A stretch of DNA of 64,000 nucleotides from Firmicutes bacterium ADurb.Bin182. GTDB taxonomy: Bacteria; Bacillota; Clostridia; Christensenellales; CAG-138. Below the pieces are notes generated by a model. The model worked only from the letters and a program-made list of their open reading frames with translations. It made no database searches and had not been told where the DNA came from. The DNA is taken from assembly GCA_002070205.1 (NCBI GenBank), contig MWCU01000035.1, positions 124,001 through 188,000 on the forward strand. The letters are read 5' to 3'. The position numbers were made by a program, and so were the translations under genes. Of this stretch, positions 1 to 64,000 are shown in pieces. Positions within the stretch are counted from its first letter, which is position 1. The number at the start of each line of letters is the position of its first letter.

Positions 1-1
1 T

Positions 2-946
2 CTTACCGTAATACCGGGAGGTCATTCCATCGGAGTAGCAATCTTTACAAAAGGTGTTTTAGTGATAGCGACCGGCGAGATAAATACGACAAACGGAAAT
101 ATGCCCAGTCCCGCGGCGATGGCCGGAATTAAAGCAGGCGATATAATTGTCAGTTTAAACGGTGTCGAACCGGATAACGCGGCGCATTTGAGCAAGCTGT
201 GCTCCGATGCGAAGGGGGACGTAGTGCTGGGAGTTCAAAGAGGATCGGACGTTGAATATATAAAAGTACAGGCAGAGCTCGATAAATCCGAAGGTATATA
301 TGTTATGGGGATGTGGGTAAGAGACAGTACGACGGGCATCGGTACACTTTCATTCTATGATGAAACGCTCGGTAAGTTTGCATCGTTGGGACATGCGATC
401 GCCGATATCGATACAAAATCAAAAATCACGATAAAAGAGGGAAAGATTTATTTTTCAAAAGTCGTTGATATCGTTGAGGGCTCAAAAGGAGAACCGGGGG
501 AATTGCGGGGTTCTTTTCTGCAATCGAATCAGCCGGCCGGAGAAATCGAATCGAACTCGGAATTCGGGGTGTTCGGACGGCTGTATGACAGACTGGTCTC
601 GCAAATATATCCCGACGGATTGCCGATGGCTTATCCCGAAGACGTTTATGAGGGACCCGCCCAGCTGTTTACGACAGTTGATGAAAAAGGCGTTCAGGCT
701 TTTGACTGCGAAATAATAAAAGTCAACCGGCAGAGCAGCCGGGAATCCAAGAGCATGGTTCTCAGCATAACGGATCCTGAGCTTCTGGGATTAACGGGAG
801 GAATAGTTCAGGGAATGAGCGGAAGTCCAGTGATACAAAACGGGAAACTGGTTGGCGTCATAACCCATGTTTTTGTCAACGACCCGACAAGAGGATATTG
901 CATTTATGCGTATTGGATGAATGAGGAGATGCGAAATGCCGCGTGA
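2..946 (+). CDS. spoIVB: SpoIVB serine peptidase, 5'-truncated by window edge
   Basis: Forespore-secreted S55 serine peptidase that triggers the sigma-K checkpoint by cleaving SpoIVFA (role known for the family). The frame is open from base 2, so the true start lies upstream; about 314 residues are visible. The first residues form the PGGHSIGVAIFTKGVL block typical of SpoIVB, followed by a PDZ domain (about 110-290) and then the peptidase domain. The likely catalytic histidine is in SLGHAIAD (codon 392-394), and the nucleophilic serine is in the GMSGSP motif (codon 818-820). It sits directly upstream of spo0A, as in Bacillus and Clostridium. The apparent GTG at 62 is an internal valine. The peptidase part looks intact. 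Confidence 0.93.
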   Translation, partial: LTVIPGGHSIGVAIFTKGVLVIATGEINTTNGNMPSPAAMAGIKAGDIIVSLNGVEPDNAAHLSKLCSDAKGDVVLGVQRGSDVEYIKVQAELDKSEGIYVMGMWVRDSTTGIGTLSFYDETLGKFASLGHAIADIDTKSKITIKEGKIYFSKVVDIVEGSKGEPGELRGSFLQSNQPAGEIESNSEFGVFGRLYDRLVSQIYPDGLPMAYPEDVYEGPAQLFTTVDEKGVQAFDCEIIKVNRQSSRESKSMVLSITDPELLGLTGGIVQGMSGSPVIQNGKLVGVITHVFVNDPTRGYCIYAYWMNEEMRNAA

Positions 947-967
947 TGCATCCCGCTAATATTACGA

Positions 968-996
968 TAGACTACCGAATTATGATATGTTATAAT
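968..996 (+). promoter_or_regulatory. Putative spo0A promoter
   Basis: A -35-like TAGACT (968-973) and a perfect TATAAT (991-996) are separated by 17 bp. The expected transcript would start about 50 nt before the spo0A ATG. The assignment is from sequence match only, and no sigma-H-type element was recognised. Confidence 0.5.
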
Positions 997-1056
997 TTTA
1001 TACAATCCATCTGATCAACGCATATAAGGATTTTCTCACGCCAAGGAGTGCTGGAA

Positions 1057-1890
1057 ATGGCCAAGCTGAAGCTTCTTATAGTTGACTCAAACAGGGAATA
1101 CTGCTTAATGCTGGAAAGATGCTTTGCGGCAACGGATGCCTTTGACGTCCTGCCCTCTGCTCATACCGGTGAGGAAGCAATAAGGAAAATACGCGGCGGC
1201 GAGATCGACGTGCTGTTATTAAGCCTTGTAATACCCCAAATGGACGGCTTGGAGATACTTCAGCAAATCAGGAATATGGATTTCATAAATCCTCCTAAAG
1301 TGTTTATGCATTCCGCGATAAGCATTGAGTCGGTCCAGAGAATGACACAATCATTAGGTTCGATGTATTATTTCCAAAAGCCTGTCGAACCTTCGGTCAT
1401 GGCAAAGCGGATATTGGATTTTCTGGAATTATCAAATGCAGGGCAAAATGAAAGTGCATCAAGGCCCGGTCAAAACCGGAAAGAGCAAACCAGATTGCTT
1501 GAGGAAATAATTACGCATATGATATTGAAACTCAATATTCCGGCAAGCATAAAAGGCTATCATTATATCAGAAAGTCCATTCAGCTGTATATCGAAAACA
1601 GAAACAAAGCTAATTACGGAATGACTACTCATATATATCCCGCTGTCGCCAAGCTCTTTGACAGCACGCCGTCCAGGGTGGAACGCGCGATACGCCACGC
1701 GATAAGCGTCGCTTGGAATCGAAGCAGCGTGGACGTTCTCAACGAAATGTTCGGATATACCGTTAATAAGGATAAAGGAATGTCAACGAACAGCGAGTTC
1801 ATTGCAATGCTTGCCGACAGAGCATTGATCCGCTTAAAAAGCAGAAATATATTCAACGGAACTCTTCCAGCCGTTACGGGAAAAGAATAA
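1057..1890 (+). CDS. spo0A: Spo0A sporulation master regulator with degenerate receiver active site
   Basis: Response-regulator transcription factor controlling entry into sporulation, 277 aa. The ATG at 1057 is chosen because AAGGAG (1043-1048) lies 8 nt upstream; a GTG at 1048 overlaps that site. Receiver domain is about 1-125, then a linker, then the Spo0A-specific DNA-binding domain (about 150-265) with the recognition helix SRVERAIRHAISVAW and the conserved block TNSEFIAMLAD. Oddity: compared with B. subtilis Spo0A, D10 is kept but D11 is Ser11, and the phospho-acceptor D56 is Ser56 (codon AGC, 1222-1224, context VLLLSLVIPQMDG). The switch Thr is Ser86 and the switch Lys is kept (Lys108). 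DNA binding looks normal, but canonical phosphorylation should not be possible. Identity is certain from the C-terminal domain and position; the functional consequence is inference. Confidence 0.95.
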   Translation: MAKLKLLIVDSNREYCLMLERCFAATDAFDVLPSAHTGEEAIRKIRGGEIDVLLLSLVIPQMDGLEILQQIRNMDFINPPKVFMHSAISIESVQRMTQSLGSMYYFQKPVEPSVMAKRILDFLELSNAGQNESASRPGQNRKEQTRLLEEIITHMILKLNIPASIKGYHYIRKSIQLYIENRNKANYGMTTHIYPAVAKLFDSTPSRVERAIRHAISVAWNRSSVDVLNEMFGYTVNKDKGMSTNSEFIAMLADRALIRLKSRNIFNGTLPAVTGKE

Positions 1891-1944
1891 ACCGGGAATT
1901 TATAGCATAATAATCAACCAACCCGGCAGCGGATGGTATGTGTT

Positions 1945-2529
1945 ATGCAAAATTCAAATCAAAAGCATACGATAATTAACAACAATCCTTATTTGTTTTT
2001 TTGCATCATTTTTATTATGATATTGAGCGTCGCGGCCGGTGCCTCCACTTACTTTACCGTATGCGGCGGATCCTCGATGTTCTTCGGCAGTCATCTTAAA
2101 GATGTTGCATTTGAATTGGGTTATTCCGTAAAATCGCTCATATTGAATCTTTCGATTCTTGTTATGGTATATCTGCCCGGCGTTTGGATCCCGGGCGCTT
2201 TGTTTTCCTTATCGGGCTTAATTATTAAGGGGTTTTTGCAGGGTTTTGCCGCCGGAGCCGTCGTATCCGAAATGGGTTTTTTAAGCATACCGGTTTTGCT
2301 GTTTGCGCTGATCATTCCCGAGTCGATAATTCTGATGATACTGACAGCAGTCAGCATGAAGGCATTTTCCGAATGGTTTTCAAGGATCAAAGGATTTACT
2401 CAGAGCGGGAAAAGCGTCCCGGTATCAAAAATCTACATAAAGCAGGTCCTTCTCTATACGCTGTTGCTCATGCTGGCAGTTCTGTTCGGAGCAATAATGT
2501 CATCTCTTGCATTCCGTATACTGTTATAG
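1945..2529 (+). CDS. spoIIM: SpoIIM-like stage II sporulation membrane protein
   Basis: Integral membrane protein of the SpoIIM (DUF95) family. SpoIIM, with SpoIID and SpoIIP, drives engulfment of the forespore. About 194 aa with five or so hydrophobic segments: N-terminal helix about 15-35, then helices near 65-85, 88-110, 115-140 and 170-192. The GFLQGFAAGAVVSEMG and IPESIILMI stretches correspond to the family's conserved glycine-rich and P-[EQ] regions. ATG 1945 is preferred (GGATGG 8 nt upstream); ATG 1933 in the same frame is possible. It lies between spo0A and deoB; in many relatives xerD separates spoIIM from deoB, and it is absent here. Assignment rests on topology, motif and context. 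Confidence 0.72.
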   Translation: MQNSNQKHTIINNNPYLFFCIIFIMILSVAAGASTYFTVCGGSSMFFGSHLKDVAFELGYSVKSLILNLSILVMVYLPGVWIPGALFSLSGLIIKGFLQGFAAGAVVSEMGFLSIPVLLFALIIPESIILMILTAVSMKAFSEWFSRIKGFTQSGKSVPVSKIYIKQVLLYTLLLMLAVLFGAIMSSLAFRILL

Positions 2530-2536
2530 TATTTGT

Positions 2537-2565
2537 TTGACCGTATTCCCCCATAATGTTATCAT
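2537..2565 (+). promoter_or_regulatory. Strong sigma-A-type promoter for deoB
   Basis: TTGACC (2537-2542), a 17-bp spacer and TATCAT (2560-2565): five of six consensus bases in each element. It ends 26 bp before the deoB ATG and leaves room for the AGAGGTGG ribosome site. Confidence 0.6.
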
Positions 2566-2591
2566 GAAAATTATAAAAGAGGTGGATTATT

Positions 2592-3767
2592 ATGGATAAC
2601 CGCGTTATTTTGATCGTTTTGGACAGCGTAGGGATCGGTGCGATGCCGGATGCTTCGGAATTCGGAGATGAGGGAGCGCACACGCTGGGCAATATATATG
2701 CAAAAAGAAAGAAGCTGGATCTGCCGAACATGTACGGGTTGGGTCTTGCTCATATTGATGGTTCAAGGCTGCCGAAGCATGAGGGCGCAATACGGGGTTC
2801 TTTCGGGAAAGCTTCGGAAATGACAAAGGCAAAGGATACGACATCCGGGCATTGGGAACTTGCTGGGTATATTATGGACGAGCCGTTTAAAACTTTCCCA
2901 GCCGGCTTCCCGGAAGAACTGATCAGGGAATACGAAAATCGTATAGGGATTAAGATCCTCGGCAACATCGCCGCATCCGGCACCGAAATCATAAACGTTC
3001 TCGGAGATGAGCATGTTAAAACAGGCCGGCCTATCGTATATACTTCCGCCGACAGCGTTTTTCAAATCGCCGCGCATGAACAAGTCATACCGCTGAAGGA
3101 ACTGTATAGGATATGCGAAACAGCAAGGGAAATTCTTGTCGGCAAATATTTGGTGGGAAGGGTTATTGCCCGCCCTTTTACCGGTTCAAACGGCAAGTAT
3201 CAGAGAACGGAAAATCGGAGGGACTATGCAACGGCCCCCGCCAAAGACACCATACTGGACGGTTTGCAGAGCCTGGGCTTTAAAACTGTCGGTATAGGGA
3301 AAATCGAAGATATTTTTGCTCACAGGGGTATTTACGCTGCGGATCATACCAAAAACAATCACGACGGGATCGAAGTTACCATTAAATATATCGCTTCGGG
3401 CGGCTTCAGCCTGATATTCACGAATCTGGTAGATTTCGATATGCTCTACGGCCACAGGAATGACGTTGAGTCCTACGCGAAGGCGCTGGAATATTTCGAT
3501 GAGCGTTTGCCCGAGATAATAAGCGGCATGAGACCTGACGACCTTTTGATTATAACGGCGGATCACGGCTGCGATCCGACTTTTAAGGGGACTGACCATA
3601 CTCGCGAATTTGTGCCAGTTCTCGTTTATTCAAAGCGCTTAAAACCGGGGATAGACCTCGGAACGCTTGACAGTTTTGCGGATATCGGATCCACTGTTTA
3701 TGAATATATAACCGGTAAGACGTGGGGGACAGGCACTTCATTCCTTTCAAAGCTTAAGAACGCCTGA
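2592..3767 (+). CDS. deoB: Phosphopentomutase
   Basis: Interconverts ribose-1-phosphate and ribose-5-phosphate (and the deoxy forms) in nucleoside salvage; a cytosolic, metal-dependent enzyme of the alkaline-phosphatase superfamily. 391 aa, normal family length. The N-terminus [17 protein letters not shown] holds the first metal-binding Asp. The phosphorylated Thr lies in [10 protein letters not shown], and the C-terminal metal ligands in [23 protein letters not shown] 2592 has AGAGGTGG upstream. Its neighbourhood (spoIIM, DacF-like) is the classic arrangement of Bacillota. All key motifs are present. Confidence 0.97.
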
Positions 3768-3838
3768 AAGTCCGATGAATAAAGAATGTTTCTCCTTTGC
3801 GCAAATATATATATTATAAGCGCGAAGGAGGTTTTCTT

Positions 3839-5005
3839 ATGAAGTATGCTTTGTCCGGCATGATGCGTTTTACGGCTGCCGCATTATGCCTGTTTTGCAC
3901 ACTTTCGGTTTTTTGTTCGGCAAAGGCCGCAAAAACGGATGTTATAATAACAAATTCTGCGAAAGCTTATCTTTTGGCCGATGCTCCGTCGATGCAGCCA
4001 ATAGTTGAGTTTAATTCACAAGAGCCTGTCGACGCGGCAGGTCTGTCGAGATTGCCGGCTTTGCTCATCATATGTGAATCCGTCGACAAGGGTGAGATAC
4101 TGCCTGACTCAATGATAAGGGTGAGCGATAACGCGGCTTCGATAAAGGGACCGACAGCCTTTTTGGAGGCGAATGAAAACATAAGCGTTCAGCAGCTGTT
4201 GAAAAGCGCGGTCATGATATCGGCGGGGGATTCGACTTATGCGCTTGCGCAGCATCTGAGCGGTACCGAGCAGGCGTTTGTGCAAAAAATGAACGCGCGG
4301 CTTTCGGAACTCGGCATTAACAAAGAATACTCCAGAATCATCGATTCGAATATCAAGCTCAGCGCAAACGATTTGGCGGTAATAGGAAAAGAATTGATGA
4401 AGTCGCCTTCATTCACAATGTACAGCAATGTCTATATGGATGATTTGACCCACGAGGACGCCCGGTATACGGAGCTTGTGAATCCCAACAAAATGATCAA
4501 TACCTATGCGGGCTGCTTTGGCCTTTCTACCGGCTCGTCGTCCGGAGCGGGATATTGCGGAGTATTTTGCGCAAAACGCGGTGAAAGCGTGATGCTTTGC
4601 GTAGTAGCCGGAGCTAATAACTCAAAGGAGCGCTTTGCAATTGCATCCGAATTGCTTGATTACGGATTTGCGAATTACAAATCGGAGGTTCTTTTAAATG
4701 AAGGCGATGTTGCCGTTGAGAATATCGAAGTGAAGGGAGGAACGCAGAGATACATCAACCTTGTTGCCAAAAAGGACGCTGCGCTTCTTCTGAACAAAAA
4801 CGAAAATGCGCCGGAAGCAAAAATCAATGTGCCCGAATATTTAACGGCGCCGATACGGGCGGGAGAAACGCTCGGAACCCTTGATTATTTTGACGCAAAC
4901 GGAAATACCGTCATGTCCGTAGAACTTGTGTCCCAAGTCTCGGTGGAGCAGGCAGGCATTGCGGATTACTTTATGATGGTATTGATGAACTGGGTCAGGA
5001 TGTAA
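3839..5005 (+). CDS. DacF-like D-alanyl-D-alanine carboxypeptidase homologue lacking catalytic motifs
   Basis: Exported protein of the DacF/PBP5 fold, 388 aa, with a signal peptide (hydrophobic 10-27) and a C-terminal beta domain. ATG 3839 is chosen because GAAGGAGG ends 7 nt upstream; the longer TTG frame from 3797 has no ribosome site. By position after deoB it corresponds to dacF. All three penicillin-binding motifs are altered: where SxxK is expected there is S70-R-L-P73 with no lysine nearby, SxN reads S128-A-G130, and K-T-G reads S230-T-G232. Fold-level features (MNARLSELGI, GESVMLCVVAG) remain, so the protein is probably folded but not a peptidase. The frame is intact, which argues against a simple pseudogene. 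Its role is unknown: perhaps a muropeptide-binding or scaffold protein. Confidence 0.85.
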   Translation: MKYALSGMMRFTAAALCLFCTLSVFCSAKAAKTDVIITNSAKAYLLADAPSMQPIVEFNSQEPVDAAGLSRLPALLIICESVDKGEILPDSMIRVSDNAASIKGPTAFLEANENISVQQLLKSAVMISAGDSTYALAQHLSGTEQAFVQKMNARLSELGINKEYSRIIDSNIKLSANDLAVIGKELMKSPSFTMYSNVYMDDLTHEDARYTELVNPNKMINTYAGCFGLSTGSSSGAGYCGVFCAKRGESVMLCVVAGANNSKERFAIASELLDYGFANYKSEVLLNEGDVAVENIEVKGGTQRYINLVAKKDAALLLNKNENAPEAKINVPEYLTAPIRAGETLGTLDYFDANGNTVMSVELVSQVSVEQAGIADYFMMVLMNWVRM

Positions 5006-5086
5006 ACTTTATAAGAAAAAGGAAGGCTGTTACATATTGTTGCGGCTGCATGGCGGACAAGTCTTGCGCGCAGCTTCTTTATGCAG

Positions 5087-5092
5087 TATAAT
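5087..5092 (+). promoter_or_regulatory. Possible -10 element for the M50 protease gene
   Basis: A perfect TATAAT lies 30 bp before the TTG start at 5123. The matching -35 position (5064-5069, TTGCGC, 17-bp spacer) is poor. It lies inside the longest open frame and supports the later start codon. Confidence 0.35.
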
Positions 5093-5122
5093 TTTGGATA
5101 TTACATAACGGGAGAATCTGTA

Positions 5123-5791
5123 TTGGATTTTATAGATTTCAGTTGGTTTAATGTACCCGAGCTTGTCAGCCGTTTGATTGCAATCGTTATTTCGCTTGCT
5201 TTTCATGAATGGGCTCATGCTTATTCCGCTTTTAAGCTCGGCGATCCGACCGCAAGAAACCTCGGCCGCATGACTGTAAACCCGCTCGCTCATATAGATC
5301 TCATAGGGTTTTTGGCTTTGATAATAGTCAGGTTCGGATGGGCTAAACCCGTACCTATCAATCTGCGCAATTTTAAAAATCCGAGAAGGGATGATATTAT
5401 CGTATCGGTAGCGGGAGTATGCACAAACCTTCTGCTGGCATTTGCTTTTACGGGAATCGGACTCGGCTTCGGACTCATAATGATTTACGGCGGGATTGTG
5501 ATGACGGACGGATCGTTTTTGGGATCGCTTGTAGGCAATTTTATATTTATTAACTTGGCTCTGTTTGTTTTCAACCTGATACCTGTCCCGCCTTTGGACG
5601 GATACCATGTATTTCACGATATTTTTATCAGACAGATAGGACACGGTATTTTTGATTTTCTGGAAAGAAACGGCCGCTACATATTGCTTATGCTGCTGTT
5701 GTCGGGAATTATAACTGCGATCCTGTCATGGGCCGTCTCGGGGCTGTTGACGGGTATGCAGCAAATATATGCCGTATTGTTTGGTCTGTGA
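5123..5791 (+). CDS. Site-2-type membrane metalloprotease (M50 family)
   Basis: Intramembrane zinc metalloprotease of the YwhC-like branch of M50. About 222 aa with five or six membrane segments. The zinc site is HEWAH in the first transmembrane helix (LAFHEWAHAYSAF), followed by the family block LGDPTARNLGRMTVNPLAHIDLIG. The second catalytic motif is FNLIPVPPLDG, supplying the metal-ligand Asp. TTG 5123 is preferred because GGGAGA lies 7 nt upstream and a -10-like box overlaps the alternative ATG at 5081, which has no ribosome site. It is followed after 3 bp by scpA, a linkage common in Clostridia. The substrate is unknown. Confidence 0.88.
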   Translation: MDFIDFSWFNVPELVSRLIAIVISLAFHEWAHAYSAFKLGDPTARNLGRMTVNPLAHIDLIGFLALIIVRFGWAKPVPINLRNFKNPRRDDIIVSVAGVCTNLLLAFAFTGIGLGFGLIMIYGGIVMTDGSFLGSLVGNFIFINLALFVFNLIPVPPLDGYHVFHDIFIRQIGHGIFDFLERNGRYILLMLLLSGIITAILSWAVSGLLTGMQQIYAVLFGL

Positions 5792-5794
5792 TTT

Positions 5795-6553
5795 ATGGCT
5801 TATTTGGTTCATCTCAACCAATTTGAGGGTCCTCTGGATCTGCTTTTGCATTTGATTGAACAAGCCAAGGTGGATATAAAAGAGATATTTATATCAGAGA
5901 TAACCGATCAATACCTGAAATATCTGGAACAAATCGATGAACTGGATATGGAAAAAGCCAGCGAATTTATCTCAATGGCGGCAACGCTCGTTCATATAAA
6001 GTCCCGTTCTCTGCTGCCGCGGGCGCCGGCTGACGAAACGGAAGAAGATCCGGAACAACTGCTTATACGGCAGCTTAGGGAATATAAGCTGTTTAAAGAA
6101 GCAAGCGAACAACTGGGTGCGCTCAATGATATATACAGAGGCGCTTATACAAAACTTCCCGAAGAGTTCCTGTCCATGCCCGGTGAAGTGCAGTGGACCG
6201 GGGTTTCGCCGGAAGAATTGTATGCCGCTTTTTGCGGGGTGCTGTTCAAGGAAGAGGCGGAGCAAGTTATCAATCCTCTTCACGAGGTTAAGCCCGATTT
6301 GTATAATGTTCGAACCGAGCTGCACAGGATCCGTGAGGTTTTAAGGAATAAAAGCAATATCGGCTTTAACGAATTGTTTGAAGAGCGCTGCGAGAAATTG
6401 AAGATAATCGTGATTTTCATGGCGCTTCTCGAAATGATAGCTCATAATGAAGTAAGGCTTGCACAAAGCAAGCCTTTCGGACCTATTACAATAAGCGTCA
6501 GGGAACTGATTGAAGACGATGAATCCATCGAATACATGGATGAACTGATTTGA
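5795..6553 (+). CDS. scpA: Segregation and condensation protein A
   Basis: Kleisin subunit of the bacterial SMC condensin complex, which compacts and segregates the chromosome with SMC and ScpB. 252 aa. The N-terminus has the diagnostic FEGPLDLLLHLIEQAKVDI block, followed by LVHIKSRSLLP, a variable acidic linker, and a C-terminal winged-helix region. It starts 3 bp after the M50 gene with no clear ribosome site of its own, which suggests translational coupling. It is followed 10 bp later by scpB, completing the expected pair. Confidence 0.95.
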   Translation: MAYLVHLNQFEGPLDLLLHLIEQAKVDIKEIFISEITDQYLKYLEQIDELDMEKASEFISMAATLVHIKSRSLLPRAPADETEEDPEQLLIRQLREYKLFKEASEQLGALNDIYRGAYTKLPEEFLSMPGEVQWTGVSPEELYAAFCGVLFKEEAEQVINPLHEVKPDLYNVRTELHRIREVLRNKSNIGFNELFEERCEKLKIIVIFMALLEMIAHNEVRLAQSKPFGPITISVRELIEDDESIEYMDELI

Positions 6554-6563
6554 GGAAGAAACC

Positions 6564-7133
6564 GTGAACGAACCGGAATTGTTGAATAACCGTAAAAAAG
6601 CCATGGGCATTATAGAAAGCATATTGTTTGTTTCCGGCGATCCCGTACCCATTATTCAGCTTCAGGATATACTCGGCTTTACTGAAATAGAGATCATGGC
6701 TTTGCTGCAAGACATGGAAGCGGAATACAAGGGCGAAAACCGGGGCATCAGGCTTTATGTGACGGATCTTGCAGCGCAGATTACATCAAAACCCGAATAT
6801 TCGCAGTATGTTGAGAAAGCGCTTGTTCCGTCTCAAACGAAAACATTTTCCCAGGCCATGCTGGAAACGCTGTCCATCATTGCGTATAAACAGCCGGTTA
6901 CCCGCTCCGATATTGAAGCCATCAGGGGCGTTCGCTGCGACTATACCGTAAGTCAGCTTCAAAAAATCGGGCTCATTCAGGAATTGGGCAGAAAGGACTG
7001 CGTGGGAAGACCCATGCTGTTCGGTACCACGGATGCGTTTTTAAGGCAATTCGGATTCCGCTCCATATCGGATCTGCCGAATTATGAACAAATCATTAAG
7101 GACGTCTCAAATTCCGGCGACTTAGCTGTGTAG
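6564..7133 (+). CDS. scpB: Segregation and condensation protein B
   Basis: Winged-helix partner of ScpA in the SMC-ScpAB condensin, 189 aa. Start is GTG 6564 with GAGGA about 7 nt upstream, overlapping the scpA stop region. Diagnostic features are the N-terminal IIESILFVSGDPV block and the central SQAMLETLSIIAYKQPVTRSDIE helix-turn-helix region, then GRPMLFGTTDAFLRQFG. Length and motifs are normal. Confidence 0.95.
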   Translation: MNEPELLNNRKKAMGIIESILFVSGDPVPIIQLQDILGFTEIEIMALLQDMEAEYKGENRGIRLYVTDLAAQITSKPEYSQYVEKALVPSQTKTFSQAMLETLSIIAYKQPVTRSDIEAIRGVRCDYTVSQLQKIGLIQELGRKDCVGRPMLFGTTDAFLRQFGFRSISDLPNYEQIIKDVSNSGDLAV

Positions 7134-7202
7134 AACTTTTTTTGGGATAATCTAACAGCGTGCGGGCATGCTATGCTTATATGAAAAGCCCGGAGGCGCG
7201 TT

Positions 7203-7826
7203 TTGGTATTTCTGCTCGCATTTTTTATACTTGCAGCGGGTTTGTTTTCGCAAATCCGCGCCGAAATCGGAATAAAGCTCCATAAGTCCGCTTGTTTTAT
7301 AAACGTTCGCCTTTTGTTTTTTTTTAAGCTCATAAAAATCGATTTTCTTTTGAAGGCCGAATGGTCATATGATGACGGCCTCAGGCTGCTGCAGTTCAAA
7401 CGCAGCGGAGAGGTTATTGCTCTTTATGTTCAGGATCGAAAAAAGGATGCAAAAAAAGACACGCTTAAAAAATGGATCATATCGAAATGGTCGGATTGGG
7501 CGGTACTGCACAGGCTTGAAATAACAGGGAGAATCGGGTCGGACGATGATGCTTACGAAACCGTAATGTATTGCGGAATTTTAAAAATCGTTTTGGACTG
7601 GGCTGTTGTTTTTTATTTTCCGCCCAAGTCGGATAAAAACGCGATAATTCATATCGAACCGGAGTTTCGCGGCACCGTTTTCAGGCTTAATTTGGAAGGA
7701 ATAATAAATATTTCACCGATACAGATTATAATTACTGCGATGAAGGCAGTAACACAGAACGAGAGGAAGTATTACTATGTCACACCCAATCGAGAACATT
7801 ATGAAAACAACTATGGAGCAAATTAA
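7203..7826 (+). CDS. DUF2953 membrane-anchored protein (YtfI-like)
   Basis: 207 aa protein of the DUF2953 family, the B. subtilis YtfI type normally encoded next to ytfJ. An N-terminal hydrophobic helix (about 2-18) is followed by a beta-rich domain. It ends with the family's C-terminal pattern of a structural segment followed by NERKYYYVTPN. The start is TTG 7203 with GGAGGC about 7 nt upstream. Its 3' end overlaps ytfJ by 50 bp in another frame, an unusually long overlap. Biochemical function is not known; the context points to sporulation or germination. Confidence 0.72.
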   Translation: MVFLLAFFILAAGLFSQIRAEIGIKLHKSACFINVRLLFFFKLIKIDFLLKAEWSYDDGLRLLQFKRSGEVIALYVQDRKKDAKKDTLKKWIISKWSDWAVLHRLEITGRIGSDDDAYETVMYCGILKIVLDWAVVFYFPPKSDKNAIIHIEPEFRGTVFRLNLEGIINISPIQIIITAMKAVTQNERKYYYVTPNREHYENNYGAN

Positions 7827-8244
7827 AGAGATGGTCGATGTAAACACAATTATCGGCGACCCTATTATGACAGGCGAAGAGACTATGGTTCTCCCGGTAT
7901 CCAGAGTTTCATTGGGTTTCTTATCCGGCGGCGGCGAATACGGAAGGGTTTCCCCCATTCGCAAAAGCGGTGAATCCATCGATTCCGCAGAGGAACGTCA
8001 TCCTTTCGCGGGAACTTCGATAGCAGGCATGAGCCTTACGCCGATGGCGTTTCTGTCCGTAAACAAAGGCTGCGTAAAAGTTTTGCCTGCCCATTACAAT
8101 TGCACGCTTGACCGCGTTATCGAAATGATACCGCATACATTGATGGAAGCTGAAAGGATTTTCAGAAAATCGGCCGATGATCATGACAGAAATACAACCA
8201 CGTGGCAGTACGCAAAGCAAGATGAAACAGTAACCGAAGAATAG
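7777..8244 (+). CDS. ytfJ: GerW family sporulation protein YtfJ
   Basis: Small cytosolic protein of the GerW (YtfJ) family, 155 aa. Known members are made late in sporulation and affect germination of particular spores. The family hallmark IIGDPIMTGEETMVLPVSRVS and the glycine-rich LGFLSGGGEYG segment are present, plus AGMSLTPMAFLSV. ATG 7777 lies inside the DUF2953 gene, with GAGAGGAAG upstream. It is followed 14 bp later by a D,D-carboxypeptidase gene. The residue after the glycine stretch is E rather than S/G, a minor variation. Confidence 0.9.
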   Translation: MSHPIENIMKTTMEQIKEMVDVNTIIGDPIMTGEETMVLPVSRVSLGFLSGGGEYGRVSPIRKSGESIDSAEERHPFAGTSIAGMSLTPMAFLSVNKGCVKVLPAHYNCTLDRVIEMIPHTLMEAERIFRKSADDHDRNTTTWQYAKQDETVTEE

Positions 8245-8258
8245 GCTGTCTTCCTGAA

Positions 8259-9383
8259 ATGAAAAAAGTCAATTTATTATTGACATTCGCGCTGTTTATT
8301 TTAATGGCCGGCAACGTCGCAAATACGGCTTTTGCTTATACCGAACCGGAAATATCGGCCGGCGGCGCAGTTCTGATGGAAGTGGAAACCACAAAGGTGT
8401 TGTATGCACTCTCACCTCATGAAAGGCTGCCGATGGCAAGCACGACAAAAATAATGACCGCTCTGGTCGCGATTGAGAATTCAGAACCTGATGATATGGT
8501 AGAGGTGCCGGATATCGCTTTCGGCGCGGAAGGGTCAAGCATGTACCTCAAAAGGGGCGAAATGCTCTCAATGGAAGACCTGTTGTACGGGCTGATGCTT
8601 ACTTCGGGCAATGATGCGGCAATTGCCATAGCCGTTCATGTGGGCGGCTCCGTGGAAGGGTTCGCAAAAATGATGAATGCGCGCGCCAAGAGCATCGGAG
8701 CATTCAATACGAACTTCGTAAATCCGAACGGCTTGCCTGACTCAAAACATTATACTACGGCCTATGACCTGACGCTTATTGCTGCCGAAGCGCTCAAGAA
8801 TCCGGAATTCGCAAAAATAACGGGCACAAAAACATATAAAACAAAGACGGGCGATTATATTCGTTGGCTCAAGAACAAAAATAAAATATTGAGTCAATAT
8901 GACGGAGGAACGGGAGTTAAAACCGGCTATACCAAACAAGCCGGCAAATGCCTGGTTTTCTCCGCGCAAAAAGGCAATATGCATCTTGTCGGGACTGTTC
9001 TCGATTGCGGCGAAATGTTCCCGAGCGCAATGGACCTGCTGGATTTCGGTTTTAACAACTTCAGCCCTTATACCGTAATGAGCAAAGGAGACGATTCGCT
9101 AAATATAAATGTCAGGAACGGGCTGAAAAATAAATTGGCATTGACAGTCAAGCAGGATATAATTGTTCCGGCGGAAAACGGGACTGTACCGGATATAGAC
9201 ATACATATAAAAGTGAATAAAACGGTTGATGCTCCCGTACGCAAGTATGACAGGATGGGCGCGCTTGAGATTTATGATAACGGGAGACTTTTATTGACGG
9301 TCCCTCTTTACGCTGCGGATGATGTTCTTCAGAGAGATTATATATACTACCTGAAGCGCTTGTTGAATTTTTGGGCTGCATAG
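8259..9383 (+). CDS. dacF: D-alanyl-D-alanine carboxypeptidase, catalytically intact
   Basis: Low-molecular-weight penicillin-binding protein that removes the terminal D-Ala of peptidoglycan stem peptides outside the membrane. 374 aa with a signal peptide (about 1-26, ending TAFA). All three active-site motifs are present: S61-T-T-K64, S116-G-N118 and K221-T-G223. A C-terminal beta domain and an amphipathic tail (about 355-374, YYLKRLLNFWAA) that probably anchors to the membrane follow. It lies in a tight run ytfJ-dacF-rluB. It contrasts with the motif-less paralogue at 3839 and is presumably the working copy. No strong Shine-Dalgarno precedes its ATG. Confidence 0.94.
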   Translation: MKKVNLLLTFALFILMAGNVANTAFAYTEPEISAGGAVLMEVETTKVLYALSPHERLPMASTTKIMTALVAIENSEPDDMVEVPDIAFGAEGSSMYLKRGEMLSMEDLLYGLMLTSGNDAAIAIAVHVGGSVEGFAKMMNARAKSIGAFNTNFVNPNGLPDSKHYTTAYDLTLIAAEALKNPEFAKITGTKTYKTKTGDYIRWLKNKNKILSQYDGGTGVKTGYTKQAGKCLVFSAQKGNMHLVGTVLDCGEMFPSAMDLLDFGFNNFSPYTVMSKGDDSLNINVRNGLKNKLALTVKQDIIVPAENGTVPDIDIHIKVNKTVDAPVRKYDRMGALEIYDNGRLLLTVPLYAADDVLQRDYIYYLKRLLNFWAA

Positions 9384-9405
9384 AAAATCAAAGGATGGCG
9401 GGGAA

Positions 9406-10116
9406 ATGAGGCTGCAGAAATTTATGGCGGACTGCGGGGTCGCTTCAAGAAGAAAATGCGAAGAGTTTATAAGCGAAGGAAAGGTGATAGTCAACGGCTC
9501 GGTGGCTCAAATAGGCACGGTCATTGATCCTTCGGCCGATGTGGTGGAGTTTAACGGAACAGTCTTAAAGCCGCAGGCGGAGCGGATCGTAATAATGCTC
9601 AATAAACCTAAAGGAGTTATATGCTCGAACTTCGACCCCGAAGGCAGGAAGACAACCGGCGATTATTTTGCAAACTGCCCGTACAGATTGTATCATATAG
9701 GCAGACTGGATTATGATTCGGAGGGATTGCTTCTGTTAACGAATGACGGCGACCTTGCAAACAGGATAATGCATCCGAGATATATGACGGAAAAAACCTA
9801 TTATGCGGTATGTGACGGAGAATTGACAAAAGAGCAAAAGAACGCTTTGGAAAGAGGAGTGCTTCTTTCAGACGGGATGACCGCTCCTTCCAAGGTGAAA
9901 TTTGTTAAACCGGTTTGCGGCAACAGGACTTCGCTTCAAATAACCGTGCATGAAGGGAGAAACCGTCAAGTTCGGCGGATGCTTGAAGCCGTTGGTCACA
10001 AAACGCTGCTGCTGCGCAGAATAAAACTCGGCAAGCTTGAATTGGGTGAATTACGGACCGGGGAATGGAGGTACGTGACCCCGAAAGAATTATCATTTAT
10101 TGCGCCTGACAGTTGA
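9406..10116 (+). CDS. rluB: Pseudouridine synthase RluB family
   Basis: Converts a uridine of 23S rRNA (position 2605 in E. coli numbering for RluB) to pseudouridine. 236 aa. An N-terminal S4 RNA-binding domain (MRLQKFMADCGVASRRKCEE) is followed by the catalytic domain, with the nucleophilic Asp in GRLDYDSEGLLLLTNDG. The C-terminal EGRNRQVRRMLEAVGH motif is typical of the RsuA/RluB/E/F group. ATG 9406 has a GGCGGGG site. Which of the family's target uridines is modified cannot be told from sequence alone. A good terminator follows. Confidence 0.92.
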   Translation: MRLQKFMADCGVASRRKCEEFISEGKVIVNGSVAQIGTVIDPSADVVEFNGTVLKPQAERIVIMLNKPKGVICSNFDPEGRKTTGDYFANCPYRLYHIGRLDYDSEGLLLLTNDGDLANRIMHPRYMTEKTYYAVCDGELTKEQKNALERGVLLSDGMTAPSKVKFVKPVCGNRTSLQITVHEGRNRQVRRMLEAVGHKTLLLRRIKLGKLELGELRTGEWRYVTPKELSFIAPDS

Positions 10117-10160
10117 TTGCCGCCGGTTATAAAATTGATGCACCGCACCGTTATTCTTCC

Positions 10161-10197
10161 AGCATCGGTTATTCGATGCTTTTTGATTATTTTTTTA
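10161..10197 (+). terminator. Rho-independent terminator after rluB
   Basis: AGCATCG (10161-10167) and CGATGCT (10174-10180) form a perfect 7-bp stem with a 6-nt loop, followed by TTTTGATTATTTTTTT. The surrounding 10117-10333 gap holds nothing else I recognise. Confidence 0.8.
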
Positions 10198-10333
10198 AAT
10201 TTATCCGTGAAAAAGAAGGAATAAAGGATTTTATGAAGAATAGTTGAATAAGGGATAGGATGAGTCAAATCGGAGTAATCTGGTTTTGATTCTTGACAGG
10301 TTGACCGTTATTTCGGAAGGGCAGGCGAACAGA

Positions 10334-10930
10334 ATGAATTGGCCGGAAGGCAGCTCAACAATTATTCCGGTCATTGCGGTAATCATTTTCGGCTTTGTTT
10401 ACCTTATGATCAGAGTAATAAAACAAAAAAAATCGAACGATGCAAACGCGGAAACGGACAGTATCGATTCTGTTTCCGGGTATGCGGATGATTGCAGCTC
10501 ATTAAGCGGCGAAAATGAACTTAAGGCAGCAATTTGCGCGGCTGTTGCGGCATATTCGGGGAATAGGATAAAGGGCTTGAGAATCTTATCGTTTAAGCCT
10601 GTTTTTTCGAAAGACGAAAGGCAGGAAATAATGGCTGCCGTATCCGCGGCTATCGCAGCTTATATCGGGACCGGCATTAATAGACTAAAAATTAATTCTT
10701 TCAGGGCCGTTCCCCGTCAGGACCTGCGCGGGCAGCGAATGGCGGCAATTTCTGCGGCGATATCGGCATATACGGGTACGCACGCGTCAAAACTGAGAAT
10801 TCTGTCCATTAAAGAGACGGCGTCTCAAACGGATGAGATTCAGTTCAAGGCGGCGGTTTCCGCTGCGATCGCGTCTTTTATCGGCGCAAATATTTACGGA
10901 TTAAAAATTCGTTCAATCAAAAAAATATAA
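10334..10930 (+). CDS. OadG-like membrane protein with four tandem 36-residue repeats
   Basis: Membrane-anchored protein related to the gamma subunit (OadG) of sodium-pumping decarboxylases, about 198 aa. One N-terminal transmembrane helix (about 9-30) precedes a polar linker. The normally single OadG C-terminal motif then occurs four times, starting at residues 62, 98, 134 and 170, an exact 36-residue period. Each copy has the form AAVSAAIAAYIG followed by LKI-x-SF/SI. ATG 10334 has an AGGGCAGG site 8 nt upstream; a longer TTG start at 10286 is possible. It lies 19 bp before a biotin carrier and upstream of the carboxyltransferase, so it probably organises that complex at the membrane. The repetition is odd for the family. 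Confidence 0.8.
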   Translation: MNWPEGSSTIIPVIAVIIFGFVYLMIRVIKQKKSNDANAETDSIDSVSGYADDCSSLSGENELKAAICAAVAAYSGNRIKGLRILSFKPVFSKDERQEIMAAVSAAIAAYIGTGINRLKINSFRAVPRQDLRGQRMAAISAAISAYTGTHASKLRILSIKETASQTDEIQFKAAVSAAIASFIGANIYGLKIRSIKKI

Positions 10931-10949
10931 ACAACGACCGGAGGAAAAT

Positions 10950-11309
10950 ATGCGAAAGTTTAGAGTCAATGTCAACGGTACCTCTTATGAAATAGAAGTC
11001 GAGGAAGTTACCGGCTCTCTGCCGCAAGAGACCGCAGGAAAGGCCAGAGCCGAGGATCCCGCGCCTGCCGCAATCAGAAAAGCCGCATCGGCAAATCAGC
11101 AAAATGTTCTGGCTCCGATGCCGGGCTCTATTGTCGAAGTCAAAACAAAGGCCGGTTCGAGCATTAAAAAAGGCGAAGTGCTGCTGATACTGGAAGCTAT
11201 GAAAATGGAGAACGAAATCGTCGCTCCGAGGGATTGTTCCGTTGTATCCGTCAATGTGACAAAGGGCACGACGGTCAATGCCGGTGACGTTCTTTGCGTC
11301 ATTGAATAA
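10950..11309 (+). CDS. Biotin carboxyl carrier protein (decarboxylase-type)
   Basis: Biotin-carrying subunit of a biotin-dependent decarboxylase or transcarboxylase, 119 aa. The N-terminal part (MRKFRVNVNGTSYEIEVEEV) is the usual leader of OadA/GcdC-type carriers, followed by an Ala/Pro-rich flexible linker. The C-terminal biotinyl domain has the biotin-accepting lysine in EAMKMEN and the flanking APMPGSIVEV. GGAGGAAAAT precedes the ATG. It sits between the OadG-like and carboxyltransferase genes and would shuttle CO2 from the latter to a membrane partner. Confidence 0.93.
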   Translation: MRKFRVNVNGTSYEIEVEEVTGSLPQETAGKARAEDPAPAAIRKAASANQQNVLAPMPGSIVEVKTKAGSSIKKGEVLLILEAMKMENEIVAPRDCSVVSVNVTKGTTVNAGDVLCVIE

Positions 11310-11407
11310 AAAACCCGCTGTATGTCTACAGGTATGGAAAGGCCAATAGCACGGATGTTTTTCGTATCTGCTTAAATAACCTGCCGGTAATATAGGAGAA
11401 AGAATTA

Positions 11408-12868
11408 ATGGCTGATAAATTATTGATTACCGATACGATACTCAGGGACGCTCATCAGTCGCATGCGGCGACCAGAATGCGAACGGAAGATATGCTGCCC
11501 GGGTGCGAAATTCTGGACAGCATAGGTTACTGGTCGCTGGAGATGTGGGGAGGCGCGACATTTGACAGCTGCCTGAGATTTCTCAATGAGGATCCCTGGG
11601 AAAGGCTGCGCGCGCTTAGAAAAGCTCTCCCGAATACGAAGCTACAGATGCTCTTCAGAGGGCAGAATATACTCGGCTACAAGCATTATGCTGATGACGT
11701 GGTCGAACAATTCTGCCGCAAGGCTATTGAAAACGGAATTGACGTCATTCGCATATTCGATGCTCTCAACGATACGAGAAATTTGGAGGCAGCCATCCGT
11801 TTTACAAAAAAATACGGAGGTATATGCGAACCGGCGATAAGTTATACGATAAGTCCCGTTCATAATGAGGATTATTTCGTAAAGCTTGCAAAAGAATTGG
11901 TCCAAATGGGAGCGGACGTCATATGCATCAAGGATATGGCAAATCTGTTGCTGCCTTATAGCGCTTATTCTCTTGTGAAGCGGCTGAAACAGGAGATCAA
12001 TGTGCCTATCCACCTTCATACTCACAATACGACCGGAACCGGCGATATGACGCTGCTTATGGCCGTTCAGGCGGGAGTGGATATAGTTGACTGTGCATTA
12101 TCGCCCATGGGAAACGGAACGTCCCAGCCTGCAACGGAGCCGCTTGTAGCGACTTTGAAAGGTACGGAGCGCGATACCGGATTTGATCTGTTAAAGTTGG
12201 CGGAGGCGGCAAAACATTTTCGAAATGTAGCGAACAAGCTTAAATCTGAAGGCAGCTTGGATCCTAAAGTGCTTTCCGTAGATACGAACACGCTTTTATA
12301 CCAGGTGCCGGGCGGTATGCTGTCCAATTTGATTTCCCAGCTGAAGCAGGCAAACGCAGAGGATAAATACTATGACGTTCTTGAGGAGATTCCGCGCGTT
12401 CGCAAGGATTTCGGCTATCCTCCGCTCGTAACGCCCACCAGTCAAATAGTGGGCACACAGGCAGTACTCAATGTGGTATCGGGACAGCGCTATAAAATGT
12501 TCACCAAAGAAAGCAAGGCGCTTTTGAGGGGCGAATACGGAAGGCTTCCCGGAGAAGTGAATGAAGAAGTAAGAAAAATGGCGATCGGCGAAGAGGATGT
12601 TATTACTTGCAGGCCGGCGGATCTGCTTGCCCCGGAACTTGATAATTATCGCAATGAAATCAAGGATATAATGAGGCAGGAGGAAGACGTATTGAGCTAT
12701 GCGCTTTTTCCTCAAGTAGCGCTGAAATTCTTTGAAAAGCGGAATGCTCCAAAGGCTGAAGTCCCGAAAATTGCGGACAGACCCGATCCCGAACCCGGGC
12801 TGAATGACCGGGATGCCTCGCCCTCAGAAGAGATAACTGTTCTTTATGTGGAAGATCTGACTGTTTGA
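11408..12868 (+). CDS. oadA: Oxaloacetate decarboxylase / pyruvate carboxylase-type carboxyltransferase (alpha subunit)
   Basis: Carboxyltransferase that moves CO2 between oxaloacetate (or a related acid) and biotin. 486 aa, without its own biotin domain, which is encoded separately upstream. TIM-barrel HMGL-like domain first: DTILRDAHQS (metal/substrate site), the diagnostic GYWSLEMWGGATFD, FRGQN, the carboxylated-lysine segment CIKDMANLL and metal ligands HLHTHNT. Then comes the conserved carboxylase domain (from about 300). It is probably a Na+-translocating or pyruvate-generating decarboxylase with the two genes upstream. The beta subunit OadB, the membrane ion pump, is not in the neighbourhood. 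Whether the substrate is oxaloacetate cannot be decided here. Confidence 0.9.
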   Translation: MADKLLITDTILRDAHQSHAATRMRTEDMLPGCEILDSIGYWSLEMWGGATFDSCLRFLNEDPWERLRALRKALPNTKLQMLFRGQNILGYKHYADDVVEQFCRKAIENGIDVIRIFDALNDTRNLEAAIRFTKKYGGICEPAISYTISPVHNEDYFVKLAKELVQMGADVICIKDMANLLLPYSAYSLVKRLKQEINVPIHLHTHNTTGTGDMTLLMAVQAGVDIVDCALSPMGNGTSQPATEPLVATLKGTERDTGFDLLKLAEAAKHFRNVANKLKSEGSLDPKVLSVDTNTLLYQVPGGMLSNLISQLKQANAEDKYYDVLEEIPRVRKDFGYPPLVTPTSQIVGTQAVLNVVSGQRYKMFTKESKALLRGEYGRLPGEVNEEVRKMAIGEEDVITCRPADLLAPELDNYRNEIKDIMRQEEDVLSYALFPQVALKFFEKRNAPKAEVPKIADRPDPEPGLNDRDASPSEEITVLYVEDLTV

Positions 12869-12874
12869 ACAGAC

Positions 12875-12905
12875 GCGGGGGTATTTTTACTCCCGCTTCT
12901 GTTTT
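12875..12905 (+). terminator. Rho-independent terminator after oadA
   Basis: A 9-bp stem (GCGGGGGTA with TACTCCCGC, one G-T pair, TTTT loop; 12875-12896) is followed by TTCTGTTTT. Confidence 0.75.
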
Positions 12906-12930
12906 AATAGGATTTCGGCAGCGGTTTTGT

Positions 12931-12960
12931 TTGCATGGCATTGTATTTTTCTGATATAAT
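12931..12960 (+). promoter_or_regulatory. Possible promoter of the surE operon
   Basis: TTGCAT (12931-12936), 18-bp spacer and TATAAT (12955-12960), just after the oadA terminator and 42 bp before the surE start. The -35 match is weak, but the location is right for the long operon that follows. Confidence 0.45.
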
Positions 12961-13002
12961 TATACAATATATATGCGATATTTGAAAAACAGGGCAGAAT
13001 AC

Positions 13003-13773
13003 ATGAGGCTTTTACTTACAAATGACGACGGCATCAACTCACCCGGCATCACGGCTCTTATCGAAGAGTTTTATTCGGATTATAAAATAACCGTTGTAGC
13101 TCCCGATTCCGAAAGAAGCGGCGCAGGTCATTCGTTCACTTTCAATACCCCTTTGAGGGTAAGGAATTTTAAATTCGGCGGCTTCGAAGAAGCTCAGGGC
13201 TTTGCCGTGAACGGAACTCCCGTGGACTGTGTAAAGCTCGGCATCGGGAATCTTGCCGAAAAACCCGATATTGTCGTTTCGGGAATCAATTTGGGAGCAA
13301 ATCTCGGCACGGACGTTTTGTATTCCGGTACCGTTTCCGCCGCTTTGGAGGCGTCATTGCTGGGCATTCCTTCTTTAGCCGTCTCCATATGCTCATTTGA
13401 ACCGGTATACTGGAAAACCGCATCATATGCCGCAAAAAAGGCTTTGGAATTAATGATGAGAAATCCGCTGGGTGAAGGGATCGTTCTTAATATAAACGTT
13501 CCCGATCTGCCGCTTTCCGAAATAAAAGGAACAAAACTCACTCACTTGAGCCGCCAGCAATATAAGTTGGCATATGATGAGCGAACGGATCCTTACGGCA
13601 GAAGATACTATTGGTCCCCGTCGGATAAACTGACAACTTACAAACCTGAAGAAGACAGCGATGAGCGCTGGACACGGGAAGAATTCATATCTATAACTCC
13701 TTTGACCGTAAACATCGCGGATTATAAATGCATGCAGAATATGAGGGAGTTTGATTATCAGATCAATGAATAA
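13003..13773 (+). CDS. surE: 5'/3'-nucleotidase SurE
   Basis: Metal-dependent phosphatase of nucleoside monophosphates (and short polyphosphates in the family), cytosolic, 256 aa. The start ATG 13003 gives the canonical N-terminus MRLLLTNDDGI, whose Asp pair binds the metal; an upstream in-frame ATG at 12973 is rejected. Further family motifs are APDSERSGAGHS, VNGTPVDCVK and SGINLGANLG. First gene of a compact run that continues through the IspH-S1 gene. Confidence 0.95.
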   Translation: MRLLLTNDDGINSPGITALIEEFYSDYKITVVAPDSERSGAGHSFTFNTPLRVRNFKFGGFEEAQGFAVNGTPVDCVKLGIGNLAEKPDIVVSGINLGANLGTDVLYSGTVSAALEASLLGIPSLAVSICSFEPVYWKTASYAAKKALELMMRNPLGEGIVLNINVPDLPLSEIKGTKLTHLSRQQYKLAYDERTDPYGRRYYWSPSDKLTTYKPEEDSDERWTREEFISITPLTVNIADYKCMQNMREFDYQINE

Positions 13774-13796
13774 GCGGTTTTTGGGGAAGGAAACGC

Positions 13797-14675
13797 ATGA
13801 GCAGCATCGATCTTTTGGCAAAGCTTAATCAGGATTACAAAAAGTTAAGTAAAGGTCAGAAAAAAATAGCCACGTATATTCTTGAAAACTATGACAAAGC
13901 TGCTTTTGTCACAGCTTCCAAAATGGGTCATGCGGTGGGCGTAAGCGAGTCTACCGTGGTAAGATTTGCGTATTCGCTCGGCTTTAACGGTTATCCCGAA
14001 ATGCAAAGGGCTTTGCAGGAATTGATCAGAAACAGGCTGACAACCGCTCAGCGCATTCAGCTGACCTCCGAGATCGAAAGCAATGATATTTTAAAGTCCG
14101 TACTTAAAGCGGATATAAACAATCTTCGGTCTACGATGGAAAGCATAGATTATAACGCCTTCAGCTTGGCGGCGGAAGCTATCCTGAACGCCGAACACGT
14201 TTACATCATCGGACTCAGAAGTTCCTATCCGCTCTCATTGTTTTTTTCATATTATCTCAGCAACATCATTGAGAATGTCAAAACCGTAAGCGTGGAAATG
14301 AGGGAGGTGGACGAGCAGCTTTTCAATATCGGCGAAAACGATTTATGTATCGGAATCAGTTTTATAAGGTACAGCAAACGAACTGCGGAGGGAATGATGT
14401 ATGCGAAAAGCAAAGGTGCGCATCTTGTAGCCATAACGGACAGCAGATCGTCACCCATCGCTGAGATTTCCGACTGCTCGCTGGTCGCAAAATGCGATAT
14501 GGTATCTTTTCCGGATTCTCTGGTTGCTCCTTTAAGCTTGATAAACGCTTTGATCGCAGCGGTGGGAATGCGCAAAAAAGAAATGATATCGAATCGCTTT
14601 GAGCAATTGGAAGGAATATGGGGCATAAAGCAGGTGTATATGACGCCCGGCGCCGCAGCGGATATACAAAAATGA
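13797..14675 (+). CDS. MurR/RpiR family transcriptional regulator
   Basis: 292 aa. An N-terminal RpiR-type helix-turn-helix domain (about 1-77; ASKMGHAVGVSESTVVRFA) is joined to a sugar-phosphate-binding SIS domain (about 115-250; VYIIGLRSSYPLS, LVAITDSRSSPIAEISD). Such proteins repress or activate sugar or amino-sugar catabolism genes in response to a phosphosugar. AAGGAAACGC precedes the ATG. No sugar genes lie nearby: it is embedded between surE and a phosphatase gene, which it overlaps by 4 bp (ATGA). The ligand and targets are unknown. Confidence 0.88.
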   Translation: MSSIDLLAKLNQDYKKLSKGQKKIATYILENYDKAAFVTASKMGHAVGVSESTVVRFAYSLGFNGYPEMQRALQELIRNRLTTAQRIQLTSEIESNDILKSVLKADINNLRSTMESIDYNAFSLAAEAILNAEHVYIIGLRSSYPLSLFFSYYLSNIIENVKTVSVEMREVDEQLFNIGENDLCIGISFIRYSKRTAEGMMYAKSKGAHLVAITDSRSSPIAEISDCSLVAKCDMVSFPDSLVAPLSLINALIAAVGMRKKEMISNRFEQLEGIWGIKQVYMTPGAAADIQK

Positions 14676-15301
14676 GATTAGTATTGATAAGGCACGCTCA
14701 TACGGACTGGAACGAGCAGGGAAAAGTTCAGGGAAGAATAGATGTCCCTCTCAATAAAACCGGACATGAGCAGGCAAAAGCCCTGTCCTTTGCGTTCAGG
14801 AACAGAAAATTCGATACGGTATATTCAAGCCCTCTTCTGCGCTCTGTGGAAACGGCTGGATATTTGGAAAAAGTATCCGGAACAGGTATCGTAATCGAAA
14901 ATGACCTTACTGAAATACAATTCGGGGAATGGGAAGGTTTATCATTCGAACAGATAGGCAAAACATATCAGAAGATATATGAAGTGTGGCGCGACAGGCC
15001 GTTCGAGTGCGCGGTGCCCAAAGCGGAGACTCTTCAAGAGGTTCTCGACAGAAGCGTGAATCTTTTAAAGCGCCTTTATGCAAGGCACAAAAACGGCATT
15101 ATCGCGGTTGTAAGCCATACATTGCCCATCAAACTGATGATCGCATTTTTGATAGGGCTTCCGTACAACCGCGTCCATAGCATAAGGCTGGATAATACCG
15201 GTCGCACCGAATTGAACGTAAATCTTGACGGCAGGAGTGTTTTAGCCGTTATGAACGATACATCACACTTGAGCGGAGCAAAGATTAAATGGCACGCGTA
15301 A
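14672..15301 (+). CDS. Histidine phosphatase (phosphoglycerate-mutase-like)
   Basis: 209 aa member of the histidine phosphatase superfamily. The catalytic histidine is in LIRHAHTDWN (the usual RHG is RHA here), the acid in LTEIQFGEWEGLS, and the second active-site histidine in VVSHTLPIK. ATG 14672 overlaps the stop of the regulator gene in ATGA, so translation is probably coupled; a longer frame from 14618 lies inside the regulator. The substrate is uncertain: the family includes cobalamin phosphatase CobC and broad-specificity phosphatases. Confidence 0.85.
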   Translation: MRLVLIRHAHTDWNEQGKVQGRIDVPLNKTGHEQAKALSFAFRNRKFDTVYSSPLLRSVETAGYLEKVSGTGIVIENDLTEIQFGEWEGLSFEQIGKTYQKIYEVWRDRPFECAVPKAETLQEVLDRSVNLLKRLYARHKNGIIAVVSHTLPIKLMIAFLIGLPYNRVHSIRLDNTGRTELNVNLDGRSVLAVMNDTSHLSGAKIKWHA

Positions 15302-16509
15302 CGGTAATAGGAGGCGGTCCGGCCGGAATGCTGGCGGCTTCCTCTGCGGCATTGGCGGGTAACAAGGTTCAGCTTATCGAAAAAAACGAAAAACTCGGTA
15401 AAAAGCTATATCTTACGGGCAAAGGCAGGTGCAATATCACAAACGTTTCCGAAGGCGAGCAGTTTTTCGGGAATGTCGCCCGAAACCCGAAATTCCTCTA
15501 CAGCGCGCTTTACGAATTCGGCAGCAATGACATAATCAGGATTATTGAAAGTCAGGGAGTAAAAGTAAAGACGGAGAGAGGCGGGAGGGTTTTCCCGTCA
15601 TCCGATAAATCCAGCGATGTGCTTCGAGCCTTAACGCAATATGTTAGATCGTGCGGGGTCGAAATCAGGCTGAATACAAACGTTCAAAGTATAGAAAAAA
15701 GCTGCCCCGAAGGCTTCACCGTTTATACGGATACCGGGAAAATCAGTTCGGATGCGCTGATACTTGCGACCGGAGGCGTCAGTTATCCCAAAACCGGATC
15801 AACGGGCGACGGTTATCGTTTCGCCGCTCAATTCGGACATACGATCAAACAGCCAAAGCCCTCGCTGGTCCCGCTTGTAACGGAGGAACAGTGGCCAAAG
15901 CTGCTTCAGGGGCTGACGCTGAAAAATGTGAAGCTTAAAGCCGTCAGCAATAATAAGCGCGTGTATGAAGAACAGGGCGAAATGATGTTTACGCATTTCG
16001 GGGTTACGGGCCCGTTGATATTGAGCGCAAGCAGCTATATAGCGGATTCGCCGGAGAACACGATCCTTCAAATAGATTTGAAACCGGCTCTTGACACAAA
16101 GATATTGGATGCCCGCGTACTTCGAGACTTTAGTAAACACGGCAGAAAACAGATTTCGAACGCGCTTGTTGATTTGCTGCCCTCGCGGCTTATACCGGTC
16201 ATTATTAAATTATCCGGCTTGAACCCCGATAAAACCGCCGACCAAATCAGTCGGCAGGAGCGCTTCGAGCTTGTAAAATTATTGAAAGCGCTTCCGTTAA
16301 CGGTAAAGTCCGTGCGCTCCATAGATGAAGCTATCGTTACCAGGGGCGGCGTCTGCGTAAACGAAATAAGCTCATCCACGATGGAGTCCAAACTGCAGAA
16401 GGGTCTCTTTTTTGCGGGAGAAATCATTGACGTTGACGGTTTGACGGGCGGATATAATCTGCAGATAGCATTTTCAACGGGAGTGTTGGCGGGACGCTCC
16501 GTACGGTGA
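15289..16509 (+). CDS. NAD(P)/FAD-dependent oxidoreductase, HI0933 family
   Basis: 406 aa flavoprotein of the HI0933/BaiN-like family. The N-terminal dinucleotide-binding motif is GGGPAGMLAASSAALAG, followed by the family signature GKKLYLTGKGRCNITN. The C-terminal FAD signature is GEIIDVDGLTGGYNLQIAFS. ATG 15289 overlaps the preceding gene by 13 bp. Members are widely conserved in Bacillota but most have no proven physiological substrate; I do not assign one. Confidence 0.88.
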   Translation: MARVTVIGGGPAGMLAASSAALAGNKVQLIEKNEKLGKKLYLTGKGRCNITNVSEGEQFFGNVARNPKFLYSALYEFGSNDIIRIIESQGVKVKTERGGRVFPSSDKSSDVLRALTQYVRSCGVEIRLNTNVQSIEKSCPEGFTVYTDTGKISSDALILATGGVSYPKTGSTGDGYRFAAQFGHTIKQPKPSLVPLVTEEQWPKLLQGLTLKNVKLKAVSNNKRVYEEQGEMMFTHFGVTGPLILSASSYIADSPENTILQIDLKPALDTKILDARVLRDFSKHGRKQISNALVDLLPSRLIPVIIKLSGLNPDKTADQISRQERFELVKLLKALPLTVKSVRSIDEAIVTRGGVCVNEISSSTMESKLQKGLFFAGEIIDVDGLTGGYNLQIAFSTGVLAGRSVR

Positions 16510-16519
16510 GGTTTACAGC

Positions 16520-17191
16520 ATGAATAAGCTTAATATCGCAATCGACGGTCCTGCGGGAGCCGGCAAAAGCACGATTGCCAAGCACGTGTCCGAACATCTG
16601 GGCATCCTTTACCTGGACACCGGAGCAATGTATCGCGCAATGGCTTTAAAGGCGATACGGTCGGGTATCGATCCGAACGATAAGGATTCAGTCGAGAAGT
16701 TGCTGCCCAAAACCGATATCGATATCAGGTATCTCAATGGAAAACAACATGTGATATTGGACGGCGAGGACGTTTCCGATAGCCTTCGAACGCCGGAAAT
16801 CTCCAAAGGCGCATCCGATATCGCAGTCATACCCTCGGTAAGAATAAAAATGGTAGAGAAGCAGAGGGAGATCGCGTCGAAATACGATACCGTAATCGAC
16901 GGCAGAGATATAGGCTCTTATGTGCTTCCGAACGCCGATTTCAAATTTTATGTTACCGCTACGGTAAAGGTAAGGGCTGAGCGAAGAATGAGCGAATTGA
17001 GCGCGGCCGGGAATCTGGGGAACAGAACGTTCGAAAACGTATATGATGAACTCATCTCAAGGGATAAAACGGACAGTACGCGGGAATTCGCTCCGCTTAT
17101 AAAGCCCCCCGACTCGATACTGATCGATACGACCGACCTTTGCGTCTCCGAGGCGGTACGGCTCGTGCTTGAGTATATCAAAAGCCACTGA
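16520..17191 (+). CDS. cmk: Cytidylate kinase
   Basis: Phosphorylates CMP/dCMP with ATP, 223 aa. The P-loop GPAGAGKST is at residues 9-17, followed by the Cmk signature YLDTGAMYRA and the C-terminal DGRDIGSYVLPNADFKFYVTA. It lies between the flavoprotein and plsC genes; the order cmk-plsC-ispH-rpsA is classic in Clostridia. Confidence 0.96.
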   Translation: MNKLNIAIDGPAGAGKSTIAKHVSEHLGILYLDTGAMYRAMALKAIRSGIDPNDKDSVEKLLPKTDIDIRYLNGKQHVILDGEDVSDSLRTPEISKGASDIAVIPSVRIKMVEKQREIASKYDTVIDGRDIGSYVLPNADFKFYVTATVKVRAERRMSELSAAGNLGNRTFENVYDELISRDKTDSTREFAPLIKPPDSILIDTTDLCVSEAVRLVLEYIKSH

Positions 17192-17208
17192 CGAAAGGAT
17201 TTATCGGC

Positions 17209-17808
17209 ATGTTATACTATCTTGTCAGATATCTGCTTGGCCCTTTGGTCCTTCTCTTCTTGCGGCCCGTGATTTACGGATTGGAAAATCTCAGGATTAA
17301 GGGGAAAGCGATAATAATATCAAATCATATCTCCATGTTTGATCCCGCATTGATAGCTTTTATCACACCGCGGCCTGTTCATTTCATGGCAAAAGCGGAA
17401 TTGTTCAAGTCCGCGCCGGGCAGGGTGCTTTTTAATGCTTTTTTGGCTTTTCCGGTTAACAGGAAGGAAGTCGATTTAAATTCTTTAAAAAGAGCGCTGA
17501 GGGTACTCGATAAAAATAAAATATTCGGAATTTTCCCCGAAGGAACGCGTTCCGTTACCAACGATATGGATATTTTGGAAAAGGGGGCGGCTTTTCTTGC
17601 CGTCAGATCAGGAGCACCCGTGATACCCATATATATTCACTATAGCAGCTATCGGACATTCAGGCCCAAGGTAATGATAGGCAAACCCATTAATATCAGT
17701 GACATCGTTGCGAATACCAACAAATCAACTCTTATCGATGTGGTCACATACGAGTTCGCGGACGCTATGAACGCCCTTAAAATTGAACTGGAGGCCGTAT
17801 GCAAATAA
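17209..17808 (+). CDS. plsC: 1-acyl-sn-glycerol-3-phosphate acyltransferase
   Basis: Acylates lysophosphatidic acid to phosphatidic acid at the membrane, 199 aa. An N-terminal hydrophobic helix (about 1-22) is followed by the acyltransferase motif NHISMFDP (HX4D) and the substrate-binding block FPEGTRS. GAAAGGATT precedes the ATG. The last 10 bp overlap ispH-S1. With plsY at 44955 this supplies one later step of phospholipid synthesis. Confidence 0.92.
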   Translation: MLYYLVRYLLGPLVLLFLRPVIYGLENLRIKGKAIIISNHISMFDPALIAFITPRPVHFMAKAELFKSAPGRVLFNAFLAFPVNRKEVDLNSLKRALRVLDKNKIFGIFPEGTRSVTNDMDILEKGAAFLAVRSGAPVIPIYIHYSSYRTFRPKVMIGKPINISDIVANTNKSTLIDVVTYEFADAMNALKIELEAVCK

Positions 17809-20099
17809 TCGTTGCAAAGCATTCCGGCTTCTGCTTCGGGGTGCAGCGAGCGCTCAACATGGTCGAGCAGAATCTTGCCGAAAGGGATAAGATATATACC
17901 TACGGCGAGCTTATCCATAATGAGGTCGTGATTGAGGAGCTTAAAAAAAAGGGAGTCGTCCCTATCGAAGATATTTGCATGCTTAATCAAAACGACCTTA
18001 TAATTATTCGTTCTCACGGAACCGGCCCCGGGACATACGAGCGATTGGAGAAGCTCGGGATCGCGTTTAAAGACGCGACTTGCCCGTATGTCAAGCGTAT
18101 CCAGAAAACAGTAAAAAAACACCATGATCTCGGGCATACGGTTATAATAGCCGGCAAAGCTGACCATCCCGAGGTATCGGGCATCAACGGGTGGTGCGAT
18201 AACGCCGGGATCGTTGTTTCGGACGAGAAGGATGTCGATTCTCTTCCTTACGGTATGACCGCATGCTTAACGGCGCAAACTACTCTCCAGGAGGAAGTAT
18301 ATGAAAAAATCATCCTGAGAATCCGCGAGCATTGTGACGGATTATATGTTTATAACACGATTTGCGACACTGCGAAGGCGAGACAGCATGAAACCGAAGA
18401 GCTGAGCAAAAAATGCGGCGTAATGGTCGTAATCGGAGGATTCAACAGTTCGAACACAAGAAAATTAGCCGATCTTTGCAGAAAATACTGCAAGCGTGTA
18501 TATCATATTCAAAATCCCAAAGAACTGCCACTTGAAATAATCAATGCAAATGATATAATAGGAATTGTTGCAGGCGCTTCGACGCCGGATTGGATGATTA
18601 GGGAGGTTATTGCAAGAATGAGTGAAGTGGAAAAGACGATGGCTGAAGATCCCAAAGTCGAAAGCTCAGAAGATGAAAGGGAAGCAACAGCTGCCGTCGA
18701 GGAACCCGATTTAAAGCAGTCCGTTGCGGAGGAGCTCGAAACGGGTACTACCGAAGCCAATGATAATCATGAGACCAGCTTTGAAGAAGCTGTCGAAAAA
18801 TCAATGGTACGAATCAAACACGGTCAGTTGATTACCGGTACTGTAGTACAAATTGCCGATGAAGAGGTCTGCGTAAATATCGGGTATAAATCCGATGGGT
18901 TTATCCCAAAGAACGAGTTCTCATCCGATCCGGATGTAAAGCCTTCCGAAGTCTTAAGCGTTGGGGACGAGATAGTGGTCGAAGTGCTCAAAGTAAAGGA
19001 TGAAGACGGCAACGTGCTTCTTTCACGCAAAAGCGTTGAGGGCAAGAAGCTGTGGGACGAGCTTATGCACGAGGCAAACCTTGAGGAAAAGGTTTTCGAG
19101 GGTATAGGCAAAGAGGTCGTAAAAGGCGGACTCATAGCGAGCATCAAAGGCGTAAGAGCATTTGTGCCCGCATCTCAGATTTCGATAAAATATGTAGAAA
19201 ATCTGGCCGATTACGTCGGACAGCCGTTAAAGCTCAGAATTATTGAAGTAGATAAATCCCGCAAGCGTATAGTTGCCTCGCAGAAAGCCGTACTGATGGC
19301 TGAAGCCGAGCAGGAAAAGAAAGAAAAATGGAGCCGGCTTGTCGTTGGATCAAAGGTAACGGGTGTGGTTCGAAGGCTTACCAGCTTCGGCGCGTTTGTC
19401 GATATCGGCGGGATAGACGGACTGATACACGTTACGGACATTGCATGGGGGCGCGTCAAACAGCCTTCGGATATTTTGAAGGTCAATCAGCAGATCGAGG
19501 TTCTCATACTTAACGTCGACGCAGAAAAAGAACGCATTTCGCTCGGTTATAAGCAGCTTCAGCCAAAGCCGTGGACAAAAGCCGAAGAAAATTATCCCGT
19601 GGGCTCGGTCGTTGAGGGCAAAGTAGTCCGGATCGTGCCGTTTGGGGCTTTCGTATCGCTCGAACCCACTATAGACGGCTTGATTCATATATCACAGGTG
19701 GCCGTAAGGCGTATAGCGAAGGTGGAAGACGAAATAAGCGTAGGCAATATCGTACGCTGCAAGGTTCTCGAAGTAAATCCTGAGGCTAAGCGGATAAGCT
19801 TAAGCCGTAAAGAGGTCATCTTGGACGAAAATCCCGAAATTGCCGAAGAGATTGCAAGGGAAAAACAGGAGCGCGAGCGGCTCAATGCCGAGCGTGCGGC
19901 GCAAAGGGCTGCCATAGCAGAACAGGCAAAACAGGCGGAACGGGAGCGCGCTAAGGCTTCCGCTTCGGGCAAGCACGAAAGGGTCGACCACGAACGTCGC
20001 CCGCGCCGCGAAAACGCAGATTATGATCTGCCGCCCGTACAGCAATCGACTACTTCGCTCGCCGATCTTTTTTCAAGCCTGACAAATAACGAAGAATAA
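17799..20099 (+). CDS. ispH: Bifunctional IspH (HMBPP reductase) - ribosomal protein S1
   Basis: Fusion of the last enzyme of the non-mevalonate isoprenoid pathway with an S1-like RNA-binding protein, 766 aa. IspH part, about 1-285: the [4Fe-4S]-ligand cysteines are in HSGFCFGVQRAL, DATCPYVK and NTICDTAKARQ. An acidic linker (about 290-335) follows. Then come four S1 domains (about 340-408, 422-492, 507-576 and 592-664), and an Arg/Glu-rich tail. Two S1 repeats carry the classic SFGAFVDIGGIDGLIH / PFGAFVSLEPTIDGLIH signature. The fusion is known from Clostridia and is not an annotation error: the frame is continuous. It overlaps plsC by 10 bp and ends at a strong terminator. Confidence 0.95.
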   Translation: MQIIVAKHSGFCFGVQRALNMVEQNLAERDKIYTYGELIHNEVVIEELKKKGVVPIEDICMLNQNDLIIIRSHGTGPGTYERLEKLGIAFKDATCPYVKRIQKTVKKHHDLGHTVIIAGKADHPEVSGINGWCDNAGIVVSDEKDVDSLPYGMTACLTAQTTLQEEVYEKIILRIREHCDGLYVYNTICDTAKARQHETEELSKKCGVMVVIGGFNSSNTRKLADLCRKYCKRVYHIQNPKELPLEIINANDIIGIVAGASTPDWMIREVIARMSEVEKTMAEDPKVESSEDEREATAAVEEPDLKQSVAEELETGTTEANDNHETSFEEAVEKSMVRIKHGQLITGTVVQIADEEVCVNIGYKSDGFIPKNEFSSDPDVKPSEVLSVGDEIVVEVLKVKDEDGNVLLSRKSVEGKKLWDELMHEANLEEKVFEGIGKEVVKGGLIASIKGVRAFVPASQISIKYVENLADYVGQPLKLRIIEVDKSRKRIVASQKAVLMAEAEQEKKEKWSRLVVGSKVTGVVRRLTSFGAFVDIGGIDGLIHVTDIAWGRVKQPSDILKVNQQIEVLILNVDAEKERISLGYKQLQPKPWTKAEENYPVGSVVEGKVVRIVPFGAFVSLEPTIDGLIHISQVAVRRIAKVEDEISVGNIVRCKVLEVNPEAKRISLSRKEVILDENPEIAEEIAREKQERERLNAERAAQRAAIAEQAKQAERERAKASASGKHERVDHERRPRRENADYDLPPVQQSTTSLADLFSSLTNNEE

Positions 20100-20111
20100 A
20101 TCACTTTTGTA

Positions 20112-20137
20112 AAGCCGGCTTTGCCGGCTTCTTTTAT
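20112..20137 (+). terminator. Rho-independent terminator after ispH-S1
   Basis: AAGCCGGC (20112-20119) and GCCGGCTT (20123-20130) form an 8-bp stem with a TTT loop, followed by CTTTTATTT. It closes the operon that begins at surE. Confidence 0.88.
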
Positions 20138-20148
20138 TTCCCACAGAT

Positions 20149-20176
20149 TTGATTTTTGAGCAAAATATTGTATAAT
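20149..20176 (+). promoter_or_regulatory. Promoter of ftsK
   Basis: TTGATT (20149-20154), 16-bp spacer and TATAAT (20171-20176), immediately after the ispH-S1 terminator and 36 bp before the ftsK start. Confidence 0.55.
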
Positions 20177-20212
20177 CAATTGACATACAGTTAAAAACGC
20201 GGGGTGTATCGA

Positions 20213-22561
20213 TTGCCCAAAAAGGCAAGCAAAAAAATTCAGAATAAACGCGAAATAACAGGAGTATGTCTTATCGCATTCGGCTTGTTCCTCGGAGTCG
20301 GCCTGTTTGCCGAATCGGCGGGGATTCTCGGAAAAGCGATAAGCGATGCGGTTTTCGGCATGTTCGGATTGTCAGGATATGCAATCCCGGTCACTTTGCT
20401 TATCGGTGGCATCGCGTTTATAGCGTTTTCGAAAAGACAGACGCAAGGCGTCTATCCTGCACTGATAATCGCAGGCATATGGTGTTTGCTCGTTATAGTG
20501 CATATTTTCTCGAGGCCTGTTATTAAAGACATTCCGTACTTAACATATTGCAGGGACGCGTATATTTCAGGCGAGGTTTCAAAGCTCGGCGGAGGTCTGC
20601 TCGGCTCGGTTTTGGCGTACCCCGCGCTGTTATTGCTGGGCGAAGCAGGTTCTTACATTTTGTTTATTGCGGCGATAGTCATTGTCATTTTAACAGTGAC
20701 TAAGCTGTCGTTAAGGGATGCGGGCGAGCAAGTCGGAAACAGGCTGAAAAAGGGAATGAATGCTTTGTCCGAGCGCATAGAGCGCAAACAGGAGCTTTAC
20801 ACCGAGGACCTTACGGAATATCAGGACGATCGGCTCCGGCAGCTGAATAACAGCCGTACTCTTAAACCCATAGTCAAAAACTCCGAAAAGGAAATCGAAT
20901 TCCTGCCGATGTCCGGACCCATCGCTATGCAGAGCAAACAGGCTGAAGCAGATATATTCGGCATGGACCCGATCGTCGAAAATCGCGTAAAGGCTGAACA
21001 GCCTTCAGTTGCCGAACGCGTATCCCGGATTTCAAACAACGCTCCGCTGAGCAGCAAGCCGATAAAGGCGATACCCGTTGAGCATATCGAGCCTATCCCG
21101 CCCGCGGCCGTAATTTATCAGCGTCCGCCGGTCACGCTGCTCAATGAACCGGCGGTGTCTTATTCAAAGGCCAAAGAATCGCCGTCGGAAAAAGCGCGAA
21201 TACTGGTAGAAACCTTCGCGAGCTTCAATATCAGCGTCAAGATACTGAATATCAGCGTCGGTCCCTCAATCACCAGGTATGAGCTTCAGCCCGCCCAGGG
21301 CGTACGCGTAAACCGCATTACAACGCTCTCTGACGATATTGCGCTTGCGCTTGCCGCGCCGAGGGTTCGGATAGAAGCTCCCATACCGGGCAAAGCCGCG
21401 ATCGGGATCGAAGTCCCGAATAAGAACACATCGATGGTAATGCTTCGCGAAATCGTTGAATCTCCCGAATTTACTCAGTCGGATTCCCCGATTACATTCG
21501 CGCTCGGCAAAGATATCGTCGGGAAAACCACGGTTGCCGATTTGGACAGAATGCCGCATTTGCTGATTGCGGGAACCACCGGCTCAGGTAAAAGCGTATG
21601 CATAAACAATATCATTGTAAGCATGATCTATAAAAGCACTCCTGCGGAACTTCGAATGATACTTATAGATCCCAAAGTGGTGGAGCTCAAGTTTTTCTCT
21701 TCTCTCCCGCACCTTCTGGTACCCGTGGTTACGGAGCCCAAAAAAGCGGCGGGAGCTTTGAAATGGGCGGTATCGGAGATGGAGTCGCGTTATCAAAAAA
21801 TGGCGAAGCTCAAGGCGCGCGATATCGCAAGGTTTAATGCTCTGCAAAAAAACGAGGAGGACAAGCTGCCAAAAATAGTAATTGTGATTGATGAGCTCGC
21901 AGACCTCATGATGGTCGCCGCAAAGGATGTGGAGGAATCCATATGCCGGATAGCTCAGCTTGGCAGGGCTTGCGGCATCCATTTGGTGGTGGCTACCCAG
22001 CGGCCTTCCGCCGATATAATCACAGGGCTGATAAAAGCGAATATTCCTTCGCGAATTGCGTTTGCAGTATCATCCTCAATCGAGTCGCGCGTTATAATGG
22101 ACTGCAACGGCGCGGAAAAACTTCTCGGAAGAGGGGACATGCTTTTTCACCCGAACGGAGCCGGTAAACCCGTGCGAGTGCAGGGCGCGTACGTAAGCGA
22201 TGAGGAGGTGGAAAGGGTCGTAAATTTCTTTGAGCGATTGCAGCCTGAAAGCAATTACGATGAAAGAGCGCTGGATGAAATAGTATCCGTATCGGCTCCT
22301 TCGAGCCAGGGGAACGGCAAGCAGGAGGATGAATTGTTGTCCGACGCGGTAAAAATAATACTTGACAGCGGTCAGGCATCCATATCGATGCTGCAGCGGC
22401 GTTTGCGAATCGGATATGCAAGGGCGGCGCGGCTTATCGATATTATGGAACAGATGAATATCGTAAGCGGGTTTGACGGCAGCAAGCCTCGAAAACTGCT
22501 GATCGATTATGCTCGGTATGATGAAATATTCGGAAACGAGCAGGAACAAAAGGGGTCGTAA
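20213..22561 (+). CDS. ftsK: DNA translocase FtsK/SpoIIIE
   Basis: Membrane-anchored hexameric motor that pumps chromosomal DNA through a closing septum, including into the forespore (SpoIIIE role). About 782 aa. The N-terminal domain has four or so transmembrane helices within 20-160. A proline-rich linker with low conservation follows, then the motor, with Walker A GTTGSGKS near residue 452, Walker B IVIVIDELADLMM and ATQRPSADIITGLIKANIPSR. The C-terminal gamma winged helix (SISMLQRRLRIGYARAARLID) reads chromosome-polarity sites. TTG 20213 is preferred because GGGGTG lies 6 nt upstream; that sequence includes the alternative GTG 20204. Confidence 0.94.
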   Translation: MPKKASKKIQNKREITGVCLIAFGLFLGVGLFAESAGILGKAISDAVFGMFGLSGYAIPVTLLIGGIAFIAFSKRQTQGVYPALIIAGIWCLLVIVHIFSRPVIKDIPYLTYCRDAYISGEVSKLGGGLLGSVLAYPALLLLGEAGSYILFIAAIVIVILTVTKLSLRDAGEQVGNRLKKGMNALSERIERKQELYTEDLTEYQDDRLRQLNNSRTLKPIVKNSEKEIEFLPMSGPIAMQSKQAEADIFGMDPIVENRVKAEQPSVAERVSRISNNAPLSSKPIKAIPVEHIEPIPPAAVIYQRPPVTLLNEPAVSYSKAKESPSEKARILVETFASFNISVKILNISVGPSITRYELQPAQGVRVNRITTLSDDIALALAAPRVRIEAPIPGKAAIGIEVPNKNTSMVMLREIVESPEFTQSDSPITFALGKDIVGKTTVADLDRMPHLLIAGTTGSGKSVCINNIIVSMIYKSTPAELRMILIDPKVVELKFFSSLPHLLVPVVTEPKKAAGALKWAVSEMESRYQKMAKLKARDIARFNALQKNEEDKLPKIVIVIDELADLMMVAAKDVEESICRIAQLGRACGIHLVVATQRPSADIITGLIKANIPSRIAFAVSSSIESRVIMDCNGAEKLLGRGDMLFHPNGAGKPVRVQGAYVSDEEVERVVNFFERLQPESNYDERALDEIVSVSAPSSQGNGKQEDELLSDAVKIILDSGQASISMLQRRLRIGYARAARLIDIMEQMNIVSGFDGSKPRKLLIDYARYDEIFGNEQEQKGS

Positions 22562-22564
22562 ACA

Positions 22565-23857
22565 ATGCCTAAAGTCGGAGTAATATCGCTCGGCTGTTCC
22601 AAAAACAGAGTGGATACGGAATCAATGCTCGGCTTGTTGACTCAAGCGGGATACGAGATCGTTTCGGACCCTGAAACTGCGGAGATTCTTATCATTAATA
22701 CATGCGGGTTCATCGAATCCGCAAAACAGGAATCGATCGATACGATACTCGAGATGGCTCAATATAAAAAATCCGGCAACTGCAAAGTTCTTGCTGTCAC
22801 AGGATGCTTAAGCCAGAGATATCGCGGAGAACTGATAAAAGAGCTCCCGGAGGTAGATATTTTCCTCGGAGTATCGGAATATTCCGCGCTCGTTCCGAAG
22901 CTGAACAAGTTTTTTAATACGGGTTGTTTAAAACTTTCATCAGCAAGGCGGATACTGTCGACGCCGTTCTACACGGCTTATATCCGGATAGCCGACGGGT
23001 GCGACAATCGCTGCGCTTATTGCGCCATTCCGCACATCAGGGGCGGCAGAACCAGCGTACCTGTCGAAAAACTGATAGATGAAGCTGAAGAGCTTTCCGA
23101 AGGCGGCGTTAAAGAACTGACGGTGATAGCCCAGGATACATCCGGCTATGGTCTTGACATTTATAAAAAACCCATGCTGCCGGTTCTTCTTGAGAAACTT
23201 GCCTTAATAAAGAAGCTTAAATGGATACGCGTTTTATATACTTATCCGCATACGGTCGATGAAAAACTTGTCGATACGATTGCCGAAAATCCGAAAATCG
23301 TAAACTATATCGATATGCCCATTCAGCATATAAACAGCGAAGTTTTAAAAAGAATGAACCGGCACGGATCGGATGCCCATATTCGTGAAATCATCGAATA
23401 CATTCGGCTGAAAAGCGAGGATTTTATTATAAGGTCCACTGTAATTGCGGGATTTCCCGGAGAAACGGATGCGCAGTTCAACGAACTGATGTCTTTCTTG
23501 CGAGAATATCCTATAGACAGGCTGGGCGTTTTTACGTATTCCCGGGAGGAGGGAACGCCCGCGGCCGGTTTTTCAGGGCAAATCGATGAGAACGTTAAGA
23601 AAATGAGAGCCGATATGCTCATGCGGCAGCAGAGAGGGATATCCCGCCGGCTGAATCAAAAAAGGATCGGCAGCGCCGTTGAAGTATTGATCGAGGAATA
23701 TAAAAACGGAAAAGCGAAAGGACGCTCTTACGCGGAAGCTCCCGAGGCGGACGGGAGCATATTTATGACGTCAGCCCGGCAGCTCGAGCCCGGCCAATTC
23801 GTCAAAGCTCGCATAACGGATGCAAGCGACTATGATTTATGGGGTGAAGTCTTATGA
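22565..23857 (+). CDS. rimO: Ribosomal protein S12 methylthiotransferase RimO
   Basis: Radical-SAM enzyme that adds a methylthio group to an Asp of ribosomal protein S12, 430 aa. The N-terminal UPF0004 domain has cysteines in SLGCSKNRVDTE, NTCGFIESAKQES and TGCLSQRY for the auxiliary cluster. The radical-SAM site is CDNRCAYCAIP. The TRAM domain is at the C-terminus. The SLGCSKN and NTCGFI wording separates RimO from MiaB, whose gene starts at 63577. It starts 3 bp after ftsK and overlaps pgsA by 4 bp. Confidence 0.96.
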   Translation: MPKVGVISLGCSKNRVDTESMLGLLTQAGYEIVSDPETAEILIINTCGFIESAKQESIDTILEMAQYKKSGNCKVLAVTGCLSQRYRGELIKELPEVDIFLGVSEYSALVPKLNKFFNTGCLKLSSARRILSTPFYTAYIRIADGCDNRCAYCAIPHIRGGRTSVPVEKLIDEAEELSEGGVKELTVIAQDTSGYGLDIYKKPMLPVLLEKLALIKKLKWIRVLYTYPHTVDEKLVDTIAENPKIVNYIDMPIQHINSEVLKRMNRHGSDAHIREIIEYIRLKSEDFIIRSTVIAGFPGETDAQFNELMSFLREYPIDRLGVFTYSREEGTPAAGFSGQIDENVKKMRADMLMRQQRGISRRLNQKRIGSAVEVLIEEYKNGKAKGRSYAEAPEADGSIFMTSARQLEPGQFVKARITDASDYDLWGEVL

Positions 23858-24399
23858 ATTTTGCGAACAAGCTGACTATGCTCAGGATATTGCTTATTCC
23901 TTTGTTTCTTGCATGCTTTTATATAAAGAGCCTTGTTCAGCAATGGAATTATATTGCGGCTTTTATTTTTATCGCGGCGTATCTGACGGATATATTCGAC
24001 GGAAACTATGCCCGCAGCCATAACATCGTTACGACTTTCGGGAAGTTTATGGATCCAATCGCCGATAAAATGCTGACCGGCAGTGCGGTCATTATGCTTG
24101 TAAGCGAAGGGATGCTCTCGCCTTTGGCTGCTATAATATTTATCGGGCGCGAGTTCTTGATAAGCGGATTCCGCCTTATCGCTGCAAACAACGGAACCGT
24201 GATTGCCGCCAGTTGGCTCGGAAAGGTGAAAACCGTGACTCAGTGCATCGCTGTCGTCATCATATTGCTTAAAAACCCGCTGTTCGGCCTTATCGGGATA
24301 CGCATGGATATTATAATGCTTGCCGCCGCGCTCGTATTTACGATATGGTCAGGCTTCGATTACATATATAAAAACAGAAAATTGATACGTTTTGAATAA
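23854..24399 (+). CDS. pgsA: CDP-diacylglycerol-glycerol-3-phosphate 3-phosphatidyltransferase
   Basis: Membrane enzyme of phosphatidylglycerol synthesis, 181 aa. It has the full CDP-alcohol phosphotransferase signature D-x2-DG-x2-AR-x8-G-x3-D-x3-D (DIFDGNYAR ... GKFMDPIADK). About five transmembrane helices. ATG 23854 overlaps the rimO stop in ATGA, so translation is probably coupled. rimO-pgsA-cinA-recA is a conserved clostridial order. Confidence 0.93.
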   Translation: MNFANKLTMLRILLIPLFLACFYIKSLVQQWNYIAAFIFIAAYLTDIFDGNYARSHNIVTTFGKFMDPIADKMLTGSAVIMLVSEGMLSPLAAIIFIGREFLISGFRLIAANNGTVIAASWLGKVKTVTQCIAVVIILLKNPLFGLIGIRMDIIMLAAALVFTIWSGFDYIYKNRKLIRFE

Positions 24400-24407
24400 A
24401 GGAAAAT

Positions 24408-25637
24408 ATGATCGCTGAAGTTATAAATGTCGGAACGGAATTGCTGATGGGGCAGGTTCTCAACACCGACGCAAAGTTTATTTGTGAGCAGCTTGCGGTT
24501 CTCGGCATTAACCTGTATCATCAAGCGGCTGTGGGGGATAACCCGGAAAGATTGAAGGACGCGTTAATTCAGGCGCTCGGAAGGGCGGATATTATAATAC
24601 TGTCCGGGGGCCTCGGACCCACTCAGGATGATCTCACAAAACAAACCGCCGCTGCCGTAATGGATTGTGAACTCGAAATCGACGAGACTGTATTGGAAGG
24701 GTTGAAAAACCATTTCGCATCTATCGGCCGGACAATGACTCCGAACAATATCAGTCAGGCCTTATTTCCGAGGGACTCGGTCATATTGCCAAATCCGTAC
24801 GGAACCGCTCCCGGCTGCATTATCGAAAAAAACGGAAAAGCTGTCGTTTTGCTGCCCGGTCCTCCGCGGGAGCTGTTTCCCATGTTTCAAAATTTCGTTG
24901 TGCCGTATTTATCGGCCCGCAGCGACGGCAGACTGTGTTCAAAAATATTGCGGGTATTCGGGATCGGCGAATCCTCGGTCGAGTACGAACTGAAAGACCT
25001 TATCGATAATCAAAGCAATCCGACCATAGCCACATACGCGGCGCTCGGCGAAATATCGATAAGAATCACGGCAAGATGCAAAGATGAGAGCGAAGGCGCT
25101 CTGCTCGTTGAGCCTGTTATCGATACTATTTGCCAAAGGCTCGGGGATGCCGTATACTCGACCGACAACAAGCCGCTTGAAGCTGTTTGTTTTGATCTTC
25201 TAAGGTCACGCTCCGCCACAATAGCTGTTGCGGAAAGCCTGACAGGCGGTTTGCTGACTTCAAAATTCGTAGGGATTCCGGGATGTTCCGAATTTCTCAT
25301 CGAAGGCATCGTGTGCTATTCAAACTCATCCAAAATCAAAAGGCTTAATGTCAGACCGGAAACGATAGAAAGATGCGGCGCCGTAAGCGCGGAAACGGCG
25401 CTCGAAATGGCGGAAGGCATAAGGCTTTCAAGCGGCGCGGATATCGGTATTTCCACAACCGGCGTCGCGGGCCCGGGAACCGATGCTTTTCATAATAAGG
25501 TCGGCCTTGTTTTTATCGGGTTGAGCCGCGGTGAGCGCAATGACTGTCTTAAACTTGAGCTGCATGGAGACAGAGAAAGAATAAGGCAGGTGGCTTCATT
25601 GCATGCCTTGAATTTATTGAGAAAAAAGTTAAGTTGA
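24408..25637 (+). CDS. cinA: CinA: competence/damage-inducible protein with nicotinamide-nucleotide amidase domain
   Basis: 409 aa. An N-terminal MoaB/MogA-like domain (VINVGTELLMGQVLNTDA; LSGGLGPTQDDLTK), related to ADP-ribose pyrophosphatase activity in characterised members, precedes a C-terminal PncC-type NMN deamidase domain (VAESLTGGLLTSKFVGIPGCS; STTGVAGPGT). It lies directly before recA, as in many Bacillota, where the pair is co-transcribed. Confidence 0.94.
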   Translation: MIAEVINVGTELLMGQVLNTDAKFICEQLAVLGINLYHQAAVGDNPERLKDALIQALGRADIIILSGGLGPTQDDLTKQTAAAVMDCELEIDETVLEGLKNHFASIGRTMTPNNISQALFPRDSVILPNPYGTAPGCIIEKNGKAVVLLPGPPRELFPMFQNFVVPYLSARSDGRLCSKILRVFGIGESSVEYELKDLIDNQSNPTIATYAALGEISIRITARCKDESEGALLVEPVIDTICQRLGDAVYSTDNKPLEAVCFDLLRSRSATIAVAESLTGGLLTSKFVGIPGCSEFLIEGIVCYSNSSKIKRLNVRPETIERCGAVSAETALEMAEGIRLSSGADIGISTTGVAGPGTDAFHNKVGLVFIGLSRGERNDCLKLELHGDRERIRQVASLHALNLLRKKLS

Positions 25638-25718
25638 TACTATTAATCATGTCGAATTGATGTTATTATATATATAATGATGACGAAGGATGGTGAAGGC
25701 TTAAAAAGCCGGTTGATT

Positions 25719-26735
25719 ATGTTGGAAAAAGAAAAAGCATTGGAAATGGCGCTGAGTCAGATAGAGAAACAGTTTGGAAAAGGCGCGATTATGAAGCTTG
25801 GGGACGCTGCCGCTAAAATCGCCGTTTCAACGATACCGACGGGCTGCATTGAATTGGATTTTGCGCTCGGGGTAGGCGGTATACCGCGCGGCAGGGTCGT
25901 TGAGATATTCGGACCGGAGTCCTCCGGAAAAACGACGATCGCTTTGCACATCATCTCCGAGGCGCAAAAATCCGGAGGCGCCGCCGCTTTTATAGACGCC
26001 GAACATGCCCTGGATCCTGTTTATGCGGCTAATCTCGGCGTAAATGTGGAGGAACTGTATATATCCCAGCCCGACACGGGAGAGCAGGCTCTGGAAATTG
26101 CGGAAGCGCTTGTCAGAAGCGGAGCTATCGATGTCGTAGTTATCGATTCCGTGGCGGCACTTGTGCCTAAAGCCGAGTTGGACGGGGAGATGGGCGATTC
26201 GCATGTCGGCCTTCAGGCCCGGCTCATGTCCCAGGCTCTTCGAAAACTTGCCGGAGTAATCAGCAAATCCAATACGATTGTTGTGTTTATAAACCAGCTT
26301 CGCGAAAAGGTAGGCATAATGTTCGGCAATCCCGAAACCACGACCGGCGGTAAAGCGCTTAAATTCTATGCGTCTATCCGCCTTGATGTAAGAAAAATCG
26401 ACACGCTGAAATCCGGAAACGATATTATCGGAAACAGAACAAGAATAAAAGTTGTTAAAAATAAAGTCGCACCGCCTTTCAAAGTAGCCGAATTCGATAT
26501 CATTTACGGGGAAGGTATTTCGCGCGAAGGTTCGATTTTAGATCTCGCGGTTGCCAAGAAAATAATAAGCAAGACCGGTGCATGGTATTCGTACGGGGAT
26601 ATGCGCATCGCACAGGGCAGAGAGAATGCCCGCATATTTTTGAAGGATAATAAGGAATTATGTGACGAAGTGGAAAGAAAGCTCAGAAACGAATTCAAAC
26701 TATCCGGCACGACCGACTTGGAATCCGAGGAATAA
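25719..26735 (+). CDS. recA: Recombinase RecA
   Basis: Forms nucleoprotein filaments on single-stranded DNA for strand exchange and SOS signalling, about 338 aa. Hallmarks: [14 protein letters not shown], Walker [18 protein letters not shown], the loop L1/L2 region around [15 protein letters not shown], and INQLREKVG. The start is uncertain among in-frame codons 25677-25722; 25719 is chosen because it matches the usual RecA N-terminus and because a TATAAT (25673-25678) overlaps the first ATG. No clear LexA/Cheo box is visible upstream: CGAATTGATGTTAT (25653-25666) keeps only part of each half site. A strong terminator follows. Confidence 0.96.
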
Positions 26736-26748
26736 CAGGCTTTTACCC

Positions 26749-26788
26749 TCAAGGAAGCGTCATAATCGCTTCCTTGACTTTTATTTTA
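26749..26788 (+). terminator. Rho-independent terminator after recA
   Basis: TCAAGGAAGCG (26749-26759) and CGCTTCCTTGA (26767-26777) make a perfect 11-bp stem with a 7-nt loop, followed by CTTTTATTTTA. Confidence 0.92.
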
Positions 26789-26870
26789 CGAAGGTTTAAA
26801 ATCATATTGAGTTATAATGCCGGTTTGTCGGAAGTTTTATAAATGATGTTTATGAAACATTCCATGCATA

Positions 26871-26890
26871 CCGAGCAATGCTCTGCTCGG
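26871..26890 (+). other. Hairpin in the rny leader
   Basis: CCGAGCA (26871-26877) and TGCTCGG (26884-26890) form a 7-bp stem with a 6-nt loop, 20 nt before the rny Shine-Dalgarno. There is no T-tract, so it is not a terminator. It could stabilise or autoregulate the rny mRNA; this is inference. Confidence 0.45.
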
Positions 26891-26928
26891 ATACATTTTA
26901 CATAGATTTTGGAGGTGCTACTGACTCT

Positions 26929-28473
26929 GTGAATGATATAATAATACCCATAGCAGTGGGGGTCGCATCGCTTGCGGCAGGTGCTGCAGGCGGTTACTTT
27001 TACAGGCGGAACATAGCGGAAGCTAAAATAGCAAAAGCTGAAGATGCCGTCAGAAAAATGATAGATGACGCCCAAAAAAAAGCCGAAGCATTAAAAAAAG
27101 AAACAATACTCGAGGCAAAGGAAGAGGTATATCGGCTCAGAAACGAGAATGAAAAAGAAATCCGCGAAAGACGCAATGAACTGCTGCGATCGGAACGCCG
27201 GCTCCTTCAAAGGGAAGAATCTCTGGACAAAAAGCTGGACAGTTTGGAGCAAAGGGAAGAACAATTAAACAAAAAGCAAAAAGAAACGGAAGCCCTGGAG
27301 GAACTGACCAAAGAACTGCACGCAAAGCAGTTGAAAGACCTTGAGAAAATATCCTGTCTCTCCATGGAGGAAGCAAAAGAAATACTGCTCAGCAATGCCG
27401 AGCGCGAGGCAAGGCATGAAGCTGCGATTCTTATAAGGGATATCGAAGCCAAAACGAAGGAGGAGGCGGACAGGCGTGCCCGCAATATCGTATCCCTGGC
27501 TATACAGCGCTGCGCAGCCGATCACGTAGCGGAATCCACAGTCTCCGTCGTTCCGCTTCCCAACGATGAAATGAAGGGAAGGATAATAGGCCGCGAAGGG
27601 CGCAACATTCGAACCTTGGAAACCGCGACGGGTGTAGATCTGATCATTGATGACACGCCCGAAGCCGTGATTTTATCGGGATTTGATCCGGTCCGGAGAG
27701 AAGTCGCAAGGATCGCGCTGGAAAAGCTGATACTTGACGGAAGAATCCATCCCGCCAGAATCGAGGAAATGGTCGAAAAATCACGCAAAGAGGTTGATAA
27801 CCAGATCCGGGAGGCGGGAGAACAAGCGATATTTCAGGTAGGCGTACACGGCCTTCATCATGAGCTTGTAAAGCTTCTGGGAAGATTGAAATACCGTACG
27901 AGCTACGGTCAAAACGTTCTGAAGCACTCCATAGAAGTAGCTCACCTTGCGGGGATAATGGCCGCTGAAATAGGCGGCAACATATCTATCGCAAAGAGGG
28001 CCGGGCTGCTTCACGATATCGGCAAAGCGATAGATCACGAGGTCGAGGGCCCCCATATCCAGATCGGAGCTGATATAGCCAAGAAGTATCGTGAAAACAA
28101 TCAAATCGTTCATGCAATCATGGCTCATCACGGCGACGTTGAACCGAATACCATAGAAGCAATTTTAGTCCAGGCCGCCGATGCTATTTCCGCCGCAAGG
28201 CCCGGAGCAAGGCGCGAAACTTTGGAAAATTACATCAAACGGCTTGAAAAACTCGAAGAGATCGCAAATTCTTTTGAAGGCGTGGATAAATCGTTTGCAA
28301 TACAAGCGGGGAGGGAGATCCGGATCATCGTTAAGCCTGAAAATATCAGCGACGCAGACACCGTTATCATGGCGAAAGAAATAGTCAAGCGAATAGAGGC
28401 GGAGCTTGATTACCCCGGACAGATAAAAGTCAATGTGATAAGGGAAACGCGTGCGGTAGAATTCGCGAAATGA
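26929..28473 (+). CDS. rny: Ribonuclease Y
   Basis: Membrane-anchored endoribonuclease initiating mRNA decay, 514 aa. Domains in order: N-terminal transmembrane helix (about 3-24), a long Lys/Glu-rich coiled coil (about 28-195), a KH domain with [11 protein letters not shown], and an HD domain with [10 protein letters not shown] and [15 protein letters not shown] 26929 is chosen because GGAGGTG (26911-26917) lies 11 nt upstream and gives the normal family length; the in-frame ATG at 26878 lies inside the leader hairpin. It follows recA, as in many Bacillota, but behind a strong terminator, so it likely has its own promoter (a TATAAT at 26813-26818 has no good -35). Confidence 0.94.
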
Positions 28474-28491
28474 CGGAAAGACAAAGCTTGT

Positions 28492-28521
28492 AAGGATATG
28501 CGAATGCATATCCTTATTTTT
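28492..28521 (+). terminator. Terminator/attenuator between rny and the dipeptidase gene
   Basis: AAGGATATGC (28492-28501) and GCATATCCTT (28506-28515) form a perfect 10-bp stem with a GAAT loop, followed by ATTTTT. Its T-tract runs directly into the GAGGTG ribosome site of the next gene, so it could end rny transcripts or attenuate the dipeptidase gene. Confidence 0.82.
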
Positions 28522-28530
28522 GAGGTGACC

Positions 28531-29463
28531 ATGCAAAAAAAGATACCTGTTGCAGATGCACATTGTGATTTCTTGTACGGGATGGTAAACAGAAAGTACG
28601 ATATAAATACGTTGTCCGATAGGCAAACCATATTTTTGCCATATTTGGCCGGAGGCGGAGTAGCGCTGCAATTCTTTGCCGCGTGGGTGGATACAAAACT
28701 TCGCAAAACATACATAGAACAATGCTTGGATATGTTCGACGCCTTCTACAGGATGATCGACGACAATGACGCTGTCGTACCCATGGATAAAGATTTCAAG
28801 CCTGAAAGCGGGAAAATCGCCGCTGTGCTTACCGTTGAGGGCGGGGAAGCTATCAACGGAAACCTCTCCGTGCTTCGGATGTTTTACAAGCTGGGCGTAA
28901 GGGCGATGTCCCTGACATGGAACACGGTAAACGAGCTGGCTTCGCCTGCCGTGCGAAGGGGACATAAAGGGCTTACCGCGCTGGGAAGAAAGGTCGTAAG
29001 GGAAATGTGCAGGCTGGGAATGGCTGTCGATGTATCTCACCTCAACGATGCGGGTATCGACGACGTGCTGTCCGTTGCATCAAGACCCGTATTTGCATCG
29101 CATTCCAATGCCCGCAGGATTTGTGATCACCCGAGATCCCTTTCGGACAGGCAGATAAAAGCAATCGCCGGTAATAACGGGGTTATGTGCGTTAATTTTT
29201 ATCATTTGCAGTTATGCGGAAGAAAAACTGCTACGATAGATGACGTCATAAGACATATCGACCATTTTGTGCAAACGGGCGGGATCGACTGCGTCGGGTT
29301 CGGCTCCGATTTTGACGGCATGAATACTTATCCCGAAGGAATTGAAAACAGTGCGGCGTATCCTGATATTCTTAACGCCCTGTTAAAGTCCGGCTATTCG
29401 GAGGAAGAGGTCCGAAAAATAGCGTTTGACAATTTGTATCGTTATATCGTTCAGTTTTACTGA
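28531..29463 (+). CDS. Membrane dipeptidase family (peptidase M19)
   Basis: Zinc dipeptidase of the renal-dipeptidase-like family, 310 aa, probably cytosolic because no signal peptide is present. Metal ligands: DAHCDF near the N-terminus, the bridging Glu in LTVEGGEA, HSNARRICDHPRSLSD and GFGSDFDG. ATG 28531 is chosen because GAGGTG (28522-28527) precedes it; the in-frame ATG at 28498 lies inside the terminator hairpin. Physiological substrate (L,D- or D-containing dipeptides, or a tailoring reaction) is not known. Convergent with the VanW gene. Confidence 0.9.
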   Translation: MQKKIPVADAHCDFLYGMVNRKYDINTLSDRQTIFLPYLAGGGVALQFFAAWVDTKLRKTYIEQCLDMFDAFYRMIDDNDAVVPMDKDFKPESGKIAAVLTVEGGEAINGNLSVLRMFYKLGVRAMSLTWNTVNELASPAVRRGHKGLTALGRKVVREMCRLGMAVDVSHLNDAGIDDVLSVASRPVFASHSNARRICDHPRSLSDRQIKAIAGNNGVMCVNFYHLQLCGRKTATIDDVIRHIDHFVQTGGIDCVGFGSDFDGMNTYPEGIENSAAYPDILNALLKSGYSEEEVRKIAFDNLYRYIVQFY

Positions 29464-29510
29464 GTTTACAGACGGCAGAAACACTGCATTAATCAGACAC
29501 AGCGCCCCGT

Positions 29511-31052
29511 TCAGCCCTTTTTCGGGCCCTTGCTGTTTGACGGTCCGCCGGATGGGCGGATATAACCCGGCCCGTATGCATAGCGGTTCGGATGCGCTCT
29601 GTATGTTGTTTTGGCAATTTCGACGGTTTTTATTTCCGTGTCTCCTTTATAATAGGCTGCGTAAGACTTCCACACGCTTCCATTCCTGGCTTCATTCAAC
29701 AGCATGATCGTTCCGTACGGCACGGATTCATCGTATTGGTATACGTCAGCGCTCGGTTCTATCGTGCTTACGCGCTTTGACGTGAATTCGATTCTGTCAA
29801 ATTCCTCGGGGAACGGGGGGCCGTATATCTCACAATGTACTTCTTTCTTTTCGGTATCGACCCACGCGAATACATATATATCGGATTTTGTGTTATTCCT
29901 CCATTTGAAGTCGATATGACCCGAATCAATTGTCGCGTCAAGACCTCCGTCCACATATCCCAGTTTCATGGAATGCGCTTGCCTGTAAACGACTTCAAGA
30001 TCGGATGAAACGACTGCGTTATAAAGTGTCGTTGAAACCTGGCATACTCCGCCTCCGGGCTGGTCTTCGGTTTTTGCGCCGCCTTCAACTACCGCCGGCG
30101 CAGGCTGCCAGCCGCTTGAATAGGTCCTGTCTCCCAATACTTCGTTCATCGAAAAAATCTCGCCGGGCGCAACGACAGTGCCGTTAATGATACCCGCGGC
30201 TTTTGTTATATTAAAAACTCGTTCTTTTCTGTCATAAGAGCCGGACCCGAAGGATGTATGGAAAGAATCCCGGAGTACTATTGATTTCTTAAGCGAATCG
30301 GCTGTGACCGCTGCGGGCGCGTTAATTACAGGAATTGAAATCTCATTGAAATCCCTCGCTGAAATATGACTTTCAATTTCATTGAGCAGTTTTTCTTCAT
30401 CAACGCTGATTCCTTCTTCGGCTTCATGAAAAACAAATCTGTCAATACCGCTCAGGTTTTCCGCTTTTAAGTCCGTGCCTTTCGTCATGATTTCGGGGTT
30501 GATTTCAAATGAAGCATCGACAGGCGGGCTGTAAAGCTCCTGAGCGATCGACTGGATGATTTTGCGAAGAGCGGTCTTATCCGGCAAATAATCAACGGTA
30601 AACTCGCGGCCGTTCTGCTCTATATCCGCAATTTGTTTCTTTATATCGTCAAGCTCGCCTTCGCGCGCTTCCATAATAGCTTTGTTCAGTACCTCATCGG
30701 TATTGAACGCGATTCCGAGGTCATCGGCAGTCAGAATTTGCACGTAATCGTCATATTTAAGAGTAATGGCGATCTCGTTTTTCGTTTCCTCCAAAACCGG
30801 CAAGAGGGCAAGCTTGGCTTCATCTATAGTCATCGAGCCGACGGACACCCCGTTAATGATTATGCCGTTGTGGAATGTGCCGGTATTGATGATGCTTTGC
30901 TTTTCCTGCTCCGTCATCATGCGCGCGTTATAGTCATTGTAAAGATATAAAGCCACCGCCGCCAGTATAAAAGAGACCGCTAAAAGCACTATTCCCAGTG
31001 TTTTGTTCGCTTGTTTTTTTGATTTTGTCTTCGCTTGCTTTTTATTGTTCAT
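29511..31052 (-). CDS. VanW family protein with peptidoglycan-binding domain
   Basis: Exported, membrane-anchored cell-wall protein, 513 aa. A basic N-terminus and transmembrane helix (about 19-40) are followed by PG_binding_4-like domains (about 45-250) and the VanW domain (about 270-410) with APGEIFSMNEVLGDR, QPGGGVCQVSTTLYNAV and SGHIDFKWRN. The tail ends in a Gly/Pro/Lys-rich stretch. The start has GAGGA 7 nt upstream on the minus strand. Though named from vancomycin-resistance clusters, solitary VanW proteins are common in Clostridia and usually unrelated to resistance; no van genes are present here. It is the only minus-strand protein gene in the first 32.7 kb. Confidence 0.9.
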   Translation of the reverse strand: MNNKKQAKTKSKKQANKTLGIVLLAVSFILAAVALYLYNDYNARMMTEQEKQSIINTGTFHNGIIINGVSVGSMTIDEAKLALLPVLEETKNEIAITLKYDDYVQILTADDLGIAFNTDEVLNKAIMEAREGELDDIKKQIADIEQNGREFTVDYLPDKTALRKIIQSIAQELYSPPVDASFEINPEIMTKGTDLKAENLSGIDRFVFHEAEEGISVDEEKLLNEIESHISARDFNEISIPVINAPAAVTADSLKKSIVLRDSFHTSFGSGSYDRKERVFNITKAAGIINGTVVAPGEIFSMNEVLGDRTYSSGWQPAPAVVEGGAKTEDQPGGGVCQVSTTLYNAVVSSDLEVVYRQAHSMKLGYVDGGLDATIDSGHIDFKWRNNTKSDIYVFAWVDTEKKEVHCEIYGPPFPEEFDRIEFTSKRVSTIEPSADVYQYDESVPYGTIMLLNEARNGSVWKSYAAYYKGDTEIKTVEIAKTTYRAHPNRYAYGPGYIRPSGGPSNSKGPKKG

Positions 31053-31220
31053 ATGAGTTCCTCATAATGCATTCGGAAACATATTGCGTCATTCGGGCAC
31101 CATGTTTATTATATTTGCCCAATACATTCCTGTAAAGCTATTGTGCGGCAATAATCGGCGCCAGTCTTATGCCGGGATTAAAAAGGCCGGTTTTTATTAA
31201 CAGCAAAAAAGAAATGTTGT

Positions 31221-31249
31221 TTGCCAATCCCTGGCATTGGCTGTATAAT
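31221..31249 (+). promoter_or_regulatory. Promoter of the pantothenate operon with embedded inverted repeats
   Basis: TTGCCA (31221-31226), 17-bp spacer and TATAAT (31244-31249). Between the two boxes lie GCCAAT (31223-31228) and ATTGGC (31236-31241), an exact 6-bp inverted repeat, nested with TGCCA/TGGCA (31222-31226 / 31232-31236). The spacing fits a repressor operator. Confidence 0.6.
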
Positions 31250-31306
31250 TAATTAGCGCTTTCCCGTGATATTATCACACTGCTATTGCTTAGAGGAGGC
31301 AGGAGG

Positions 31307-31951
31307 ATGAATACAGGTAAAATCCATAAGATGGTTTTATACGCTTTGTTTATCGCAATCGTATTGGTGCTCGGGCTAACGCCGTTAGGTTTTATTAATC
31401 TTCCGATCGCATCCGTTACGACGGTCCATATACCCGTTATTATCGCAGCTTACTGTTTCGGAGTAAAAGGCGGGGCGCTGATGGGATTCTTTTTCGGATT
31501 GACCAGTTTGATCCGGTGCTTTACGACACCCGACGCGGTTGCAGCCATCATACTCGGCACGAATACAGGTTTCGGATTTTATAATGTACTGCTTATAATC
31601 CTTATATTGTTTATGCCAAGAATACTAACAGGCATATTTCCCGCGCTCGTATTTAAGGGTATTTCAAAATTCGACAAAACGAAGCTCGGTGCCATGAGCG
31701 TATCGGCTTTCACGGGGTCGATGACCAATACCGTATTTTTCCTCGGCTCATTGTATTTATTTGCGTACGAACAGGCCGCTGAAGGGTTTGGACTTGTCAA
31801 CTACACGCCCGTTTCGTTTATTAAGGTTTTGCTCGGTATCGTTGCTTTCAACGGAGTCCTTGAAGCGTTGACCGCAGTGATAATCTGTACGGCGGTCGGC
31901 AAGGCGATCCTTATATATCTTGATAAAAAGGGTCTGTCTTTTAAGGAGTAA
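31307..31951 (+). CDS. ECF transporter S component, probable pantothenate transporter
   Basis: Substrate-binding membrane subunit of an energy-coupling-factor vitamin transporter, 214 aa, with about six helices (9-30, 40-58, 62-80, 90-118, 140-160 and 175-205). Such subunits work with shared EcfA/A'/T proteins encoded elsewhere. ATG 31307 is preceded by GAGGAGG. It ends 2 bp before coaX, so uptake and phosphorylation of pantothenate are probably one operon; this makes a PanT-like role the best guess, although substrate cannot be read from the protein itself. Confidence 0.82.
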   Translation: MNTGKIHKMVLYALFIAIVLVLGLTPLGFINLPIASVTTVHIPVIIAAYCFGVKGGALMGFFFGLTSLIRCFTTPDAVAAIILGTNTGFGFYNVLLIILILFMPRILTGIFPALVFKGISKFDKTKLGAMSVSAFTGSMTNTVFFLGSLYLFAYEQAAEGFGLVNYTPVSFIKVLLGIVAFNGVLEALTAVIICTAVGKAILIYLDKKGLSFKE

Positions 31952-31953
31952 AT

Positions 31954-32727
31954 ATGCTTTTGGCCTTAGATATAGGCAATACAAACATCAAGGTCGGATT
32001 ATTCAGGTCCGGAGTTTTGATTTCATCATGGCGGTTTATGTCGGATAAATTTCTGACGGCGGATGAATACGGAATAAAAATGGAATCCTTTTTCAACCAT
32101 TTGAAAATTCCCACCAATGCCGTCAGCGGAATCGTGATTTCATCGGTTATACCGTCTATGAACTATACGATCGAGCATATGTGCAATATTTATTTTCATG
32201 GCCGGATTCCCATGATGGTTTCCAACGAATTGGATCTGGGAATCAAGAACAGATACGATCATCCGGAAACTTTAGGCGCGGACCGGATATGCAACGCGGT
32301 CGCCGCTCATAAATTGTACGGAGGTCCGTGCGTCGCGGTCGATTTCGGCACGGCGACAAATTTTGCCGTCGTTTCAGAATCGGGTGATTTCCTCGGCGGT
32401 CTCATATGTCCCGGCTTCAGAGTTTCTGCGGACGCGTTGATAGAAAGCGCCGCTATGCTTCCGAAAGTCCAGTTTATTAAACCCGATAAGGTAATATGCA
32501 CGAATACCGAGCAGGCGGTTCAGGCGGGAATCGTTTATGGTTATGTCGGCCAGGTTGAGTATATCATCCGCAAGATACGAAGCGAACTCGGCAAAAAGCC
32601 AAAAGTGGTTGCAACCGGCGGCATGGCAAGTTTTATCGCGTCCGAATCAAGTTCGATCGATATCGTCAACCCGACTTTAACGCTGGAAGGACTCAGTTTT
32701 ATTTACGAAATGAACAAAAGCAATTAA
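31954..32727 (+). CDS. coaX: Type III pantothenate kinase
   Basis: First step of coenzyme A synthesis, 257 aa, ASKHA-fold kinase. Motifs: LLALDIGNTNIKVGLF (phosphate 1), GADRICNAVAA, VDFGTATNFAVV and GGLICPGFRVSADAL. It begins 2 bp after the ECF S-component gene. All catalytic motifs are present. Confidence 0.95.
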   Translation: MLLALDIGNTNIKVGLFRSGVLISSWRFMSDKFLTADEYGIKMESFFNHLKIPTNAVSGIVISSVIPSMNYTIEHMCNIYFHGRIPMMVSNELDLGIKNRYDHPETLGADRICNAVAAHKLYGGPCVAVDFGTATNFAVVSESGDFLGGLICPGFRVSADALIESAAMLPKVQFIKPDKVICTNTEQAVQAGIVYGYVGQVEYIIRKIRSELGKKPKVVATGGMASFIASESSSIDIVNPTLTLEGLSFIYEMNKSN

Positions 32728-32737
32728 CGGGCAGCGT

Positions 32738-32911
32738 TCAATGGGCTTTCAACCATGTGATGATATAGCCGATGCTCAATAATGTTTGCAGCACAAATAA
32801 TCCGATGCAAACATTTTTTTTCACATTGTCTTTTCGTTTTTTGAATATGCCGGCGCCGAACAGCGGAACAAGCGGGATCATGCTTGCATAGATGATAAAT
32901 GCCGATGTCAT
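32738..32911 (-). CDS. Small two-helix membrane protein, unknown function
   Basis: 57 aa. A near-perfect Shine-Dalgarno (AAGGAGG, forward 32920-32926) lies 8 nt before its ATG. Two hydrophobic segments (about 3-22 and 33-53) are joined by a strongly basic loop (FKKRKDNVKKN). It is convergent with coaX, ending 10 bp from that gene's stop, and divergent from the Dabb gene. It has its own promoter-like elements upstream. I recognise no family. The strong ribosome site and coherent topology make it a credible gene. Confidence 0.7.
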   Translation of the reverse strand: MTSAFIIYASMIPLVPLFGAGIFKKRKDNVKKNVCIGLFVLQTLLSIGYIITWLKAH

Positions 32912-32939
32912 GCGATTTTCCTCCTTATGATATCAATAT

Positions 32940-32967
32940 ATTATCATCAACCGGACAGATTTCTCAA
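32940..32967 (-). promoter_or_regulatory. Putative promoter of the small membrane protein gene
   Basis: Read on the minus strand: TTGAGA (forward 32962-32967), 16-bp spacer and GATAAT (forward 32940-32945), five of six consensus bases each. Confidence 0.5.
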
Positions 32968-33042
32968 TGCGAGTTATATGGATATGGTTCCATGACCTGT
33001 AAACGCTTTTATTAAAAAAATCGAAAAATTGTTCGAATATTA

Positions 33043-33071
33043 TTTTCATTCGAGGTTTTTTTTGCTACAAT
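33043..33071 (+). promoter_or_regulatory. Possible promoter of the Dabb gene
   Basis: TTTTCA (33043-33048), 17-bp spacer and TACAAT (33066-33071), 28 bp before the ATG. The -35 match is moderate. Confidence 0.4.
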
Positions 33072-33098
33072 TATGAAACAGCAAATAAGGAGATTGAT

Positions 33099-33380
33099 AT
33101 GATAAAACATATTGTGTGCATGAAGTTCCGCGACAGAGGCGTGGCAATGAGCGTTGCCGAAAAGCTGAACGGACTCCCCGAAAAGATACCGGTTATAAAC
33201 AGCCTTGAAACAGGTATAGATTTTTTGCATTCCGAAAGATCGTATGACCTTGTATTGATAACCACTTTTCCCGAGAAAGGTGACCTCGATCTTTATCAAA
33301 AACATCCCGCGCACATGGAAGTGCAGGAATACATTAAGAGCGTCAGGGAATCATCCGTATCGGTTGATTTTGAATTCTGA
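33099..33380 (+). CDS. Dabb (stress-responsive A/B barrel) family protein
   Basis: 93 aa protein with the dimeric alpha/beta barrel fold: the start MIKHIVCMKFRD and the pattern of alternating strands and helices ending in YQKHPAHMEVQEYI are family hallmarks. AAGGAGATTGAT precedes the ATG. Members are small cytosolic proteins of mostly unknown chemistry. It is 13 bp upstream of uvrB and may be co-transcribed with it. Confidence 0.88.
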   Translation: MIKHIVCMKFRDRGVAMSVAEKLNGLPEKIPVINSLETGIDFLHSERSYDLVLITTFPEKGDLDLYQKHPAHMEVQEYIKSVRESSVSVDFEF

Positions 33381-33393
33381 ATAAAGGTTGCTT

Positions 33394-35415
33394 ATGAACG
33401 AATTTAGAATAGTATCTTCTTATACGCCGCAAGGCGATCAGCCTCAGGCTATAGAAGCGCTTTCAAAAGGGCTTGAAAACGGAGAAAGCCTGCAGGTGCT
33501 GATGGGTGTTACGGGCTCGGGCAAAACCTACACCATGGCGAATGTAATTGAAAAGGTCCAGCGCCCGACACTCGTGATAGCGCACAACAAAACGCTGGCG
33601 GCACAGCTCTGTTCGGAGTTTAAAGAGCTGTTTCCGGACAGCGAAGTCGGCTACTTCGTAAGCTATTATGACTATTACCAGCCGGAAGCCTATATTGCAT
33701 CATCGGATACTTATATTGAAAAAGTAGCAACCATAAACGATGAAATCGACAAGCTGCGCCACAGCGCGACATGCGCTCTCAACGAGCGCAGGGACGTTAT
33801 CATTGTAGCATCCGTTTCATGTATCTATGCCCTCGGAGATCCGGAGGAGTATATGCGGCTCAGCATATCGCTCAGAAAAGGCATGCATATAGAACGCGAT
33901 GAAGTAATGAAAAGGCTCGTGGATATCCAATATCAGCGCAATGATTTCGATACCGTTAGGGGAACGTTCAAAGCGAAAGGCGACGTTTTGGAGATTTTGC
34001 CGATGAATTGGTCGGAAAAGGCTCTTCGCGTCGACTTTTTCGGAGATGAGATTGAAAGGATAAGCGAAATCAACACGGTTACCGGCGAAATTATTGCGGA
34101 CAGGTCGCACGTCGCCGTTTTTCCGGCATCTCATTACGCAACGAGCAGAGAAAAGCTGGATTCAGCCATAGAGGAAATCGAAAAAGACCTTTATTTGCGC
34201 GTGGAGGAACTTAAAGCGCAGAATAAGCTTTTGGAAGCTCAACGCCTCATGCAGCGTACGAACTACGATATAGAAATGATGCGCGAAATAGGTTACTGCC
34301 AGGGCATCGAGAACTATTCGCGCTACTTCGACGGCCGGGCGCCCGGGCAGCCTCCGTTTACGCTTATAGACTATTTCCCGAAAGATTACCTTATGATAAT
34401 CGATGAATCGCACGTTACTATTCCGCAGATCCGCGCCATGTATAACGGCGATCTTTCGCGCAAACAGTCGCTTGTCGATTACGGATTCAGGATCCCGAGC
34501 GCTTTTGACAACCGCCCGCTGAAATTCGAGGAGTTCGAAAGGCGAATCAATCAATTGATTTGCGTTAGTGCGACTCCCGCAGAATACGAGTTGGGCCGAT
34601 GCACCCGTCTCGTTGAGCAGATAATACGCCCGACGGGGCTCGTGGATCCCGAGGTTATCATACGACCTGCGCAAGGGCAGGTCGACGATTTGCTGAGCGA
34701 AATCAGGCGCGTCACAGAGCGGGGATACAGAACGCTCGTTACCACCCTTACAAAACGAATGGCCGAAGACCTGACGGAATACCTTGACGGCATGAACATA
34801 AGGGTTCGTTATATGCATTCGGATATTGAAACGATCGAACGCATGCAAATAATCCGTGACCTCCGCCTCGGCGAATTTGACGTATTGGTGGGAATAAACC
34901 TTTTAAGGGAAGGACTGGATCTTCCCGAGGTCGGACTCGTTGCGATACTTGACGCGGATAAAGAAGGGTTTTTGCGCTCGGAGCAATCTTTGATTCAAAC
35001 TATCGGGAGAGCGGCGAGAAATGCGGACGGCAGAGTCATATTGTATGCCGACGGCATTACGAATTCAATGCAGCGCGCCGTCGGAGAAACGGAACGCCGC
35101 CGCAAAAAACAGACCGAATACAACATAATGCACGGCATAACGCCCGTCAGTATCAAAAAAGCCGTTCACGGAATATTGGAAATCAGCAGCAGCGCCTCCA
35201 GGAACAGGAATATGCTTTCTGATAAGGAACGGGAGGTACGGATAGAGATCATTCAGGAGCAGATGCGTCAGGCGGCGATGGAACTCGAGTTTGAGCTTGC
35301 AGCAAAACTGCGCGATGAATTGTATGAGCTGAAAGGGATATCTCCCGGAATAAAACAGCCTGCGCCCGGTGCAGTAGGCAGCAAAAAGAAATCAAGGGCG
35401 CGCACCAGGAAGTAA
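33394..35415 (+). CDS. uvrB: Excinuclease ABC subunit B
   Basis: Damage-verifying helicase-like subunit of nucleotide excision repair, 673 aa. Walker A GVTGSGKT, the beta-hairpin [11 protein letters not shown], helicase motifs DESHVTIPQ and [14 protein letters not shown], and the C-terminal UVR motif ([21 protein letters not shown]) that binds UvrC are all present. ATG 33394 is preferred (AAAGG 6 nt upstream) over TTG 33388. Followed 24 bp later by uvrA. Confidence 0.97.
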
Positions 35416-35439
35416 CGACAGGAAGGCAACCGCATATAT

Positions 35440-38268
35440 ATGAAGGATTACATAGAAATAAAGGGCGCGAGAGAGCATAACCTCAAAAACATCGATTTAA
35501 AACTGCCGAGAAACAAGTTGATAGTATTAACGGGTCTTTCCGGGTCCGGAAAATCGTCGCTTGCGTTCGATACGATTTACGCCGAGGGTCAAAGAAGATA
35601 CGTCGAGTCCCTCTCCGCTTACGCGAGGCAGTTCCTCGGCCAAATGGAAAAGCCGGATGTTGACTATATCGAAGGCCTGTCACCCGCAATTTCCATAGAT
35701 CAAAAGAGCACAACCAGCAATCCGAGATCCACCGTCGGGACCGTTACGGAGATAAACGATTACCTCAGGCTGCTGTACGCGAGGATCGGCATTCCGCATT
35801 GTCCCGCCTGCGGCAAGCGAATAGAAAGGCAGAGCATAGATCAGGTCGTCGATCAGATAAAGGCTTTGGGCAGCGGAACGCGCATTCAGGTGATCGCTCC
35901 CGCTGTCAGGGCGCGCAAGGGCGAACATGCGAAAGTGCTTGAACAGATACGTAAAGAGGGATATGTCAGGGTCCGCATAGACGGGCAGAATTATGAAATA
36001 AACGAAGTGCCGCCGCTGAATAAAAAATATAAGCACACCATCGATGTTATTGTGGACAGGCTCGTTTTAAAAAACGGCATCGACGGCCGTCTGAGCGATT
36101 CTTTGGAAACCGCGTTTGCGTTCGGGCAGGGTTTGGTCAAGGTTGACGTAATCGGCGGCAACGAAATGATTTTTTCGCAAAATTACGCATGTCCGGATTG
36201 CGGCATAAGCATCGAGGAATTGACCCCCCGGATGTTCTCGTTTAACAGCCCTTTCGGGGCTTGCCCCGCCTGCACGGGACTCGGCGTCATGCTGAAGGTG
36301 GATCCCGCGCTTGTGATACCTAACCCCAAACTGTCGCTCAACAAGGGTGCCGTCAGCGTTTCCGGCTGGCAAAGCTCTGTTACCAACAGCATAGCCGGCA
36401 TGTATTTTAAGGCAATGTCGGAGTACTACGGGTTTTCACTGGATACGCCGGTTGAAAACCTTTCTCCGGACATACTGGACAAGATCCTCTACGGTACGGG
36501 GAAAGACAAGCTCCATATTTCATATGAGAAAGAATTCGGTTCGGGTTCATTTGACGCAAGCTTCGAGGGGATCATCAATAACCTTGAACGAAGGTATAAA
36601 GAAACTCATTCCGACGCAATGAAGCAGGAAATCGAATCCTTTATGTCCAACATTCCCTGTCCCGAATGCAAATCCAAAAGGCTTAAACCTGAAAGCCTGG
36701 CAGTGACTGTCGGAGGAAAATCGATTTTCGAAGTCAGCGAAATGACTATCCTTGAATTGAAGGACTTTCTGTCAAATATCGAATTATCACAGACAGAGAG
36801 CATGATAGCGTCCCAGATATTCAAGGAAATCAACGCAAGGCTCGGTTTTCTGATAGATGTGGGGCTTGACTATCTTACGTTGTCAAGAGCGGCGTCAACG
36901 CTTTCGGGAGGGGAGGCACAGAGGATAAGGCTGGCAACTCAAATAGGCTCAGGACTTGTCGGGGTACTTTATATACTGGACGAGCCCAGTATCGGCCTGC
37001 ACCAAAGGGACAACGCAAAACTTATCAGCACCTTGAAGGGCATGCGCGACAACGGAAACACGCTGATAGTGGTCGAGCATGATGAGGAGACCATCCGTTC
37101 CGCCGATCACATTGTGGATATAGGGCCGGGAGCGGGTGAACACGGCGGATATCTTGTATCTCAGGGAACATTGAACGATATCGTCGCGTGCAAACAATCG
37201 ATTACCGGGCAGTACCTTTCGGGAATGCGCTCAATTGAGATCCCCCGGGCAAGGAGGTCGCTTAACGACAAGTGGCTTCGCATAAGGGGGGCGCGCGCGA
37301 ATAACCTGAAAAACATCGATATAGATGTTCCGCTCGGCGTATTTACCTGCGTCACCGGCGTTTCCGGGTCCGGAAAATCAAGCCTTGTAAATGAAATTGT
37401 TAAAAAGCATCTTTTAAAGGAACTGAACCGAGCGAAGACTAAACCCGGTGATTTTGATTCCATGAGCGGGCTCGAATATCTCGACAAAATCATCGACATC
37501 AATCAATCGCCTATCGGACGCACGCCGAGAAGCAATCCTGCCACTTATACCGGATTATTTGATTTGATAAGGCAAGTATATGCTATGACGCCGGATGCAA
37601 AAATGCGCGGTTATAATAACGGCAGATTCAGCTTTAACGTCAAGGGCGGCCGCTGTGAGGCCTGCAAAGGCGACGGGATCATCAAGATCGAAATGCATTT
37701 TTTGCCCGACATCTATGTTCCCTGCGAGATTTGCAAAGGAAAGAGATATAACAGGGAAACTCTTGAAGTCAAGTATAAAGGCAAAAACGTTTCGGATGTT
37801 TTAGACATGACTGTGGAAGAGGCTTTGGGATTCTTCAGCCACCTGCCGAGACTGGCCAATAAACTTCAGACGCTTTCGGACGTGGGACTCGGTTATATAA
37901 GATTGGGACAACCTTCGACCACGCTTTCCGGAGGGGAAGCTCAGCGAATAAAACTGGCTGCCGAGCTGTCCAGAAAAGACACGGGGAAAACGCTGTATGT
38001 TTTGGACGAACCCACGACAGGACTTCACGTTGCCGATGTGGAGAAGCTGTTGAATATCCTGCAGAGGTTATGCGAGGGCGGAAGCAGCGTGCTCGTTATC
38101 GAGCACAATCTCGACGTAATCAAAACGGCTGATTACATCATAGATTTGGGTCCCGAAGGAGGAGACAGGGGAGGAACCTTATTGGCGTCAGGCACTCCCG
38201 AGGAAGTTGCATGCACTGAACGAAGTTATACGGGAATGTACCTGAGGAAAATCCTTAATAATAAATAA
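35440..38268 (+). CDS. uvrA: Excinuclease ABC subunit A
   Basis: Damage-recognition ABC ATPase of nucleotide excision repair, 942 aa. Two ATP-binding modules: Walker [10 protein letters not shown] and GVSGSGKSS, signatures [12 protein letters not shown] and [12 protein letters not shown], and Walker [12 protein letters not shown] and [10 protein letters not shown]. Zinc modules: CPACG, CPDCG-CPAC, CPECK, and [14 protein letters not shown]. Immediately downstream of uvrB, as an operon. Confidence 0.97.
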
Positions 38269-38282
38269 TCGAGGAGCCTGAA

Positions 38283-39020
38283 ATGGAATTTTTGATGGAA
38301 CGGTGGTACATGGCCGCGGGACAAAGATTTTCTGTCCGCAAATACAGCGATTCTCCGTCCGGCGAGGATATAAGGTCCCTCCTTAAAACCGCTAAAATGT
38401 TGGAAGTATCCAACATGCGCGTAGCTATCGGCTTTTGCGAGAGGATTTTTTCTTCTTTGTTTATGGGTCTCGGGAGGATAAAGGGAACCGACTGTTTTGC
38501 CGCTTTCATCGGAAAGGATACGGAGCCTGCGGCAGTCGGATATCTAGGCGAAGCCTTCATATTGGAATGCACCGCTTTGGGACTCGGAACATGTTGGCTC
38601 GGAGCATTTCATAAGGGCAAGGTTGCAAAAGTCGTCAAAACGGAGAAAGGCGAGGAAATAGCCTGTATAACCGCCGTCGGCGTCGCGGCCGAGCCGTATG
38701 CGGCGCGCCCGAGGAAATCTCTCCAGACTTTGACAGGCTTAAACAATAAGCAGCTGACAGAACTCCCCGAATGGCAGTTGAGAGCTCTTGAATGCGCAAG
38801 GCTCGCTCCGTCGGCCGTAAACGCGCAGCCTTATGAATTTATCGTGGAAGACGGTTCGATAGGCATAAGAAGAATATCTCCTAATTTTGGCTATGGTGAG
38901 GTGGATTGCGGCATCGCGATGCTCCATATCGAACTTGGAGCCGCCCATGCCGGAGTATCCGGCAAATGGGATAAAAAGGATGACTATGCAATATTTGTCC
39001 CCATTGCCTATGACCGGTAA
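38283..39020 (+). CDS. Nitroreductase-family protein
   Basis: 245 aa. The overall pattern (N-terminal RFSVRKYSDSP; LGEAFILECTALGLGTCWLGAF; SLQTLTG; ALECARLAPSAVNAQPYEFIVEDG) fits the TM-nitroreductase-like flavoprotein group, which looks like an internal duplication of the FMN-binding motif. GAGGAG precedes the ATG, 14 bp after uvrA. The natural substrate is unknown. Confidence 0.85.
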   Translation: MEFLMERWYMAAGQRFSVRKYSDSPSGEDIRSLLKTAKMLEVSNMRVAIGFCERIFSSLFMGLGRIKGTDCFAAFIGKDTEPAAVGYLGEAFILECTALGLGTCWLGAFHKGKVAKVVKTEKGEEIACITAVGVAAEPYAARPRKSLQTLTGLNNKQLTELPEWQLRALECARLAPSAVNAQPYEFIVEDGSIGIRRISPNFGYGEVDCGIAMLHIELGAAHAGVSGKWDKKDDYAIFVPIAYDR

Positions 39021-39035
39021 TTCATAAGAAAAAGC

Positions 39036-39064
39036 TTGAACGCGCATATTGCGGGATTTATAAT
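39036..39064 (+). promoter_or_regulatory. Promoter of rex
   Basis: TTGAAC (39036-39041), 17-bp spacer and TATAAT (39059-39064), 31 bp before the rex ATG. No TTGTGA/TCACAA-type Rex operator was seen here. Confidence 0.6.
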
Positions 39065-39094
39065 ATACCTATCTAAGATTTAGCAGGGGGCATT

Positions 39095-39724
39095 ATGAAA
39101 CAAGGCAAGATTTCAGAAGCCGTTATTAGACGTCTTCCCCGGTATTATCGGCATCTTATCACGTTGAACGAACAGGGAGTAGAGCGAATATCTTCAGGCG
39201 AATTGGCGAACATCATGAACCTCAACGCTTCACAGATAAGACAGGATTTTAATAATTTCGACAGTTTCGGTCAGCAAGGATATGGCTATCAAGTCAAAAA
39301 TCTCATCAAAGAGCTTGGCAAAATACTTGCTTTAAACAAGACTTATAAAATGATTATAATCGGAGCCGGGAATATCGGCCGCGCTCTGACATTTTATGAC
39401 GGTTTCAGAAACAGCGGTTTTGAGGTATGCGCCCTTTTTGACAACGATCCGAGTCTTGTGGGATGCATGTACCGGGATGTACCGGTTTACCACGTTGACC
39501 TTTTGGAGGAGTATATAGCGAAAAACAATATTACGATAGGTATTTATGCCGCTCACAGCAGTTTCGCGCAAGATTTGAGCGAGAAGATGATAAAGGCCGG
39601 CGTCAAAGCGATATGGAATTTCGCTCCCGTCGATATCAATTCAAGCGTTCCGGTGGAAAACGTGCATCTGGTTGACAGCCTTTACGTACTCTCTTATAAA
39701 CTGAACAATCAAAGCGGCGCCTGA
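39095..39724 (+). CDS. rex: Redox-sensing transcriptional repressor Rex
   Basis: Senses the NADH/NAD+ ratio and represses fermentation and NADH-consuming genes when NADH is low, 209 aa. N-terminal winged helix (about 1-78; RLPRYYRHL, ISSGELANIMNLNASQIRQDF) and Rossmann domain with IIGAGNIGRAL and DNDPSLVG. AGCAGGGGG is just upstream of the ATG. Monocistronic: its own promoter before and a very strong terminator after. Confidence 0.97.
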   Translation: MKQGKISEAVIRRLPRYYRHLITLNEQGVERISSGELANIMNLNASQIRQDFNNFDSFGQQGYGYQVKNLIKELGKILALNKTYKMIIIGAGNIGRALTFYDGFRNSGFEVCALFDNDPSLVGCMYRDVPVYHVDLLEEYIAKNNITIGIYAAHSSFAQDLSEKMIKAGVKAIWNFAPVDINSSVPVENVHLVDSLYVLSYKLNNQSGA

Positions 39725-39773
39725 GCAATCGTTTAGCTGAATATTGTATTCCGTTTTTAAATAACGTCATTTT

Positions 39774-39813
39774 AAAAAAGAAACATATTGACGCGCAATA
39801 TGTTTCTTTTTTT
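39774..39813 (+). terminator. Strong terminator after rex (usable on both strands)
   Basis: A perfect 17-bp inverted repeat (39774-39790 and 39796-39812) with an ACGCG loop. The arms begin in A6 and end in T7, so it can act in either direction. Confidence 0.92.
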
Positions 39814-39939
39814 ATTGCTTCCGTCCCGGTGTGAGTTCCGCTTGCGGCGATTTTAAAAAGGCCGATCGGGTTAGAACCTGTTATTTGTGTTGTTTTATTG
39901 ACAGATCAGCATAAACTGATTGTAAAGGGGGACGCGTTT

Positions 39940-40182
39940 ATGGATTGCATGACGTTTTGTGAACTTCGACGCAAAGAGGTTATCAATATATGTGACGGCG
40001 CAAGATTGGGATGCATATGCGATTTGGAAATCGATGCATGCGACGGTAAAATAATAGCCATTATAGTGCCGGGACCGCCGAAGCTGTGGGGCATATTGCG
40101 CAGCGATGAGGAATTTGTGATACCTTTCTGCAAAATACATAAAATTGGGGATGACGTCATTCTGGTCGACATCGCTCCTTAG
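39940..40182 (+). CDS. YlmC/YmxH family sporulation protein (PRC-barrel)
   Basis: 80 aa. The start MDCMTFCELRRKEVINICDGARLG and the PRC-barrel strand pattern (GCICDLEIDACDGKIIAIIVPG ... FVIPFCKIHKIGDDVILVDI) are typical of the YlmC/YmxH group. AAAGGGGG (39925-39931) lies 8 nt before ATG 39940; a longer in-frame ATG at 39898 lacks such a site. These proteins are abundant in spore-formers and often lie near sigG, nrdR and pgeF as here, but their function is unclear. Confidence 0.88.
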   Translation: MDCMTFCELRRKEVINICDGARLGCICDLEIDACDGKIIAIIVPGPPKLWGILRSDEEFVIPFCKIHKIGDDVILVDIAP

Positions 40183-40199
40183 TATTGGCTTTCCTTCAT

Positions 40200-40232
40200 A
40201 CATATATGGTATAATAACGATACCATATATGT
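40200..40232 (+). promoter_or_regulatory. Perfect 13-bp inverted repeat over the nrdR -10 box
   Basis: ACATATATGGTAT (40200-40212), 7-nt spacer and ATACCATATATGT (40220-40232). The spacer and left arm contain TATAAT (40210-40215), a likely -10; a TTGGCT 19 bp upstream is a poor -35. Each arm contains CATATATG, with centres 23 bp apart. No T-tract follows, so operator is more likely than terminator. The right arm with flanks resembles an NrdR box (about 12 of 16 positions by eye). Confidence 0.6.
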
Positions 40233-40250
40233 TGTAGGGGAGGGCTTGCT

Positions 40251-40706
40251 ATGAAATGCCGGTATTGTCTGAGCTGTGACAGTAAGGTCGTCGATTCAAG
40301 ACCGACGGAAGACGGCGCCGCCATTCGCCGCAGGAGGGAATGCATCAATTGCGGCAAGCGCTTCACCACTTATGAAAAAATCGAAGAAATTTCTATAATG
40401 GTGGTTAAAAAGGACGGACGGAGAGAACCTTTCGACAGCGCGAAGATTCTGGCCGGAGTAAGAAAAGCGTGTGAAAAGAGGCCGATCTCTTCTTCGCAGC
40501 AGGAAAAACTGGTCGAGGATGTCGTGAGGGAGGTGTTCAATTCGCTCGATCAGGAAGTAACCAGCGTTGAGATAGGAGAACTCGTTATGAAGGGGCTTAA
40601 AGTGCTCGATGAGGTCGCTTATGTAAGATTCGCATCGGTATACAGGCAGTTTAAAGATATCAACACATTCATGGAAGAACTGAAGCTGATGCTTAATGAT
40701 AAGTAG
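40251..40706 (+). CDS. nrdR: Transcriptional repressor NrdR
   Basis: Zinc-ribbon/ATP-cone repressor of ribonucleotide reductase genes, 151 aa. Zinc ligands: MKCRYCLSC at the N-terminus and ECINCGKRFTTYE. The VVDSRPTEDGAAIRRRREC signature is diagnostic. The ATP-cone domain (about 48-138; VVKKDGRREPFDSAKILAGVRKACEKRP) binds (d)ATP. It lies between ylmC and pgeF, a common clostridial order. A large dyad overlaps its promoter. Confidence 0.96.
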   Translation: MKCRYCLSCDSKVVDSRPTEDGAAIRRRRECINCGKRFTTYEKIEEISIMVVKKDGRREPFDSAKILAGVRKACEKRPISSSQQEKLVEDVVREVFNSLDQEVTSVEIGELVMKGLKVLDEVAYVRFASVYRQFKDINTFMEELKLMLNDK

Positions 40707-40715
40707 GAGTTGCGT

Positions 40716-41552
40716 TTGAATATCGGGGGCAGGCCAAACTTTAAGGAAGGTTACGAATACAGCGTCCGGAACGGAATAGGATCGTTTACAGCAAGCTCTC
40801 TAAACGAGCTTCCGGGAGTCGAACACGGGTTCTCGGCACGCAGCGGCGGAGTCAGCTCTGCTCCGTATGATTCTCTCAATCTCGGCTGGGGACGCGATGA
40901 GCCCAGGGAAAACATCAAAGAGAATTATAAAAGGTTTTGCAAGGCGTTCGGAATAGAATACGAAAGCATGGTGCTTGTCAATTATGAGCACGGCACAAAC
41001 GTTGTGAGCGTGACGCTTTCCGACAGGGAAAGAGGTTTCGGAAAGCCGCCTTTAGAGCACTGCGACGCTATTATAACCAATCAAAGAAACATCACGCTGA
41101 TCACTTCTCATGCCGACTGCATGCCGGTATATCTATATGACCCGAATCGTAACGCAATAGGACTTGCCCATGCCGGTTGGAAGGGCACTTTGGGCAGGAT
41201 AGGCCAAAAGATGGCTGAAAAGATGGTGAATGAGTTCGGCTGCGACACCAATGATATGTTCGCCGTTATAGGACCCTGTATTTGCGTCGATTGTTTCGAA
41301 GTGGACGATGCTTTGGGAATTCGGTTTGCCGAAGAGTTCCCGTCGGTTGAACTGTGCTACAGAACTGTGCCCGGGAAAATGCAGCTTGATCTTGAGCTCG
41401 CGGCGGCTGCCCAATTAATGGACGCAGGGATTCCTGCGGAACGGATTACTTTGATGCATGCTTGCACATTTGAACTGAAAGACAAGCTGTTTTCTCACAG
41501 AAGGGATAACGGGCGGACCGGAGCGATGGCCGCTTTTATTAAGCTAAACTGA
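40716..41552 (+). CDS. pgeF: Peptidoglycan editing factor PgeF (YlmD/YfiH, laccase-domain family)
   Basis: 278 aa member of the Cu-oxidase_4/YfiH family. Characterised homologues remove mis-incorporated L-Ser from UDP-MurNAc-peptides; earlier work reported polyphenol oxidase and purine-nucleoside activities. Metal-binding motifs: SHADCMPVYL, GLAHAGWKGTLGRI and IGPCICVDCFEV. TTG 40716 is preferred, with GTAGGAG 6 nt upstream; TTG 40710 is possible. Confidence 0.9.
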   Translation: MNIGGRPNFKEGYEYSVRNGIGSFTASSLNELPGVEHGFSARSGGVSSAPYDSLNLGWGRDEPRENIKENYKRFCKAFGIEYESMVLVNYEHGTNVVSVTLSDRERGFGKPPLEHCDAIITNQRNITLITSHADCMPVYLYDPNRNAIGLAHAGWKGTLGRIGQKMAEKMVNEFGCDTNDMFAVIGPCICVDCFEVDDALGIRFAEEFPSVELCYRTVPGKMQLDLELAAAAQLMDAGIPAERITLMHACTFELKDKLFSHRRDNGRTGAMAAFIKLN

Positions 41553-41629
41553 CGGATTTCCATTAAATATCACGAAGGTAATTCTGTTTCGCAGGGAAAG
41601 CTAATTGCATTGAAACGGAGAGTGTGAAT

Positions 41630-42208
41630 ATGCAATTTGCAGTTGCCCTTTTGATTTGTGTGATAATCCTGTCAATGACCGACGTTCTGGAAGGTCCTTT
41701 GAGATTTCTGTCCGTTAATAAATGGGTATTATCCGCCGCTTGCGCCATCCTCATTGCCGCCAACGCGTTTCCCGTCCGGCTGTTCGCTGAATTCATATTA
41801 AATCCGGCGGCTTTGATAGCAGTAATAATGCTGGCTTCTCTGTCAGCTTTCTCGGGATTTTTGATTACGCTTGCGGGTGTGCTTTGCGCAATACTTTCCG
41901 GCATAATAATTTCTTTTATCGACAGATCTTCAATGGATATAATAAAGGGTTTGTGGATTTTTATCGTCGTTATTTTTCCTCTTGTATCTTTTAGCCGGCT
42001 GCCCTATATCGTTATGCTGTGCGGCGCTTTGATCCCGCTTTTCACGGATATTGCGGATGCCGCGCACGAGCTGGCAACATGCGGGTATACAATAGTGCAG
42101 CTTGGAACAAGCCTTTCGTTTGACGCTCTCGTTACAATTGTTATTTTAAGCGCCGGAATTTCGTACACTGCCCATCTTATAGATACCAGGCAGCGCAGAA
42201 TCGAATAG
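41630..42208 (+). CDS. Multi-pass membrane protein, unknown function
   Basis: 192 aa with about six hydrophobic stretches (1-18, 30-50, 55-88, 105-125, 130-148 and 165-185). The start ATG 41630 has CGGAG 9 nt upstream; GTG 41624 is too close. I recognise no family. It lies between pgeF and the DUF512 gene, on the same strand, with no visible promoter of its own. Confidence 0.7.
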   Translation: MQFAVALLICVIILSMTDVLEGPLRFLSVNKWVLSAACAILIAANAFPVRLFAEFILNPAALIAVIMLASLSAFSGFLITLAGVLCAILSGIIISFIDRSSMDIIKGLWIFIVVIFPLVSFSRLPYIVMLCGALIPLFTDIADAAHELATCGYTIVQLGTSLSFDALVTIVILSAGISYTAHLIDTRQRRIE

Positions 42209-42230
42209 CAGGCAATGTCGTCGGTTTGAT

Positions 42231-42259
42231 TTGTGAAAGGCCTTTTCGCATGATATAAT
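42231..42259 (+). promoter_or_regulatory. Promoter of the DUF512-der-plsY operon
   Basis: TTGTGA (42231-42236), 17-bp spacer and TATAAT (42254-42259), 34 bp before the ATG. The spacer begins with the palindrome AAAGGCCTTT (42236-42245). Confidence 0.55.
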
Positions 42260-42293
42260 ACTTATCGGTCACGCAGGCTGAAAGGATCGACGA

Positions 42294-43619
42294 ATGAAGC
42301 ATAAAGTTGTCGGCATCGAAAAGGATTCGATCGCTGAGGAAATCGGAGTGAAGCCGGGTTTTAAGCTCTTAACCGTAAACGGCGAAGAAATTTTCGATGT
42401 CGTTGATTATGAGCAGTTGACGACAAGAGAAAACCTTGTTATGACTTTCCTGACCCGGGAAGGCAAGCCGTTTGAAGCGGAGATAGAAAAAGAATTATAT
42501 GAACCTGTCGGGCTGCTGTTTGAAAGCGGCTTGATGAGCAGCGTTAAAAACTGCAAAAATCATTGCATTTTCTGCTTTATAGATCAAATGCCGAAAACTT
42601 CGAGATCGTCTTTACTGGTAAAGGATGACGATTGGCGCCTTTCGCTTTTTATGGGAAATTACGTGACGCTCACCAACGTAAGCGAAGCCGAGTTTCAAAG
42701 AATTCTCAAGCGAAGAGTCAGCCCTCTTTTCATTTCCGTCCATGCTACGGACCCTGAAATCCGTTATCGGATGATGAGGAATCCGTCCGCAAAGAACATA
42801 ATGACAAGGCTTAAAGAGATCTCGAATGCGGGCCTCAGGTTTCACAGCCAGATCGTTTTATGTCCCGGCATCAACGACGGCGATGTGCTCAAACAAACCC
42901 TTGCCGATTTGCTGTCATTATATCCTGCCTCTCAGTCGGCCGCGGTTGTTCCCGTCGGGCTTACTAGACATCGCGAAGGCCTTGCTGAACTTACCGTGCC
43001 CGATTCTGAGCAGGCTGACGAAACAATAGACATCGTCGAAGAAATCCAACGCCTGTCGCTGAAAAAACACGGGACCGCTTTTGTGTTTGCCTCTGATGAG
43101 TTCTACATCCTTGCAAAAAGAGATCTGCCGTTATATGGCGTTTATGAAGAATTCCCCCAATTGGAAAACGGCGTCGGCCTGCTGCGTAAATTCGAACATG
43201 AATTCATTGAAGAGTTGAAGGACCGCAAGCCCGTATCAAAGCTTCATCGCTTGGACGGAGCGACGGGAGTCGCCGCGTTTCCGTTTTTGCAAAAACTTTT
43301 TGACAGACTGAAACCGTACGGTATAAGCGTCGACCTGCATCCAGTTATAAATGAGTATTTCGGCGAACGAGTTACCGTCGCGGGGCTTATAACCGCTTCC
43401 GATATGGCAAAGCAGCTTAAAAGCAAGCTGACAGGGCATAAACTAATTATCCCGTGGAATATGATGAGGGAAAACGAACCGGTTTTTCTGGATAACATCA
43501 GGCTTGATGAATTGAAAAATATGCTTCAAACGGATATAATCCCTATGTGTCCGTATGACGGAGGAAAATTTATCGAATCACTTTTTGCGATGTCGGACGA
43601 GAGGTACGAGAATGAGTAA
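42294..43619 (+). CDS. DUF512 radical SAM protein with N-terminal PDZ-like domain
   Basis: 441 aa. A PDZ-like domain (about 1-65; [21 protein letters not shown]) is followed by a radical-SAM core with the cluster motif [14 protein letters not shown] and [13 protein letters not shown], then the DUF512 C-terminal domain. This family is encoded next to der in most Clostridia, as here, with an 8-bp overlap. The reaction is not established; the tight linkage to der suggests a link to ribosome assembly or RNA modification, which is inference. Confidence 0.9.
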
Positions 43620-44937
43620 GCCGTTGGTCGCTTTGGTCGGAAGGCCCAATGTCGGAAAATCGACTTTTTTTAACCGAATAATCGGCAAACGCATAGCGAT
43701 CGTCGAGGACACCCCCGGCGTTACAAGGGACCGCATATACGGCGACGCGCAATGGCTTACGCATTCGTTTACTCTTATAGATACGGGCGGAATAGAACCT
43801 TCCAACGAAGATATCATCAGCGTTCAAATGCGAAGGCAGGCTGAGCTCGCTATAGAAACCTGCGACGTTATAGTATTCCTTGTTGACGGCAGGGAAGGCA
43901 TAACTTCGGTGGATGCTGATGTTGCGGCTATGCTCCGAAAAAGCAAAAAACCCATTGTGCTCGCTGTCAATAAAGTCGACTATAAGGAACTTGAAAACTC
44001 GGTATATGATTTTTATTCTTTAGGCATAGGCGAACCCATATCCATATCCGCGGAACAGGGATTGGGGCTTGGTGACCTTTTGGATGCAATCACGGCAAAC
44101 TTTAAAGAACAGGCGGAAGATGAGGATGAAGACGTTATAAGCATTGCGGTTGCAGGCAAACCCAATGTTGGAAAATCCAGTTTGGTCAATGCGCTTCTGG
44201 GGCAGGAGAGAACCATTGTGAGCGACATCCCGGGTACGACAAGGGACGCTGTCGACTCTCCGTTCGAATATAACGGGGAAAAGTATAATTTGATAGATAC
44301 CGCGGGCATCAGAAGGAAAAGGTCCATAGAGGATGAAAGCATAGAGAGATACAGCGTAATAAGATCGCTCGGAGCGATACGAAGGGCCGATGTCGTTCTC
44401 ATCGTGATCGACGCCGAACAGGGCATGAGCGAGCAGGATGTCCGTATCGCCGGATATGCTCATGAGGAAGGCAAGGTGTCCGTTCTTGTTGTAAATAAAT
44501 GGGATCTCATCGAGAAAGACACATATACGATGGATAAATTTAAAAAGACGCTGACTTCAAGCCTGGCGTTTATGAGTTATGTTCCCATGCTGTTTATTTC
44601 CGCAAAAACGGGACAGCGCATAAATAAAATCATGGAAACCGTCAATATGGCTTTTGCTCAGTACTGCTTCCGGATATCAACCGGCACCGTCAACGACATT
44701 ATATCGGAGGCCGTGATGGCGGCGGAACCCCCTTCGGATAAGGGAAGAAGGCTGAAGATTTTCTATGCGACTCAGGTATCCGTAAAGCCGCCGACTTTCG
44801 TTTTGTTTGTAAACGATCCCGAAATTATGCATTTTTCATATAAACGCTACCTTGAGAATTATTTAAGAAAAACGCTCGAGCTTAATGCTACACCCGTCAG
44901 GATGATAATAAGAAAGAGAAATAAAGAAGGCGTTTGA
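43612..44937 (+). CDS. der: Ribosome biogenesis GTPase Der (EngA)
   Basis: Double-GTPase required for 50S subunit maturation, 441 aa. Two G domains: GRPNVGKST / DTPGVTRD / DTGG / NKVD, and GKPNVGKSS / DIPGTTRD / DTAGI / NKWD. A C-terminal KH-like domain ([12 protein letters not shown]-type tail) follows. ATG 43612 gives the canonical N-terminus [17 protein letters not shown]; the longer frame from 43555 lies inside the DUF512 gene. Confidence 0.97.
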
Positions 44938-44954
44938 CCTGAAAGGAATACGGA

Positions 44955-45566
44955 ATGGTTTTAAAATTGGCGCTTTGCGCATTAACAGGATACATATTGG
45001 GCAACTTCCAGACTTCCGTGCTTATCAGCCGGCTCGTATATAAGGACGACGTAAGGCATAAAGGAAGCGGCAATGCCGGCACTACGAATATGCTGAGAGT
45101 TTTCGGCATCAAACCGGGCGCTTTTACGTTTATCGGAGACCTTTTGAAAGGTATTGCCGCGGTATTGGCGGGCCAAATGATCGGCGCGGAATGGGGAGGA
45201 TATATATGCGGTCTGTTTGCCGTATTGGGGCATGATTATCCCGCTTTCTTCGGGTTTCGCGGAGGGAAAGGCGTTGCGACGACGCTGGGCATTGCATTCG
45301 TCGTATCTCCCTTGTTTGCTTCGATAACATCCGTTATCGGGTTCATACTAATATTTTTTACTCAAATGGTTTCATTGGGCTCTTTAATAGGCATGACCGT
45401 TTTCTTTATACTTGCCGTTATATTTACATACAGCAATATTTACTTTGTCGTGTTTGCCTCGGTGCTTTGGCTTTTGATAATGCTCAGGCACAAAGATAAT
45501 ATCATTCGGATAGTACGCGGCGAGGAAAGCAAGCTGTTCAAAAGGAAATCCAAAATGGACATATAA
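44955..45566 (+). CDS. plsY: Glycerol-3-phosphate acyltransferase PlsY
   Basis: Membrane enzyme transferring acyl groups from acyl-phosphate to glycerol-3-phosphate, the first step of phospholipid synthesis, 203 aa. Family motifs: GSGNAGTTNMLRVFG, GLFAVLGHDYPAFFGFRGGKGVAT. About five transmembrane helices. It follows der as is typical. A repeated hairpin (45582-45607) ends the operon. Confidence 0.95.
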   Translation: MVLKLALCALTGYILGNFQTSVLISRLVYKDDVRHKGSGNAGTTNMLRVFGIKPGAFTFIGDLLKGIAAVLAGQMIGAEWGGYICGLFAVLGHDYPAFFGFRGGKGVATTLGIAFVVSPLFASITSVIGFILIFFTQMVSLGSLIGMTVFFILAVIFTYSNIYFVVFASVLWLLIMLRHKDNIIRIVRGEESKLFKRKSKMDI

Positions 45567-45581
45567 CGAAAGCATTTGGGA

Positions 45582-45607
45582 AAAGGCATTGCATCGCAAT
45601 GTCTTTT
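45582..45607 (+). repeat. First copy of an exact 26-bp direct repeat; hairpin/terminator after plsY
   Basis: The 26 bases are identical to 45901-45926. The unit is itself a near-perfect inverted repeat: AAAGGCATTGC and GCAATGTCTTT (one G-T pair) around ATC, ending in TTTT, so it can act as a terminator. Confidence 0.85.
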
Positions 45608-45900
45608 GAGACTGTTAAAAAGCTATTCAGGGATTATTAAGGGGCTGGCGGAAATCTTTGATTTCCGCGGGACCCCTTAATTTTCAGATGGCCGTGACGA
45701 ATGTAATCCGTAGAGCAGCATGGTCGACTGATACGTTCCGTCATCAGCGGCATGTACGGTGAAACGGATGAAATCCGTATGGATTTTGTACTTTGCACGC
45801 TTTGTCGCCCGAAAATCTTTGATTTTAGGCAGTCAAAAATCTTGTTTTTGACGACGTGTAGAACTCGAAGAAGTCTATACAGACTTCTTCGACACGCTGT
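45608..45900 (+). ncRNA. Structured non-coding segment between the direct repeats, candidate RNA or small element
   Basis: No credible reading frame. Hairpins, in order: TTAAGGGG/CCCCTTAA enclosing GCGGAAATC/GATTTCCGC (45637-45680); CTGAT/ATCAG near 45727-45746; ACGGAT/ATCCGT near 45764-45778; GAAAATC with GATTTTA inside GCC/GGC near 45807-45830; GTCAAAAA/TTTTTGAC near 45832-45851; CGAAGAAGTCT/AGACTTCTTCG around ATAC near 45866-45891. The word AATCTTTGATTT occurs twice. Whether it is transcribed is unknown; type is my best guess. Confidence 0.4.
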
Positions 45901-45926
45901 AAAGGCATTGCATCGCAATGTCTTTT
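45901..45926 (+). repeat. Second copy of the 26-bp direct repeat; hairpin
   Basis: Identical to 45582-45607 over 26 bases and followed by TTTT-AT. Forms the same 11-bp hairpin. Confidence 0.85.
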
Positions 45927-45930
45927 TTAT

Positions 45931-45950
45931 ATGCAATTGCATGTTTTTTT
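45931..45950 (+). terminator. Palindrome plus T-tract upstream of spoIVA
   Basis: ATGCAATTGCAT (45931-45942) is a perfect palindrome followed by GTTTTTTT. Placed right after the second repeat it gives a double terminator that isolates spoIVA from upstream transcription. Confidence 0.6.
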
Positions 45951-46017
45951 GAGAGTGGACATATATATTTAATGTTATTAAACGTCTGCCTTCAGCTATA
46001 TTAAAGGAGGAGTACCG

Positions 46018-47496
46018 ATGGATAGGCTGGAATTATACCGCGACATCGCCGAAAGAACTCAGGGAGATATATATATCGGTGTGGTGGGCCCCGTTAGAAC
46101 CGGAAAATCGACATTCATTAAGCGCTTTATGGACTTGCTCGCGCTGCCCGCTATTGAAAACGAATATATAAGGCAGCGCGTTATAGACGAACTGCCGCAG
46201 GCAGGTGCGGGCAAAACCATAATGACTACCCAGCCGAAATTTGTTCCGAATGAAGCCGTGCAGATCGAGCTTGACGAAAACACAATTTTCCGGCTACGCA
46301 TGGTGGATTGCGTGGGATATATGGTTCCGGGCGCAATGGGTTATATCGAAAACGAGGTTCCCCGCATGGTACGAACCCCCTGGTTCGATTATGACATTCC
46401 GTTTGAAGAAGCCGCCGAGATCGGAACACGAAAGGTCATTACGGATCATTCCACCATCGGTATCGTGATGACGACTGACGGAAGCATAACGCAAATTCCG
46501 CGCTCTTCTTATATCACCGCTGAGGAGCGCGTGATTTCGGAATTAAAGGAGTGCGGAAAGCCGTTTCTGATCGTTTTAAACAGCACGAATCCGAGATCCG
46601 AGGACGCCGTAAAGTTGCAGCAGGCTATGGAAGCTAAATACAATACGGCTGTAATCCTGATGGACGTAATGAACATGTCGCAGGATGAAGTAACCGGCTT
46701 GCTGGAGCAGGCCCTGATGGAATTCCCGATAAGAATGATCCACATTTCCATACCCGACTGGATGCAGGTTTTAAGGCAGGATCATTGGCTGATACAAAAA
46801 CTGATCCGCCCCTTGTCGGAAGGGTTGAACGAAGTCGGTAAAATGCGGGATTACGAAATACTGACCAACGGCTTAAGCAATATAGAAAACTTTGAGGAAC
46901 CCGGCGTTGACGCGGTCGAGTTCGGCACCGGAAACATAAACATAAGCATGAAACCGAATGCCAGCTTGTTTTACTCGATACTCAGCGAGGAATGCGGCTG
47001 CGAAGTCAAGGATGATTTTCAGCTGTTTGCAGCTATGAAAGACTTTGTTGCCGCGAAGAAGGAATACGATAAACTCTCCGATGCATTGTATAACGTCCAT
47101 AACGTCGGTTACGGAATAGTGTCGCCCGCGATGGATGAAATGGAACTTGATGTGCCTCAAATCGTTCAGCACGGGAGCCGTTTCGGAGTCAGGCTCAGGG
47201 CAAGGGCATCCGGAATCCATATGATCAGAGTGGATTTCGACTCGGAAATATCTCCTTTGATCGGGACCGAGGAGCAATCGGAGGAACTGGTTGATTACCT
47301 TGTGAATACATTTGAAAATGAACCCGATAAAATATGGCAGACTAATATATTCGGGAAACCGTTGTATGATCTGGTGCGAGACGGAATGAAGAATAAAGTC
47401 AGCAGGATGCCCGAAGAAGTGCAGCAAAAAATCCAGGAAACTCTGCAGCGGATAGTAAATGAAGGCTGCAACGGCTTGATTTGCATCATGCTATAA
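46018..47496 (+). CDS. spoIVA: Stage IV sporulation protein A, coat morphogenetic ATPase
   Basis: Cytoskeletal ATPase that polymerises on the forespore surface and forms the basement layer of the spore coat, 492 aa. The Walker A motif GPVRTGKST lies in the N-terminal domain, next to the family block TIMTTQPKFVPNEAV. Further family blocks are VDCVGYMVPGAMGY, GIVMTTDGSITQIPR and the C-terminal LDVPQIVQHGSRFGVRLRA. GGAGGAG precedes the ATG. Length and motifs are canonical. In B. subtilis it is a sigma-E gene; I could not pick out a clear sigma-E promoter. Its own terminator follows. Confidence 0.97.
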   Translation: MDRLELYRDIAERTQGDIYIGVVGPVRTGKSTFIKRFMDLLALPAIENEYIRQRVIDELPQAGAGKTIMTTQPKFVPNEAVQIELDENTIFRLRMVDCVGYMVPGAMGYIENEVPRMVRTPWFDYDIPFEEAAEIGTRKVITDHSTIGIVMTTDGSITQIPRSSYITAEERVISELKECGKPFLIVLNSTNPRSEDAVKLQQAMEAKYNTAVILMDVMNMSQDEVTGLLEQALMEFPIRMIHISIPDWMQVLRQDHWLIQKLIRPLSEGLNEVGKMRDYEILTNGLSNIENFEEPGVDAVEFGTGNINISMKPNASLFYSILSEECGCEVKDDFQLFAAMKDFVAAKKEYDKLSDALYNVHNVGYGIVSPAMDEMELDVPQIVQHGSRFGVRLRARASGIHMIRVDFDSEISPLIGTEEQSEELVDYLVNTFENEPDKIWQTNIFGKPLYDLVRDGMKNKVSRMPEEVQQKIQETLQRIVNEGCNGLICIML

Positions 47497-47555
47497 AGCA
47501 GAACAACAGGCAGCCGCCTGCTGCTCAATGTTCCGCGCATCGCGGGTTTCATAAC

Positions 47556-47600
47556 GCACGGGGGGAACTCATATTTTTGTCCCTCGTGCTGATTTTTTTT
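47556..47600 (+). terminator. Terminator after spoIVA
   Basis: GCACG plus G-run (47556-47565) pairs with CCCTCGTGC (47581-47589), with G-T pairs, and is followed by TGATTTTTTTT. Confidence 0.8.
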
Positions 47601-47630
47601 GCAGCGGTAAATTCGTACGCCTTTTTTTCA

Positions 47631-47680
47631 TTTACAAATCAATAAATTCTGTTATTATCAGGATAAACAGTTAATAACAG
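47631..47680 (+). promoter_or_regulatory. Promoter of the DUF4003 gene with overlapping 9-bp inverted repeat
   Basis: TTTACA (47631-47636), 16-bp spacer and TATTAT (47653-47658). CTGTTATTA (47649-47657) and TAATAACAG (47672-47680) form a perfect inverted repeat that covers the -10 and the start region, as an operator might. Confidence 0.5.
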
Positions 47681-47731
47681 AGCGGTAAAACAGCCATATG
47701 GGATTTCATTCAATGAGGGGATCGGGACACG

Positions 47732-48718
47732 ATGAGCGAGGGTTTTAGAAATAAAATAGACTTGATGGTCAGCAATCACAGGCTGCTTAAAAAGCTTGTT
47801 TGGGCGAACGGTTACGACCGATATTTTATAGCCATGTACTTTGCTCAAAGGGAATCGGAACCCGATATCCTGCGAATAAAGGAAATCAACCGATACACGA
47901 AAAAAAACACCGGTATATTCTCAGCTTTCAGGGCGGAATCAATGTATTTCGTTTCGGCTCTTTTATCAACCGAGCACGACTATTTTTCAAGGTTCCAGCA
48001 AATGCTGGATGCATACAAAATGCTGCGCGAAGCCGGATTTCGCACAAGCAGTTATCTTACGGCAGCGGCCTATGTGATTGCGTCAAGCAGCAGCGGTTCC
48101 GAATACGCTCAAGCAGTAAATAATATGCGCCGTTTATTTGACGATTTGAAGGCTGCGCACCCGTTGATAACGGGTTATGAAATATACGCATTGATCGCTG
48201 TTATTGCTGTTTCAAGTTCCGATATGAGCCTTGTCTCCGGCCGGATAGAATATTTGTTGGAAAAACTTAAAGCAGGCTTAAGCGTGTCCGGAAAACGCAG
48301 GATACTGCTGTCCGTTTGCGGCCTTTTGGCGCTTTCGCAAGAGGATCCGGATTTGATTTCAATAAAATTTCTCGATGCGGCAAAGCTTGTGCGTGCTCAA
48401 AAAGTGCGCCTCGAGTTCGGAAGTTGTTTAACGCTTGCGTCCATTTGCTTATTGAGAAACAACGCAGGTGAGGATATTGCTCAGATAATCGAAAATGAAA
48501 AGTACTTGAAGAACTTTAGAGGGTTCGGCATTTTTCCATTGGGAAGGGAACTGCGTTTTTCGCTCCTCGGCAATTTGCTGCTTTCTGAGACAAACAAACC
48601 CGGAATTGTGTCGACAGCCGGGGCCGCAACACATTTGATTGGACTGATAGCGGCGCAGCAAGCGGCAACGATCGCCGCCTCAGCGGCCGCGGCTGCGGTT
48701 TCGTCCTCGTCTCATTGA
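47732..48718 (+). CDS. DUF4003 family protein
   Basis: 328 aa, predicted cytosolic and mostly helical, resembling DUF4003 proteins, which end in an Ala/Ser-rich hydrophobic tail (here AAQQAATIAASAAAAAVSSSSH). Function is not known. Visible features: an N-terminal helical region (YDRYFIAMYFAQRES), a repeated helical middle part, and a Gly/Ala-rich C-terminus that could bury in a membrane or assemble. It has its own promoter and follows spoIVA after a terminator. Confidence 0.75.
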   Translation: MSEGFRNKIDLMVSNHRLLKKLVWANGYDRYFIAMYFAQRESEPDILRIKEINRYTKKNTGIFSAFRAESMYFVSALLSTEHDYFSRFQQMLDAYKMLREAGFRTSSYLTAAAYVIASSSSGSEYAQAVNNMRRLFDDLKAAHPLITGYEIYALIAVIAVSSSDMSLVSGRIEYLLEKLKAGLSVSGKRRILLSVCGLLALSQEDPDLISIKFLDAAKLVRAQKVRLEFGSCLTLASICLLRNNAGEDIAQIIENEKYLKNFRGFGIFPLGRELRFSLLGNLLLSETNKPGIVSTAGAATHLIGLIAAQQAATIAASAAAAAVSSSSH

Positions 48719-48741
48719 ACAATAAGTTCAGTTGGACCATA

Positions 48742-48758
48742 AAAGGAACGCTTCCTTT
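48742..48758 (+). terminator. Weak terminator-like hairpin after the DUF4003 gene
   Basis: AAAGGAA (48742-48748) and TTCCTTT (48752-48758) around CGC. The T-run is only the end of the arm, so termination would be weak. Confidence 0.4.
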
Positions 48759-48846
48759 AATATGAGATACTGCTCTGTATCGCATCTGCCCGGGCGGACA
48801 GATATGTTCTGCAGGGAAAACAATTTACAAAAGCACGGAGAAAAAC

Positions 48847-49455
48847 ATGGAAGTATTCAAATACGGTGAAGCGGAAACAGATTATCTGAAAAAACGGGAT
48901 AAGAAACTGGCTGCGGCCATCGAGCGGATCGGCAAAATCGAGCGGAAGGTCATGCCCGATATATTTTGCGCGCTTGTAAGCAGCATAGTCAGCCAGCAAA
49001 TATCCAATAAAGCGGCCGCAACGGTTTGGAACAGATTGTTTCAGCTTTCGGGCGGTATGACTGCCGAAAACATTAACGGCTTAAGCACCGAAAGCATACA
49101 AAAATGCGGAATGAGCATGCGAAAAGCGGATTATATAAAAGGTATAGCTTCAGCCGTTGCCCGCGGAGAATTGGACCTGAACAGACTCACGCAATTACCC
49201 GATGACGAGATAATCGATGTACTTACCAAACTAAAAGGTATCGGCGTCTGGACTGCCGAGATGCTTTTGATTTTTTCGTTGCAGCGCCCGAACGTATTGA
49301 GCTTTGACGACCTTGGCATAAAGCGCGGCTTATGCATTTTACACGGTCATAAAAGCAAAAGCATTGACAGGATTACATTTAATAAATACAAAGACAGATA
49401 TTCTCCGTATTGTTCGGTTGCGTCTTTGTATCTTTGGGCGGTCAGCTCTGAGTGA
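48847..49455 (+). CDS. DNA-3-methyladenine glycosylase II family (HhH-GPD)
   Basis: Base-excision enzyme removing alkylated purines, AlkA-like, 202 aa. The helix-hairpin-helix LKGIGVWTAEMLLIFSL is followed by the catalytic Asp in VLSFDDLGIKRG, the AlkA-type arrangement. QQISNKAAATVWNRL is typical of the N-terminal region of this compact version. The N-terminal beta domain of E. coli AlkA is missing, as in many bacterial homologues. It overlaps the next gene by 4 bp. Confidence 0.9.
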   Translation: MEVFKYGEAETDYLKKRDKKLAAAIERIGKIERKVMPDIFCALVSSIVSQQISNKAAATVWNRLFQLSGGMTAENINGLSTESIQKCGMSMRKADYIKGIASAVARGELDLNRLTQLPDDEIIDVLTKLKGIGVWTAEMLLIFSLQRPNVLSFDDLGIKRGLCILHGHKSKSIDRITFNKYKDRYSPYCSVASLYLWAVSSE

Positions 49456-50318
49456 GCAAAGCCTCGGACAACCGTATGGAAAAAACAGACAATGTGGAGG
49501 AATGCGCCAAACTTATGGAAACCGTGTTTTATAATATTATTGACCGCGTAAAAGCATTGCGGGAAGTTCGGTCGATCGGCGTAAGCGGCGGTAATATCTT
49601 CTTGCCCAAACCGGGTGAGGGGGACGTCGATGTCTTTATATATTGCAGCGATATACCGCCCTCCGAATCAAGGCAGGATGTTATTACCAAAACAAGCAAA
49701 ACCTCAGGATACAGGACAGACGTTTTCAAAGGCGGGTTTTGGGGAACAGGAGACCTTGTGATCATAAGCGGCGTCGAAATCTGGCTGATGTATTTTATTG
49801 AAGAAGAAACATCTGCGTTCATCGATTCCGTCCTGAACGGAGACTATCCGGACAGGCTTGAAAATTATTTTTATCCTGTCGGCCGCTGCGCTATGCTTAA
49901 AGATATCCGCATCTTGTATGATAAAAATGATTTTTTAAGCTCGATGAAACAAAAACTGAGTTTATATCCCGGCTCCCTTGCTGTAAAAATGACGCGGCAT
50001 CATATGACCGCTCTTGAAGACACAGAGGATCTTATTCGCGCCGTTGAAAGAAAAGACGTTCTTTTTTATCATTTCGCCTTGGATATTGCGCTGGATCATT
50101 TTCTGCAGGCGCTGTTTTCAATAAACAAGATCTATTTCCCAAGCAGAAAAAGATCCCTTTCCTATATTGCCGGCTTTGCGTTGAAGCCGGACATGTGCGA
50201 ACAAAGATTATCTCAGGTTACAGCCATGGGCGGTCATGCCGAAGGGTTAAAGGACTCATATGAGATTTGGAGAAAACTTACGGATGAACTTAAAAACCTT
50301 ACCGAACGTCTCTATTGA
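49452..50318 (+). CDS. Nucleotidyltransferase-like protein
   Basis: 288 aa. An N-terminal nucleotidyltransferase domain with the pattern GVSGGNIFLPKPGEGDVDVF (glycine motif followed by D-x-D metal ligands) precedes a helical C-terminal domain (about 160-285; MTRHHMTALEDTEDLI, DIALDHFLQALFSINKIYFPSRKR) like that seen in DUF4037-type proteins. GTG 49452 overlaps the glycosylase stop. The substrate is unknown; resistance-type adenylyltransferases share the fold but nothing here shows such a role. Confidence 0.72.
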   Translation: MSKASDNRMEKTDNVEECAKLMETVFYNIIDRVKALREVRSIGVSGGNIFLPKPGEGDVDVFIYCSDIPPSESRQDVITKTSKTSGYRTDVFKGGFWGTGDLVIISGVEIWLMYFIEEETSAFIDSVLNGDYPDRLENYFYPVGRCAMLKDIRILYDKNDFLSSMKQKLSLYPGSLAVKMTRHHMTALEDTEDLIRAVERKDVLFYHFALDIALDHFLQALFSINKIYFPSRKRSLSYIAGFALKPDMCEQRLSQVTAMGGHAEGLKDSYEIWRKLTDELKNLTERLY

Positions 50319-50451
50319 TTGATCCTAAAGAATGACCGGCGTGTTGATCGGCTGCAACAGCGAACCGGAATATGATCTGGTAGCCATACGCATTTTATTT
50401 GGCGACATAAAGCTGTATATCCTTATCTTTAAGCACTCTATCCCTGTAAGC

Positions 50452-50498
50452 GAAAAAAAGAGAGAAAGTCTGATTTTATCGGACTTTCTCTGCTTTTT
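50452..50498 (-). terminator. Terminator of tRNA-Pro, usable on both strands
   Basis: AGAGAAAGTC (50461-50470) and GACTTTCTCT (50482-50491) form a perfect 10-bp stem with an 11-nt loop. On the minus strand it is followed by a run of T (forward A7, 50453-50459), and on the plus strand by TGCTTTTT. Confidence 0.85.
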
Positions 50499-50500
50499 AA

Positions 50501-50577
50501 TGGTCTGGGTGAGAAGATTTGAACTTCCGGCCTCTTGAACCCCATTCAAGCACGCTACCAAACTGCGCCACACCCAG
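50501..50577 (-). tRNA. tRNA-Pro (anticodon GGG)
   Basis: The minus strand folds as a 77-nt cloverleaf with CCA encoded. The acceptor CTGGGTG pairs perfectly with CACCCAG, discriminator A. D-arm GCGC...GCGT; the anticodon arm CTTGA-ATGGGGT-TCAAG gives anticodon GGG (forward 50541-50543); the T-arm contains TTCAAAT. A second proline tRNA (UGG) lies at 61480. Confidence 0.93.
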
Positions 50578-50718
50578 ATAGTTAAAAACCCTGTTTATTA
50601 TAAATGGCACGAAAGTAATATTAGCATCATAAGAGTTTTTTGTCAAGGTTTTTAACGGCAGTGACAGCGTGACGTTTTCTATATATTCTTTTCTAATGGA
50701 CTTTGTAAAAATTAACTA

Positions 50719-50747
50719 TTGACAAAGCGGTTAATTAATTTTATTAT
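50719..50747 (+). promoter_or_regulatory. Promoter of the copper locus
   Basis: Perfect TTGACA (50719-50724), 17-bp spacer and TATTAT (50742-50747), one of the best sigma-A promoters in the window. A CsoR operator lies at its start site. Confidence 0.75.
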
Positions 50748-50750
50748 TTA

Positions 50751-50769
50751 TATACCCAACGGGGGTATA
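50751..50769 (+). promoter_or_regulatory. CsoR (copper-sensing repressor) operator
   Basis: TATACCC-AACGG-GGGTATA: a perfect 7-bp inverted repeat with a 5-bp centre, closely matching the known CsoR box of Firmicutes copZA promoters. It sits 3 bp after the -10 box, so bound CsoR would block transcription initiation. Confidence 0.85.
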
Positions 50770-50773
50770 GTAT

Positions 50774-50962
50774 ATGAAGAAATTGAGATGTACGTAAAGA
50801 ACCGATATTATATAAGATCAGTGTAACCATTATACAAAAACCTCTCGTTAAGCAGAAACTTAATATTAATCTGTTTGACGGGAATGAATGTTTAGAAGAA
50901 CAAGTTCGCGGATAAAGGGAATGATAGAGAATGATATCTATTATGACGACATCCTCATCGGA
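50774..50962 (+). pseudogene. Remnant of csoR, frameshifted and truncated
   Basis: Between the CsoR box and copA, two frames together spell a CsoR-like core. LEEQVRG is read from 50892, then after a 1-nt frame change (at 50910-50912, followed by stop TAA in the first frame) IKGMIENDIYYDDIL is read to about 50956. In real CsoR this is ...IEGQVRGIKGMIEND-x-YCDDIL; the conserved copper-ligand Cys is Tyr here. The C-terminal half with the His and second Cys ligands is not recognisable. An ATG at 50774 (MKKLRCT then stop) may be the old start. Confidence 0.72.
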
Positions 50963-51058
50963 AATCCTCGGTTCGCCGGCACCGGATTTTGCAGGCTGAT
51001 TAGTGCCGGAAAATATAAATGAATGATGTTCAAACACATAGAAAGGGTAAAAGACCTC

Positions 51059-53527
51059 ATGAACAAAGAGACATTAAAAATAAGCGGCATGACATGCGCG
51101 GCATGCGCTCAAAGAATAGAGAAAGCAGTCGGTAAAATCGACGGCGTAGCAAGTGCGTCCGTTAATTTCGCCACAGAGAAATTATCCGTTGAATTTGACG
51201 ATCAGAAGGTTTCAAAGGACAGGTTCCGCGAGACTATTGAGAAAATCGGTTACGGAATACAGGAAGAAACCGTTAAAAGAAACGTAACTATTCCCATTGG
51301 CGGAATGACATGCGCCGCATGCGCTCAAAGAATCGAAAAAGCTCTAGGCAAAACGGAAGGCGTATCGCGCGTTTCCGTAAACTTTGCGACGGAGAAAGCG
51401 ACGGTTGAATATGACCCGCAGCGTACAAAGCTTTCCGCTCTCAAAAGCACTATAGAAAAGGCCGGATATAAAGCGCTGGAAATCGAGAAAAAAGCAGCGG
51501 TCGACGAAGATAAGATACGTAAGCAAAAAGAAATCAAAACACTTTGGACCAAGTTCATCGTATCCGCCGTTTTCGGCATCCCGCTTCTTTACCTTGCGAT
51601 GGGTTCCATGATCTGGTGGCTGCCGTTTCCCATCCCGGCATTTCTTGAACCGATGCAGTACCCCCTGACTTACGCTATCGTTCAGATACTGCTGACACTT
51701 CCGATCGTTATAGCCGGACATAAATTTTATTCTGTCGGTTTCAAAGCGTTGATTCAAAGAAGTCCGAATATGGATTCATTGATTGCGATCGGTACGTCCG
51801 CAGCTATCGTTTACAGCCTTTACTCGGTATACCAGATCAGTATCGGGAACTTCGGAGCCGTAGAAGGACTGTATTTCGAAACAGCCGGAGTCATCATAAC
51901 GCTGATATTGCTTGGCAAGTCTTTGGAGGCTGTTTCAAAAAGCAAAACGTCGGATGCTATTAAAAAGCTGATGGGACTTGCGCCGAAAACTGCGATCGTA
52001 ATCCAGGACGGAAAAGAGATCGAACTCCCAATAGACGAAGTAGAGATCGGCGATGTGATCGTTGTGAAACCCGGTGAAAAAATACCGGTCGACGGCGAAG
52101 TACTCGAAGGAAATACATCGATCGATGAATCAATGCTGACAGGCGAAAGCATGCCGATCGATAAAAAGGCCGGTGATAAGGTTTACGCTGCAAGCATCAA
52201 CAAAAACGGATCGATCCGGTTCAAAGCGACAAAAGTAGGCGGAGATACGGCCCTTGCCCAAATCATTAAACTGGTCGAAGACGCGCAGGGTTCCAAAGCG
52301 CCCATCGCTCAGATGGCCGATATCGTTTCAGGGTATTTTGTACCGATCGTATGCGCGATCGCCGTGATCGCGTTCATCGCGTGGATGATCGGAGGCCAGA
52401 CTCTGATATTCAGCCTGACGATTTTCATTGCCGTATTGGTCATCGCATGCCCTTGCGCGCTGGGTCTTGCCACGCCGACTGCCATAATGGTCGGTACGGG
52501 AAAAGGCGCGGAATACGGAATTTTGATAAAGGGCGGGGAAGCCTTGGAGACTGCGCATAAAATCAATACGATCGTATTCGATAAGACCGGCACCATCACG
52601 GAAGGCAAACCCGAGGTAACGGATATCATCACAGCGGAAGGCATTACCGAGGAAAGGCTTCTTCAAATCGCGGCTTCCGCGGAAAAAGGTTCGGAGCATC
52701 CTTTGGGAGAGGCTATCGTTCGGGGAGCGGAAAAAGCGAATTTACAAATGCTGAAACCGGATAAATTTGAGGCGATACCGGGTCACGGTATCGAGGTCGA
52801 GATAAACGGGTCCCACACGCTGATAGGAAACCGGAAGCTTATGGATTTACGAAATATCTCGATGCAGGAGCTTGAAAAGGAATCCGACCGGCTTGCCGGC
52901 GAAGGAAAAACCCCGATGTATATCGCGATAGATAATAGACTGTCCGGCATAATCGCGGTGGCGGACGTCGTAAAGGAAAGCAGCGCAAAAGCCATCAAAA
53001 AGCTTCAATCGATGGGCATCGAGGTCGCGATGATCACGGGTGATAACCGCAAAACCGCGGAAGCTATCGCAAAACAGGTCGGTATCACCAAAGTGCTTGC
53101 CGAGGTGCTCCCGCAGGATAAATCCAACGAGGTCAAAAAACTTCAGGCCGAGGGCAAAAAGGTATCCATGGTGGGCGACGGTATAAACGATGCTCCCGCG
53201 CTTGCTCAGGCGGATATCGGCATCGCGATAGGTTCAGGGACTGACGTCGCCATGGAATCAGCGGATATCGTGCTTATGAGAAGCGACCTTATGGACGTTC
53301 CGACGGCTATCCAGCTTTCAAGAAGCACTATCAGGAACATCAAGCAGAACCTGTTCTGGGCATTTGGGTACAATGTACTCGGGATCCCGATCGCAGCCGG
53401 CGTGTTGTATCTTTTCGGCGGCCCGCTGCTCAACCCGATATTTGCCGCTGCAGCCATGTCCATGAGCTCGGTCTCGGTTCTTACGAACGCGCTGCGGCTG
53501 AAAAGGTTCAAGCCCTATCATGCTTGA
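51059..53527 (+). CDS. copA: Copper-translocating P-type ATPase
   Basis: Cu(I) exporter of the P1B-1 ATPase family, 822 aa. Two N-terminal heavy-metal domains each carry GMTCAACA (Cys13/Cys16 and Cys85/Cys88). Then eight transmembrane helices with the copper-path motif [13 protein letters not shown], phosphorylation site DKTGT, TGES in the actuator domain, [11 protein letters not shown] and the C-terminal [19 protein letters not shown] 51059 is preferred (GAAAGGG about 11 nt upstream); an in-frame ATG at 51023 is possible. It is controlled by the upstream CsoR-box promoter and ends 25 bp before an RseC-like gene. Confidence 0.96.
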
Positions 53528-53552
53528 AAAACAAACACAAAGGAGGACGGCT

Positions 53553-53945
53553 ATGAAAAAGCAGACCGCAAAAGTTGTTAAAATTATTGATGCGAATTTC
53601 GCAGAAGTGGAAGTGAGAGTCGCTCCTCTTGAAGTGCACGATTGCTGCGGCGGGCAGCAGAAGCCATCCTTCATCCATATGAGAGCGCGCAACGATGCGG
53701 ATGCCGCATTGGGGGATGTGGTAACGGTAGAAAGCGACCGGGATATAAGTTTGGGATTTATTGTGCTGGTATTTGCCGTCATGTTTATTTTACTGATTGC
53801 GGGCTACATGCTATGGGAGCCGTGGGGCGGATTCCTTCCCCTGATCGTTATACCGGTAATATGGCAGATCGGAAAGCATAGGGCAAAATCCGATACGGTA
53901 CGAATCATTGCTAAATCAGACAATAAAACAGGAGAAAAATCATGA
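53553..53945 (+). CDS. RseC/MucC-like membrane protein
   Basis: 130 aa. An N-terminal small beta domain with a vicinal Cys31-Cys32 (EVHDCCGGQQ) is followed by MRARNDADAALGDVVTVE and two transmembrane helices (about 66-88 and 92-110), then a basic tail: the layout of the RseC/MucC (SoxR-reducing-system) family, whose members have N-terminal cysteines and two helices. AAAGGAGG precedes the ATG. It is probably co-transcribed with copA and overlaps the next gene by 4 bp. A link to membrane redox or metal handling is inferred. Confidence 0.75.
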   Translation: MKKQTAKVVKIIDANFAEVEVRVAPLEVHDCCGGQQKPSFIHMRARNDADAALGDVVTVESDRDISLGFIVLVFAVMFILLIAGYMLWEPWGGFLPLIVIPVIWQIGKHRAKSDTVRIIAKSDNKTGEKS

Positions 53946-54613
53946 AAAAGAAAATTATGCTTATTGCGCTCGCTATAACGGCGATTCCGATACTTGCGGC
54001 ATGCAGGCAAACGGATATTATTGGAAACACTTCCATCAAGTCGTTTGAAGCGGTAATACAGGCGGGAGGCGGCAGCATTGCGCCGGACGATCAAATCGGG
54101 GGCTGGGCTTTGACAGCTCCGGACGGTACCTCAAGGTTTGTCTGGAGCAGGGATTTCAGCAAAACCGAATTTGACATTATGGTTGAGACCGATGTGCAGC
54201 CTTTTATCAATGCCGGCCTTGACAAAAGCAAGCTTCCCGATGGAATGGTTTCCGGCGATAAGATCGTCGTCGGAACGGATCTCGGCAGCGATGAGCTGAA
54301 ATATGAAGGCGATACCACTCCGATAGCGTCATACGAAAAAATCGTTGAGCTCTATCGCGAATACATAGGATATCATGCGGCTTTGGATCATTATGGAGTC
54401 GACTTGACGGGCGGAAACATGTTTGAATGGGCGAAGGATATGAGAAAAAACGATAAGGATATCGTGTTTGTATTAGACCCTGAGGTATTTTTAAATGCGG
54501 GCGTTGACCCGGCCAAGGTTGAAGGATGGTTATTCGCTAAAGTAAGTAAAATGGATGAAAAAGGCAGACCCGTTGAAGTGGATAAGTTTTTAAAACCGTT
54601 CGATATTAAGTGA
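53942..54613 (+). CDS. Lipoprotein with internal duplication, unknown function
   Basis: 223 aa. Signal peptide with lipobox LAAC (Cys21) predicts anchoring on the outer face of the membrane. Residues 84-98 (DVQPFINAGLDKSKL) and 179-193 (DPEVFLNAGVDPAKV) are clearly related, which suggests two copies of a subdomain. A third feature is an aromatic, acidic middle part (YEKIVELYREYIGYHAALDHYG). It starts in the ATGA overlap with the RseC-like gene. I recognise no family. A strong terminator follows, so copA-rseC-lipoprotein is likely one transcript. Confidence 0.8.
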   Translation: MKKKIMLIALAITAIPILAACRQTDIIGNTSIKSFEAVIQAGGGSIAPDDQIGGWALTAPDGTSRFVWSRDFSKTEFDIMVETDVQPFINAGLDKSKLPDGMVSGDKIVVGTDLGSDELKYEGDTTPIASYEKIVELYREYIGYHAALDHYGVDLTGGNMFEWAKDMRKNDKDIVFVLDPEVFLNAGVDPAKVEGWLFAKVSKMDEKGRPVEVDKFLKPFDIK

Positions 54614-54656
54614 AAATCAGGCAAGAATTACTAAAACGGTATCGAATATCTCTCTC

Positions 54657-54686
54657 AGAGGAGCGGCTGCTCCTCTTTTTGTTTCT
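54657..54686 (+). terminator. Terminator of the copA operon
   Basis: AGAGGAGC (54657-54664) and GCTCCTCT (54669-54676) around GGCT, followed by TTTTGTTTC. Confidence 0.88.
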
Positions 54687-54768
54687 TTATAGCTGCGAAG
54701 CTTAATTTATCTTGAGTATAACTGAGGCTCTGCCGAATAAGCTGCTTGCTGTTGATAATTCTTGAGGA

Positions 54769-54786
54769 GAGCTGTGAAAACAGCTC
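54769..54786 (+). other. GNRA-tetraloop hairpin in the leader of the Cys/His-rich membrane protein gene
   Basis: GAGCTGT (54769-54775), GAAA loop and ACAGCTC (54780-54786): a perfect 7-bp stem without a T-tract. It lies about 58 nt before the ribosome site of the next gene. No known riboswitch was recognised. Confidence 0.4.
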
Positions 54787-54859
54787 ATCCCTACATAATA
54801 TCTTCACATCAATACATTAAAATCATCTCATGGAAGATCAATTGAAGGAGATGATTTTT

Positions 54860-55153
54860 TTGAATTGCTGTAATCATGAAGAGCATACAAACAAGAAAAA
54901 TATCAAAAATAAAGGCCACGCTTCGCACATACTGATGATGGCGTTATGCTGCGGTTTGCCTCTGTTGCTTCTGCTTGTATTGCCGGTCGTCAGTTCTTGG
55001 ATACCCGGTTCCGGTCAGTTTATAAACTCTATAATACCGTTTGCCTGTCCTTTGATGATGATCCTGATGCTGCCGTTGATGCTCAGAGACAGGAAGTGCA
55101 ATGATTTAAGCCATAATCACAGTCAAACGGATATTGATGATACAAACGATTAA
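54860..55153 (+). CDS. Small Cys/His-rich membrane protein
   Basis: 97 aa. Two hydrophobic helices (about 24-46 and 56-75) with Cys30-Cys31 and Cys63 within or beside them; a soluble N-terminus MNCCNHEEHT and a His/Asp-rich C-terminus (CNDLSHNHSQTDIDDTND). TTG 54860 is preferred because GAAGGAG lies 9 nt upstream; the ATG at 54851 abuts that site. It resembles small metal-locus membrane proteins often found beside CopA, but I cannot place it in a family with certainty. It ends 19 bp before the DUF2318 gene. Confidence 0.68.
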   Translation: MNCCNHEEHTNKKNIKNKGHASHILMMALCCGLPLLLLLVLPVVSSWIPGSGQFINSIIPFACPLMMILMLPLMLRDRKCNDLSHNHSQTDIDDTND

Positions 55154-55172
55154 CTTGTAAAGGGAGTAAAAA

Positions 55173-55703
55173 ATGAGCAAAAAAATAACAAGCAATAAGA
55201 AAAAGAAAACCGTAAAGACAAAGAAAGCTTTATTGGCGGTCTCAGGTGTCGCGGTAATAGCAATCATCGGGCTTTTGCTGATTGGCGGCAAAGATAAGAA
55301 GAATAATGCGGATAATGATGCGGTTCGTGAGGCTGACTCTTCCGGTAATGGCATAACCATTACGATCAGCGATATCACGGAGGAAGCGAGTTTTATTCCA
55401 TATCAAGCCGGAAATACGAAAATGGAAGTCATAGCGGTCAAGGCTACGGACGGAACGGTCCGTACGGCTCTGAATACATGCCAGGTATGCAATAATTCCG
55501 GATACGGCTACTATATTCAGGAAGGCGATGAACTGGTCTGCCAGAACTGCGGAAACCGGTTCAATATAGACCAGGTAGAAAAGCAAAGGAATGGCTGCAA
55601 TCCGGTACCGATTGACGAAAAAACCGACGACGGGACCACGATCACAATTTCCGATGAATTCCTCTCGAAGGCGACTCCGTTGTTTAAGAGATGGAAAATC
55701 TAA
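55173..55703 (+). CDS. DUF2318 membrane-anchored Cys-rich protein
   Basis: 176 aa. A Lys-rich N-terminus and one transmembrane helix (about 19-39) anchor an extracytoplasmic domain with Cys103-x2-Cys106, Cys123-x2-Cys126 and Cys142 in ALNTCQVCNNSGYGYY, LVCQNCGNRF and GCNPVPI. This is the DUF2318 signature, a predicted metal/Fe-S-binding domain often encoded with iron or other metal transport genes. GTAAAGGGAG precedes the ATG. It likely shares a transcript with the small Cys/His-rich gene upstream. Confidence 0.87.
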   Translation: MSKKITSNKKKKTVKTKKALLAVSGVAVIAIIGLLLIGGKDKKNNADNDAVREADSSGNGITITISDITEEASFIPYQAGNTKMEVIAVKATDGTVRTALNTCQVCNNSGYGYYIQEGDELVCQNCGNRFNIDQVEKQRNGCNPVPIDEKTDDGTTITISDEFLSKATPLFKRWKI

Positions 55704-55752
55704 AGCCCCCGGCGACTAAAAAGGATGTTTGAGATAGCCTGAATTTTTTTTC

Positions 55753-55800
55753 AACCTCCGTGCGCGTGTAACATAGCATTTGCATGGAGGTTTTATATTT
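55753..55800 (+). terminator. Terminator after the DUF2318 gene
   Basis: AACCTCCGTGC (55753-55763) and GCATGGAGGTT (55782-55792), an 11-bp stem with one G-T pair and an 18-nt loop, followed by TTATATTTT. Confidence 0.75.
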
Positions 55801-55849
55801 TCCACAGTCTCTTCCTGACAACGGTCAGCAGCGCGGGCTTTTGTTTCGC

Positions 55850-55878
55850 TTTACACAGGAATATTCAGAATCTATAAT
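55850..55878 (+). promoter_or_regulatory. Promoter of the beta-helix lipoprotein gene
   Basis: TTTACA (55850-55855), 17-bp spacer and TATAAT (55873-55878). Confidence 0.65.
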
Positions 55879-55946
55879 ATTATAATACCGATATGCAGTA
55901 ATTTGAAATCAATGTCAAAATCGGCGGAACTACGGGGAACCACATC

Positions 55947-57941
55947 ATGAAAAAGATACTATGCATCCTTTGCGCCGCTCTATCGGGTATATTGTTAATT
56001 TCCTGTGTCATGCCTGAGACAAGCAGAGATCTCAATGCAAATAACGATTCTGCTCCATCCGCTTTTACCGAAATCAGGAACAACAATCTAAAATGGCGGT
56101 TGGAGGACGGCTGGCACATTAGCACTGCCGGCGGCGAATCGGTCATGGAGGGCATCGGGCATTCGTGGGCTTATCTGGATGAAGGTGAATGGAGCGCTTG
56201 CACGATTCATCTTTTCTTTCAAATCAAGGCGGGAACCATTCATATAAACTTTTCAAGAAGCGAAGAAGAAGACGGGCAGAACCGTTACTTTGCCGGCGTG
56301 AGCAGAACCGTCTTATATCTTGAAAAACAGGTCGGCGGCGATTTTTATAGTCTTGCTTCGGCAGACATCGATCTGAATGACAACTGGCATGAAATGGAGA
56401 TCAAAAAATGCGGCAGCCTTATCAATGTCAGCGTTGACGGAATGTTGATTATCGCCTGCGAGGACGAGGAATATTTAGGCGCGGGGGGGATCGCATTCGA
56501 AACGCTGGAGGATTCGGATGTACTTCTTCGTGAAATAGATGTAACATCGGCTGCCGGCGCTTTGACAGCTCCGTCAATCGAAGAAATGACTTTACAGAAG
56601 GCGCAGCAGGCTCGCGCAGCTTTCAGCCCGGATGAAACGCACGATGGAGATCTGGTACTCAAAGGCTCTGATGTGCTGACCATTGAAAACGAGCAATTTC
56701 TGCAGCTCGGTAATATTTACATAAACGACAGCGCAAAGCTGATAATCAGAAACTCTACTTTAATGATGGGGCGCGGAAGCGTGCCGACCGTTCACGTCTA
56801 TATAAACATTGCGGAACGGGCGTCGCTCGTGATAGAACGCTCCATGATTATTGAGAAAAACGAAGAGGGCGCCGGAATGCTTATAGTGATACGCAATTTC
56901 GGAACGATGACGCTTTCGGATTCCCCGGCTGAAATCCATCTGCTTGAGCAATACGACGGCAGTCTGGAAATTCGAAACACGGAAATGATCAATGAAATCG
57001 GGGGGCTTTTGCAGGTCCACGGCGGGAGCACGCGCGTGTTTGATTCCGCCCTCGGCGCATTGGCTTTGACTGTACCGCAGGACGCAAATTTAACGCTGAG
57101 CGGTCTGAGATCAGGAGAATATTTAGAGTCCTTCGACATTCACGACTGGATTTCTGAAGCTGACTACGACCTGAAGCTCGAGCACACTGCAATACTCGAG
57201 GATCATCTTCGCCCGGGTCCCTTCGAGCGCGGATGGTTGTTCTTTCCCGACGCTGATTCTCATGTACGCCTTTCCGATTCGGAATTGCGTAAGGTATTTA
57301 TTGATCTTAACAGCGAAACCGTATCGTTCGAGAATCTGAAAATCGGGACGCCGAGCAGCCTTCGATACCGTGATATTGAGCTTGATGGCGTAATTGTAAC
57401 CGGTCAGTGGCCGTTCACGATGCATAACTCAAACGTCACGATTCAGGACTCCGATTATCTGTTTCTTCAACCCGGCGGATCTTCGAACCTCGTTCTGGTC
57501 GATTCACATGTGGTTGAATTCATCCCAAGGGATTTTTATGGAAACATATCATTTGACAATTGCACATGGACAAACGCGGGTGAAATCATCGGCGGTGAGG
57601 AATACCATTCCGGAGGTAACGATTTTACTATCACGGGCAGCCTGACGATAAGTCCCGAGTTGCGGGTTAATCTGCAATGGAAGGACGCGCGGGTCACGCG
57701 GGAATACACAGCATATATTACCGATTCCGTCGGCCGGCCGTTCCCCGGTCTTAAGGTTTCGATCGATGGACAAAATTATACGACGGATAAAAACGGCAAA
57801 GTGATCTTTCGCCTTACCTTCAATGAAAGCAATTATAAAGAGCTCACACAGTTAAAAATTGAAAATCAGGGAAAAGTTCTGTTTCAGCAAGGTATCGATT
57901 TCTTTACAAGCACTCCCGTAATCATTGCCCTTAAGGATTGA
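55947..57941 (+). CDS. Large surface lipoprotein with predicted lectin-like, beta-helix and Ig-like domains
   Basis: 664 aa. Signal peptide with lipobox LISC (Cys20). About 40-200: a jelly-roll domain like LamG/DUF1080 carbohydrate-binding domains (WRLEDGWHIS ... LNDNWHEMEIKKCGSLINVSVDG). About 225-590: short repeated strands (LIIRNSTLMMG, LVIERSMII, LEIRNTEMI, MTLSDSPAEI, VTIQDSDYLFL, LVLVDSHVV), the pattern of a right-handed beta-helix. C-terminus (about 595-664): a carboxypeptidase-regulatory-like Ig domain (PFPGLKVSIDGQNYTTDKNG). Probably a polysaccharide-binding or -degrading surface protein. No catalytic site was identified, and no partner genes adjoin it. Confidence 0.8.
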   Translation: MKKILCILCAALSGILLISCVMPETSRDLNANNDSAPSAFTEIRNNNLKWRLEDGWHISTAGGESVMEGIGHSWAYLDEGEWSACTIHLFFQIKAGTIHINFSRSEEEDGQNRYFAGVSRTVLYLEKQVGGDFYSLASADIDLNDNWHEMEIKKCGSLINVSVDGMLIIACEDEEYLGAGGIAFETLEDSDVLLREIDVTSAAGALTAPSIEEMTLQKAQQARAAFSPDETHDGDLVLKGSDVLTIENEQFLQLGNIYINDSAKLIIRNSTLMMGRGSVPTVHVYINIAERASLVIERSMIIEKNEEGAGMLIVIRNFGTMTLSDSPAEIHLLEQYDGSLEIRNTEMINEIGGLLQVHGGSTRVFDSALGALALTVPQDANLTLSGLRSGEYLESFDIHDWISEADYDLKLEHTAILEDHLRPGPFERGWLFFPDADSHVRLSDSELRKVFIDLNSETVSFENLKIGTPSSLRYRDIELDGVIVTGQWPFTMHNSNVTIQDSDYLFLQPGGSSNLVLVDSHVVEFIPRDFYGNISFDNCTWTNAGEIIGGEEYHSGGNDFTITGSLTISPELRVNLQWKDARVTREYTAYITDSVGRPFPGLKVSIDGQNYTTDKNGKVIFRLTFNESNYKELTQLKIENQGKVLFQQGIDFFTSTPVIIALKD

Positions 57942-58078
57942 TCGGCCGGAATGAATACTTTAAAAAAGGTTGTTTCCCGGCGAGAATGACTTTAACAAGT
58001 GAATTTGTCTCCCCGAATTGTTTATGTATGATGGACGGTGGTGCTTATAAACCTAAGCTAAGATAATAAGTATAACGC

Positions 58079-58138
58079 CCGCACTTACCCCGGTTAGGCC
58101 GGTTCAGACCTGATAACAATCGGCAGTGCGGTTTTTTT
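58079..58138 (+). terminator. Structured terminator after the beta-helix lipoprotein gene, possible small RNA 3' end
   Basis: CCGCACT (58079-58085) pairs with AGTGCGG (58125-58131), followed by T7. Inside, GCCGGTT pairs with AATCGGC (one G-T), leaving a 12-nt one-sided bulge on the 5' strand. A GATAAT at 58062-58067 could be a -10 box, but no -35 is convincing. The rest of 57942-58201 holds nothing recognised. Confidence 0.6.
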
Positions 58139-58201
58139 CAAGTAAATGTACAGAGAAGGCGATAAGGCAGGGGAGCAGCCTATAGCAACAGGCGCCCCTG
58201 C

Positions 58202-59128
58202 TCAGCCGAACATAGGCAGTTCATCAAAATAATCGAAAGCCGGTGCTCCGCCAATCATCGGTTCCCAATCGCCGTTCCGCTCAAAGTTGAAATAACCTTC
58301 AGTATCGTCCCATAGAACGAATTCCATGTACGTCTCCCCATCTGTTGAAGTAAAATATACCGGGGCTCCGGGCAAAAGGGTGCTTTCTTCATATGTGCCG
58401 TCATTATTTAAATAAACAGGAAGGTCTCTGGCAACAATAACTTCCGTGTATGATTCGCTTTCTGTATCAAGCACATATGTTCCTCTCCACTCGATAGTAT
58501 CATGAACGAAATAAACAGTTGTTATAACGTCCCATGTACCGACCGCATCGATATAACCGTTCGCCTCGAATCCGAAATCCTCGATCCAAGATACATACAA
58601 CGGCAGACTGAGGATTTCGAGCGGTTCGGAGCCGGAAAATGAAAACACTTTTGTTTCATAATCATCCGAACAGTAATCGTAGCTTACCACCAAATACGGA
58701 CAGGAGTCAGAGCTCAGCACAAAATATGCGTCCAGAAGGTAACCGGCATATATGTCCGCAATAAGTACGCGTTGTTCAGGGCCGCTTCCCGAATAGAGAA
58801 GAAACAGCGAGCCGTCCGAATTGATAATTTCAATCTCCGAAGCTTTCCCGTTTATATCGGCTATTACCGGCTCAGCCGGCGTTAATTCATAAATGCCGGG
58901 TTCAAGCGCCTCATGCGTCTTTAAAGCAGGGGAAACGAGCGGCGGTTCTTTGTTCTCCGGCTTTTCGGTCTCATCGGTTTCCGGTATGACGGGAGTATTT
59001 CTCCCGCCCTGTTCTTCGGGCTCGTTGTTTGCACCGTCAGAAGGAATAAACCGGATGCATGATGTAAGCAGCATAAGGACTGACAATATTAAAATGATAA
59101 AGATGATAATGGAGCTTTTTGATTTCAT
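58202..59128 (-). CDS. Lipoprotein, unknown function
   Basis: 308 aa, minus strand. Signal peptide with lipobox LTSC (Cys24), an acidic Pro/Glu-rich linker (about 30-65), then a beta-rich domain (about 75-305) with many Tyr/Ser/Asp. AGGAGG lies 4 nt before the ATG at 59128; a longer frame to 59155 lacks a site. No family recognised. It converges on the terminator of the beta-helix lipoprotein gene. Confidence 0.8.
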   Translation of the reverse strand: MKSKSSIIIFIILILSVLMLLTSCIRFIPSDGANNEPEEQGGRNTPVIPETDETEKPENKEPPLVSPALKTHEALEPGIYELTPAEPVIADINGKASEIEIINSDGSLFLLYSGSGPEQRVLIADIYAGYLLDAYFVLSSDSCPYLVVSYDYCSDDYETKVFSFSGSEPLEILSLPLYVSWIEDFGFEANGYIDAVGTWDVITTVYFVHDTIEWRGTYVLDTESESYTEVIVARDLPVYLNNDGTYEESTLLPGAPVYFTSTDGETYMEFVLWDDTEGYFNFERNGDWEPMIGGAPAFDYFDELPMFG

Positions 59129-59550
59129 AAGACCTCCTGTGCAAAAATGCAGCATATTAAGATGAGAAGAGGCTTTTTGGTTTTTATTGCATTTATATAC
59201 TTCAACTGTATCATTTATAATCGTTCATGTACAGCATTATTATGTAAATCATCGGTGCAGCTGTTGATTATATACAATAAAGTTAAATATGGCTTGATTT
59301 TGACTAGCATACGTTTTCTTTCGTTTGTCTTTTAACATTGAACCCTTCTATTTCTATTCGCGGTTATCAGTATAGCGCGATAAGTCAAAGAAAACAAAAG
59401 TTCCCGGGAACAAAAGCCTTGCAGGGAACAATGACGCATACAGTATTCTTTCATAGGTGCGGAGAATTTGATAAAATTTCGGAGAAAAGCTTAGGCAGTT
59501 CTATGCGTCTCCGGAATCTTGTACTGTTAACACAATGATAAAGAGTTCGT
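59129..59550. other. AT-rich intergenic region without recognised gene
   Basis: Short frames on the plus strand (59147-59335, 59338-59538) lack ribosome sites and look like chance. The left end must hold the minus-strand promoter of the lipoprotein gene, which I could not define. No repeat or terminator stands out. Confidence 0.5.
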
Positions 59551-60366
59551 TTAATCACCTGCAAATCTAGCCAGTTCATCCGTAAACATTTCTTTTTGAT
59601 CGATGAATAAGAAGTGTCCGCTTTCTTTAAAAGGCACGAGCATCGAATTCTTTATACTGTTATGTTGCACCTCGGATAACGCGGGTAATACGACCCTGTC
59701 ATGAATGCCCTGCATTATGAGCGTAGGGACACTGATTTGAGCGAGATCACTGAACAAGCCTTCTTCATCAAGCCAGGTTTCAGCGATTGAAACGGTCGAC
59801 CAGCCTGCGGCTTGTAAACCGAGATGAAATATCCAGTCCGACATCGCCTGCGAGACGGGCTTATAAAATATCATTTTACCGAAATCGCGCAGCATCTGAG
59901 GACGGTCTGTGTATGTGTGCCGAATGATATCGATAACATCCTGCCTCGGTAAACCGTAAGGGAAATAAGAGCGTTTTACAAGACTGGGAGCCGCAGCCGC
60001 GCATAACGCAAGTTTAGCTATCCCGTGACCGCCGTGACGCGCCATATACCTAACGGCAATGCCGCCGCCTGTTGAATGCCCAAGCAGCGCAATATCTTTC
60101 AGCTTCAATGTATCGATAACACATCTGACGTCGTCCGACAGTCGATCGTAGCCGTATCCGTGCCATGGCTTATCCGATTGTCCAAAACCACGGTAATCGA
60201 TCCCGATACAGCGAAATCCCAGCTTGGGCAGCATGTTAAATTGATACTCGAATAATTTATGGTTGCCCGGCCAGCCATGTATAAAAAGAATTGTATTGCT
60301 GCCTTCCGGGTTAAGGTCTTCTACGAATATTTTGACATCCGGCTCTACGCGTATAAAAAAACCCAT
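59551..60366 (-). CDS. Alpha/beta hydrolase
   Basis: 271 aa, minus strand. Alpha/beta-hydrolase fold with oxyanion region HGWPGNHKLFEYQ, nucleophile elbow GHSTGGG, acid Asp in MQGIHDRVVLP and catalytic His in ESGHFLF. The start 60366 has GAGGTGA 3 nt upstream; the longer frame to 60477 has no site. The HGWPG pattern is found in haloperoxidase- and esterase-like hydrolases; the substrate is unknown. Confidence 0.85.
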   Translation of the reverse strand: MGFFIRVEPDVKIFVEDLNPEGSNTILFIHGWPGNHKLFEYQFNMLPKLGFRCIGIDYRGFGQSDKPWHGYGYDRLSDDVRCVIDTLKLKDIALLGHSTGGGIAVRYMARHGGHGIAKLALCAAAAPSLVKRSYFPYGLPRQDVIDIIRHTYTDRPQMLRDFGKMIFYKPVSQAMSDWIFHLGLQAAGWSTVSIAETWLDEEGLFSDLAQISVPTLIMQGIHDRVVLPALSEVQHNSIKNSMLVPFKESGHFLFIDQKEMFTDELARFAGD

Positions 60367-60467
60367 ATTCTCACCTCGGTAATAGCTTATTCCTCTTATC
60401 AGTATTTGGTGCCGTAATACTGCGTCATAAAAACGCCGACTGTTTTCGGAAACGCTGAAGGAGTGAT

Positions 60468-60593
60468 ATGGCGGCAAAATACGACATGAGAATACTGCAA
60501 AGCGTGGTTAATTTTTTCAGGAGAAGGAATGCAATCAAAACGGAAAATGAGCCGTTTCAATATGAAAACGGGGGAGAAAGTGACGGCAAATAA
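60468..60593 (+). CDS. Possible 41-aa small protein
   Basis: A short frame (MAAKYDMRILQSVV start, GESDGK end) begins 4 nt after a strong GAAGGAG site. It is basic in the middle (NFFRRRNAIK) and acidic/Gly-rich at the end, with no membrane segment. It is divergent from the hydrolase gene. No family recognised; the support is only the ribosome site. Confidence 0.4.
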   Translation: MAAKYDMRILQSVVNFFRRRNAIKTENEPFQYENGGESDGK

Positions 60594-60684
60594 AACAGGA
60601 GACGTGGCTTAAAAGGATAGTTCAGGCAAAAAACTGTTTCAGAGGTTGTACAGAACAATAACAAACGCGTTACTGCGGAAATAA

Positions 60685-61248
60685 TTAAAGCAGATGTTCG
60701 AGCACTATTTTAATACCGATAGCGATCAGAATCACTCCGCCTGCGATCCCGGCATGCCTTTTAAACAGCTTGCCTAGTTTTTTGCCGGCTAAAACTCCGA
60801 GGAAGGAGAGGGTGAAAGCAACCGCGCCTATAATGACGGAAGCCAGAAAGATATCGCAGCCTGTAATCGCAAGACTGACCCCGACCGCCAAAGCGTCGAT
60901 GCTTGTAGCTACAGCCATAACAAAAAGCACTTTTGTGCAAAACGGATCGGCAATATCGCTAGGTTCTCCGCTTTTTTTATTGACCGACTCCACAATCATC
61001 CGTATGCCGATAAAACCTAAAAGCCCGAACGCGACCCAATGCGCAATTTGTTCAATATAAAAGCTGACTTTTGTGCCGGCGAACCAGCCCAGCATCGGCA
61101 TTAAGAACTGAAAAAAACCAAAAAAAATGGCTGTCTTCAAAGCCGGCGAAAACTTGAAATGCCTCAGCATGATCCCGTTGGTAACGGAAACCGCAAAAGC
61201 ATCCATGGCAAGCGCAAGCGCAATTAGGAGCATTGAAACAATATCCAA
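60685..61248 (-). CDS. mntP: Manganese efflux pump MntP family
   Basis: 187 aa, minus strand, six transmembrane helices arranged as two repeats, each with a membrane-embedded Asp motif: ALALAMDAFAVS and AVATSIDALAVGVS. A normal-length MntP. The start is TTG 61248 with GGAGG 6 nt upstream. MntP is often preceded by a yybP-ykoY manganese riboswitch, but here the leader is too short for one. Confidence 0.92.
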   Translation of the reverse strand: MDIVSMLLIALALAMDAFAVSVTNGIMLRHFKFSPALKTAIFFGFFQFLMPMLGWFAGTKVSFYIEQIAHWVAFGLLGFIGIRMIVESVNKKSGEPSDIADPFCTKVLFVMAVATSIDALAVGVSLAITGCDIFLASVIIGAVAFTLSFLGVLAGKKLGKLFKRHAGIAGGVILIAIGIKIVLEHLL

Positions 61249-61271
61249 AACGTACCTCCGTATCTTTAGTT

Positions 61272-61300
61272 ATAGTAATTACAACGAATAGTTATGTCAA
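61272..61300 (-). promoter_or_regulatory. Promoter of mntP
   Basis: Read on the minus strand: perfect TTGACA (forward 61295-61300), 17-bp spacer and TACTAT (forward 61272-61277). The forward strand has TAGTTAT at 61268 and again at 61290, about two helical turns apart, over the promoter; this could be an operator. Confidence 0.55.
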
Positions 61301-61420
61301 GGTTTAATCTGTATCAGTAATAATATTTAAGGATTTTTGCCTGATTTTTAAGCATGATTTTCCAATGCCGTCATGGATTATACTGACATGCCGGGAGCGG
61401 CCGCATTTTCTTTAAAACAG

Positions 61421-61449
61421 TTGACAACAAAAACTTTATGCTGTATATT
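61421..61449 (+). promoter_or_regulatory. Promoter of the tRNA operon
   Basis: Perfect TTGACA (61421-61426), 17-bp spacer and TATATT (61444-61449), 30 bp before the first tRNA. Confidence 0.75.
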
Positions 61450-61479
61450 AATATTCGTCGCGAAAATCCACGGTACGAA

Positions 61480-61557
61480 CGGGGTGTAGCGCAGTTCGGC
61501 TAGCGCACGTGCTTTGGGAGCATGGGGCCGGGGGTTCAAATCCCTCCACCCCGACCA
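61480..61557 (+). tRNA. tRNA-Pro (UGG)
   Basis: Acceptor CGGGGTG pairs with CACCCCG, discriminator A, CCA encoded. The anticodon loop TTTGGGA gives anticodon TGG. T-loop TTCAAAT. Confidence 0.95.
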
Positions 61558-61565
61558 ACAACCAA

Positions 61566-61640
61566 GGCCCCTTGGTCAAGCGGTTAAGACACCGCCCTTT
61601 CACGGCGGTAACAGGAGTTCGAGTCTCCTAGGGGTCACCA
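61566..61640 (+). tRNA. tRNA-Glu (UUC)
   Basis: Acceptor GGCCCCT with AGGGGTC (one G-T), ACCA end. Anticodon arm CCGCC-CTTTCAC-GGCGG gives anticodon TTC. T-loop TTCGAGT. Confidence 0.95.
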
Positions 61641-61663
61641 TTTTTCCCCCGTTTGGATTTCGT

Positions 61664-61740
61664 GGGCCTTTAGCTCAGTTGGTCAGAGCGGTCGGCTCAT
61701 AACCGATTGGTCCGGGGTTCGAGTCCCTGAAGGCCCACCA
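61664..61740 (+). tRNA. tRNA-Met (CAU, probably elongator)
   Basis: Acceptor GGGCCTT with AAGGCCC, ACCA end. The anticodon loop CTCATAA gives CAT. The sequence lacks the three G-C pairs of initiator tRNA in the anticodon stem; a tRNA-Ile2 (lysidine) identity is not excluded but less likely. Confidence 0.9.
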
Positions 61741-61750
61741 AACAAAATGT

Positions 61751-61827
61751 GGCCCGGTAGTTCAGTTGGTTAGAATGCCAGCCTGTCACGCTGGAGGTCA
61801 GGGGTTCGAGCCCCCTCCGGGTCGCCA
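61751..61827 (+). tRNA. tRNA-Asp (GUC)
   Basis: Acceptor GGCCCGG with CCGGGTC, GCCA end. The anticodon loop CTGTCAC gives GTC. T-loop TTCGAGC. Confidence 0.95.
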
Positions 61828-61831
61828 TTTT

Positions 61832-61907
61832 GCCTCGGTAGCTCAGCTGGTAGAGCAAGGGACTGAAAATCCCTGTGTCGGTGGTTCAACTCCACTCTGA
61901 GGCACCA
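61832..61907 (+). tRNA. tRNA-Phe (GAA)
   Basis: Acceptor GCCTCGG with CTGAGGC, ACCA end. The anticodon loop CTGAAAA gives GAA. T-loop TTCAACT. Confidence 0.95.
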
Positions 61908-61924
61908 AATTTGCTCCAGCCATT

Positions 61925-62000
61925 GCTGGTGTAGCTCAATTGGCAGAGCAGCTGATTTGTAATCAGCAGGTTGCGGGTTCGAGTCCCATCACCAGCTCCA
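61925..62000 (+). tRNA. tRNA-Thr (UGU)
   Basis: Acceptor GCTGGTG with CACCAGC, TCCA end. The anticodon loop TTTGTAA gives TGT. Confidence 0.95.
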
Positions 62001-62023
62001 TTGACAACCAAATAACTTATCGT

Positions 62024-62108
<85 letters not shown>

Positions 62109-62114
62109 CTCTAA

Positions 62115-62201
62115 GCGGGAATGGCGGAATTGGCAGACGCGCACGGTTCAGGTCCGTGTGCTGGCAACGGCATGCAGGTTCAAGTCCTGTTTCCCGCACC
62201 A
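62115..62201 (+). tRNA. tRNA-Leu (CAG)
   Basis: Acceptor GCGGGAA with TTCCCGC, ACCA end, long variable arm. The anticodon loop TTCAGGT gives CAG. Last gene of the tRNA operon. Confidence 0.95.
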
Positions 62202-62204
62202 GAT

Positions 62205-62230
62205 AAAAAGTCCTAATTTTAGGGCTTTTT
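62205..62230 (+). terminator. Terminator of the tRNA operon
   Basis: AAAAAGTCCTAA (62205-62216) and TTAGGGCTTTTT (62219-62230), a 12-bp arm with one T-G pair and minimal loop, ending in T5. Between here and 62506 I see nothing else except AT-rich sequence. Confidence 0.85.
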
Positions 62231-62506
62231 CTAATGCCGGGTTTTTCAGCAGGGGGGAGGGGTAGAGCATTATGCGAATGAGAGTTCTGAAAATTTTGCG
62301 TCTGCGACCAATCGGGAACTGTTTAACGCTACTTTGACCCTAGCTATCCTAATAAAACATGGGCTGATTTAGAAGCTGCATAACGTCAGAATTATGTCTT
62401 ACTAAATCAAATCTACATTAGTGCAATGTAAAATAATAGTAGTTTTTGCTTGCATTAACGAGCAGCAGCATTCAATGTTACAAAACTTAATCATAAGGAG
62501 GGCGCC

Positions 62507-63217
62507 GTGAGCAAGTCTGTTTTCTATTGTGCAGTTTGCGGTAGGTGTGGGGTATTAACATCGTATTATGATAATCAAAGAATGAACTGTACTTTTTGCG
62601 GACACGAAATGCAAAACAAAGGTTATGACAATTGGGACGAATTAAGTGAAGAAGAACGTGCTGCATTAAAAGAAAAATGGCGTAGTGATGCAAAAGAGAA
62701 AGGCACATTAAACGAAGAATTGTATCTCAAGCGGGCTAGTAAAAATGCATATAATAAGACACCAAATAATATTAGAACAATTACTGAAATAAAGACAACT
62801 TCTGGCGAAGGCAGTCTATGGATTGGTTTTGGTAAGTTTATAGCATACTCATCTATTGTTTTCACGGCAATCATCGGTGCTATTATTGGAAGTGTTTTTA
62901 ACAGTGAACTGGGAGGTTTTATCGGGTTTGTTATTGGTTTATTTGTAGGAGCTGTTGCTGCGGTAAACACTATGCTGCTTATAACTATCGCAGAAAACAC
63001 GTTAATAACGGCAAATAACATCACTGGGTATTATAAGCAATGTGTAACAAGTAAAGATGCCGGCTTCACAGAATATTGTAGTGAAGCGAAAACTGAAGTC
63101 AGGGCTGCTCCGAAAGAATTGAGCGAAGAGGATAAAAAAATCTTGAAAGAGAAAGCCGAAGAAATGGGCGTATCTTCCGAGTACCTTAAGTGGAAAGAAG
63201 AGAACTCAAAAAAATAG
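62507..63217 (+). CDS. Zinc-ribbon membrane protein, unknown function
   Basis: 236 aa. The N-terminal zinc ribbon has Cys8/11/14 and Cys28-x2-Cys31 (FYCAVCGRCG, NCTFCGHEM). A charged helical region follows, then two adjacent transmembrane helices with many Gly (about 105-130 and 134-160), and a Lys/Glu-rich C-terminus (LSEEDKKILKEKAEEMG). GTG 62507 has AAGGAGGG upstream. Its third-position A/T preference is visibly stronger than in neighbouring genes, which suggests a different origin. No family recognised. Confidence 0.75.
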   Translation: MSKSVFYCAVCGRCGVLTSYYDNQRMNCTFCGHEMQNKGYDNWDELSEEERAALKEKWRSDAKEKGTLNEELYLKRASKNAYNKTPNNIRTITEIKTTSGEGSLWIGFGKFIAYSSIVFTAIIGAIIGSVFNSELGGFIGFVIGLFVGAVAAVNTMLLITIAENTLITANNITGYYKQCVTSKDAGFTEYCSEAKTEVRAAPKELSEEDKKILKEKAEEMGVSSEYLKWKEENSKK

Positions 63218-63276
63218 TAAAGGATATTACCAACTCCATCATAATATAAAGGTTCTCGTGGTAATGATATCTTTTC

Positions 63277-63310
63277 GCCGGGACGATGATTTACGCTCCG
63301 GCTTTTTTTT
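63277..63310 (+). terminator. Terminator after the zinc-ribbon gene
   Basis: GCCGG (63277-63281) and CCGGC (63298-63302) with inner CG/CG pairing, followed by T8. Confidence 0.8.
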
Positions 63311-63398
63311 GGCGGAAAATGAGTTATTAAGGCTATATAGAGATCTATGAAGGTTATCTTGCCTGAAAGACACGCATTATTAGGAGTGGGAGGGGAGT

Positions 63399-63536
63399 AT
63401 GAAGAGTGGGAAGATAACATATTGCTATATAAATACAGTTGTGGTAGACAATGATATATACCAGACTAATATCGAAGGTGAAAAACACCATCACCCCATC
63501 AAGCATAACTCGAATGCTTGCATGAACGATATGTAA
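63399..63536 (+). CDS. Possible 45-aa small protein
   Basis: A short frame (start [16 protein letters not shown], with a HHHPIKH stretch and end NACMNDM) follows a strong GGGAGG site 5 nt upstream. No family recognised, and no promoter seen. The other short frame from 63349 is less well placed. Support is limited to the ribosome site. Confidence 0.35.
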
Positions 63537-63546
63537 AGACTATAAT
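63518..63546 (+). promoter_or_regulatory. Possible promoter of miaB
   Basis: TTGCAT (63518-63523), 17-bp spacer and TATAAT (63541-63546), 30 bp before the miaB ATG. Confidence 0.45.
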
Positions 63547-63576
63547 TATAAGGAATGTAAAAAAGGATGGCGGCAG

Positions 63577-64000
63577 ATGCTCGAAGCGAAAGCTAAAAAC
63601 GGTTTTGTTCAGGATGAAGTATGCAAAATGCTTTATCAAAGCTACAAGCACCTGAACAAAACTTACCATATACAATCCTACGGATGCCAGATGAATACCC
63701 ATGATTCGGAAAAGCTTGCAGGCATGCTGTCGATGTCCGGATTTTCGCCGGCCGCTTCAAAAGAGGAGGCGGATATCATTCTGTTCAATACCTGCTGCGT
63801 TCGGGAACATGCGGAAAAGCGGGTTTTCGGAAATATCGGGGCTTTAAAAAAGCTTAAAGACGAAAAACCGAAGCTTATCATCGGCGTATGCGGCTGCATG
63901 ATGCAGCAGGAGGAAGTGGCGGACAGATTGATGAGGCGGTTTCCGTTTGTCGACCTCGTTTTCGGGACCCATAACCTCAATGAATTCCCGTCCATGCTTA
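63577..64000 (+). CDS. miaB: MiaB tRNA methylthiotransferase, cut by window end
   Basis: Radical-SAM enzyme that forms ms2i6A at position 37 of tRNAs. Only the N-terminal 141 residues are in the window. The UPF0004 domain cysteines are visible: Cys37 in YGCQMN, Cys73 in [18 protein letters not shown] and Cys107 in [11 protein letters not shown]. These words are MiaB-type rather than RimO-type. AAAGGA lies 9 nt before ATG 63577; an ATG at 63567 leads to an early stop. The frame is open to the last base. Confidence 0.94.

Follow-up and report, generated by a model that had tools for sequence, protein, structure and literature searches.

The locus described here lies in a window of 64,000 nucleotides, taken from a genome of 2.65 Mb in 127 contigs, and encodes an OadG-family protein, a biotin carrier subunit and the carboxyltransferase subunit OadA (Table 1). 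The OadG protein is the only one above cut-off in this genome, and OadA is both its only OadA and its only match to PF02436. The same order of OadG, carrier and OadA was found in all relatives examined, and usually OadB sits between carrier and OadA; oadB is absent from the operon in the window, an absence that had gone unseen in the original prediction. The carrier is one of two BCCP-like genes of the genome, the other lying among the acetyl-CoA carboxylase genes, and a third biotin/lipoyl match falls inside a 453-residue frame. The single biotin carboxylase gene adjoins the acetyl-CoA carboxylase genes, PF01039 included, and no dedicated biotin carboxylase partner, as would mark a two-subunit pyruvate carboxylase, was found in the source genome. 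A pyruvate-carboxylase role was therefore rejected. Elsewhere in the window are two D-alanyl-D-alanine carboxypeptidase genes (Peptidase_S11 with PBP5_C; 3797-5005 and 8259-9383) about 3 kb apart, and a long open reading frame (17799-20099) whose translation, read by eye, starts like IspH and ends like ribosomal protein S1 repeats.

Table 1. Features of the oadG operon and the stand-alone oadB gene of the same genome (G000). Positions are those of the window except for oadB, which lies outside it; OadB residues follow Salmonella numbering.
Feature	Position	Strand	Basis or remark
OadG-family protein, 198 aa	10334..10930	+	ATG start; in-frame upstream TTG at 10286 possible
Single transmembrane helix, residues 10-36, without VFxGL	10361..10441	+	AlphaFold helix; motif survey
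Repeat 1, residues 61-96, Ala-rich helix and LRILSF strand	10514..10621	+	Self-alignment, unit profile, AlphaFold
Repeat 2, residues 97-132	10622..10729	+	Self-alignment, unit profile, AlphaFold
Repeat 3, residues 133-168	10730..10837	+	Self-alignment, unit profile, AlphaFold
Repeat 4, residues 169-198, end of protein	10838..10927	+	Self-alignment, unit profile, AlphaFold
Biotin carrier subunit, 119 aa, EAMKM biotin site	10950..11309	+	Pfam Biotin_lipoyl 1.1e-18
OadA carboxyltransferase subunit, 486 aa, without own biotin domain	11408..12868	+	NF008985 3.5e-222, PYC_OADA 5.5e-56
OadA C-terminal strand ITVLYVEDLTV, behind variable linker	12833..12865	+	Conservation
Stand-alone OadB, without Arg304 and Asn311	G000:C61:15435-16514 (L040:7415-8668)	minus	

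The layout of the OadG protein is that of the gamma subunit of oxaloacetate decarboxylase (OAD) from Salmonella, Vibrio and Klebsiella, which has an N-terminal membrane helix, a flexible linker and a C-terminal helix-strand segment and is encoded, as in the window, in genetic linkage with OadA and a biotin carrier. The hydrophobic stretch is predicted as a helix with high confidence (pLDDT about 94 for residues 11-30 in the AlphaFold model) and is followed by a linker and four 36-residue units, each a copy of the C-terminal helix-strand segment. Both Pfam OAD_gamma (PF04277; 3.4e-9, 37.7 bits, curated cut-off 27) and NCBIfam oadG_fam (TIGR01195; 7.7e-10, 39.2 bits, curated cut-off 36.05) match above their cut-offs. 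These models contain a single unit each, and their matches span the membrane helix and repeat copy 1. They support the OadG identity independently of the 29-residue unit profile used below, and they agree with the original prediction of an OadG-like protein whose repeats resemble the OadG C-terminal segment. In contrast to the Salmonella, Vibrio and Klebsiella proteins, the window OadG has four C-terminal segments instead of one and lacks the motif VFxGL, its operon lacks oadB, and the carrier is a separate subunit.

A separate biotin carrier and an OadG-homologous scaffold are also found in the glutaconyl-CoA and methylmalonyl-CoA decarboxylases, in the form of the delta subunits GcdD and MmdD (PMC7274780, PMC7145394). 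These have one C-terminal segment only (GcdD is 10 kDa) and work with a PF01039-type carboxyltransferase, unlike the window protein. In Veillonella, a second small subunit, MmdE, resembles the C-terminus of MmdD, such that two segments are supplied by two genes.

The four repeats had been predicted to begin at codons 62, 98, 134 and 170 (positions 10517, 10625, 10733 and 10841) with a spacing of 108 bp, and this was confirmed. Self-alignment of the repeat region gave BLOSUM scores of 184, 131 and 62 at offsets of 36, 72 and 108 residues, and the best score at any offset among 2000 shuffles was 27, which excludes a chance origin. Each unit consists of an Ala-rich helix and an LRIxSI strand, and all four keep the helix pattern, a glycine and the LxIxS strand. 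Between pairs of copies, 13-17 of 30-36 residues are identical, as is 51-59% of the DNA; identity is 60-77% at second codon positions and only 23-43%, near random, at third positions, indicating that the repeats are old and have been kept by selection at the protein level. A 29-residue unit profile matched each copy separately (E-values from 1e-13 to 9e-13 per genome), although the four window copies are among its 22 seed units (the other 18 are from relatives) and these matches therefore demonstrate consistency and not independent discovery.

The source being a draft metagenome-type genome, an assembly or sequencing artefact might be suspected, and such an artefact was named in the original prediction among its possible refutations. 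The DNA of the four copies is too diverged for either an assembly artefact or a recent duplication, and separate assemblies of relatives hold two and three diverged copies. We therefore rejected an artefact, the probability of which we consider negligible. The four-copy OadG is real and had been correctly described.

To survey OadG homologs for repeat number, as had been suggested, we searched related genomes with the unit profile. Units were found in 95 of 103 genomes of the organism's own family, and the number per OadG was one in 67, two in 22, three in five and four in the window protein only, although extra units that have diverged could score below threshold and escape these counts. Thus, ordinary OadG does have one copy, as had been stated, two or three copies occur in 27 of the 95 OadG-bearing genomes, and four is the maximum seen. 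One copy was also usual at greater distances. In a sample from the order, all 17 genomes of other families with a unit have a single one, and among the 391 genomes sampled from the class, 150 had a match and only one outside the family (G716) had two units in one frame. In the few other multi-match genomes of the class the matches were at separate places, the second place of G593 not being among the matches listed. Fifty of the 398 genomes sampled from the phylum had a match, and none of these had a tandem array. Members of one family in the class survey (f58; e.g. G489:C13:531498) carry single units in open frames of about 250-310 residues, which is longer than usual.

The two- and three-copy proteins of Christensenellaceae-related relatives (e.g. 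Christensenella sp. UBA5394 and UBA7707) share both architecture and operon with the window protein but have fewer copies. Their units are 36-44 residues apart, and it is only in the window protein that the period is exactly 36 residues. Literature searches on OadG repeats and on mmdD and mmdE gave nothing about repeat number, and a related-locus search with the window OadG as query returned no locus. Among the sequences compared, copy number in this known protein family varies by degrees, and the window OadG stands at its upper end.

Copy number differs even within single genera, with both two and three units in g13 and in g21, but two units are kept in all 13 genomes of genus g23. In a tree of units, which is weak because it rests on 29 residues, most first and second copies of g23 fall into separate groups, as expected of old pairs that have long been retained. 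The copies within G026 and within G081 resemble each other, which suggests repeated expansions of the unit. The two units of G716 are nearly alike and suggest an independent duplication; the gene (L179, 490-918) belongs to a complete oadG-carrier-oadB-oadA operon. Identity between units is 45-52% in the window protein and 41-93% in the two- and three-copy relatives; the window repeats are the more diverged, and some of its units might be degenerate.

Such variation could reflect neutral length drift, with only one or two units docking and the extra copies being tolerated by-products of tandem duplication that merely lengthen the tether. It would fit this explanation that one family holds one to four copies, varying inside g13 and g21, with no visible change in the partner subunits to match, and that the helices of window units 1 and 3 carry substitutions (IC, T, S) unusual elsewhere. 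However, the conservation of helix pattern, glycine and LxIxS in all four window units despite saturated third codon positions indicates protein-level selection on each unit, and the constancy of two units in g23, with most first copies parted from second copies in the tree, also argues against drift. We consider neutral drift rather unlikely.

What the units might bind is suggested by published work on related enzymes. In OAD, the partner of the gamma tail on the alpha subunit is the association domain and not the catalytic carboxyltransferase domain (PMC7274780, PMC2881705), which corrects the original statement that the OadG tail contacts the carboxyltransferase. The ratio of gamma tail to alpha is about 1:2, with a PT-like domain proposed (PMC7274780; PMC2881705), and alpha is set free when the tail is deleted (PMC7274780). 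Two-subunit pyruvate carboxylase has a central Ala-rich helix enclosed by a pair of four-stranded sheets, which two partner subunits contribute (PMC5059739). This helix forms part of the BT-like domain (PDB 5ks8) and docks in the strands of the CT-BCCP linker of the partner, and although it belongs to the biotin carboxylase of a soluble enzyme, with one per chain, we regard this domain as the best structural precedent for the docking proposed here. In glutaconyl-CoA decarboxylase (Gcd), which also has a separate carrier, the GcdD tail and the GcdC N-terminus have been placed in the linker that runs from the head to the membrane (PMC7145394).

The carrier of the window aligns with residues 481-594 of OadA and 495-613 of two-subunit pyruvate carboxylase. 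Its residues 1-20 form a hairpin conserved in the family, MRKFxVNVNGxxYEVEVEE(I). In alignments this hairpin falls on the association region, both in fused OadA and in the beta subunit of pyruvate carboxylase. Both this hairpin and the LYVEDL tail of OadA are conserved although the linkers vary freely, and together they probably constitute a split alpha association domain. In that case each repeat would bring a carrier and a carboxyltransferase together. The original prediction of a scaffold recruiting several carboxyltransferase or biotin-carrier units would then stand as to the several units per anchor, but each unit would probably hold both partners and not one or the other.

Structure prediction had also been suggested as a check. 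For OadG alone, AlphaFold returned the membrane helix and a separate helix for each repeat, without any globular packing (pTM 0.31), as expected of beads awaiting partners. As a stand-in for the complex we modelled OadG, carrier and OadA of a relative (locus L178), in which the genes share a frame, as an artificial read-through fusion with stops read as Gly. The model of this fusion (mean pLDDT 54) yielded no usable interface. Strands formed both at the OadG strand and in the carrier hairpin, at a confidence too low for pairing to be assigned, and Foldseek recovered the carboxyltransferase only. Neither OadG nor the unit profile had a sequence match to any solved structure.

The repeats might instead associate with one another, in the same OadG chain or across chains, as a homotypic oligomer or solenoid, and the exact period of the window protein could be read in this way. 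The variable spacing in relatives does not fit a solenoid, however, the modelled helices are separate, and the commonest form of OadG, with its single copy, would be left without a partner. We therefore consider homotypic binding very improbable.

We propose that the window OadG crosses the membrane once and serves as an anchor, with four docking units in its cytoplasmic tail in place of the usual one. If the OAD gamma tail and the BT-like domain are taken as models, the helix of each unit would lie at the centre of a small barrel and its short strand at the edge. The N-terminal hairpin of the carrier and the LYVEDL strand of OadA would complete this barrel. One anchor could then hold up to four sets of carrier and OadA near the membrane, and a larger number if two were to bind per unit, the ratio reported for OAD. 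That several copies of the OadG tail on one anchor make a scaffold is the natural reading, as originally suggested, and the conservation of the unit over 95 genomes with one, two, three or four copies per protein also counts in its favour, as do the OadG family match, the gene order and the conserved carrier hairpin and OadA tail. Against it stand the low confidence of the fusion model, the divergence of the window units, the fact that no visible change in the partner subunits follows copy number, and the lack of a match between the unit and any solved structure. On balance, a multivalent docking scaffold for carrier and OadA appears to us the probable function. The sequences themselves show the repeats and how well they are conserved, the graded copy number, the gene order and the conserved elements of the partners; we infer the barrel, the use of all four units and the stoichiometry.

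The membrane partner of this proposed scaffold is less clear. No oadB lies between carrier and OadA in the window, in G100, G099, G026, G030, G027 and G094, or in other genomes of genera g5, g24 and g26. The only OadB of the window genome is encoded on another contig (Table 1), with a gene resembling undecaprenyl-phosphate translocase and a branched-chain amino acid ABC transporter as neighbours. Sequence comparison divides OadB into an operon subfamily and a stand-alone subfamily. Arg304 and Asn311 are invariant in the operon type; the stand-alone type carries Gly, Ser or Thr at position 304 and is variable at 311 but keeps the equivalents of Glu40, Asp203, Ser382, Arg389 and Asn412. The stand-alone paralog was present in all twelve genomes checked except G053 (fragment only), at 67-73% identity to that of the window genome. 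Canonical OadB was not found in the window genome, and for this reason we do not classify the module as a proven Na+ pump.

Six of the twelve genomes (G000, G100, G099, G026, G030 and G027; G099 and G026 are incomplete drafts) have only the stand-alone OadB, and all six have lost the strict VFxGL motif from the OadG membrane helix, with near misses in G030 (IFIGL) and G027 (VLAGL). The other six (G094, G028, G053, G003, G014 and G012) keep both canonical OadB and VFxGL. Among operons, VFxGL occurs in 55 of 57 with oadB versus 6 of 17 without (Fisher p = 2e-7, ignoring relatedness); the motif is a correlate found in the present analysis and not a published criterion of OadG membership. A link between copy number and loss of oadB was not supported, as operons without oadB have one, two, three and four copies.

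These losses raise the possibility that the module no longer serves a Na+ pump and is a membrane-tethered biotin transcarboxylase or has another decarboxylase partner. The lack of oadB in the operon, the lack of Arg304 and Asn311 in the genome's only OadB and the six-to-six distribution of VFxGL are all consistent with this. Against it, no other biotin-dependent acceptor was found, the PF01039 and biotin carboxylase genes being an acetyl-CoA carboxylase set, and no biotin carboxylase at all was found in two relatives without oadB (G027 and G101). Furthermore, the stand-alone OadB keeps Glu40, Asp203, Ser382 and Asn412, and R304A in Salmonella OadB is only moderately inhibitory (PMC7274780), so the stand-alone protein may still be functional. 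A missing oadB could also be an assembly gap in draft genomes, although the gene order is common to six. We thus regard a non-pump role as doubtful. Similarly tentative is the fuller picture of a multivalent membrane-tethered array of carrier and carboxyltransferase, parted from canonical OadB and using either the Arg304-less OadB or a different carboxyl acceptor. Since no OadB other than the stand-alone, Arg304-less protein is encoded in the genome, it is uncertain which membrane protein would act as the decarboxylating partner. Independently of the repeats, the apparent loss of the canonical beta subunit makes the usual sodium-pump label uncertain for the window module.

The composition of decarboxylase sodium pumps is itself unsettled, with 1:1:1, beta3gamma3 with up to six alpha, and 4:2:2 all having been proposed. 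The series of OadG proteins that nature provides, with one to four putative docking units, could be used directly to test what a single unit binds and what sets this composition, and the parallel loss of canonical OadB and VFxGL points to the part of OadG that may dock on OadB.

Follow-up and report, generated by a model that had tools for sequence, protein, structure and literature searches.

The DNA at 45608–45900 of the window (the whole 64,000-nucleotide stretch that was analyzed) is probably a MITE that is moved in trans by a transposase of the IS1182 type and that joins to the 5′ feet of terminator hairpins in their extruded state. The element is dispersed in its genome, has fixed tips, lies in terminator-like targets, and is flanked in most complete copies by a duplication of the target hairpin, the length of which scales with that of the hairpin. 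We infer the IS1182-type enzyme, the cruciform state of the target, and the preservation of termination.

The Element in the plsY–spoIVA Spacer

The hairpin-rich stretch is hosted by the spacer between plsY and spoIVA, 3′ of the gene of an EngA/Der-type GTPase, and these neighbors have been confirmed with Pfam (EngA/Der-type GTPase, plsY as G3P_acyltransf, and spoIVA). The exact 26-bp direct repeat AAAGGCATTGCATCGCAATGTCTTTT that an earlier note had described is present at both sites listed in Table 1, where it brackets a strongly folding body of 293 bp; with up to three mismatches allowed, its 24-base core occurs only at those two sites in the window, and two matches have been obtained in 0 of 100 shuffles. 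Equally real is the second repeated word pointed out in that note (CGGAAATCTTTGATTT/CGAAAATCTTTGATTT at 45649 and 45810), and the hairpin richness has been borne out by the fold of a 411-nt stretch into many stem-loops at −148.8 kcal/mol (z −8.2), a stability equaled by 0 of 100 shuffles. A terminator-like call has been obtained for the repeat copy at 45901 with its T-run and not for the one at 45582, where there are just four Ts. Elsewhere, the window contains two 116-nt direct repeats (51084–51199 and 51300–51415, 76% alike and 216 nt apart) and eight clustered tRNA genes (61480–62198).

Table 1. Features of the element and its flanks in the plsY–spoIVA spacer (window coordinates).
Feature	Position	Strand	Basis
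Target-site duplication, copy 1; plsY terminator hairpin	45582–45607	+	Exact 26-bp repeat; other element copies have other hairpins here
MITE body, 293 bp, one of 40 genome places	45608–45900	+	Whole-genome BLAST
Left terminal repeat AGACTGTTAAAAAG	45609–45622	+	Aligned copy tips; sister copy L015 used for the match to IS1182-family tips
Nested left hairpin AAGGGG(CTGGCGGAAATC...GATTTCCGC..)CCCCTT	45638–45680	+	Short GGGGTCGCAACCCC form in other copies
Conserved core, three covarying helices	45737–45863	+	Covariance model R1, 85.6 bits (L001:1671-1797); pair counts
Right-end hairpin TCGAAGAAGTCT/AGACTTCTTCGA	45865–45892	+	12-bp perfect inverted repeat; genome pattern matches
Right terminal repeat, − strand reading CAGCGTGTCGAAGAAG	45884–45899	−	IS-tip comparison made with the identical 16 bases of L015
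Target-site duplication, copy 2, then T-run; terminator-like	45901–45926	+	Exact repeat; terminator-like call

Copies in the Genome and Element Ends

A BLAST search with 45567–45960 against the own genome (2.65 Mb, 127 contigs) has given 92 matches, which have been grouped by hand into 40 places, a count in which some copies cut by contig breaks may appear twice. The search for further copies, which the earlier note had named as a check, has thus recovered a short, non-coding body of 293 bp that is dispersed in one genome. On their left side the alignments break off near 45605–45609, and on their right side most of them reach no further than 45900; these boundaries fall between the 26-bp repeats and place the 26-mer outside the repeat family. 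With 40 dispersed places, the idea of a miniature mobile element has held; the 26-bp repeats, which that idea had taken as the ends of the element, have turned out to be a duplicated host terminator that is different at other copies. The element's own ends (AGACTG..../....CGCTG) lie just inside them. The constant left end (AGACTGTCRAAAAA and the following bases) has been found at 12 places with up to three mismatches, and the constant right end, a 12-bp hairpin finishing in CTTCTTCGACACGCTG, has given 35 genome matches at the same tolerance, a count that includes palindromic sites read on both strands; the reversed-pattern control has been 0 in both cases. Across the copies, the terminal inverted repeats (AGACTGTCRAAAAA/CAGCGTGTCGAAGAAG) are imperfect and fixed in position.

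Whole hairpin modules have been found swapped or extended inside the element (L017, L027, and L044 against L007), the interior variants comprise a short GGGGTCGCAACCCC and a nested longer form as well as additional AGTTTGAAATC hairpins, and the body seems to evolve through the gain and loss of palindromes. In some copies, a 31-bp unit (CGACTTATCGACTGATACGTTCCGTCATCAG) runs head-to-tail up to contig ends (G000:C38:5-160, C79:13215-13333, and the ends of L008 and L012), and this array is a minisatellite growing from one element hairpin. Past the left tip, at ∼410 bp in L003 (G000:C71) and at ∼468 bp in L075, an additional and longer copy of the left flank with its hairpin has been observed 3′ of the element, exact over 31 bp (L003) and 45 bp (L075), which suggests larger local duplications at the same terminators.

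A Conserved Core Fold

The interior of the element contains a core of three helices, which has been supported by 18 cores from six genomes; 94.8% of the cells are paired, and both partners have changed in 31 cells (7.5 in shuffles). The covariance search in relatives that the earlier note had called for has been carried out with the model R1, which matches 18 of the 297 genomes of the order and 14 of its 126 genera, other families included. In a model-fitted alignment of 72 hits, some of which are weak self-matches from the opposite strand, both-side changes have been seen in 28 of 29 pairs (319 cells against 68 in shuffles). The sense of a selected structure expressed in that note is therefore supported by an interior fold with covariation across genera. 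None of 15 IS1182 loci has matched R1, and consequently the core belongs to the MITE and not to the IS. A search of the public genome collection with a core DNA pattern has returned 13 stretches, all of them from metagenome-assembled genomes labeled Christensenella sp., Eubacteriales, or Clostridia. A core that is shared between genera raises the question of what a gene-less selfish element needs a conserved fold for. Strand use has also been sought in the bias of G-U against A-C cells and has been dropped, since the ratio, which is 44 to 13 in the 63 distinct rows of the model-fitted set once the terminal pair is set aside, falls in the MAFFT set to 8 to 5 with one pair in A1 excluded and may reflect model bias.

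The strong fold (z −8.2) and the three helices that covary across genera would also suit a structured RNA gene or a cis-regulatory RNA that lies between plsY and spoIVA and is bounded by a terminator on each side. We consider this unlikely, as the body occurs at 40 dispersed places with different terminators at each, and as copies have been found in both orientations to the T-run of the terminator (4 forward, 5 reverse, and 13 unclear among 22). Furthermore, none of 4227 Rfam families has matched the element at the curated gathering score, with sub-threshold matches only, no promoter-like site has been found, and the 8 to 5 ratio leaves no strand signal free of model bias. The gene plsY has been located upstream of spoIVA in one of 29 spoIVA loci of relatives (G003), and the 116-nt spacer of this genome, which is not an alignable site of the same species, lacks the element and contains a single terminator-like hairpin. 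The other reading of the earlier note, here taken as a small RNA of the spoIVA locus alone, finds no support in this spacer and has been rejected on account of the dispersal of the body and of hairpins that differ between copies.

Duplication of the Flanking Hairpin

Among the copies L001–L030, most are flanked by terminator-like hairpins, which differ between copies; the left and right hairpins of a given copy resemble each other. The target hairpins are unrelated in sequence and show no consensus. The duplication has been tested on 26 complete copies, 16 from the own genome with both tips and 10 from relatives with right tips picked by eye, whereby three second readings, one-tip copies, and the left tips L044, L058, and L059, judged to be spurious, have been left out of the own sample. 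Taking the best ungapped direct repeat between the flanks as the score and the 99th percentile of 650 mismatched flank pairs as the control, a flanking repeat above the control has been obtained for 22 of the 26 copies (12/16 own, 10/10 from relatives), and a convincing duplication has not been found in four of the 16 own copies (L009, L014, L019, and L020). The fixed position of the two element tips identifies the direct repeat as a target-site duplication and, by setting both boundaries to within ∼3 bases, makes its length well defined.

In the 21 copies with a measurable hairpin, the duplication is 17–31 bp long and follows the span of the hairpin (Pearson 0.81, p 9e-6; Spearman 0.84; permutation p 1e-4), from which it differs by a mean of −0.5 bp (sd 2.2). 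Matching flanks are often perfect, loop sequences included, and perfect duplications have been recorded for L001 (26 bp), L015 (27 bp), and L075 (26 bp). The hairpin loops of the two sides differ in L002, and the two hairpins of L019 are unequal in length.

Of 61 genomes, 21 contain the exact left-tip pattern, with 46 matches in all, and the reversed pattern has given 11. Among 44 distinct exact left-tip matches with a locus, drawn from all searches, 30 have a hairpin of at least six pairs that ends within 4 nt of the tip; several of the remaining 14 appear to sit in coding sequence. In JAQUTY01, one of the genomes recovered with the core DNA pattern, near-identical bodies have been found in different hairpins, each of them duplicated (L234, L240, and L241, with L240 being the L075 locus). 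Short elements with the same left tip have further been observed in terminator-like hairpins of G057, which belongs to another family of the order (L099, L105, and L112–L116); several of these have a different right end (GACGGCCTA), and the hairpin is duplicated in L099, L112, L113, and L114.

A deletion of the hairpin without duplication, as for IS1272, has not been found at these copies, where the hairpin is duplicated. Nevertheless, the element might replace its hairpin in an IS1272-like manner, with the flanking hairpins arising from recombination between copies or from insertion between two pre-existing hairpins. Such a replacement would be in line with the removal of the target hairpin by IS1272, as given in the available text of two sources (PMC5678879, PMC4923244), with the IS1182 members L139 and L133 that lie between two different hairpins, and with the hairpins of different length in L019. 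It is improbable in view of flanks that match above mismatched pairs in 22 of the 26 complete copies, often perfectly and including the loops.

Transposase Candidates

The IS1182 model NF033551 has detected two genes above its cut-off in 13 genomes chosen for holding element tips or core, one in G011 (with one stop) and one in G025 (intact), and among the 297 genomes of the order nine have reached E 1e-60 or better, seven of them above the cut-off. Neither an intact IS1182 transposase nor an autonomous copy of the element has been found in the own genome, whose 127 contigs are in many cases broken at these repeats; its only IS1182 trace is a C-terminal fragment at the end of a contig, which covers 139 positions of the model and scores 97 bits. 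This fragment (G000:C111:12-422, L119) lies at the contig start and is followed by a near-repeated CACAG(C/T)CTGACGGTTCTTCTGCTTGC segment.

The transposase of G025 has 494 aa, scores 394 bits with NF033551, and carries the Pfam domains DDE_Tnp_1_6, DUF772, and DDE_Tnp_1. Its IS, with tips CAGCTTGTCGAGAAA(G/C), adjoins a terminator-like hairpin, and the tips CAGCTTGTCGAGAAAG match the right tip of the element in 13 of 16 positions. The tips of L015 have been compared with the IS tips of G025, G305, and G035, which has yielded 11–14 identical positions out of 16 in eight comparisons (13 or more in four), an identity equaled by 0–9 of 20000 shuffles. The MITE accordingly shares its tips with ISs of IS1182-type transposases, which have been seen in G025 and G305, with the start of an ORF seen in G035. 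Five hairpins at contig ends of G035 hold a longer element whose ORF start follows a AGACTGTCAAAAAAG tip, and the other end of this element opens four contigs; the ORF start has only ∼14 residues, and its tentative IS1182 label follows the similarity of the tips. Joining of the G035 contigs C16 and C8 by their hairpin, a pairing that is itself inferred, gives an exact 22-bp hairpin duplication, and the loops of two further hairpin pairs are reverse complements and not direct copies, which reflects either a wrong pairing or a non-simple duplication there.

Hairpins have been found at one end or at both of the full IS1182-family members L117, L133, and L139, and in no case is the hairpin the same on the two sides. 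The IS1182 members of G305, G195, and G011 lack an identical hairpin on both sides and thereby argue against a uniform rule. An automatic search for flanking repeats has found none at 14 IS1182 loci, several of which are cut by contig ends or have a misassigned ORF. Direct repeats of 0–60 bp are given for the IS1182 family in ISfinder, and the duplications of the present element fit this range.

On account of its long duplications, an element of the IS1202 type has been the first candidate, with a duplication of fixed length and terminators as a mere sequence preference. The available text on this group indeed gives duplications of 16–28 bp (PMC10132070); however, the tips found here read CAG/AGACTGT and CAG(A/C)..., with TGT 4–5 bases inside instead of an outer TGT...ACA, the duplication varies between 17 and 31 bp within one family and tracks the hairpin, and the intact transposases with matching tips are of the IS1182 family. 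The candidate has been dropped on its tips and on the variable length, and we regard it as very improbable. An IS200/IS605 or REP-like element has been set aside, as duplications would be inconsistent with it.

Proposed Mechanism

According to the preferred reading, an IS1182-family DDE transposase would act in trans on the MITE, and a terminator hairpin extruded as a cruciform would serve as its target. The two 3′ ends of the element would be joined to the 5′ feet of the cruciform, at points that would be adjacent in space and a full hairpin apart along the DNA; gap filling between joining points at this distance would therefore duplicate the whole hairpin. As a hairpin would be left on each side of the insertion, termination would probably be kept, which in turn would explain why many copies are tolerated and why terminators remain functional even though so many of them contain the repeat.

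One may tentatively go further, to a reading that we judge possible and to which we lend a little less than even weight: the transposase may read the shape of the extruded terminator, with the duplication set by the hairpin, the covarying fold may be needed for the transposition cycle, and the terminators on both sides may represent a restored safe harbor. If so, there would be a branch of the IS1182 type with structure-directed integration that duplicates whole hairpins, and the MITE fold, conserved across genera and families of the order, would act as folded donor DNA or as RNA.

Comparison With Known Systems

Group IIC introns insert at intrinsic terminators, after the stem-loop, which resembles the present element, and are unlike it in being RNA-based, much larger, and free of a target duplication. 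With DDE transposases, the number of duplicated target bases is normally fixed. A family with a duplication as long as the target hairpin (17–31 bp) provides direct natural evidence that the shape of the DNA places both strand-transfer sites, and it lends itself to a clean test of whether cruciforms extrude in living cells.

Bacterial MITEs, as portrayed in the available text of PMC10969869, share with the present element the short, non-coding, and dispersed body, the terminal repeats, the target duplication, and a strong RNA fold. The duplication of QMITE2 is 7–9 bp in length, unlike the hairpin-length duplication observed here, and the parts of this source at hand do not name a MITE that targets terminator hairpins with a duplication of hairpin length (PMC10969869). 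Unusually long target duplications are a feature in common with the IS1202 group, for which the accessible portion of PMC10132070 gives TGT...ACA tips and a duplication length characteristic of each IS, with the target not found in that portion.

The closest likeness has been found with IS1272/TnSha1 of Staphylococcus, members of the IS1182 family that target terminator hairpins with partial deletion (PMC4923244). In the available text, these elements use hairpins without a sequence consensus, mostly transcription terminators and in both orientations, and have 16-bp terminal repeats with an IS1182-family transposase, which we count as likenesses (PMC4923244, PMC5678879). In the model of IS1272, the hairpin is lost when the ends are joined to the 3′ feet of the cruciform; with the 5′ feet as joining points, it would be duplicated as a whole (pathway b of the model in Fig 13), for which the text at hand names no example (PMC5678879). 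Unlike IS1272, which deletes or replaces the hairpin without duplication, the present family duplicates the whole hairpin and fits pathway b. In the part of the open-licence literature that was accessible, the duplication of a whole terminator hairpin by a MITE or an IS has not been found described, and a prior mention is possible. The element is therefore ordinary in being a MITE and unusual since its duplication is the hairpin of the target, and the family supplies examples for a pathway that, in the text available, has so far been found only drawn beside IS1272.
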